Shown: positions 1 to 34,078 of the stretch, in pieces
Position numbering within the stretch: the stretch's first letter is position 1
How the letters are laid out: each line of letters starts with the position of its first letter
Notes under the pieces: model-generated
Database searches by the model: none
What the model saw: the letters and a program-made list of their open reading frames with translations, nothing else
What the model was told of the DNA's origin: nothing
Origin: Candidatus Uhrbacteria bacterium
GTDB lineage: Bacteria > Patescibacteriota > Patescibacteriia > UBA9934
DNA length: 34,078 nt
NCBI GenBank assembly: GCA_943357745.1
Contig: CALRGN010000003.1
Span: 1 to 34,078, forward strand
Direction: 5' to 3'
Program-made: the position numbers and the translations under genes

Positions 1-375
<375 letters not shown>

Positions 376-413
376 CAACCCAAGTATTTTAGTGATTTTT
401 AAAAAAGGCGATC

Positions 414-1733
414 TTAATCCTCGTGATCATAATGCCAACCACTCACCCGTTCTTTAAAAACGGTACACAAAGTACTCAACCTTTGCCAACTACCGGTTCC
501 GAATTTAGCACTTACTTTGTCCAGAGCTAGTAGGGTATTTTTCTTTTTCTGATCTTTTTTAAGTAAAGGTTCGGCGGTATCAAGTTGAATTAGATCGCTA
601 ACACTAATACCGAGCTGTCTAACCGCTAACTCAAATGACATCGCTCCCGGTTTGGTATTGATCGTTCCCGATCGTAGGCGGGGGAGGATCATGCTCCAGC
701 CGACATCGGTTAATTCGCGACCGTCATAGATTGGGTCTTTAATCGCCCTGCTCCCACTCCAACCAGAAAAACTATCCCATCGTACAAATACTGAAATTTT
801 TTTGGCAGCCAAACCTTGTTTGCGCAACCGCCAAGCCACTCTATCAGCCAAAGCCAATAAATTGGTCTTAACCTCCAGTTCATTACTTAAATTGTACGGA
901 AAAGTATAAGACTGACCAATTGAAAGGGGATCAGCTTGATCATCTTCTAAATAATCAGGACCGATCCCTCGGGAGGCCTGATATAAAAATAAGCCGTACT
1001 GTTTAAACTCTCTCAACAAAATCGGCAACGCCACTTTTTTCAGGGTCGCTATTGAAGTTACGCCCATCGCGCCTAATCTACTTTCTAATCTCGGGCCAAT
1101 TCCACAAACATCGGCCAAAGATCGACCTAACACAAATTCTTCCACCGCTTCCGGAGTAATCACCGTCAAGCCATTTGGTTTCACCGATTCCGATGCCAAT
1201 TTAGCCACTAATTTATTAGGACCAACGCCAATAGAAACGGTCGCCACTTCACCGCAATCATCCCGTACTTGATTTCTTATCCTTTCTGCTAATAAGGTTG
1301 CGCCCAAATAATCACCACCAGAGGCAGTGGTGATATTAGCAAACGCTTCATCGGTGCTAAATTGTTCCACTTCATCACAATTACTCCGCAGGATTTGTAA
1401 AAACCGTTTGGTGATCTGGGCATATTTTCTAGGATCACCAGGGATAATAATTAGATCGGGACATATTTTTAATGCTTCCCAAGTGGCCATTGCTGTTTTT
1501 ACGCCAGATCGTTTTGCTTGTCTGGAGGCGGTGGTAATTACCGATCGTTTAAATCGTTCCGGATTTAACCCATTCACCGTTACTCTGCCAAAGCCACCCT
1601 GCAAATTTTCTCTACCCTTGCCAGCGATGCCAATCGGCTTCCCTCGTAAAAACGGATTGGCCTGTTGTTCTACGGAAGCAAAATAAGTATTAAAATCTAA
1701 GTGCAAAATAATTTTTCCCGATGTAGCCGTCAT
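414..1733 (-). CDS. Y-family DNA polymerase (DinB/UmuC-like)
   Basis: ILHLDFNTYFASVEQQANPFLRGKPIGI N-terminus, FSTDEAFANIT catalytic motif, VSIGVGPNKLVAKLAS. Confidence 0.93.
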   Translation of the reverse strand: MTATSGKIILHLDFNTYFASVEQQANPFLRGKPIGIAGKGRENLQGGFGRVTVNGLNPERFKRSVITTASRQAKRSGVKTAMATWEALKICPDLIIIPGDPRKYAQITKRFLQILRSNCDEVEQFSTDEAFANITTASGGDYLGATLLAERIRNQVRDDCGEVATVSIGVGPNKLVAKLASESVKPNGLTVITPEAVEEFVLGRSLADVCGIGPRLESRLGAMGVTSIATLKKVALPILLREFKQYGLFLYQASRGIGPDYLEDDQADPLSIGQSYTFPYNLSNELEVKTNLLALADRVAWRLRKQGLAAKKISVFVRWDSFSGWSGSRAIKDPIYDGRELTDVGWSMILPRLRSGTINTKPGAMSFELAVRQLGISVSDLIQLDTAEPLLKKDQKKKNTLLALDKVSAKFGTGSWQRLSTLCTVFKERVSGWHYDHED

Positions 1734-1744
1734 ACATAAACAAA

Positions 1745-1993
1745 CTATGGCACAAATGATTCAATCAACCGCCACTCTAAGTTTTTACAATTTAACCTTA
1801 ACTGCATAAAACTATCTCGACTTGAAACCGAGAAAAAGAACACTTTATCCAAGCCCTCTCTAGCGGAATGCACCAAATTAAGTTTATCCACCACAAAAAC
1901 CGTTCTACCCCAAATAACCTTAATCGGTCTCACTCGCCGTCCCGAGAATAGTACGGTTACATCCACCGGTTCATCTAAATATTGATGTTGCAT
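1745..1993 (-). CDS. 82-aa protein of unknown function between lexA and the Y-family polymerase
   Basis: Open frame tightly packed between lexA (ends 1998) and the polymerase (starts 1733), same strand; general resemblance to the small DUF6504-type proteins that accompany translesion polymerases elsewhere. Confidence 0.7.
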   Translation of the reverse strand: MQHQYLDEPVDVTVLFSGRRVRPIKVIWGRTVFVVDKLNLVHSAREGLDKVFFFSVSSRDSFMQLRLNCKNLEWRLIESFVP

Positions 1994-1997
1994 ATTC

Positions 1998-2624
1998 TCA
2001 AAACTGTCTTAACACCGCTCGCACCACCCCCTGTATATTCAAATCCCCCTTAATAATAATCGGCTTCATACTTTTATTAGCCGGTTGCAATCTAATTTGT
2101 CCCTTCTCTCGATAGAATCGTTTTAGAGTTGCATATGCATTATCAAGCAGTGCTACCACGATGTCACCATTTTTAGGCGAGGGGTTTCTTTCAATCACCA
2201 CATAATCACCATTTAAAATCCCATCTTCAATCATTGATTCTCCTTTAACTTTGAGCACATAAGAATTAATTGGATCCATCACAAAGTTGGCTGGTACGGC
2301 CATGGTCTCCTTCTCTTCCACCGCTTCAATAGGCGCACCGGCCGTAATTAATCCTGCGAGCGGTAACATGATGGCGAGCGCTGACAGCGGACTAGCCTCC
2401 ACCACTTCAATTGATCGCGCCGTGCCGTGCTCACCGGTATTGATTACCCCTTTATCACAGAGTGCTTGAATATGTTGGTGAACAGTGGCGGGGGAGGATA
2501 AACCCAAGTTTTCAGCGATCTCTCGGTAAGAAGGGGTATAGCCATGTTTTCTAACAAACTTTTCCACGCAATCTAACACCGCACGTTGCTTCTTGGTTAA
2601 TGGGGGGAGCATATTTTTTATCAA
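1998..2624 (-). CDS. lexA: LexA repressor; ORF track start at 2624 is a TTG, the ATG at 2612 (MLPPLTKKQ...) is the likelier start
   Basis: Winged-helix N-terminus (YTPSYREIAENLGLSSPATVHQHI), AG cleavage site in LITAGAPIEA, Ser in KGESMIEDGI, Lys in YATLKRF. Confidence 0.95.
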   Translation of the reverse strand: MIKNMLPPLTKKQRAVLDCVEKFVRKHGYTPSYREIAENLGLSSPATVHQHIQALCDKGVINTGEHGTARSIEVVEASPLSALAIMLPLAGLITAGAPIEAVEEKETMAVPANFVMDPINSYVLKVKGESMIEDGILNGDYVVIERNPSPKNGDIVVALLDNAYATLKRFYREKGQIRLQPANKSMKPIIIKGDLNIQGVVRAVLRQF

Positions 2625-2674
2625 CCATTTTTATCGACCAATTGTTGAAACCGGTCGCTTTATTTTATATCCCC

Positions 2675-2702
2675 ATCATACCCGAACAAAACCCGAACAC
2701 AA
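2675..2702 (-). promoter_or_regulatory. lexA promoter with direct-repeat SOS-type operator in the spacer
   Basis: Minus strand reads TTGTGT (rc of 2697-2702), 16-nt spacer, TATGAT (rc of 2675-2680); + strand GAAC(2684-2687)-N7-GAAC(2695-2698) lies in the spacer and edge of the -35. Confidence 0.6.
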
Positions 2703-2785
2703 CCACCGGCTGTGGATAAAAGTAAGTCTGTTCAATTTTGCGCCAATGGTCTACTCTAGAAGCCAGTCGCAAAATAAAACCAATT

Positions 2786-3832
2786 ATGCGTGCCCTTGCC
2801 AATAAACTCTCCAAAGAAGATGCTCAAGCTAAAGTAGCTTTGGAGCCGTTTGGTCGTAAAACTTTATCTTTTTATAGATATATTGAAATTGACTCTCCCG
2901 TGGATTTAAGAGACAAACTTTATGTGGCTTGGGAGAAACTAGGGATACTCGGTCGAATCTATTTAGCCGAGGAGGGGATTAATGCGCAAATATCCGTGCC
3001 TATACCTAAGCTAGAAGAATTTACAGAGGATCTTAACTCCGTCGCCGAACTTAATCCGGTCGCCACTCCTCAACCGATCAGACTCAACTTTGCACTAGAT
3101 CAAAGCGCGCCCTCATTTTGGAAGTTGATCATCAAAATTCGCTCTCAGGTGGTGGCGGATAATTTACCCAAGGGTAGTTACGATCTTAAACAGGTCGGAG
3201 AGCATCTCTCTCCCCAAGAATTTAATCAAGCGCTTGAAAATGGTGGGGTGGTGGTGGATATGCGCAATCAGTATGAGAGTGTGATTGGAAAATTTGCTAA
3301 CGCGATTACTCCACACTCCCAAACCTTCAGCGAGGAATTAAGAGAGGTAGCAGAACTTTTCAAAGAAAAAAAATCAGAGCCTCTGCTTCTGTATTGCACC
3401 GGCGGAATTAGATGTGAAAAAGCCAGTGCATTTTTGTTGGCTCAAGGCTTTACCAAAGTTAAACAACTTGAGGGCGGGATTATCAATTACGCTCAAGCCG
3501 TAAAAACTACCGGTCTAGAAAGTAAATTCCACGGCAAAAACTTTGTCTTTGACGCTCGGTTGGCCGAGGCGGTAACGGCAGAAATTATTGGCAAATGTTA
3601 CACTTGCCAAACTCCGGCCGATACTTACGATAATTGCAAAAATGATACTTGCCATAATTTAATTATTCAGTGCGATCAATGTCGGGTCAACACCCTTGGC
3701 ACTTGTACTCTTGCTTGCCAAAAAATCGTCGCGCTCCCAATGGAGGAACAAATACAAATCAGAAAAGGGCATAAAGCCCTTTTCAACCGACCAGTCAACC
3801 GACCAGTCAACCGACCAGTTAATTTCTCTTAA
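2786..3832 (+). CDS. trhO: Rhodanese-domain tRNA uridine hydroxylase (TrhO/YceA family); ORF track start at 2738, ATG at 2786 (MRALANKL) likelier
   Basis: N-terminal YRYIEIDSPVDLRDKL..LGRIYLAEEGINAQIS plus rhodanese active loop LYCTGGIRCEKASAFL and Cys-rich C-terminus. Confidence 0.9.
   Translation: MRALANKLSKEDAQAKVALEPFGRKTLSFYRYIEIDSPVDLRDKLYVAWEKLGILGRIYLAEEGINAQISVPIPKLEEFTEDLNSVAELNPVATPQPIRLNFALDQSAPSFWKLIIKIRSQVVADNLPKGSYDLKQVGEHLSPQEFNQALENGGVVVDMRNQYESVIGKFANAITPHSQTFSEELREVAELFKEKKSEPLLLYCTGGIRCEKASAFLLAQGFTKVKQLEGGIINYAQAVKTTGLESKFHGKNFVFDARLAEAVTAEIIGKCYTCQTPADTYDNCKNDTCHNLIIQCDQCRVNTLGTCTLACQKIVALPMEEQIQIRKGHKALFNRPVNRPVNRPVNFS
3784..3819 (+). repeat. 3 identical tandem copies of CAACCGACCAGT at the trhO 3' end (NRPV repeat)
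   Basis: Direct reading: 3784-3795, 3796-3807, 3808-3819. Confidence 0.98.
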
Positions 3833-3849
3833 TCTCTTACAAACGATCG

Positions 3850-5313
3850 TTACCGTTTTGGTTCAAATCTATAGCCCGGTTGATCATCTTCATCATTTGT
3901 GATCGGCCGTGAAGAGCGTGGTGGGAACTGTCTCCCGGTTGAGCCAGCAGATAGTCGGCCGATCGGTCGGCTTGTTGTTCGGCTTGATGCGCTACTAAGC
4001 GGTCGGCTAGTTGGTGACCTAAGTGGTCTACTAGTTGGTCGGCTTGTTGATTTACCAGCCAACACACTCATTGGTCTATGAGGGGGCGGTAAGGTACTCG
4101 GTCTGACTGGAACCGGCACTCTGGCCGTTGGTTTGGAGTCATATCGCACCTCTTCCGCCCGGTGTCTACTGGGCGCCGAGGCCGGCATTGAAATCATATT
4201 CGCCCCCCCGCGGAAGCTCTTGGTTGGCAAAACAATTTTAATTAACCGTTCAATTTCTTTTACTTGGCGTCTTTGATCTGGGGTAATGAAAGTGATTGCT
4301 TTTCCCGATTCACCGGCTCGGCCAGTCCGGCCGATTCGGTGCACGTAATCATCCACCTGATCCGGTGGATCAAAATTTATCACCACTCCAATTGATTTAA
4401 CATCAATTCCACGAGCGGCAATGTCTGTAGCCACCAATACTTTAGTACGGCCTAATTTGAAATCAGACAAGGCGCGCTTTCTCTGAGCTAAACTTCTATC
4501 AGAATGGATCTCGCCGGCATTAATACCACCTTTCTCCAAAAATAAGCGCAATTTACCAGCCAAGAATTTTGTTCTGGTAAAGACCAACGCTGTTCCAGTT
4601 TCCGCTTTTAAGATTTCAAGCAAAGCATCACGCTTATGATCTTTATTGAGAAGAATAATTTCTTGGGCCACATTGGCAGCGGCCGTTCCGGAAGGAGCGA
4701 TCTCAATCTTAACCGGTCGTTTCATATGTTTGGCGACCGCGTTTCTAATTTCACTCGGCATCGTGGCGGAGAATAACATTGTCTGTCTGTCTTCCGGCAC
4801 CAACGCTAAGATCTCGGAAATCTGAGGCCAGAATCCCATATCAAGCATTCGGTCGGCCTCATCTAAAATTAAAATCTTCACTTGATCTAGGCGCACCAAG
4901 CGTTGCTTGGCAAGATCAATTAATCTGCCCGGAGTGGCAATGATCAAGTGCGGTTTGGCGCGCAATTGACGCTCTTGCCACAATTGTTTTTCTCCGCCAA
5001 TGATCACCGCTGTTCGCAATCCTAGCCCTTTACCAATCTTCATCAGCTCCTCCTCAATCTGAAGCGCTAGCTCTCGGGTTGGCGCCAAAATTAAAGACTG
5101 GCATTTAAGTTTGCCCATTCTCTCTAACATTGGCAAACCAAACGCCAGCGTTTTACCGGTCCCAGTTTGGGCAATGCCCACCACATCTTGCCCTAGCAAT
5201 CCCGGTGGGATCGCCTGCGCCTGAATGGGGGAGGGGATAGTAAAGTTTTTCCCGGCTAACAACTCAACCAGTTTAGGATGCAATCCTAAATCACTAAAAG
5301 TTAACTCTGCCAT
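3850..5313 (-). CDS. DEAD-box ATP-dependent RNA helicase (RhlE-like) with low-complexity SRP-rich C-terminal tail
   Basis: AQTGTGKT, PTRELALQI, TPGRLID, DEADRMLDMGF, SATMP, HRIGRTGRAG motifs. Confidence 0.96.
   Translation of the reverse strand: MAELTFSDLGLHPKLVELLAGKNFTIPSPIQAQAIPPGLLGQDVVGIAQTGTGKTLAFGLPMLERMGKLKCQSLILAPTRELALQIEEELMKIGKGLGLRTAVIIGGEKQLWQERQLRAKPHLIIATPGRLIDLAKQRLVRLDQVKILILDEADRMLDMGFWPQISEILALVPEDRQTMLFSATMPSEIRNAVAKHMKRPVKIEIAPSGTAAANVAQEIILLNKDHKRDALLEILKAETGTALVFTRTKFLAGKLRLFLEKGGINAGEIHSDRSLAQRKRALSDFKLGRTKVLVATDIAARGIDVKSIGVVINFDPPDQVDDYVHRIGRTGRAGESGKAITFITPDQRRQVKEIERLIKIVLPTKSFRGGANMISMPASAPSRHRAEEVRYDSKPTARVPVPVRPSTLPPPHRPMSVLAGKSTSRPTSRPLRSPTSRPLSSASSRTTSRPIGRLSAGSTGRQFPPRSSRPITNDEDDQPGYRFEPKR
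3962..4057 (-). repeat. 8 degenerate 12-nt units (minus-strand consensus ACAAGCCGACCA, TSRP) in the helicase tail
   Basis: + strand splits into atcggtcggctt/gttgttcggctt/gatgcgctacta/agcggtcggcta/gttggtgaccta/agtggtctacta/gttggtcggctt/gttgatttacca. Confidence 0.85.
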
Positions 5314-5435
5314 AAAAATTGGTTAGACTCGCGCCTCGGGCTGAAGATCTAGTCTAAAGCGTCGCGTCTACGCAAGTGGCAGAGCGGAGGAGAGAGATTA
5401 AAGATTTTGCCTAATCTCTGACAAAAATCAATTCA

Positions 5436-5464
5436 ACTATAGCATAGATCAGATAATTTGCCAA
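5436..5464 (-). promoter_or_regulatory. Promoter of the DEAD-box helicase
   Basis: Minus strand TTGGCA (rc 5459-5464), 17-nt spacer, TATAGT preceded by TGC (rc 5436-5441). Confidence 0.7.
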
Positions 5465-5535
5465 GGGTTAGTTCGGTCGGGAATTTAGTTTTGACCAAAA
5501 AGCGCTTCAATTATCAGAAAACTACTCAGTAAACA

Positions 5536-5564
5536 TTGACTTTTATTAGCAATTTAGCTAGTAT
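5536..5564 (+). promoter_or_regulatory. Promoter of the 47-aa membrane-protein gene
   Basis: TTGACT (5536-5541), 17-nt spacer, TAGTAT (5559-5564). Confidence 0.65.
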
Positions 5565-5613
5565 TTAGTTGATCGATCAACCTTGATCATCGCTTCACCC
5601 ACAGGAGTTCGAC

Positions 5614-5757
5614 ATGTCAAACCGGAGACTTTTCAGTGTAAGAAGTCTAGCTCACTGCGTGCGTTCGGAGCAGTTCTGGATAGTGGTTTTCGGAATGGTG
5701 GTAGCGATCATCGCCGCCACTTGCCTGATTGTTAGTTATCAGGCGCTGCCCGGTTAA
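5614..5757 (+). CDS. 47-aa single-pass membrane protein MSNRRLFSVRSLAHCVRSEQFWIVVFGMVVAIIAATCLIVSYQALPG
   Basis: ATG with AGGAG at 5603-5607 (6-nt spacing), basic N-terminus, one hydrophobic segment, own promoter and downstream hairpin; too short for the ORF track. Confidence 0.65.
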   Translation: MSNRRLFSVRSLAHCVRSEQFWIVVFGMVVAIIAATCLIVSYQALPG

Positions 5758-5830
5758 AAGGTGAATGTCTGCTCTCTGGTCCATACCGCGGTGTGGTCTG
5801 TACCATATTTCGAGTCGTTCACTTTCTTCG

Positions 5831-5872
5831 TCCCTCCGCCCGCTCAAAGCGCCGGAGGGATTTATAATTCTT
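5831..5872 (+). terminator. Putative intrinsic terminator after the 47-aa ORF
   Basis: TCCCTCCG (5831-5838) pairs with CGGAGGGA (5853-5860), followed by T-rich tttataattctta. Confidence 0.5.
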
Positions 5873-5918
5873 ATTGATGTTCTTGACTTAGGTCTATTAA
5901 TTTTGTACGGTTGTTGCT

Positions 5919-6473
5919 ATGCAAGTTAGTCAACCATTTTTCGGTCTCTATATTCTAGAACCAACCGTTTATCAAGATGATCGCGGTTATTTTTACGAAT
6001 CTTATAATTTTGATAAGCTTTCGGCCCAAGGTCTAGCGGTCGCCTTTATTCAAGACAATCACACCTTTTCTAAAAAAGGAGTTTTGCGCGGGCTTCACTT
6101 TCAACTCCCCCCCAAAGGGATGGGCAAGCTGGTACGGTGCATTAGCGGAAAAATCTGGGATGTGGCCGTTGATTTACGGGCAGATTCAATTACTTATAAA
6201 CATTGGTTTGGCATTGAGCTTTCGGGAGAAAATAGGCGTCAACTTTATCTCCCTCCGGGATTCGCTCATGGCTTTTACACCATTGAAGACGCGGAAGTCC
6301 TGTACAAATGTACCGCCACTTTTTCTAAAGAATTAGAGGGGGCGGTGATTTGGAATGATCAGGAGTTAAAAATTAATTGGCCAGTGACGGATCAGTCGGT
6401 TCCATTACTCTCTCAAAAAGACCGAGAGGCCCCGCTACTTGCTCAATTAAACTTGCCCGCCAAGTGGGAATAA
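5919..6473 (+). CDS. rfbC: dTDP-4-dehydrorhamnose 3,5-epimerase
   Basis: DDRGYFYESYN, QDNHTFSKKGVLRGLHFQ, YLPPGFAHGFYT. Confidence 0.96.
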   Translation: MQVSQPFFGLYILEPTVYQDDRGYFYESYNFDKLSAQGLAVAFIQDNHTFSKKGVLRGLHFQLPPKGMGKLVRCISGKIWDVAVDLRADSITYKHWFGIELSGENRRQLYLPPGFAHGFYTIEDAEVLYKCTATFSKELEGAVIWNDQELKINWPVTDQSVPLLSQKDREAPLLAQLNLPAKWE

Positions 6474-6490
6474 ATTCATGTGAAAATCCT

Positions 6491-7402
6491 ATGTCATTAG
6501 AAGGACCAATTTTGCTAACCGGTGCAAGGGGGAGTTTAGGAGAGCAGATTCAAAAGATTTGGTCCGCCGCCGGAATTAAAATTATTGCCACTGATCGCGC
6601 TGAGCTAGACATCACCAATTTAGAGCTGGTGGACAAGTTGGTAGGTGAGCTAAAACCGACAGTCATCGTAAATGCCGCCGCCTACAATAATGTTGATGGC
6701 GCCGAGGATCCCGCCCTTTACCAAATCGCGCTCGCGGTTAACGCCACTGGTCCAACCAATCTCGCCCTCACTGCCAAAAAATACGGTGCCAAATTTATTC
6801 ATCTAAGCACCGATTATGTTTTCTCTGGGGTTAGCAACCCCGTCACGGTTGGGGAGATCGCCACGATCGGTTATAAAGAAACAGCCAATCCCCACCCCAT
6901 TAACGCCTACGCCAGAACAAAATTTTTAGGAGAAGAAGCGGTAAGGGAGGTCGGCGGGGAATATTATTTAGTTAGAAGTTCGCGCCTTTTTGGTCCCCTC
7001 GGTTCATCACCCGATGTCAAGGAAAGTTTTGTGCATTTAATGTTGCGAGTAGCCAGAGAGCGACCGTTATTGAAACTGGTGAACGATGAATGGGGTTGTC
7101 CCACTTACACCCCTCACTTAGCAACCGCCCTTTTATCACTCCTCACCAAACCGTACCCCTTCGGAATTTACCACCTTGTTAATGCCGGCGGCGGTCTCAC
7201 TTGGTATGACTTTGCAAAAAAAATCTTTGCGCTCGCCGGAATCACCACCCCGATTGAATCAGTCCCTGGCACGGTCTATTCCCGTCCTGCGCGCCGTCCA
7301 GGCAATGTCACTTTAATACAAACCCGCGGACCAAAACTCCCGTCATTAGATCAAGGACTTTCAGAATTTATCCATCTGTTACCAAATCCCTCCAGTGATT
7401 AA
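6491..7402 (+). CDS. rfbD: dTDP-4-dehydrorhamnose reductase (ORF track start 6377; ATG at 6491 likelier)
   Basis: ILLTGARGSLGEQI, VNAAAYNNVDGAE, LSTDYVFSG, YARTKFLGEE. Confidence 0.95.
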   Translation: MSLEGPILLTGARGSLGEQIQKIWSAAGIKIIATDRAELDITNLELVDKLVGELKPTVIVNAAAYNNVDGAEDPALYQIALAVNATGPTNLALTAKKYGAKFIHLSTDYVFSGVSNPVTVGEIATIGYKETANPHPINAYARTKFLGEEAVREVGGEYYLVRSSRLFGPLGSSPDVKESFVHLMLRVARERPLLKLVNDEWGCPTYTPHLATALLSLLTKPYPFGIYHLVNAGGGLTWYDFAKKIFALAGITTPIESVPGTVYSRPARRPGNVTLIQTRGPKLPSLDQGLSEFIHLLPNPSSD

Positions 7403-7448
7403 TTGGCGATGAAACGGTTTTACCCAGACCGTGTCTTGCAACGATCTC

Positions 7449-8468
7449 CTAATAAAGTTGGTAGCTCACTCCGGTTGTCAGCTTGTGATAAGGATTGATT
7501 AGATAGAGATCTTTGTTTTCAATCAATAATCTCCAACCTTGATTTATTTCTGAATTCCCAAGTTCAAGCGCTGGCAGATCAGTTAATTCAATCGTTTTAA
7601 CTGCAGTATTTTGGTTATACGCCCAGACCCCATTCTCTTGAAATGAATAAATCCAGTCTCCGGTTTCATCCGTGGTGAGAGCGAGAATCGGTACTCCTGG
7701 TCTTGCAACCAACCAAGAAGATTGATTAGTTAGATTAAAGAGATTTATCTCCACCCCATCCGACCAATATAGCAACTCTTCATCTATATTCCAATCGTAA
7801 ATTATTCCGGTTTTTGGTAGAACCAAATTATCATTACCTATCAAGGAGACAAAAAGCAGGTGATTCTGATAGGTGCTAATCAGGATCCAATTTGGGGATA
7901 TTTCCAGAAGCTCATATTGTCCTTCTGGCAATAGGGCCAAAATATTATCAGGGGTGGTGTTGAAACTAACCGCTACTTGAGAATCAGCCACCGTGCTAAA
8001 TAAAACTGAATCATCGGTAAGTTTTTTAGCTGGCGATTCCGTGAAAGTTCTAGAAAGTAACTCGGTTAATTCTGGTTGAGCCACATTCTGCCAGACGGAA
8101 TGCTTGATGAGCTTATGTTCAATCAGATTAGTCTCTCCCGAAGTTAAGTTTACTCTTTCTTCAACCGTTAAAAACCCGTCTCGGTTGATTATAAGTTTAT
8201 ACTCTCCCGCTCCCAGCTGATTGATGATTGTAGGTGAGAGCTCTAGTTGCGGTGTTCCATTTAAGAGCAGGCTAGCACCCCGAGGTTGCGTGCTAACGGC
8301 AATCGCCGCTGTCAAACTTATTTTTTGATTTTTGGGATTGATCCTATACCCCAGTGTGTATAACAAAACTATGGGGGTTATGAGCAAAAATGCCCCAACA
8401 AACCCCAAAAAAATAAGATTTCTAATCCAATACGGCATAGCGCCAATCATATCAGATTGCCGGATCAA
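7449..8468 (-). CDS. Membrane-anchored PEGA-domain protein
   Basis: N-terminal hydrophobic helix, then AVSTQPRGASLLLNGTPQ...GAGEYKLIINRDGF, a PEGA-like repeat. Confidence 0.7.
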   Translation of the reverse strand: MIRQSDMIGAMPYWIRNLIFLGFVGAFLLITPIVLLYTLGYRINPKNQKISLTAAIAVSTQPRGASLLLNGTPQLELSPTIINQLGAGEYKLIINRDGFLTVEERVNLTSGETNLIEHKLIKHSVWQNVAQPELTELLSRTFTESPAKKLTDDSVLFSTVADSQVAVSFNTTPDNILALLPEGQYELLEISPNWILISTYQNHLLFVSLIGNDNLVLPKTGIIYDWNIDEELLYWSDGVEINLFNLTNQSSWLVARPGVPILALTTDETGDWIYSFQENGVWAYNQNTAVKTIELTDLPALELGNSEINQGWRLLIENKDLYLINPYHKLTTGVSYQLY

Positions 8469-8497
8469 TGGCTAGCATGCTAAACTGAGCTCTATCT

Positions 8498-9739
8498 ATG
8501 GTGAAAAATAAAAATGGTGCGCCATTCCGGGCACCCCTCTTGATTTTAGTTAGTTTGATTTTAGTTGCGACTGGGTTTTTGGGAGGGTTTGCCTATGGAG
8601 AGGGTTGGGAAGCGTTATTTAAAAATCCCGCCGGTGGGAGTTGGGTCTCTGGCGGTAAGGGTCGTTACACCACCATTCCGGATTTTATACATGAGGAAGT
8701 TGATTTTGAGAATTTCTGGACCGTTTGGAACTTGATTAGAGGAGATTATTACGACCAAACCATTAATGACACGGAGCTGTATTACGGTGCCCTTCAAGGT
8801 TTGGTGTGGGGATTGGGAGATCCGTATTCTGTATACTTCACGCCCACCATGGCAGAGGAATTCACCCAAGAGTTGGAAGGTAAGTTTTTCGGCATTGGTG
8901 CCGAGATCGGGTTAGATGAGTTTGGTCGGATCGTAGTAATCTCTCCTCTAGAAGGCACGCCCGCTTTTATAGCAGGGCTTCAACCCGGTGATTTAATTAT
9001 CGGTATCAATGATCTGGTCACCGAGGGAATATCAGTCAATGAGGCGGTTTTTAATATTCGCGGTGAATTAGGTACCATCGTTACCTTAATGATTGTGCGT
9101 GGAGAAAACCCGCCTCTGTTGATTCCCATTGAAAGAGCGGAAATTAAAGTAAATAGCGTGAAGTATGAATTAAGGTCAGACAATATCGGGCTAATAGAAC
9201 TAAATCTATTCAATGAAGAAACTCCGGCATTATTTGCCCAGATTGTTGCCCAAGTTTTGAAAGATAAACCAACGGGAATCATATTAGACCTTAGAAATAA
9301 TCCCGGCGGAATTTTAGAAGCGGCGATTGATCTGGCCGGTTACTGGGTTGGAACCGCTCCGGTGGTGATTGAAGACTTTGGAGAAGCTGAAGATGTTTTA
9401 AACGGGCACGGTTCGGCTACCCTCAAAGATTTCTCCACTATCGTTTTACTCAATCAAGGCTCCGCCTCTGCTTCAGAAATTTTGGCCGGCGCTCTCCGTG
9501 ATCATGGTCTTGCCAAAATTGTGGGAGAACAAAGCTTTGGCAAGGGTTCGGTGCAGGAGTATCACAACCTAGAGGACGGCAGTGCGGTGAAACTTACCGT
9601 TGCAAAATGGCTCACTCCCAATCGGTCCATTATTGACCAGGTTGGCGTTACTCCAGACTATCTAATTCAAATGACTATTGAAGATGTACATGCAAAACTC
9701 GACCCCCAACTTTCCAAAGCCTTGGAGCTCCTCAAATAA
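8498..9739 (+). CDS. S41-family C-terminal processing peptidase with PDZ domain
   Basis: TM helix; DPYSVYFTPTMAEEF; PDZ-like FGIGAEIG...GLQPGDLI; LDLRNNPGG; NQGSASASEILAGAL; GEQSFGKGSVQ. Confidence 0.95.
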   Translation: MVKNKNGAPFRAPLLILVSLILVATGFLGGFAYGEGWEALFKNPAGGSWVSGGKGRYTTIPDFIHEEVDFENFWTVWNLIRGDYYDQTINDTELYYGALQGLVWGLGDPYSVYFTPTMAEEFTQELEGKFFGIGAEIGLDEFGRIVVISPLEGTPAFIAGLQPGDLIIGINDLVTEGISVNEAVFNIRGELGTIVTLMIVRGENPPLLIPIERAEIKVNSVKYELRSDNIGLIELNLFNEETPALFAQIVAQVLKDKPTGIILDLRNNPGGILEAAIDLAGYWVGTAPVVIEDFGEAEDVLNGHGSATLKDFSTIVLLNQGSASASEILAGALRDHGLAKIVGEQSFGKGSVQEYHNLEDGSAVKLTVAKWLTPNRSIIDQVGVTPDYLIQMTIEDVHAKLDPQLSKALELLK

Positions 9740-10262
9740 ATCGGCGGTAAAAACAAGCGCTAGTCATTCGCAAAATCCGTCCCGCCTCTCTGGATTAAAT
9801 AAAAAATCAAAGCACAGAACTGAAGTTTCTGCTGGTGGCTTGGTATTAAGGCGCACCGTTACTGGTCTTGATTTTGCCATGGTGATGGACTCATATGGTA
9901 AGTGGGCTTTTCCTAAAGGACATGTAAAACCGGGGGAGAAATTCCGTGACGCCGCCATTAGAGAAATTCATGAAGAGCTTGGATTAGACCAAATTAATTT
10001 CATCTCTCGTCTTGGATCGATTGATATTTGGTTCAAGGATAAATATCACTTCCGTGGGCAAATAATTCACAAGTACATTCATTATTTTCTCTTTGAAACC
10101 GCCGTTGATTCTGAACTCATCATTCCGGTAGGTATTGAAGGCGGTGAAACTATTAGAGGTGTTGCCTGGGTTCCGGCTAACGAACTCTTGCGGAGATCAA
10201 GCTACAAGGATATGATCGGAATAATTAAGAAGGGCTTAAGACTATGCTCGTCACTCTCTTAG
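9678..10262 (+). CDS. NUDIX hydrolase
   Basis: Nudix box GHVKPGEKFRDAAIREIHEELGL; start codon uncertain because the only clear ATGs overlap the ctp gene. Confidence 0.88.
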   Translation: MKMYMQNSTPNFPKPWSSSNKSAVKTSASHSQNPSRLSGLNKKSKHRTEVSAGGLVLRRTVTGLDFAMVMDSYGKWAFPKGHVKPGEKFRDAAIREIHEELGLDQINFISRLGSIDIWFKDKYHFRGQIIHKYIHYFLFETAVDSELIIPVGIEGGETIRGVAWVPANELLRRSSYKDMIGIIKKGLRLCSSLS

Positions 10263-10684
10263 AAGATCTCCCCGCTTTAGGAACAAAAGGAGCGATTGTA
10301 ACCGTTCCGGATCTCTATGCTACCAGTTTTTTATTTCCCCAGTTTTTGGCAGTAAGATCAACCGAGCGGGAAAAGATTGAACAACTTACCCCCATCGTCG
10401 CTGAAACTGGCGCCGTCCCTCCAGAGATCAAAGTCGCGCAAACACTGATGAGTGAACTTGACGGCTTAGAAGTAAATATTCCGGTGCTTGTAAAAAACGG
10501 AGAAATCAAAACCCCAGTGGGCGCCACAGAAATCAGATCGGCGCTAAAAGAGTTGGGAATTAAAATCTCAAAATCTATTCTTGGTGTAGTTAAGTTAACC
10601 GAACTTGGCGCCCATGATGTAAAGCTTAGCCTACCCGCCGGTTTTGAAGCCTTACTTAGAGTTAATTTAGAACCACAAACATAA
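10244..10684 (+). CDS. rplI: Ribosomal protein bL9
   Basis: MLVTLLEDLPALGTKGAIVTVPDLYATSFLFPQFLAV matches the bL9 N-terminal pattern; length fits. Confidence 0.85.
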   Translation: MLVTLLEDLPALGTKGAIVTVPDLYATSFLFPQFLAVRSTEREKIEQLTPIVAETGAVPPEIKVAQTLMSELDGLEVNIPVLVKNGEIKTPVGATEIRSALKELGIKISKSILGVVKLTELGAHDVKLSLPAGFEALLRVNLEPQT

Positions 10685-10771
10685 AGTTTTTTTGTCCATC
10701 AGATTTGCGTTCAGCCAAACAGGACCAGCCACCTTATATCAGTCTATCCTCAGCAAACCATTGAATATTAT

Positions 10772-11887
10772 ATGCCAACTAACCCCAGAAATTTTAATCA
10801 TATTTTAGTTACCGGTGGCGCCGGTTTTATAGGTTCTAATTTTATTAGGTATTTGTTGACCACTTACCCCAATATCTTCGTCACTAATTACGATCTCTTA
10901 ACTTACGCAGGCAATCCGGCCTCTTTGACTGATTTAGCTATCAATCCCCGTTACCGCTTTATTCAAGGAGACATCCGCGACCAGGTCGGGGTTACCACCG
11001 CTCTCAATTCCGAAACCGACCGTCCCACCGCCGTTGACCTTCCCGCCGTTGACCTTCCCGCCGTTGACCTTCCCGCCGTTGACCTTGTAGTCAACTTTGC
11101 CGCCGAGAGCCATGTTGATCGCTCAATCACCGGTCCGGTGACCTTTTTTGAAACCAATGTCTTAGGTACCATCACTTTGCTTGAAGCCTGTCGCCTCGCC
11201 GATATTCCTTTCCACCAAGTTTCCACCGATGAAGTCTACGGTTCGCTTTCTCCCACTGATCCCTCCGCCAATGAAGGCACCCCTTACAATCCGCGCAGTC
11301 CATATAGCGCCAGCAAAGCCGCCGCCGATCATGCCGTTAAGGCTTGGCACCACACTTACGGTTTGCCGGTGACGATTTCCAACTGCTCCAACAACTACGG
11401 CCCATACTGTTTTCCAGAAAAATTTATCCCCCTTGCCATTACTAATTTAATAGATTATCAGCTCGTGCCCCTTTACGGAGCGGGGGAGAATATCCGCGAC
11501 TGGCTCTTTGTCACCGATCACTGCCGAGCCATCGACCTGATTATTCGTACCGGTACTTACGGCGAGACCTATTGTGTGGGCGGCGACAACCAAGAGAGTA
11601 ATCTCCAGATCCTTCATAGACTGCTAGCGATCCTTAATAAACCAGAATCGCTAATCACTTTAGTCACTGATCGTTTAGGCCACGACCTTCGCTACGATCT
11701 CAATTACAGCAAACTAACATCAGAGCTTGGTTGGACTCCAACTTTAGACCTCACCACCGGACTAGCAGCAACAGTCCGCTGGTACCAAGAAAATGAGAGC
11801 TGGTGGCGACCGCTGAAATCTGCCGACCGTTTTAAAACCTATTACGGTCAGCATTATGGTCAAACTGGGGTTAGGTCGGGAATGTAG
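10772..11887 (+). CDS. rfbB: dTDP-glucose 4,6-dehydratase with internal tandem repeat insertion
   Basis: VTGGAGFIGSNFIRYL, AAESHVDRSITGP, YSASKAAADH, NNYGPY. Confidence 0.96.
   Translation: MPTNPRNFNHILVTGGAGFIGSNFIRYLLTTYPNIFVTNYDLLTYAGNPASLTDLAINPRYRFIQGDIRDQVGVTTALNSETDRPTAVDLPAVDLPAVDLPAVDLVVNFAAESHVDRSITGPVTFFETNVLGTITLLEACRLADIPFHQVSTDEVYGSLSPTDPSANEGTPYNPRSPYSASKAAADHAVKAWHHTYGLPVTISNCSNNYGPYCFPEKFIPLAITNLIDYQLVPLYGAGENIRDWLFVTDHCRAIDLIIRTGTYGETYCVGGDNQESNLQILHRLLAILNKPESLITLVTDRLGHDLRYDLNYSKLTSELGWTPTLDLTTGLAATVRWYQENESWWRPLKSADRFKTYYGQHYGQTGVRSGM
11031..11087 (+). repeat. About 4 tandem copies of CCGTTGACCTTCCCG (15 nt; VDLPA repeat) inside rfbB
   Basis: Direct reading: 11031-11045, 11046-11060, 11061-11075, partial 11076-11087. 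Confidence 0.97.
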
Positions 11888-11961
11888 AATTTGCTAGCAC
11901 GAGCTCAGGCCGTGAATGTGGAATTGCCATTTTTAGGTGGTTGAATTAAGCTGGAGCTAGT

Positions 11962-13767
11962 ATGAAAAAGATGAAAGGGGTGATTTTAGCGGGGGGGAGT
12001 GGCACCCGGCTTTTTCCCAACACCAAGGTCACCAACAAACACCTCCTGCCGGTCTATAATCAACCGATGATTTACTATCCAATTCAGACCTTATTGAAGG
12101 CCGGCATTGATGAGATTTTGATTCTACCCGGTAAAGATCATGCCGGAGATTTTGCTAAATTATTGGGTTCGGGGCAAGATTTTAACGCCCAATTTTCCTT
12201 CAAGGTTCAAGATCATGCTGGCGGGCTAGCATACGCCGTTGGCCTGGCCGAGAACTTTGTTGGTGATGACAATTTTGTAGTTTTATTTGGGGACAATATT
12301 TTAGAGGATAATATCATTCAAGATGTCCAAGATTTTAAAAGTGGTGCCAAGATTTTTCTTAAGCAAGTATCAGATCCAGAACGATTTGGAATTGCCGAGT
12401 TGGTGGGTGACAAGGTGATCAACATTGTAGAGAAACCAAAAGAACCAAAAAGTAATTGGGCATCAATCGGCGTCTACATCTACGACTCATCGGCCTTTCA
12501 ACACATCAAAACGCTCCAACCATCAGAACGAGGGGAGCTTGAAATTACTGACCTGAACAATCGCTATGTCCGTGCCGGTGAAATGTCGGCTGGCTTTGTG
12601 CGTGGCTTCTGGTTTGATGCTGGTACCCATGAAAGTCTGGTGGACGCCGCCTATGCCTTAAAGAACCATAACAAACCATTAGAACCGCTTAGGTTAGAAA
12701 ATAAAGATCTTCCGGTAGTAGCGATTGGAATTTTACTCTATGACACGCCCGATAAAAAATATACCACCTCCCGTTATCTTCATCACTTTTTAAATTCGCT
12801 AATCGCTCAAGATTATCCCAAGCATACCTTTTATTTTGTTGATAATTCCCCGGAGGAGGATAATGACAATATCAAAATCCTCACCGAGCACGGTCTATTG
12901 GCTAACATTATCCGTCCCGGGCGCAATGTAGGCTTTGGCGCCGGCCACAATTTGATTATTAGGCAAGCGTTAGTTGATAAGGCCGATTTTTATTTTGCCC
13001 TCAATCCAGACATGATTTTAGAGCCAAATGTGATTACAGAATTAGTGAATACCGTGATGAAATCACCGCAAATTGCCTCAGTCACCGGTAAAATTCGTCG
13101 TTGGAATTTTCAAGAGGCGGATCGCTCCGATGCCGGAAAATCTAACTTTATTGACAGTGTTGGAATCTCTCTAACTAAAGGTCATCGCTTTTTAGATATC
13201 GGTCAGGGTGAAATAGATTACGGTCAATATGATCTTAGTCGTGAGATATTCGGCCCTTCCGGTGCCGCCGCTCTGTACCGGATGTCCGCCCTTGATGATG
13301 TTGCGTTTATCACCGAAAACGGTCTTCAAGAGTTTTTTGATGAGCTGATGTTCATGTATAAAGAAGATATTGATCTCGCCTACCGCCTTCAGCTGGCTGG
13401 TTACAAATCTCTTTATACTCCCAATGCTGTTATTTATCACGATCGCACCGTTATCTCCATCGGTCGTGGACTATTTGCCACCATCCAGGGTCGTAAACAC
13501 AAAACCGCCGGCGTTAAAGATTGGTCCTGGTTAAATCACCACATTATTTTACAAAAACTCTTTGCCTTTCGCTGGACTAGCTCAGTTTTTTGGGGAACGA
13601 TTTGGTATGAACTCAAAAGCTTTATTTACATTTTATTTTTTGAACGCCGTTTAATCCTCCAGATTCCCAAGCTCCTCGCTCTTCGTGGCCAAATTAAACG
13701 GAGAAGTGCTCAAACTAAACGCCGCGTTAATCCCGCCAAACAGTTGCAAGATTTAATCATTGATTAG
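11962..13767 (+). CDS. Fusion: glucose-1-phosphate thymidylyltransferase (about aa 1-245) plus GT2 glycosyltransferase (about aa 248-601)
   Basis: N-half MKGVILAGGSGTRLFPNTKVTNKHLLPVYNQPMIYYPI...GFWFDAGTHESL; C-half VAIGILLYDTP...FVDNSPEEDN...GRNVGFGAGHN...FALNPDMILEP...MYKEDIDLAYRLQLAGY. Confidence 0.93.
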   Translation: MKKMKGVILAGGSGTRLFPNTKVTNKHLLPVYNQPMIYYPIQTLLKAGIDEILILPGKDHAGDFAKLLGSGQDFNAQFSFKVQDHAGGLAYAVGLAENFVGDDNFVVLFGDNILEDNIIQDVQDFKSGAKIFLKQVSDPERFGIAELVGDKVINIVEKPKEPKSNWASIGVYIYDSSAFQHIKTLQPSERGELEITDLNNRYVRAGEMSAGFVRGFWFDAGTHESLVDAAYALKNHNKPLEPLRLENKDLPVVAIGILLYDTPDKKYTTSRYLHHFLNSLIAQDYPKHTFYFVDNSPEEDNDNIKILTEHGLLANIIRPGRNVGFGAGHNLIIRQALVDKADFYFALNPDMILEPNVITELVNTVMKSPQIASVTGKIRRWNFQEADRSDAGKSNFIDSVGISLTKGHRFLDIGQGEIDYGQYDLSREIFGPSGAAALYRMSALDDVAFITENGLQEFFDELMFMYKEDIDLAYRLQLAGYKSLYTPNAVIYHDRTVISIGRGLFATIQGRKHKTAGVKDWSWLNHHIILQKLFAFRWTSSVFWGTIWYELKSFIYILFFERRLILQIPKLLALRGQIKRRSAQTKRRVNPAKQLQDLIID

Positions 13768-14632
13768 CGGTATGGACTTATCCATTATCATTGTAAGCTG
13801 GAATGTACGGGAGATTTTACGGGAGAACCTACGCCTTACTCTCTCCGCCACCGCCGGTCTATCATCGGAAGTGATCGTAATTGATAACGCTTCCATTGAT
13901 GGTTCAGCGGCGATGGTGGCGAGCGAATTTCCCACTGTTAAGTTAATCGCCAATGCGGAGAATCTGGGGTTTGCCCAAGCTAATAACCAAGGATTAACCT
14001 TAGCGACCGGTCGCTACTTATTGCTGTTTAATCCTGATATGCAGCCCAACCCATCCACCTTCACCGATCTTATCCAATGGTGCGACCAAAACCCGGGCGC
14101 TGGTGTGGTGGGCGTTCGTTTGGTGGGTGAACACGGTGAATTGGTGAAGCATGTTCGCCGTCTGCCAACGCTTTTTGATCAGCTGGCGATCGTACTTAAA
14201 CTGCCACACCTTTGGCAGGGCCTACTCAATCACTATCTAAGAGTAGATTTCAACTACACCCACGCTTCGGTTGTTGATTCGGTGCGTGGTTCTTTTTTTA
14301 CTATTCGGCGAGAAGTCTATGAACGGCTCGGCGGGCTAGATGCCCGCTACTTTGTTTGGTTTGAAGAGGTGGATTATTGTCGTCAGGTCGGCACCATCGG
14401 TTGGTCGGTAATGTACACCCCCACTGTAACCTGTACTGATCTGGTTGGAAAATCTTTTTCCCAATTACCTCGGGGCCGAAGCCAGCAATTTTTTCAAGAT
14501 TCAATGCTAAAATATTTTGCTAAATGGCATCCCGCTTGGCAAGCAGTCGTTCTCCGTTACGCTTGGTCGCTCGGAAGTAGAATTGCTAGGACGGGGGAGT
14601 GGTTGGGAATTAACACTCGTGCTAAGACCTAA
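13760..14632 (+). CDS. GT2-family glycosyltransferase (rhamnosyltransferase-like)
   Basis: LSIIIVSWNVREIL, VIDNASIDGS, NLGFAQANNQGL, LLFNPDMQP, WFEEVDYCRQ. Confidence 0.92.
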   Translation: MISGMDLSIIIVSWNVREILRENLRLTLSATAGLSSEVIVIDNASIDGSAAMVASEFPTVKLIANAENLGFAQANNQGLTLATGRYLLLFNPDMQPNPSTFTDLIQWCDQNPGAGVVGVRLVGEHGELVKHVRRLPTLFDQLAIVLKLPHLWQGLLNHYLRVDFNYTHASVVDSVRGSFFTIRREVYERLGGLDARYFVWFEEVDYCRQVGTIGWSVMYTPTVTCTDLVGKSFSQLPRGRSQQFFQDSMLKYFAKWHPAWQAVVLRYAWSLGSRIARTGEWLGINTRAKT

Positions 14633-14640
14633 AGCGATCT

Positions 14641-15723
14641 ATGCCTAAAGTAGGAGTCATTCTAGTTAATTATAAAACTTACGCTAATCGATTTCTAGAG
14701 GAGTGTCGTGACACTTTGCGGACACAGGATTTTCCGTCGACTGACCTTAGGGTCTACATTGTGGATAACGCCGCCAGTCCAGAAACTGACGCCTACCTCC
14801 GCGCAACTTACCCGGAAGCGGTCATCATCCCCCGCGCTGACGGCAACTATTCCGCCGCCAACAACGCCGGTATCGCTCGGGCTCGCTCAGACGGCGCTAC
14901 TCATTTGGTGATTGCCAACATGGACACTCATTTCACCACCAGTTGGTTGAGAGAACTAGTTCACGCCCTAGATTCCGACCCTGCTCTCGGCATTGTTCAA
15001 TCCAAAGTTTTGCTCTATCCGCAAACTCCAGCTGAATGGTCGGCACCAAAAATCAATACTCTCGGGAACATCATGCACTATCTTGGTTTCGGGTTTACTT
15101 CTCATTATCAAGAACTAGAGCGTCCGGATAGCTCGTTCACCCACCACCTCATTCCCATTGACGGCTACGCCAGCGGTTGTTCTCTCATCATTCGTGACAA
15201 CACATTAGATAGAATCGGCGGTTATGATGAGGAGTATTATATGTATCATGATGATGTGGAACTTTCTTGGCGAGCAAAGCTAGCCGGATACAAACTGGCC
15301 CTCGCTCCCAAATCAGTGCTCTATCATAAGTACGAATTCGGTCGGAGTATAATGATGCTTTATTATATGGAGCGGAACCGTTATTTGGTGATGTTGACTT
15401 ATTACAAGCCCCAAACTTTGTTATTACTTTCCCCGGCCATTATTGGGATGGAGCTTGGGATGTGGTACGCCGCCATTACCGGTGGTTGGGTTAATACTAA
15501 ATGGCGCGTCACTAAATATTTCCTCACGCCATTAGTTTGGAAACAAATCCTTGCCAAGCGCGGTGAGGTAACCAAGCTCCGCACCGTTTCGGAGCATGCT
15601 GTGCTAAAAACATTTGTGGGTGAAGTGCTTTTTCAAGAGATCATGAGTCCATTACTAAAGTATCTGGTCAACCCCTGTTTTAATTTCTACTGGCGACTGG
15701 TTTTACCCCTAATCCGTTGGTAG
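14641..15723 (+). CDS. GT2-family glycosyltransferase
   Basis: VGVILVNYKTYANRF, YIVDNAAS, ANNAGIARA, IDGYASGCSLIIR, YHDDVELSWRAKLAGYKL. Confidence 0.9.
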   Translation: MPKVGVILVNYKTYANRFLEECRDTLRTQDFPSTDLRVYIVDNAASPETDAYLRATYPEAVIIPRADGNYSAANNAGIARARSDGATHLVIANMDTHFTTSWLRELVHALDSDPALGIVQSKVLLYPQTPAEWSAPKINTLGNIMHYLGFGFTSHYQELERPDSSFTHHLIPIDGYASGCSLIIRDNTLDRIGGYDEEYYMYHDDVELSWRAKLAGYKLALAPKSVLYHKYEFGRSIMMLYYMERNRYLVMLTYYKPQTLLLLSPAIIGMELGMWYAAITGGWVNTKWRVTKYFLTPLVWKQILAKRGEVTKLRTVSEHAVLKTFVGEVLFQEIMSPLLKYLVNPCFNFYWRLVLPLIRW

Positions 15724-16592
15724 TAATTATGCCAAAGCTCAACATCACGATTGTAAATTACAAAATGGTGAAAGACATTCGTCTACTTTTGCCATCTCTA
15801 TTAGCAGACCTTGGCAGTTCCGTGGAGGCGGTAATTCAGATCATTGATAATTCTAATAATTGCGATGGCATCAAAGAGGTGCTGGCCCAAGAATTTCCAA
15901 CCGTGCGCTATTTGGATGCGCTTGGCAATATCGGGTTTGGCAAGGCGCAAAATTTGGGGATGGCCACCGTTCCAGCCGACTTTTACCTTGTGCTCAATCC
16001 GGATATTATTTTCCCCGCTGGTCAACCGGCTGGTCAACCGGCTGGTCAACCGGCTGGTCAAACAGTAATCAAGACCCTCCTAGATTATCTAGAAGCAAAT
16101 CCCACGGTGGGAATTGTCGCCCCCAGACTCACTAACACCGATGGTTCATTGCAACCATCCTGTCTCCGTTTTAATGGGCTTTTAGATCAGATCGCTCGTA
16201 GATTAGAATGGGGTAAATACAGCCGATATATTCAAAACCGGGTTAATCGGTTTTTAATGACCGATTATGATCATCAAAGCACCCAGCCGGTTGACTGGTT
16301 AACCGGCGCCTTTCTCTTGGTGCGCGGTGAGACCATGCGCGCCCTTGGTGGATTTGACCAACGATTTTTTATGTACTTAGAAGACTGTGATCTTTGCCGA
16401 CGCTCTTGGTTGCTAGGTCAGGCAGTTCATTATTTCCCCGCACTTTTTATTACTCACGGCCATCGGCGCGGTTCTTTCGGACAATCAGCTTGGCGATTAG
16501 TACTTTACAACAAAGTTACGAGAATTCATCTCAAAAGTTGGTTGAAATATTTTGCTAAATGGGGCTTGCGTGCTCCGCATTACGGTCGCTAA
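15717..16592 (+). CDS. GT2-family glycosyltransferase with GQPA repeat next to the NPD motif
   Basis: LNITIVNYKMVKDIR, IIDNSNNCDG, NIGFGKAQNLGM, LVLNPDIIF, WLTGAFLLVRGETM, MYLEDCDLCRR; a start at 15729 (MPKLNITIV) is likelier. Confidence 0.92.
   Translation: MVVIMPKLNITIVNYKMVKDIRLLLPSLLADLGSSVEAVIQIIDNSNNCDGIKEVLAQEFPTVRYLDALGNIGFGKAQNLGMATVPADFYLVLNPDIIFPAGQPAGQPAGQPAGQTVIKTLLDYLEANPTVGIVAPRLTNTDGSLQPSCLRFNGLLDQIARRLEWGKYSRYIQNRVNRFLMTDYDHQSTQPVDWLTGAFLLVRGETMRALGGFDQRFFMYLEDCDLCRRSWLLGQAVHYFPALFITHGHRRGSFGQSAWRLVLYNKVTRIHLKSWLKYFAKWGLRAPHYGR
16017..16061 (+). repeat. About 3.75 tandem copies of GCTGGTCAACCG (GQPA repeat)
   Basis: Direct reading: 16017-16028, 16029-16040, 16041-16052 identical, then gctggtcaa. 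Confidence 0.97.
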
Positions 16593-16600
16593 TAAAACCT

Positions 16601-18238
16601 ATGAAAAAACCGTGCTATCTCTTTGTGGTGGGAGGGGTGATGAGCGGAGTGGGAAAAGGTACCGCTGTGGCCGCTCTTGGTCAAACCCTAAAAGCTCGTG
16701 GTTTCACAATCACGGCGTTAAAGATTGACCCCTATGTCAATGTTGATGCCGGTACCATGAACCCATTAGAACATGGTGAAGTATTTGTCACCAAAGATGG
16801 TGATGAAACCGACCAAGACATTGGCACTTACGAGCGGTTTTTGGGGTTAGAAATTACCAAAATAAATTACATGACCACCGGTAGAGTTTATCAGGCCGTA
16901 ATTGATCGTGAGCGCGCGTTGGGATATGGCGGTAAATGTGTAGAGGTGGTGCCTCATGTGCCAGAAGAGGTAATTAGAAGGATTGAAGCCGCCACCAAAC
17001 TGGCAAAGGCGGAGATCGCCATTATTGAAATTGGGGGCACAGTGGGGGAGTATCAGAATATTCTCTTTTTGGAGGCGGCAAGAATGATGCAGGTTAGGCA
17101 TAGGGGGAGAGTCAAAATAATTTTGGTCAGCTATCTGCCGGTACCAGGATCAATTGGGGAAATGAAAACCAAGCCCACTCAAACCGCGGTTAGAACTTTA
17201 AATGCCACCGGTCTAAGTCCAGATTTTGTTGTAGCCCGAGGTCCGGTTAGTATTGACCGACCGCGTCAACAAAAGATCGCCGATTTTTGCCAAGTACCTT
17301 GGGATCATATTATTGCCGCGCCAGATGTAAAAAGTATTTATGATGTGCCAGAACTTTTTGAAAAACAAAACTTCTCCAAAAAAGTCTTAACCTCATTAAA
17401 GTTGCCCCTCCGTCCGCTCGCCAAGCCGTTATGGCGGAGCTACTTAAAACAAAAAGCGGCCGCATCCGGTACGGTGGTGGTCGGGGTAGTAGGAAAATAT
17501 TTCTCAACTGGAGATTTTATTCTATCGGATGTTTATCTCTCGGTGATTGAGGCAATCAAACATGCGGCCGTAGCCAATGGGGTGGGATTAGAGTTGCGGT
17601 GGTTGAATCCAGAGGCTTACGAGAAATCTTCGGGCGCAATAAACGAACTCAAAGAAGTAGACGCTCTAATTGTTCCCGGCGGTTTTGGTAATAGAGGCGT
17701 AGAAGGAAAATTGAAAGCAATCAGATTTGCCAGAGAAAACAAGTTGCCTTTTTTGGGATTATGTTACGGTATGCAAGCGGCCGTGATTGAGTTCTCACGC
17801 AATGTTGCTAAATTAAAATTTGCCAACACCACGGAAATTATGCCTAACACCCCCCAACCGGTGATTGATTTATTAGCCGGTCAGCATAGCAATCTCCAGA
17901 ACGGTAGATTAGGAGGGACGCTTCGGCTCGGTGAATATCCCTGTGAGTTAAGTCCCAACTCCCTAGCCGCCAAACTTTATGGCACCAATAAAATCAAAGA
18001 GCGACACCGGCATCGGTATGAGTTTAATGTGGATTATGCTGACAAGCTCCAAGGGGTCGGGATGGTTCTCTCCGGTACTTCTCCCGATGGCAAGCTAGTA
18101 GAAATAATTGAATTACCAGAACACCCATTTTTTATCGGGGTCCAGTTTCATCCCGAATTCCTCTCCAAACCGCTCGCCCCCCACCCGCTCTTCAACGGAC
18201 TCATCACCGCCGCCAAAAAAACCAGCCAATCCCGATAA
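16601..18238 (+). CDS. pyrG: CTP synthase (ORF track start 16559; ATG at 16601 likelier)
   Basis: FVVGGVMSGVGKG, KIDPYVNVDAGTMNPLEHGEVFVTKDGDETDQDIGTYERF, glutaminase PFLGLCYGMQ. Confidence 0.97.
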   Translation: MKKPCYLFVVGGVMSGVGKGTAVAALGQTLKARGFTITALKIDPYVNVDAGTMNPLEHGEVFVTKDGDETDQDIGTYERFLGLEITKINYMTTGRVYQAVIDRERALGYGGKCVEVVPHVPEEVIRRIEAATKLAKAEIAIIEIGGTVGEYQNILFLEAARMMQVRHRGRVKIILVSYLPVPGSIGEMKTKPTQTAVRTLNATGLSPDFVVARGPVSIDRPRQQKIADFCQVPWDHIIAAPDVKSIYDVPELFEKQNFSKKVLTSLKLPLRPLAKPLWRSYLKQKAAASGTVVVGVVGKYFSTGDFILSDVYLSVIEAIKHAAVANGVGLELRWLNPEAYEKSSGAINELKEVDALIVPGGFGNRGVEGKLKAIRFARENKLPFLGLCYGMQAAVIEFSRNVAKLKFANTTEIMPNTPQPVIDLLAGQHSNLQNGRLGGTLRLGEYPCELSPNSLAAKLYGTNKIKERHRHRYEFNVDYADKLQGVGMVLSGTSPDGKLVEIIELPEHPFFIGVQFHPEFLSKPLAPHPLFNGLITAAKKTSQSR

Positions 18239-18256
18239 ACTGTTAACTACTCTCAT

Positions 18257-18300
18257 TCAAAAAAAAACACCAATCTTTTCAGACTAGTGGTTTTTTTTGG
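18257..18300. terminator. Probable bidirectional terminator between convergent pyrG and rpmA
   Basis: aaaaaaaacacca ... gtggtttttttt imperfect inverted repeat with A- and T-tracts. Confidence 0.5.
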
Positions 18301-18322
18301 AAGGAGTAGGAAGAAGATACCG

Positions 18323-18595
18323 CTAGACCACTTTGGCGTAAGTCCGCATTACCAGCTTACCGGTAAAGTTATGAACGCGCTTTTTGGTGAATTTTACAAT
18401 TCCGTCTTTCATGGCAAACAGAGTAAAATCTTTTCCCGCGCTCACATTCAGGGCGGGGTGAATTACCGTGCCTCTTTGGCGGGTAATAATCTGACCAGTT
18501 TTAATTCTCTGACCATCGGCAATCTTAACACCAAGATATTTTGGTTGGGAATCTCTGCCGTTTCTTGTGGATCCTTGGGCTAGCTTATGGGCCAT
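18323..18595 (-). CDS. rpmA: Ribosomal protein bL27
   Basis: [43 protein letters not shown]. Confidence 0.97.
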
Positions 18596-18617
18596 AATGG
18601 AATTTAATTAGTAGGTA

Positions 18618-18646
18618 GTGTAATCTTAACTGGGGTAGATAGTCAA
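18618..18646 (-). promoter_or_regulatory. rpmA promoter
   Basis: Minus strand TTGACT (rc 18641-18646), 17-nt spacer, TTACAC (rc 18618-18623). Confidence 0.5.
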
Positions 18647-18727
18647 GTACAGTTAATCACTTCTTGGGTTAACTCCCAAATATTCAGGCAAAACCAGTAC
18701 TTTAGCCGGGCATTTCAACCAATTTTT

Positions 18728-18967
18728 ATGGAAACCTCACTTTTAGAAGATAAAATCAAAGTAGAACTGGCGCGAATCTCTTTGATGTTACAAGGGCATG
18801 CCGGTGGCGTGGAGCTGGCCATTTGGGAACCCAGCACTGCCACCGTAACCGTAAAACTATTGGGAAACTGCTCCCACTGTGCCTTATCGGCGCTTACTCT
18901 ATCGCAGGGGGTCGGAGCCGCCCTAAAAAGAGCGTTTCCCCAAATTAGAACCGTACGAGCGCTTTAA
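18728..18967 (+). CDS. NifU-like C-terminal (Fe-S scaffold) domain protein
   Basis: GHAGGVELAIWE...VTVKLLGNCSHCALSALTLSQGVGAALKRAFPQI with CxxC. Confidence 0.82.
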   Translation: METSLLEDKIKVELARISLMLQGHAGGVELAIWEPSTATVTVKLLGNCSHCALSALTLSQGVGAALKRAFPQIRTVRAL

Positions 18968-19040
18968 TGTCATTTAACCTGCTCCAACTCAAATACGGTA
19001 TAATGAGTCGGTAATTCCGCTATAATAGCATCTGTAACTC

Positions 19041-19460
19041 ATGCTAAAAAAATCATCATTCTCCCTCACTCGGACCCTGGCAAAATTGCCGGCAAGTCTA
19101 AATGCAAAAACGACTACTAGCAAAAGTAGTAAATTGTGGTGGCTGGGACTAGCCTTCTATCTTGGCGCCGGTTTAATGCTTTTTCTAGTAATCATTCCTA
19201 GAATTTACGGCCTTCAAGCAATCCCGATTCATTACAATGTTCATATTGGCGTTGATCAGATTGCCGCCTGGTGGATGCCGGTGGTGTGGTGGCTGATCTG
19301 GGGATTATTATTACTGATCAATTTCTTGCTCTACCGCCGCTTCCACCGCGAGCAGGATGCCTTTTTACAGACAGCGATTCTTAGCTTCACAATTATCGGC
19401 TCAATTCTTGCTCTCACGGCCGGATTTTTCCAAGCGGTGATTATTTTCACCTATGTTTGA
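19041..19460 (+). CDS. Small integral membrane protein, unknown function
   Basis: Several hydrophobic segments; 8-nt overlap with the mraY start; TATAAT at 19021-19026. Confidence 0.65.
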   Translation: MLKKSSFSLTRTLAKLPASLNAKTTTSKSSKLWWLGLAFYLGAGLMLFLVIIPRIYGLQAIPIHYNVHIGVDQIAAWWMPVVWWLIWGLLLLINFLLYRRFHREQDAFLQTAILSFTIIGSILALTAGFFQAVIIFTYV

Positions 19461-20508
19461 TTTTTTTGTGGTCACCAAAATTCTTCTTCTCTCCACCCTC
19501 GCTTTTATATTAGCCTTGATTTGGACTCCGGCTTTAACCCACTTGTTGTATAAATATAAATTAGGGAAATCTATCCGGAGTGCTGTGCAGGCGCCAATGT
19601 TTGCTGAGCTCCACAAAAAGAAGGCCGGAGTACCCACGCTGGGTGGAGTATTGATGTGGGGGACCGCTTTGTTTATTGCTCTGCTGTTTTGGGCGATCAG
19701 TGTAGTTGCCCCTAACTCACCACTGGCAGAATTAAACTTCCTCTCTCGTTCTCAAACCTGGCTTCCGCTTGCGGCCTTAGTTTTAGCTGGTATCTTGGGA
19801 GCGATTGATGATTTTTGCAACATTTATAAAATCGGCCCTCATGGCGGGGGAATCGGCAGTAAACAACGCCTACTTGTTCACACTATGGTGGCCGCGCTTG
19901 GTGCTTGGTGGTTTTATGCCAAACTTGGTTGGGACTTTTTGCATGTTCCTCTCCTTGGCGACATTAATCTTGGTATTTGGTACATCCCCTTCTTCATCTT
20001 AGTAATCGTTGGCACTTCATTTGCTGTTAATCAAACTGATGGCCTAGATGGTTTAGCTGGCGGTACCTTGGCCTCCTCTTTTGCAGCGATGGCGGTGATT
20101 GCATTAATCCAAGGTAGAGGTGATTTAGCGGTATTTTGCGGAGTGATAGTGGGGGTTCTACTGGCTTTCCTTTGGTTTAATATTTACCCGGCTCGTTTTA
20201 TTATGGGAGATACCGGTGCCATGAGTTTAGGTGTTACTTTGGGGGTGGTGGCAATGCTCACTAATTCCGCTTTGTTATTACCAATCATCGGTGGGGTATT
20301 TGTGCTAGAGGCAGTTACTACTTTTATTCAACTTACTTCCAAGCGGTTAAGAGGAAAAAAAATCTTCCTAATCGCACCCATTCACCATCACTTTGAAGCA
20401 CTCGGCTGGCCCGAACCAAAAGTAGTAATGCGATTTTGGGTGTTGAGTTGGATTGGTGCCGGATTGGGTCTTATCATCGCCTTGCTAGACGCCGCCACTT
20501 TCTCTTAG
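19453..20508 (+). CDS. mraY: Phospho-N-acetylmuramoyl-pentapeptide-transferase
   Basis: KKKAGVPTLGGVLM, GAIDDFCNIYK, NQTDGLDGLAGG, PARFIMGDTGAMSLG, APIHHHFEALGW. Confidence 0.96.
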   Translation: MFDFFVVTKILLLSTLAFILALIWTPALTHLLYKYKLGKSIRSAVQAPMFAELHKKKAGVPTLGGVLMWGTALFIALLFWAISVVAPNSPLAELNFLSRSQTWLPLAALVLAGILGAIDDFCNIYKIGPHGGGIGSKQRLLVHTMVAALGAWWFYAKLGWDFLHVPLLGDINLGIWYIPFFILVIVGTSFAVNQTDGLDGLAGGTLASSFAAMAVIALIQGRGDLAVFCGVIVGVLLAFLWFNIYPARFIMGDTGAMSLGVTLGVVAMLTNSALLLPIIGGVFVLEAVTTFIQLTSKRLRGKKIFLIAPIHHHFEALGWPEPKVVMRFWVLSWIGAGLGLIIALLDAATFS

Positions 20509-20509
20509 T

Positions 20510-21691
20510 ATGTCCCTTCTTCGGCCCACCCGCTGGGCGATATTTTCCGGAGGCGACACCAATTATCTGATTTTGACCGCCCTCATTTTATTTTGTGGAC
20601 TTTTTTTCCTTGGGTCGGCCGCATGGCCATTGGGATACGACCGTTTTGGAAACGGTTATTATTTTTTAATTCATCAATTAATTTTTGGCCTGCTACCTGG
20701 TGTGATGGCTTTTATTACCGCCACTCAAATTCCCACCGGTTTTTATTCAAGGTGGGCGGGACTGGCCTATTTAATCACCATCGCCTTACTCTTTGCTGTT
20801 TTTATTCCTGGATTAGGCGCGGACTTTGGCTCCTCAAAGAGTTGGATCTCACTGGGATCATTATCTTTTCAACCGTCAGAGCTGGTGAAACTAACTTTCC
20901 TCATCTATTTGGGCGCTTGGCTTTCTAGCAGAACCTTAAATGAGCGCGCAAGTTGGCGGTTTGGTTTTTGGCCGTTTGCAATTGCGATTGGCACCGTGAT
21001 GTTGGCTTTGTTTCTTCAGCCCGATACCGGCACGATGGTGATCTTGGGATTGATCGGGATCACCGTCTATTTCTTAGCCGGTGGCCCGATAAAATATTTT
21101 TTTATGACCATCTTGCTAGGTATCTTCGCCATTTGGATTTTGCTTACCGTGGTTCCAAAATATTCTGATAGTATTCCATTGCTCACAAAATTAGAATATC
21201 GCACCGAGCGTTTCACCACCTTCCTTCATCCAGAACTTGATCCGTTGGGTCAGGGGTATCATATCAATCAAGCACTGTTAGCGGTTGGTACCGGTGGTTG
21301 GTTTGGCCGGGGGTTTGGTCACTCCTTACAAAAATTTTCCTATTTACCAGAGGTGGCCGGAGATTCAATCTTCGCCGTCATTGCAGAGGAATTAGGTTTC
21401 ATTATCACCTCACTTTTTCTTATTGTGTATGCCTTTTGGGTGCGGCGCGCTTTTCAAATTGCCTCACTTGCTAAAACTGATTTTTCGCGCTATGTGGGTT
21501 GCGGGATTGCAGTTGGGATTGGCCTCCAATCACTGATAAACATTGGGGCCATGTTAGGGCTTCTGCCCATCACCGGCGTCCCTTGGCCGTTAATCAGTTA
21601 TGGTGGCACGGCGCTAATGGTATCATTATTCAGTGTTGGGTTAATTTGGCGAATTTCTTTAGAAAATAATCCGCGCGCCCCAATTTTATGA
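20510..21691 (+). CDS. SEDS-family protein (FtsW/RodA)
   Basis: GSSKSWISLGSLSFQPSELVKL, LQPDTGTMVIL, FLPEVAGDSIFAVIAEELGF-like motif, GVPWPLISYGGTALM. Confidence 0.94.
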   Translation: MSLLRPTRWAIFSGGDTNYLILTALILFCGLFFLGSAAWPLGYDRFGNGYYFLIHQLIFGLLPGVMAFITATQIPTGFYSRWAGLAYLITIALLFAVFIPGLGADFGSSKSWISLGSLSFQPSELVKLTFLIYLGAWLSSRTLNERASWRFGFWPFAIAIGTVMLALFLQPDTGTMVILGLIGITVYFLAGGPIKYFFMTILLGIFAIWILLTVVPKYSDSIPLLTKLEYRTERFTTFLHPELDPLGQGYHINQALLAVGTGGWFGRGFGHSLQKFSYLPEVAGDSIFAVIAEELGFIITSLFLIVYAFWVRRAFQIASLAKTDFSRYVGCGIAVGIGLQSLINIGAMLGLLPITGVPWPLISYGGTALMVSLFSVGLIWRISLENNPRAPIL

Positions 21692-22779
21692 GTCAATCTT
21701 CTAGCGCTATGGTTCCAAATAAAACCGTTCTATTTTGCGGTGGCGGTACTTTAGGGCCGGTTACTCCGTTACTCGCGGTCGCTAAAACTTTGCAAACCAT
21801 TAGTCCCGATCGGGAACAGAATTGGATCACCACTCCCGCCGGCCCAGAAAACCAACTCCTAAGAGAATATAGCTTTAATCCAATTTCATTTTCCGCTCCC
21901 AAACTTCAGCGCAATAAATTGTATCTTCTGCCGTTCGTAATAATTCAACTACTAATTGCCCTTGTAAACGCTAGAAAATTAGTCAAACAAATTAACCCAG
22001 GCCTGGTGGTGATTGCCGGAGGCTATGTGGGTGTGCCGTTAGCACTGATCGCCTGGTGGTTCAAAATCCCGATCATTGTTCATCAGTTAGATTTACAAAT
22101 CGGATTAGCCAATCAGCTGATTATTCCTTTAGCCTCAAGTGTTACCACAAGTTGGCCCCAAACCGCGGATAAATTAAAAAAAAATCAAGCAAAATATCTC
22201 GGTACGATTGTTAGATCAGATCTCAATGCCGGTAGAGCAGAATTGGCCCAAGAAAGATTTGGATTGCGACCAAATTTTCCTACTGTTCTCATACTCGGTG
22301 GCGGTACCGGCGCCCTATCAATTAATGAAAAAATTCTCTCCATTGCCTCCCAACTACTACCACATTGTAATCTCCTCCATGTAGTTGGGCGCGGAAAACT
22401 AGTTACTGGCCTTACCACTTTGGGCGCCGGCTATCATGCTGTTGAATATCTGGGCGCCGGTCTTGCTGACGCTTACGCGGTGGCCGATCTAGTGGTCTCT
22501 CGGGCCGGCATGGGAACAATTATGGAACTAAGCGTGTTAGCCAAACCCACTATCTTGGTACCATTAGCCGGCCCGCAGACAATAAACGCCACCGCATGTT
22601 CTATTGGTGAAGCGGTGCAATTACCACCGCTCGATACCGCCCAATCATTAGCCCAGACTATCTTGCATCTCCTTCAGGATGAGCATCAGAGATTTAAACT
22701 AAAAACCAATTTACATGAGTTGTTCATTCATGGCGGAGAAGTAGCCTTAGCTAAGATTATTGTGGACCAGTTGCGCTAA
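21688..22779 (+). CDS. murG: UDP-GlcNAc:undecaprenyl-PP-MurNAc-pentapeptide GlcNAc transferase
   Basis: CGGGTLGPVTPLLAVA, GGYVGVPLALIAWWFKIPIIVHQLD, LGGGTGALSINE, VVSRAGMGTIMELSVLAKPTILVPL. Confidence 0.93.
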   Translation: MSQSSSAMVPNKTVLFCGGGTLGPVTPLLAVAKTLQTISPDREQNWITTPAGPENQLLREYSFNPISFSAPKLQRNKLYLLPFVIIQLLIALVNARKLVKQINPGLVVIAGGYVGVPLALIAWWFKIPIIVHQLDLQIGLANQLIIPLASSVTTSWPQTADKLKKNQAKYLGTIVRSDLNAGRAELAQERFGLRPNFPTVLILGGGTGALSINEKILSIASQLLPHCNLLHVVGRGKLVTGLTTLGAGYHAVEYLGAGLADAYAVADLVVSRAGMGTIMELSVLAKPTILVPLAGPQTINATACSIGEAVQLPPLDTAQSLAQTILHLLQDEHQRFKLKTNLHELFIHGGEVALAKIIVDQLR

Positions 22780-22883
22780 ATAAACACCCCCCATACCCAA
22801 TAAAATCGCCAAATTTCTTTAGTGCTGATTCCTTCCGAATGTAACTCTAATGCCCGAATTTTAAATTCATAGGTATAGTTCAT
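22776..22883 (-). pseudogene. Short HTH fragment (MNYTYEFKIRALELHSEGISTKEIWRF...), probable decayed transposase N-terminus
   Basis: Resembles the N-terminal helix-turn-helix of IS3/IS150-type transposases; stops after 35 aa and overlaps the murG stop. Confidence 0.35.
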
Positions 22884-23003
22884 GCACCGTTCCGAACAGT
22901 TAAAAACAGAGGGATTTTTTAATAGATTAGCTCGCTCCGTCTCAGAAAAGATCGTTCGCATATCATTAAGGTTAAGTCATTGCTTAAATTAAACCATAAA
23001 ACA

Positions 23004-23031
23004 AAAGCAGACACCGTTGAGTGTCTACTTT
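23004..23031 (-). terminator. Intrinsic terminator of tRNA-Lys
   Basis: AGACAC (23009-23014)/GTGTCT (23021-23026) stem flanked by AAAG/CTTT; minus strand continues gcttttgtttta. Confidence 0.65.
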
Positions 23032-23050
23032 ATTGGGTACAGATCATTGG

Positions 23051-23122
23051 TGCGCCGGGTGGGAATCGAACCCACGACCACAGGCTTAAAAGGCCTTTGC
23101 TCTACCCCTGAGCTACCAGCGC
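23051..23122 (-). tRNA. tRNA-Lys(TTT)
   Basis: Minus strand gcgctgg...ccggcgc acceptor, GCTC/GAGC D-stem, loop CTTTTAA, GTGGG-TTCGATT-CCCAC T-arm. Confidence 0.95.
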
Positions 23123-23131
23123 ATGACCGGT

Positions 23132-23159
23132 ATTCTAGCAGAATCCTACCAATCTGCAA
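23132..23159 (-). promoter_or_regulatory. tRNA-Lys promoter
   Basis: Minus strand TTGCAG, 16-nt spacer, TAGAAT preceded by TGC. Confidence 0.55.
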
Positions 23160-23281
23160 ATATCAATCGTGAGACCAAAGCAGAAGGCAATCAAGGGTAA
23201 TGGTTAGGGTATAAATTACTGCGTGGTTGGATTATCGGTCAACCATTCAAAATCTAACTCATATGGTATTATATCTTAGCT

Positions 23282-24766
23282 ATGGATCTATCCTTAAAGG
23301 ACAATTTTCAGGACGCCGTAGTTACCGTGATCGGCCTAGGAAAATATGAGCATTCAGGCGGATTTGATACGGTAAAATGGCTTCTTTCTCACGGCGCCCA
23401 AGTGGTAATTACTGATCTAAAGGATAATCAGGCCATGCGGGAAAGTGTGGATGGGTTGATGCACTGGTTTGATCAATATCAAGCCGCTCACAGCTCTAAA
23501 ACTCTTTATCCGCCCGTCTTTGCTTTGGGTGAACATCGTCCCGACGATTTCACAGAGGTGGACTGCGTCATTCAGAGTCCTGGGGTGCCAAGCGAGCGGT
23601 CGTATCAAAAACTGGCGCTTGAAAACGGCATTGCGTTAGAATCAGATGTCTCATTATTTTTCCGATACTATCCACAACCAATTATCGCTGTTACCGGCAC
23701 TCGCGGGAAAACCACCGTCTCTTTGGCGCTCCAACAAATGCTTACCGGAATCCATCCCACCCCGCTCCTCGTGGGTAACATAAAAACTCCGCCGCTCTCC
23801 GTTCTAGATGACTTGATTGCTAGAAACTCCGCGCAACCGGTGGTTATAGAACTTTCCTCATGGTTATTAGAAAGTCTGCCCCGCGCTTTTTTGGATCTGG
23901 GGAAAGGTCCGGAGATCAGCATCCTTACTAACATCTATCCCGATCATTTAAAGCTCTATCCAGATATAGAATCATACACGCGCTCCAAAGAAATTATAAT
24001 CGGGTTTCAACAACCGGATCAATGGGCGGTAATGAATTATGATCAACCGGCGGTTAGAGCTTTAGAATCTCGTGCCACCGGAAAAATCTGTTGGTTTTCT
24101 AAAACTGCAGAATTAGAGATTGCAAGTTCCACCGCAAGTACAGCCGCAAATTCGGCTAGTTGTTTTGTTAGAGCGGGGGAGATAATTTTTAAACGAGATG
24201 GGGGGGAGTGGAACTTAGGAACAGTAGACAGCATTGCCCTAAAGGGGGTGAGTAATCTAGAAAACTTACTGGCCGCCACCGCCGCAGCAATGCTCCGCGG
24301 GGCTCCGGTAGAATCTATCACTCGCACCCTAAAAGAGTTTGTTGGTCTACCCGATCATCAGGAGGTAATTAGGGAGGTAAGGGAAATCTCGTTTGTGAAT
24401 GATACCGCCGCCACCTCACTTGTTGCCACTATCTCCGCCGTAGATAAATTTGCTTCATTAGAGCATCTGATTTTAATTTTCCAAGGCACATCAGATTTAG
24501 CTAGTCAGGTTAAAAAACTAAATTGGTCACAACAATTAAAGCTAGTCATTATTTTAACTAGTTCCGCCACGCCTGAAGTAATGTCCGCCTTAAACGGTGT
24601 GGTGAGAGTAGCCCAAGTGCCAGATTTGGCGGCGGCGGTAGCTTTAGCGGCATTGCAGGCTAGATCCGGAGACACGGTGCTGTATTCTCCCGGAGCACCA
24701 GCAAAAGAAGGTGAAACCACTTTTTACCGTGGGGAAGTGTATAGAGAGGAGGTCAGAAAATTATGA
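23282..24766 (+). CDS. murD: UDP-N-acetylmuramoylalanine-D-glutamate ligase
   Basis: VIGLGKYEHSGG, VTGTRGKTTVSLAL, IELSSWLLE, FVNDTAATS, YSPGAPAKEGETTFYRGEVYREEV. Confidence 0.88.
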   Translation: MDLSLKDNFQDAVVTVIGLGKYEHSGGFDTVKWLLSHGAQVVITDLKDNQAMRESVDGLMHWFDQYQAAHSSKTLYPPVFALGEHRPDDFTEVDCVIQSPGVPSERSYQKLALENGIALESDVSLFFRYYPQPIIAVTGTRGKTTVSLALQQMLTGIHPTPLLVGNIKTPPLSVLDDLIARNSAQPVVIELSSWLLESLPRAFLDLGKGPEISILTNIYPDHLKLYPDIESYTRSKEIIIGFQQPDQWAVMNYDQPAVRALESRATGKICWFSKTAELEIASSTASTAANSASCFVRAGEIIFKRDGGEWNLGTVDSIALKGVSNLENLLAATAAAMLRGAPVESITRTLKEFVGLPDHQEVIREVREISFVNDTAATSLVATISAVDKFASLEHLILIFQGTSDLASQVKKLNWSQQLKLVIILTSSATPEVMSALNGVVRVAQVPDLAAAVALAALQARSGDTVLYSPGAPAKEGETTFYRGEVYREEVRKL

Positions 24767-26067
24767 CCACCCTCGCCAAAATGAAATGTTTGATTCCTTT
24801 TGGTTTTATGGCCAAATACCATTATTGTTTAGCTTGGTTGGCGGCTCTCTGGTATCACTTTCCAGCCAATCAAATGATTGTAATTGGCGTTACCGGAACT
24901 AGTGGCAAGTCATCCACGGTTCAATATATCTATGATCTTCTCCGCGCTTTGAATCAATCGGTTGGCTATACCTCTACTATTGGCTTTGCCATTAATGGGG
25001 AATATGAGGAAAATAAAAGTAAGATGACCATGCTGGGGCGTTTTTTCCTCTCCGGCATGCTTAGGAAAATGGTGAGCTCAGGATGTCAATATGCCGTGAT
25101 TGAAACCAGCTCTCAGGGTATTAGTCAACATAGACATCAAGGTATCAATTATGATCTAGTGGTCTTTACCAATCTCTCCCCAGAACATATTGAAGCCCAC
25201 GGTGGTTACATAAATTATCGCGCCGCCAAGGGTAAACTTTTTTCCCATCTCGCCCACAGCCCGATCAAAATTTTTAACGGTAAAACCCTACAAAAAATAG
25301 TCGTACTAAATGGTGATGACCGAGAAGTAGAATTTTTTTCTAGCTTTCCCGTAAAAAAAATTGTAAAGTTCGGATGGGGGAGTGGACAACTGGATATTCA
25401 AGCACAGTCTGTGGGCGCAAATATCACCGTCAACCACCACCCTGTGCACTGGCAATTGCCCGCCGAATTTTCAAGAAAAAATGCCTTGGCAGCCGTGGCC
25501 ACTGTTACCGCTTTGGGATTCCCGTTACAAGAAGTTTTGGTTGCCAGTGAAAAACTGGGGTCGGTGCCAGGAAGATTTCAGTTTATTTGTGCCGGTCAAC
25601 CATTTATAGTTATTATTGATTATGCTTTTGAGCCGGGTGCTCTCACCGCTTTGTTTAAGGCGGTTCATAGCTTACATCCGGTCGCAATTATTGGTGTTCA
25701 TGGTTCCGCCGGTGGGGGTAGAGATTTGGCGCGTCGGAAAATGATTGGAGAAATTGCCGGCAAGGAGGAGCGCTTGGTGGTGGTTACCAATGAAGATCCG
25801 TATGATGATAATCCAGAGGACATTATAAAAGATGTCGCCGCTGGGGCACAGGCGGTGGGAAAGCGAGTGGGAGTGGATTTAAAGTTGATACTAGATCGCG
25901 CCACGGCAATCAAGGTGGCCATCCATGCCGCCCTTCCCGGGGAAGCGGTGATTATTACGGGGAAGGGATCAGAACCGGTAATGGCGGTGGCCAATGGTCA
26001 GAAAATTCCTTGGTCTGACGCCCAAGCGGCTCTAAACGCGCTAGCCGATTTAGGTTACACTGTTTAG
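24763..26067 (+). CDS. MurE-like Mur ligase lacking a recognisable N-terminal substrate domain
   Basis: VIGVTGTSGKSSTVQYIY, ETSSQGISQHRHQGI, FTNLSPEHIEAHGGYINYRAAKGKLF, GSAGGGRDLARRKMIGEIA, TNEDPYDDNPEDII. Confidence 0.88.
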   Translation: MTTLAKMKCLIPFGFMAKYHYCLAWLAALWYHFPANQMIVIGVTGTSGKSSTVQYIYDLLRALNQSVGYTSTIGFAINGEYEENKSKMTMLGRFFLSGMLRKMVSSGCQYAVIETSSQGISQHRHQGINYDLVVFTNLSPEHIEAHGGYINYRAAKGKLFSHLAHSPIKIFNGKTLQKIVVLNGDDREVEFFSSFPVKKIVKFGWGSGQLDIQAQSVGANITVNHHPVHWQLPAEFSRKNALAAVATVTALGFPLQEVLVASEKLGSVPGRFQFICAGQPFIVIIDYAFEPGALTALFKAVHSLHPVAIIGVHGSAGGGRDLARRKMIGEIAGKEERLVVVTNEDPYDDNPEDIIKDVAAGAQAVGKRVGVDLKLILDRATAIKVAIHAALPGEAVIITGKGSEPVMAVANGQKIPWSDAQAALNALADLGYTV

Positions 26068-26103
26068 GTTAACAAACCATCAAACCCAAGCAATGAAATC
26101 CTT

Positions 26104-26466
26104 ATGTCATATCGCTTGCTAGCAATTGTGATTCTCCTCATCCTCCTACTCTTTCTAGGAATCGGAGTTTTTAGAGAATATGGTCAAGGACGGGCGGTGG
26201 CATCAGAGATTGAGCGGCTACAGGCAGAAGAACTTAGATTGGTGGGGGAGAAGGCGGAGGCGCTATCACTGATTGCCAAACTCTCTTCTGAGTATTACCT
26301 AGAAAGTCAGGCCAGAACAAAAGAGAATCTTGGACTTCCGGGGGAGCAGGCAATTTTAGTGGTTGACGCTCAAAATTCCGCTGTCATCCCGATTGCGGAA
26401 AATTATCAGCCCAAGCGGCGCCATCATTTAGCGGACTGGTGGGAATATTTCTTTGGCGCCCGCTAG
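26104..26466 (+). CDS. FtsB/DivIC-like septum-formation initiator
   Basis: N-terminal TM helix plus coiled coil (EIERLQAEELRLVGEKAEAL) and ARTKENLGLPGEQAILV tail. Confidence 0.75.
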   Translation: MSYRLLAIVILLILLLFLGIGVFREYGQGRAVASEIERLQAEELRLVGEKAEALSLIAKLSSEYYLESQARTKENLGLPGEQAILVVDAQNSAVIPIAENYQPKRRHHLADWWEYFFGAR

Positions 26467-26468
26467 TT

Positions 26469-27209
26469 ATGGTTTTAAAAATATTTTTAAAGCGCACCGT
26501 CTTAGTTGTGGGGCTGTACCTTCTGTGGGTACAGTTATTTTTTATTTTTCAACCCACCGGAAAACTAGGACAATTATTTGGTTTCACCATTGCGCCTCCC
26601 GTGGCGGTGGTAGATAATACTTTGATTTGGTATCCCCAGGTGGTTGCGAGGGCCAGTTGGCTTGATGATTCCAAACACAAATTTAAATCTGCCTTAGGAT
26701 CGGTGATAGAAACAACCGTAATGAAAAATCTCGCCAAGGGATACGGTTGGCAAGGTACGGAACTTAGAGATTTTAGTCGATCATTAGCTAGTAATCAAGC
26801 CGCCGTTCAGAAATTAAATCTAGCGATCAGGTTTGATCACACCCAACAATCATCGGCTTGGGGGGAGATAATTGACCTACAAAATCGCCTTAACCAAGGG
26901 CTAATGCTTGGTGATCTGGCGGTTACTTTTTCTGAACACCCCACCGCCAGCGGTCGTGGTTATTTAGGAATCATTTCTGCGGATGCCATGCCACCGTGGC
27001 TACTCCCCGCTATTAATCTCCCGCTTTACACCTCCTCGGAGATCCTCTCTTCCGAAGAAGCGTTTTGGATTGTGGAACTTAATGCCTTTTATGCCTCCGA
27101 CTCAAACCCCGCCTATGAATTTAGCGGTTTAGCAATTTATAAAAAAGGATTGAGCAAGATTGTGAGCAAGCAGTTAGAATTACGCCCACCCTTTGTGTTG
27201 GTGTGGTAA
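26469..27209 (+). CDS. Membrane-anchored protein with degenerate parvulin-type (PpiC/SurA) PPIase domain
   Basis: N-terminal TM; GLMLGDLAVTFSEHPTASGRGYLGIISADAMPPWLLPAINLPLYTSSEILSSEEAFWIVELN parallels the parvulin pattern; start at 26469 preferred over 26439. Confidence 0.5.
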   Translation: MVLKIFLKRTVLVVGLYLLWVQLFFIFQPTGKLGQLFGFTIAPPVAVVDNTLIWYPQVVARASWLDDSKHKFKSALGSVIETTVMKNLAKGYGWQGTELRDFSRSLASNQAAVQKLNLAIRFDHTQQSSAWGEIIDLQNRLNQGLMLGDLAVTFSEHPTASGRGYLGIISADAMPPWLLPAINLPLYTSSEILSSEEAFWIVELNAFYASDSNPAYEFSGLAIYKKGLSKIVSKQLELRPPFVLVW

Positions 27210-27297
27210 TGTGCCTAAGTGATAAATATATTACCAAACATGTCCATTGAACTTCGTTGTTAAATATCAAAAAGTGTTTAGGAACGGGTGGTGATGG

Positions 27298-27368
27298 TTC
27301 CGGGACATGGATTCGAACCACGGTTAACGGCTTCAGAGGCCGCTGTCCTGCCGCTAGACGATCCCGGA
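27298..27368 (-). tRNA. tRNA-Gln(CTG)
   Basis: Minus strand tccggga/tcccgga acceptor, GTCT/GGAC D-stem, GCGGC-CTCTGAA-GCCGT anticodon arm, CGTGG-TTCGAAT-CCATG T-arm. Confidence 0.95.
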
Positions 27369-28433
27369 ATAAATTTTCTCTCCCACTGAAGTAGACTCAA
27401 TACCCAAGCCATTATCCTCCAAATTAGGAATTAATTCAAGTTGCTCAATCAACTCAACCTCCGTTACTGCTTTCATTAAAGCATCTCGCCGTGGTCGGAT
27501 ATTTGGTAATCCTTTTAAGTACCAGCTCATATGTTTCCTAAAAGTTGGCACGGCGCCGGGGCCATATTGCTCCAGATGATACTTCAAATGGCGTTTCATT
27601 ACCTCAAGTCGCTCGGTCCAACTAATCACTCCCACCTCTCGCCCCGCCAATGCGTCATTGATCTGAGTAAAAATCCACGGGTTGCCCAAAGCTCCGCGGG
27701 CAATCAACAGCCCATCGCAAAGAGACTCTGCGAGCGCCACCTCTGCTCGGTCGGCCGTATGAATATCCCCATTACACAACACCGGAATTTTCACTCTTCG
27801 TTTGGCCGCCCCCACCGCTCGCCAATCGGCCACACCGGAGTAACCTTGCGTTTTAGTTCTCCCATGAATTGTAACCAAGTCCGCACCAGCCTGTTCAAGC
27901 ATCGCAATAAAATCCAAACACTCATTAGGATCAACCCAGCCCAAACGGATCTTAACTGAAAGCGGTACTGAGATCACCTTTTTCATCTGGCGCACAATCG
28001 CTTCCGCTAACTCCGGCTCACGCATCAAAGATGCTCCGTTGAATTGGTGCACAATTTTATAAACCGGACAGCCCATATTAATATCAAACCCTTCCGGCTG
28101 ATGTTCGGCGGCAATTTTCGCTGCAGCCAAGGCCATAGTTTCAGGATTAGAACCAAAAATCTGTTGCACCAACGGGCGCTCCGCCGGATGAATTGCCGTC
28201 ATATCAAGCGTCTTCTCATTACCGCGCACCACTGCTTCAGCAGAAACCATCTCCCTAAACATAATCAAGCCGATCTTAGGATCAGTTACTTCTTTCACCA
28301 CCCGACAAAAAGCCGAATCGGTCATGTCCGCCATGGGGGAGAGAGCGATAATCGGGCGGTGGGCTAGATGCCAAATTGTAGGATCATTTTGCGACACAAG
28401 ATTTCCAAAATAAAAAGCGCTGGAACTATACAC
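27354..28433 (-). CDS. tRNA-dihydrouridine synthase
   Basis: IALSPMADMTDSAFCRVV, FGSNPETMALAA, FDINMGCPVYKIVHQFNGASLM, VKIRLGW, IHGRTKTQGYSG, CNGDIHTADRAEVAL, GALGNPWIF. Confidence 0.95.
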   Translation of the reverse strand: MYSSSAFYFGNLVSQNDPTIWHLAHRPIIALSPMADMTDSAFCRVVKEVTDPKIGLIMFREMVSAEAVVRGNEKTLDMTAIHPAERPLVQQIFGSNPETMALAAAKIAAEHQPEGFDINMGCPVYKIVHQFNGASLMREPELAEAIVRQMKKVISVPLSVKIRLGWVDPNECLDFIAMLEQAGADLVTIHGRTKTQGYSGVADWRAVGAAKRRVKIPVLCNGDIHTADRAEVALAESLCDGLLIARGALGNPWIFTQINDALAGREVGVISWTERLEVMKRHLKYHLEQYGPGAVPTFRKHMSWYLKGLPNIRPRRDALMKAVTEVELIEQLELIPNLEDNGLGIESTSVGEKIYSGIV

Positions 28434-28477
28434 AGGTTTAGCACAAAAATCAAGTCTATCTGTTAAACTGATCCCGT

Positions 28478-29842
28478 ATGAAACTCACCTTTTATGGAGC
28501 CACGGAGGAGGTAACCGGTTCCTGTTTTTTATTGGATACCGGGGAATATAAACTTCTGATTGATTGTGGGATGATTCAGGGAGAGCGAATGTGTAGTGCT
28601 GAGGTTCATAAACCACTCATTTTTGACCCCACTATTTTAGACGCGGTGGTGGTTACACACGCACATTTTGATCATGTGGGGAGGCTCCCAATGCTTTACA
28701 AACAAGGTTACACTGGTAAAATATTTTCCACTGAACCCACCAAAGCGGTGGCCAATATTATTCTGGACGACTCTTTAAAAATCATGCGAGAGAATGCCGA
28801 GCGTTGTGAAGATGCGGTGCCTTATGATCCCGAAGATAAAGAGCAAGCCATGAATCACTGGACCGGAGTTGGTTATCATACTGAACTTAAACTCTCGCCG
28901 TTATTGAGCGTGATGTTTCATGACGCCGGCCATATTTTAGGATCTTCTTATATCACCGTGGATGTGCGCTCCTCGCCGGACAGTCCCGCCACTCGCTTGG
29001 TTTTTAGTGGTGATCTTGGCAATGAAAAAATCCCTATCTTACCAGAAACAGAACCACTCCATGCCGCCAATTACGCCATCTGTGAGTCAACTTATGGCGA
29101 CAAACTGCATGAACCGCCAGCCGCTCGACGCGTCAAACTATTGGAATATGTAAAGCGCGTCATTGGCAGAGGCGGCACGCTCATGGTGCCCACTTTTTCG
29201 GTGGAACGAACTCAAGAATTATTATTTGAATTGGATCAGATTTTTGAGCGTGATGAAGCGCCACAAGTGCCAGTTTATCTGGATAGCCCGTTGGCAATTA
29301 GAGCCACCTCCCTTTACCGCCACTATTCTTCTTATTTAAATTTTGATCATCCGGCCGTTAGCAAGGACGGCGATTTCTTTTCCTTCCCATCCTTGCGTGA
29401 GACCTTAACCGTACCGGAATCAAAATTAATTAATGAAGATAATCGACCAAAAATAATCGTCGCTGGCAATGGCATGTTGAGCGGGGGGAGAATTATGCAT
29501 CACGCCCTTCAACATCTCTCTGATCCTAAGTCAGCTTTGATGATCATTGGCTACCAAGCTAGAGGCACGCTTGGTCGGCGATTATTAGATGGTGCTAAAT
29601 CGGTCAAAATATTTGGCAACAATATTGCCGTTAAAGCCGAGATTTTAACAATTCAAGCTTTCTCCGCCCATGCCGATCAAGATAAACTTACTCGCTGGCT
29701 TTCCGCTCCCGCCGTTCCAGTGCAAAAAATCTTCCTTGTTCACGGCGATCCGGAAACTAAACTAAAATTTAAAGAGCATTTGAATAAGACCTTGAGTGCG
29801 GAAATTTTGATTCCCAAAATGGGGGAGAGCTTTGAATTATGA
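28478..29842 (+). CDS. Beta-CASP metallo-beta-lactamase RNase (YSH1/COG1236-like)
   Basis: MKLTFYGATEEVTGSCFLLDTG, VVTHAHFDHVGRLPML, FHDAGHILGSSYI, FSGDLGN, FSAHADQDKL. Confidence 0.95.
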   Translation: MKLTFYGATEEVTGSCFLLDTGEYKLLIDCGMIQGERMCSAEVHKPLIFDPTILDAVVVTHAHFDHVGRLPMLYKQGYTGKIFSTEPTKAVANIILDDSLKIMRENAERCEDAVPYDPEDKEQAMNHWTGVGYHTELKLSPLLSVMFHDAGHILGSSYITVDVRSSPDSPATRLVFSGDLGNEKIPILPETEPLHAANYAICESTYGDKLHEPPAARRVKLLEYVKRVIGRGGTLMVPTFSVERTQELLFELDQIFERDEAPQVPVYLDSPLAIRATSLYRHYSSYLNFDHPAVSKDGDFFSFPSLRETLTVPESKLINEDNRPKIIVAGNGMLSGGRIMHHALQHLSDPKSALMIIGYQARGTLGRRLLDGAKSVKIFGNNIAVKAEILTIQAFSAHADQDKLTRWLSAPAVPVQKIFLVHGDPETKLKFKEHLNKTLSAEILIPKMGESFEL

Positions 29843-30453
29843 CTTTAGGTTTCACCAAAAATGCTACACCCACCGTTTTATCCGGTCTAATTATCTTGTT
29901 ATTATTCACCGCCTTGATCGCCAGAAATTTGGGCTATGAATGGGCCGGCGGGGGCGGGCGTTTAACGCACTGCGTGCTATCGCTCTCGTCCCCAATCACC
30001 ACCTCGACCCCTCCCTCGACCACTCCCTCGATCACTCCGTCCACCACCATATCGACCACTCAGCCTTCAGGTTCTCGCGGCTCGTATTTTAACAGCTGGG
30101 TTACTGACCCAATCGGAATTAAAACCTGCAACGGTTATCAGTTGAGACCTTGGGTACGCACCGAACTCAGATACCTAGCCGGACTTCCAAATCAACCGGA
30201 AGAGTTTGAACTGATCCAAGGAACCTTGGAGGTTTCCCACAACGTTCCGGTAGCGATCACTAGTCCGCTAACCATCCGCGCTGGTCAAGCGAGCGTGGTC
30301 GTGAATATGCTCACTACATCCATCACCTCCACCACCGGAATCCTAGACCACGGTTGTTTGCTGGTGCACTATAGTTGGAAGTATCTTCTCACCGCTCGGG
30401 GGGAAAGTTGTGAGAATGGAGACTGGGATACTCAAACCGGGGTTAAGCGTTAA
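29839..30453 (+). CDS. Membrane-anchored or exported protein with Thr/Ser/Pro tetrapeptide repeat, unknown function
   Basis: N-terminal hydrophobic segment; STTPSITPSTTISTT linker; start overlaps the beta-CASP stop. Confidence 0.65.
   Translation: MTLGFTKNATPTVLSGLIILLLFTALIARNLGYEWAGGGGRLTHCVLSLSSPITTSTPPSTTPSITPSTTISTTQPSGSRGSYFNSWVTDPIGIKTCNGYQLRPWVRTELRYLAGLPNQPEEFELIQGTLEVSHNVPVAITSPLTIRAGQASVVVNMLTTSITSTTGILDHGCLLVHYSWKYLLTARGESCENGDWDTQTGVKR
30001..30060 (+). repeat. Five degenerate 12-nt units (consensus CCCTCGACCACT)
   Basis: acctcgacccct/ccctcgaccact/ccctcgatcact/ccgtccaccacc/atatcgaccact. Confidence 0.8.
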
Positions 30454-30476
30454 TTTAGTTTGGAATTATAAAAACT

Positions 30477-30737
30477 ATGGCCCTTCAAGAATACTTTGGC
30501 GATACTTGTCCGCACTGCGTAAAAATGCACCCAATCGTAACTAAACTAGAGCAGGAACTAGGTCTCACGGTGGAGAAATATGAAGTTTGGAGCAATGAGG
30601 AGAATGCAAAAAAACTGGCCATTGTTGACCAGGGTCTTTGCGGGGGTGTGCCATTTTTTTACAACACGGAGACTAAAAAATTTATTTGCGGGGGTAGGGG
30701 AGAAGATGATCTGCGAGCTTGGATGAAAGGGGCGTAA
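30477..30737 (+). CDS. Thioredoxin-fold protein with CPHC motif
   Basis: MALQEYFGDTCPHCVKMHPIVTKLEQE...GGVPFFYN. Confidence 0.82.
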   Translation: MALQEYFGDTCPHCVKMHPIVTKLEQELGLTVEKYEVWSNEENAKKLAIVDQGLCGGVPFFYNTETKKFICGGRGEDDLRAWMKGA

Positions 30738-30770
30738 CCGTCTTGTGTTTCAATTAGGTTGGTTTTTATT

Positions 30771-31625
30771 TTAGCTCAACTGGTCCACCCAACGGCTATC
30801 AACTTCTACCGCTAATTCCAAATAATATTTTTTTCCACTAACCGCTTCCAGTTCATTGCGGGTTGATTGACCGATTTCTTTTAAGCCTTGACCACCTTTG
30901 CCTATAATCATTGGTTTGTAACGATTAGAACTGGTAATGATCCGCGCCTTAACATACACCACGCCATTGGCACGAGTTGTAATCTCATCCACCACCACAT
31001 GCACGGAATAGGGAACCTCTTCCCGTAATCTTAGAAAAATCTTCTCCCTAATTAACTCTGCCATCCACTGTTCATTGGAAATATTAGTCACCTGTCCCTC
31101 GGGGTACATTGGTTCACCTTCTGGTAGATGATCAAAAATCCAGCGTTCCACTAAATCAATATTTTTACCATCCAAGGCAGAAATCTCCACATAATTTTCA
31201 AACCGATCTTTCATGTCTCTATAAAAATCAACAAAATGTCTTGCCTCCGGCTTATCCATCTTGTTAATTACCATGAGCTTGGGCAGTTTGCTCTCTTCTA
31301 TTAATTTCAAGGTTTGCTTCTCTTCATCACCAATCAATCGGCTGGCGTCCGCCACATAAATGATCGCATCAACCCCATGGAGACTTTCCTTGGCTAACTG
31401 CAACAATCGGCTCGTCAGCTGATCGCGCGCCTTTTGCATTATTCCCGGGGTATCAACTATCACCGCTTGTCCTTCCGGTCGATTCAAGATTCCCGTAACC
31501 GGCAAGCGCGTTGTTTGTGGTTTTGGAGTTGTGATTGCTAACTTAGTGCCGGCTAGGGCATTAAGCAAGGTGGACTTACCTACATTTGATCGACCAATAA
31601 TTGTCACCATTCCTGATTTTGCCAT
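30771..31625 (-). CDS. era: GTPase Era
   Basis: GRSNVGKSTLLNALAGTKLAITTPKPQTTR, VDTPGI, NKMDKPE, C-terminal KH region IIGKGGQGLKEIGQSTRNELE. Confidence 0.95.
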   Translation of the reverse strand: MAKSGMVTIIGRSNVGKSTLLNALAGTKLAITTPKPQTTRLPVTGILNRPEGQAVIVDTPGIMQKARDQLTSRLLQLAKESLHGVDAIIYVADASRLIGDEEKQTLKLIEESKLPKLMVINKMDKPEARHFVDFYRDMKDRFENYVEISALDGKNIDLVERWIFDHLPEGEPMYPEGQVTNISNEQWMAELIREKIFLRLREEVPYSVHVVVDEITTRANGVVYVKARIITSSNRYKPMIIGKGGQGLKEIGQSTRNELEAVSGKKYYLELAVEVDSRWVDQLS

Positions 31626-31714
31626 AATTTAATTTTTCGTAAATTCAAGTTTATCAACAATTGATCTAAATTGCAAATCTTAATTTGAAGAATGCTCTGC
31701 TATACTACTGCCAT

Positions 31715-32500
31715 ATGTCTAGCCCAAAAGTTACCGTCGGTTCCCTTTGGCAGTCTGGTTGGGAGCTAACCAAGAAATCCGGGTTGAAGCTGTTGAGCCA
31801 TGGGCTATTATTATCCATAGCTTATGCCCTGATTACATCTGGAGTTTTAGTATTTTTCGCCATCATCAATCCGGCCAGTAATGGAATGGTCGGTTTGAGC
31901 GCAATTTTATTTGCAGAGCAAACCGGATCCCCAGTTCTGCAATTTGTGAGTCAAATGTTCCACTTATTTACCGGTCTATTATTCGCCATTTACACCATTA
32001 GAATCACGATCTGGATCACACAAGGTAAGAAATATAATGTAAAGACCCTACTTAAGCTTTCGGGTAAACAATTGATCACCATTGCTCTAGGCTACCTTCT
32101 GCTCTGCCTCATCTTATTATTCGGCTTCATTCTATTTGTCATCCCTGGAATCATTTTATTGTTTGGATTGATTTTCACCGAATTCCTGTTAATTGAAGGG
32201 AGTCGTAACGCCATTGAAGCAATTAAAGAGTCGTGGAAAATGACTAAAGGGATTAAATGGATCCTGTTTTTATTTAGCTTAACTTTGGTAGCCGCCGTCC
32301 TGTTGCCCCTAATCATCACCGTTGTTCTTTTTTCCCTTGGCGGTTTCATCAATCAGGAGTCGGCGGCAATCGCCGTCAGTATCATCCTTTCTTTGTTGGG
32401 GGCGGCGGCAATCGTTTGCACCCTCCTATCAGCAATCCTCGTTGGGTTGATCTCCAACTTTGCCATTACTAAACTTTATTTAACCCTTAAGAAAAGTTAA
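31715..32500 (+). CDS. Polytopic membrane protein (GPDPase membrane-domain/YciC-like); ORF track start 31685, ATG at 31715 likelier
   Basis: MSSPKVTVGSLWQSGWELTKKSG and multiple hydrophobic helices; extended -10 TGCTATACT just upstream. Confidence 0.65.
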   Translation: MSSPKVTVGSLWQSGWELTKKSGLKLLSHGLLLSIAYALITSGVLVFFAIINPASNGMVGLSAILFAEQTGSPVLQFVSQMFHLFTGLLFAIYTIRITIWITQGKKYNVKTLLKLSGKQLITIALGYLLLCLILLFGFILFVIPGIILLFGLIFTEFLLIEGSRNAIEAIKESWKMTKGIKWILFLFSLTLVAAVLLPLIITVVLFSLGGFINQESAAIAVSIILSLLGAAAIVCTLLSAILVGLISNFAITKLYLTLKKS

Positions 32501-32508
32501 TCCAACTT

Positions 32509-32616
32509 ATGAAAAACAATCATCAACGCTCTCACGTTCACCTCAACTTGGCCACCGTATTGGCTTTACTAGCTTTGAGTATGTCCACTGTTACGATGTT
32601 ATTAGTTCTGGATTAA
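32509..32616 (+). CDS. 35-aa candidate small membrane protein MKNNHQRSHVHLNLATVLALLALSMSTVTMLLVLD
   Basis: ATG-to-TAA frame 8 nt after the preceding stop, single hydrophobic segment; no strong SD. Confidence 0.35.
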   Translation: MKNNHQRSHVHLNLATVLALLALSMSTVTMLLVLD

Positions 32617-32622
32617 TTTAAG

Positions 32623-33840
32623 TTATTTGATCCGTTCCAATTTAACTATTACTTCCACATGCGGAGTGTGGGGGAACATATCGATCGCCACCAGCTCTGC
32701 AACTTTGTATTTAGTTTTAAGTTCCACCAGCTCTCGCGCTAGATTTTTGTAATTACAAGATACATAGATCAGTTTGTTTGGTCCCTTTGGTCCGATAATT
32801 TCCGCCAAGGTATTTGGATGCAAGCCACTTCTTGGAGGGTCAAGAATCACTGTGTCCGCACCAATTCCTAACCAATCAAATTGTTCAGTGGGGGAGGCAT
32901 GGTAGGTAATTTTGTTTGTGAGATTATTTAGTTCAGCATTAATGTTGGCGTCTTTTATGGCCGTTTCATTTATTTCAACCCCAATCATTTGCTTACAATC
33001 AGAAGCTAAAGCGATTGAAAATAAACCAGTACCACAATACAAATCAAGCACGGTTTTATCACTACAGTCGCCCATAAACTCCCGCACCACCTTGATCAAT
33101 TCTGGAGCGCAATGGGGATTGGTTTGAAAAAAAGCATTTGGAGAGATTCGATACAGCTTGCCGAGTAACTCTTCGGCAATATATCCGGGGCCAAAAATTA
33201 TCCGCTCTTCATCTCCATAAGAAACATCAGAGATGGTGTGATTGATGGACCAAATTAGCGTTGTTAAAGCGGGTATTGTTTTAAGTTGTTCCAAAGCGGT
33301 GACGATCATTTTAGATTCCGTGTCATCGCTCGGAGCGCTAGTTACAACAATCAACATCGTTTCACCAATTGTGCTTGATCTGATCACGGCGTATCGTAAC
33401 AAGCCGGAACTGGCTTTACGGTCATAAAAACTTAAGCCCGCGCTTGTGACCCAATTTCGTACTTTATAAAACAAGCCATCAATCTTCTCATCCGCTAAAA
33501 AACAAGGATGATTATCAATTACTCGCCACCACTTGCCTTTTTCTCGGAGACCCACCTTGCCTTGAAAGTCAATTACAAAATCCATCCGATTTCTATAATG
33601 ATCCTGCAGCGGAGAAGGAATAATTCGTTCCACCCGAAAACCCAACTGCTTAATCTTAAAAGAACCATTGATATCACCTAGCTTTTGCTCCAACTGTTTA
33701 GGGTAGGGAATATGCGACCAGCCACAAGATCCGCATTGCTCCGGATTGGGACACAAACTGGGGTCAGGTAGTATTGGTTTTCCCGTACCGATTTGGGAGC
33801 TAGAATTGAATACTGGTGCGGGAATAGGGTTATTTTTCAT
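32623..33840 (-). CDS. RlmD/TrmA-family (uracil-5-)-methyltransferase with probable Fe-S cluster
   Basis: CPNPEQCGSC (CX5CX2C), NAFFQTNPHCAPEL, VLDLYCGTGLFSIALA, VILDPPRSGLH, IYVSCNYKNLARE. Confidence 0.94.
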   Translation of the reverse strand: MKNNPIPAPVFNSSSQIGTGKPILPDPSLCPNPEQCGSCGWSHIPYPKQLEQKLGDINGSFKIKQLGFRVERIIPSPLQDHYRNRMDFVIDFQGKVGLREKGKWWRVIDNHPCFLADEKIDGLFYKVRNWVTSAGLSFYDRKASSGLLRYAVIRSSTIGETMLIVVTSAPSDDTESKMIVTALEQLKTIPALTTLIWSINHTISDVSYGDEERIIFGPGYIAEELLGKLYRISPNAFFQTNPHCAPELIKVVREFMGDCSDKTVLDLYCGTGLFSIALASDCKQMIGVEINETAIKDANINAELNNLTNKITYHASPTEQFDWLGIGADTVILDPPRSGLHPNTLAEIIGPKGPNKLIYVSCNYKNLARELVELKTKYKVAELVAIDMFPHTPHVEVIVKLERIK

Positions 33841-33905
33841 ATTGATGGATAGATTGGGAATGCTATACTAACAGAGATATCAATCATAAACAATCCTAGG
33901 ACAGT

Positions 33906-34078
33906 ATGATCAAGCGACTCCTGCAAGCGAGCGACTCCGTTTTTAGTGCCGCCGTATTAGTGGGGTTGCTTTCAGTACTCTCCCGCGTGGTGGGATTATT
34001 AAGAGATCGCTGGCTTTCTAGTCAATTTGGGGCGGGGGATGAATTGGATATTTTCTTTGCCGCCTTTAGAGTACCGGA
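33906..34078 (+). CDS. murJ: Lipid II flippase MurJ/MviN, N-terminal part (runs off window)
   Basis: MIKRLLQASDSVFSAAVLVGLLSVLSRVVGLLRDRWLSSQFGAGDELDIFFAAFRVP. Confidence 0.85.
   Translation, partial: MIKRLLQASDSVFSAAVLVGLLSVLSRVVGLLRDRWLSSQFGAGDELDIFFAAFRVP

What the first reader, a model, noticed from the sequence alone, without database searches (positions are those of the whole stretch)
11962..13767. RfbA-GT2 fusion: sugar-nucleotide synthesis joined to a glycosyltransferase
A single 601-aa frame contains a complete short-type glucose-1-phosphate thymidylyltransferase (to about aa 245) followed by a complete rhamnosyltransferase-like GT2 domain. It sits in the same locus as rfbC, rfbD, rfbB and three more GT2 genes. 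The fusion suggests coupling or channelling between the first dTDP-rhamnose step and glycan assembly.
Basis: partly seen in the sequence, partly recalled or inferred. Interest (0 to 1): 0.6.

Follow-up and report, generated by a model that had tools for sequence, protein, structure and literature searches.

The report
RmlA–glycosyltransferase fusion, conserved in Patescibacteria
In this tiny-genome bacterium the enzyme that starts dTDP-rhamnose synthesis is really fused to a sugar-transferring enzyme; the same fused gene occurs in at least 13 other genomes, so it is a genuine but modestly novel two-enzyme protein and not a sequencing error.

Summary
Window 11962-13767 is one 601-aa frame: a short-type glucose-1-phosphate thymidylyltransferase (RmlA, residues 4-234) joined by a short flexible linker to a family-2 glycosyltransferase domain ("GT2a", about 250-590). 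It is not an indel artefact: twelve same-class genomes (this one included) and two of another class carry the same architecture in one frame, with homology running through the junction. In other genomes rmlA and GT2a are separate neighbours in the same order, often in one frame with a 0-18-base gap, suggesting the fusion arose by read-through of such a pair. Here the fusion is the only RmlA, and rmlB, rmlC and rmlD lie on the same contig. Relatives in the genus and order carry rmlA_long instead, while the contig's MraY is native, so the rmlA-GT2a/GT2b block was probably acquired horizontally. The 'channelling' reading is weak: RmlA makes dTDP-glucose, and three more enzymes stand between it and dTDP-rhamnose. 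Fixed 1:1 supply and recruitment of RmlA to the glycan-assembly site is likelier; GT2a's donor is unknown. Related lineages also fuse RmlB-RmlD-RmlA, RmlD-RmlA, RmlA-RmlB and RmlC-RmlB. I found no report of RmlA-GT2 in the papers searched.

The parts
11962..13767 (+). RmlA-GT2a fusion protein, 601 aa
   Evidence: homologues
11971..12663 (+). short-type RmlA domain, residues 4-234; residues matching the RmlA catalytic set R16, K26, Q83, D111, K158, W217, D219 kept in all 13 fused proteins compared
   Evidence: (closest solved: B. anthracis RfbA 4ecm/3hl3)
12664..12711 (+). linker, residues 235-250; low-confidence and variable, same length in the 10 same-class fused homologues aligned
12712..13764 (+). 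GT2a domain (about 251-590) with C-terminal basic/hydrophobic helices; motifs VDNS, NPDM, YKED, HDR
5919..6473 (+). rmlC, dTDP-4-dehydrorhamnose 3,5-epimerase
   Evidence: 217 bits, cut-off 155.75
6377..7402 (+). rmlD, dTDP-4-dehydrorhamnose reductase (true start probably near 6500)
   Evidence: 219.3 bits, cut-off 224.05
10772..11887 (+). rmlB, dTDP-glucose 4,6-dehydratase
   Evidence: 435 bits, cut-off 365
13773..14632 (+). GT2b, starts 5 bases after the stop of the fusion
   Evidence: ATG at 13773 read from the sequence
14641..15723 (+). GT2c
15717..16592 (+). GT2d, divergent; weak GT2 matches only

Best explanation
A genuine two-enzyme protein. The N-terminal domain is the cell's only RmlA and makes dTDP-glucose, which RmlB, RmlC and RmlD (same contig) turn into dTDP-L-rhamnose. 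The C-terminal domain is a GT-A glycosyltransferase of the GT2a-d set that builds a surface glycan. The two were once neighbouring genes of an rml-GT2 operon and became one frame through loss of the stop between them; this lineage then acquired the fused gene, with GT2b, by horizontal transfer. Most likely use of the joining: fixed 1:1 expression and anchoring of RmlA at the membrane-side assembly site through the GT domain's basic, hydrophobic C-terminal helices, so that the dTDP-sugar is made near its users. Shown: the frame, both domains with key residues kept, conservation, separate-neighbour forms, sole RmlA. Inferred: both activities, dTDP-L-rhamnose as final donor, membrane contact, the benefit of joining.
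For: One open frame and two domains over cut-off. Same in-frame fusion in 11 other same-class genomes (L041-L045, L060-L067, L076) and two of another class (L101, L102). Homology runs through the junction, e.g. KNHNKPLEPLRLENK against KNFNKPLEPLKLENK in L060. Fused RmlA domains of the class form one group, support 100/100. Separate neighbours rmlA|GT2a in 11 loci, 10 in the same frame, 8 with a 0-18-base gap, within rmlB-rmlD-rmlA-GT2a-GT2b. Only RmlA in the genome: the other two NTP_transferase genes are GlmU-like and not RmlA. RmlB in 11 and RmlD in 11 of 12 fused genomes. Key residues kept in all 13 fused proteins compared, one D-to-E at the GT metal site in L067. MraY on this contig is closest to the same genus, 74%, but the fusion and GT2b are closest to distant families and absent from the family at these thresholds.
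Against: No activity is shown for any member. GT2a's donor and acceptor are unknown. A linker of low model confidence and pTM 0.61 give no sign of a fixed contact between domains. The RmlC step differs between carriers: canonical RmlC in 3 of 12, otherwise a small RmlC-like cupin, an FdtA-like protein or nothing found, so the final sugar may not be rhamnose everywhere. In the fused group the GT2a tree does not hold all fusions together (p-AU 0.043 with the other class included), so one or several origins, or later splitting, stay open. The fused clade is not nested in the neighbour clade of the RmlA tree, so the read-through route is inferred.
Confidence: 0.72

Rival explanations
1. Neutral fusion. 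Loss of the stop between tightly packed same-frame genes in a small genome, kept because both domains fold independently; no benefit from the joining itself.
For: Neighbours often need only a stop change to fuse (TAA directly followed by ATG in L047, L048, L068). The same class shows many other rml fusions in different orders: RmlB-RmlD-RmlA, RmlD-RmlA, RmlA-RmlB, RmlC-RmlB. Linker variable and floppy.
Against: The architecture is kept in 12 same-class genomes across at least five families with no stop regained, and is retained even where the gene stands away from the other rml genes (L067/L089; rmlB-rmlD are on the same contig about 125 kb away).
Confidence: 0.3
2. True channelling: GT2a uses dTDP-glucose, the direct product of RmlA, as its donor.
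For: It is the only reading in which the two joined steps are consecutive. The RmlA-GT2a pair is constant while the RmlC step varies among carriers.
Against: RmlB and RmlD go with the fusion in nearly all carriers, rmlD often directly upstream, which fits a dTDP-deoxysugar product. No sequence evidence for dTDP-glucose use.
Confidence: 0.12
3. Assembly or sequencing artefact (indel or missed stop) or a mis-binned contig.
For: Single MAG-like assembly; same-family relatives lack the gene.
Against: Independent genomes with the same junction; contig's MraY matches the genus.
Confidence: 0.01

Closest known systems
Short-type RmlA/RfbA (Bacillus anthracis RfbA, PDB 3hl3 and 4ecm)
   Same: Closest solved relative of the RmlA domain (53-54% identity); same length, lacks the C-terminal region where S. 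enterica RmlA has the allosteric residue E256 (PMC10375476).
   Different: Stands alone; here a GT2 domain follows.
RmlC/RmlD fusion of Prymnesium parvum (PMC6556577)
   Same: Natural fusion of dTDP-rhamnose pathway enzymes; that one was expressed and shown active.
   Different: Joins two successive synthesis steps; no glycosyltransferase.
IPCT-DIPPS (NCBIfam NF041135), nucleotidyltransferase fused to the transferase that uses its product
   Same: Sugar-phosphate nucleotidyltransferase plus transferase in one chain.
   Different: Second domain is a CDP-alcohol phosphotransferase using the direct product; here a GT2 and three steps between. Comparison from family description and general knowledge.
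GT2 family glycosyltransferases (Pfam PF00535/PF13641)
   Same: Fold elements and DxD-like, ED motifs.
   Different: No functional subfamily model is reached.

Membership tests
RmlA (glucose-1-phosphate thymidylyltransferase) | NTP_transferase fold over Pfam cut-off | tested here: met
   188 bits against 21.2; structure match to 4ecm
RmlA (glucose-1-phosphate thymidylyltransferase) | Catalytic and metal residues (R16, K26, D111, D219, by analogy with known RmlA) | tested here: met
   Invariant in 13 fused proteins; residue roles from general knowledge
RmlA (glucose-1-phosphate thymidylyltransferase) | NCBIfam equivalog cut-off of TIGR01207 | tested here: not met
   238 bits against 360.65; match stops at model position 236 of 286. 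A stand-alone short RmlA also fails, 312 bits, so the failure reflects the short form at least in part
RmlA (glucose-1-phosphate thymidylyltransferase) | Makes dTDP-glucose | not testable with these tools
   Supported by being the only RmlA beside rmlB, rmlC, rmlD
GT2 glycosyltransferase | Pfam GT2 models over cut-off | tested here: met
GT2 glycosyltransferase | DxD-like metal site and ED catalytic pair | tested here: met
   NPDM, D350; YKED, E468/D469; one D-to-E in L067
Rhamnosyltransferase (TIGR01556) | Subfamily cut-off 200.55 bits | tested here: not met
   Not among the matches of the GT2a domain at E 0.001

The most novel reading that the evidence does not exclude
A conserved bifunctional enzyme that ties nucleotide-sugar supply to a membrane-side glycosyltransferase, one of several rml fusions that together amount to a physically linked dTDP-sugar assembly unit in minimal-genome Patescibacteria.
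Probability: 0.25. Interest if true: 0.6.

Novelty: new variant of a known kind. Interest (0 to 1): 0.4.

Why it matters
Sugar-nucleotide synthesis and glycan assembly are normally done by separate proteins. A conserved natural link gives a ready test of whether supply and use of dTDP-sugars are spatially coupled, and the repeated fusions in one class show how small genomes join pathway neighbours. It also gives annotators a clear case: one gene, two functions.

Tried and rejected
Sequencing indel: rejected. Mis-binned contig: rejected by MraY. A separate GT2a product from an internal start: no in-frame start near the junction. A second RmlA in this genome: other NTP_transferase genes are GlmU-like or not RmlA. 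Fusion in Subdoligranulum or Hirschia plasmids: separate genes. One origin for all fusions including the other class: not rejected on RmlA (p 0.39), marginally on GT2a (p 0.043), left open. Model of the GT2 domain alone without an alignment: failed, pLDDT 38; the fold search of the whole model listed only RmlA in the rows shown. Literature searches for RmlA-GT2 fusions: nothing relevant.

Full report
Check of the observation. The window is the whole of contig C3 of a 650-kb assembly, 94% complete. The frame 11962-13767 is open for 601 codons. Pfam places NTP_transferase at 5-234 and GT2 models at 269-551. An AlphaFold model built on 22 related sequences has mean pLDDT 84.6, two well-formed domains and a poorly defined linker at 238-248. 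Its RmlA part matches B. anthracis RfbA 4ecm best, 54% identity.

Is it real? A search of 381 genomes of the class found the same frame in five other genomes at 54-65% identity, in families coded f32, f33 (two), f82 and f96 (L041-L045, read). A pattern search of GTDB genomes with the GT2a domain gave further carriers: L060-L067 and L076, from records titled Falkowbacteria, Magasanikbacteria, Uhrbacteria and unnamed Patescibacteria. A phylum-wide sample of 380 added two genomes of another class, L101 and L102, with a longer linker. The alignment runs without break through the junction. An indel is excluded.

How it arose. In eleven loci rmlA and GT2a are separate neighbours in the order rmlB-rmlD-rmlA-GT2a-GT2b. 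In ten they share a frame and in eight the gap is 0-18 bases; three read TAA ATG. Six of these loci were chosen by a search that favours same-frame pairs, but four of the five found by the GT2a search are also in frame. The fused RmlA domains of the class are one group with support 100/100. They do not sit inside the neighbour group, and the GT2a tree is less clear, so read-through of a neighbour pair is the simplest account but not proved, and the number of origins is open. Mean pairwise identity among fused proteins is 78% for RmlA and 58% for GT2a.

Transfer. Same-genus and same-order relatives carry rmlA_long, over its NCBIfam cut-off (L031, L006), and a different GT2 of the same broad type beside a GT2d-like gene. 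None carries the fusion. Yet MraY on this contig is closest to the genus (74%). GT2b is likewise closest to a distant carrier, G283, and below threshold in the family. The rmlA-GT2a-GT2b block was therefore probably acquired, and rmlA_long lost, on a native contig.

How it works. The fusion is the only RmlA found in this genome, and rmlB and rmlC pass their family cut-offs while rmlD is just under. So the RmlA domain most likely feeds dTDP-L-rhamnose synthesis. The GT2a domain keeps the residues expected of an active enzyme and ends in helices with 15 K/R against 5 D/E that could touch the membrane (inference). Because RmlA's product needs three more steps, direct channelling is unlikely unless GT2a uses dTDP-glucose. 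The better-supported use is constant 1:1 supply and placement. Among carriers, RmlB and RmlD are nearly always present, but canonical RmlC in only 3 of 12; others have a small RmlC-like cupin or an FdtA-like protein. The final sugar may therefore differ between carriers.

Known or new? The domains are ordinary. Fusions of rhamnose-pathway enzymes are known, e.g. RmlC/D in algae (PMC6556577). No paper on an RmlA-GT2 fusion turned up in five searches of open-access full text, which does not exclude one elsewhere; architecture databases could not be queried. In the same class I also saw RmlB-RmlD-RmlA (933 aa), RmlD-RmlA, RmlA-RmlB and RmlC-RmlB fusions. I judge it a new variant of a known kind, of moderate interest.

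Noticed in passing
L082:796-3597: 933-aa RmlB-RmlD-RmlA triple fusion in another genome of the class (G353): three rhamnose-pathway enzymes in one chain.
   Followed up: partly
L079:1567-3258, L080:3123-4733, L083:541-2295, L085:932-2557: RmlD-RmlA fusions in family f25.
   Followed up: partly
L084:2149-4095 and L066:2473-4170: RmlA-RmlB (648 aa) and RmlC-RmlB (565 aa) fusions; L066 also carries the RmlA-GT2a fusion.
   Followed up: partly
L093:2264-2716, L094:1673-2125, L095:1199-1681, L096:1666-2118, L087:698-1111: Many carriers lack canonical RmlC and have a conserved ~150-aa RmlC-like cupin or an FdtA-like protein, so the dTDP-sugar made may differ.
   Followed up: partly
window 19453-27209: Peptidoglycan and division genes (mraY, ftsW, murG, two Mur ligases, a DivIC-like gene) follow directly after the glycan locus and pyrG.
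   Followed up: no
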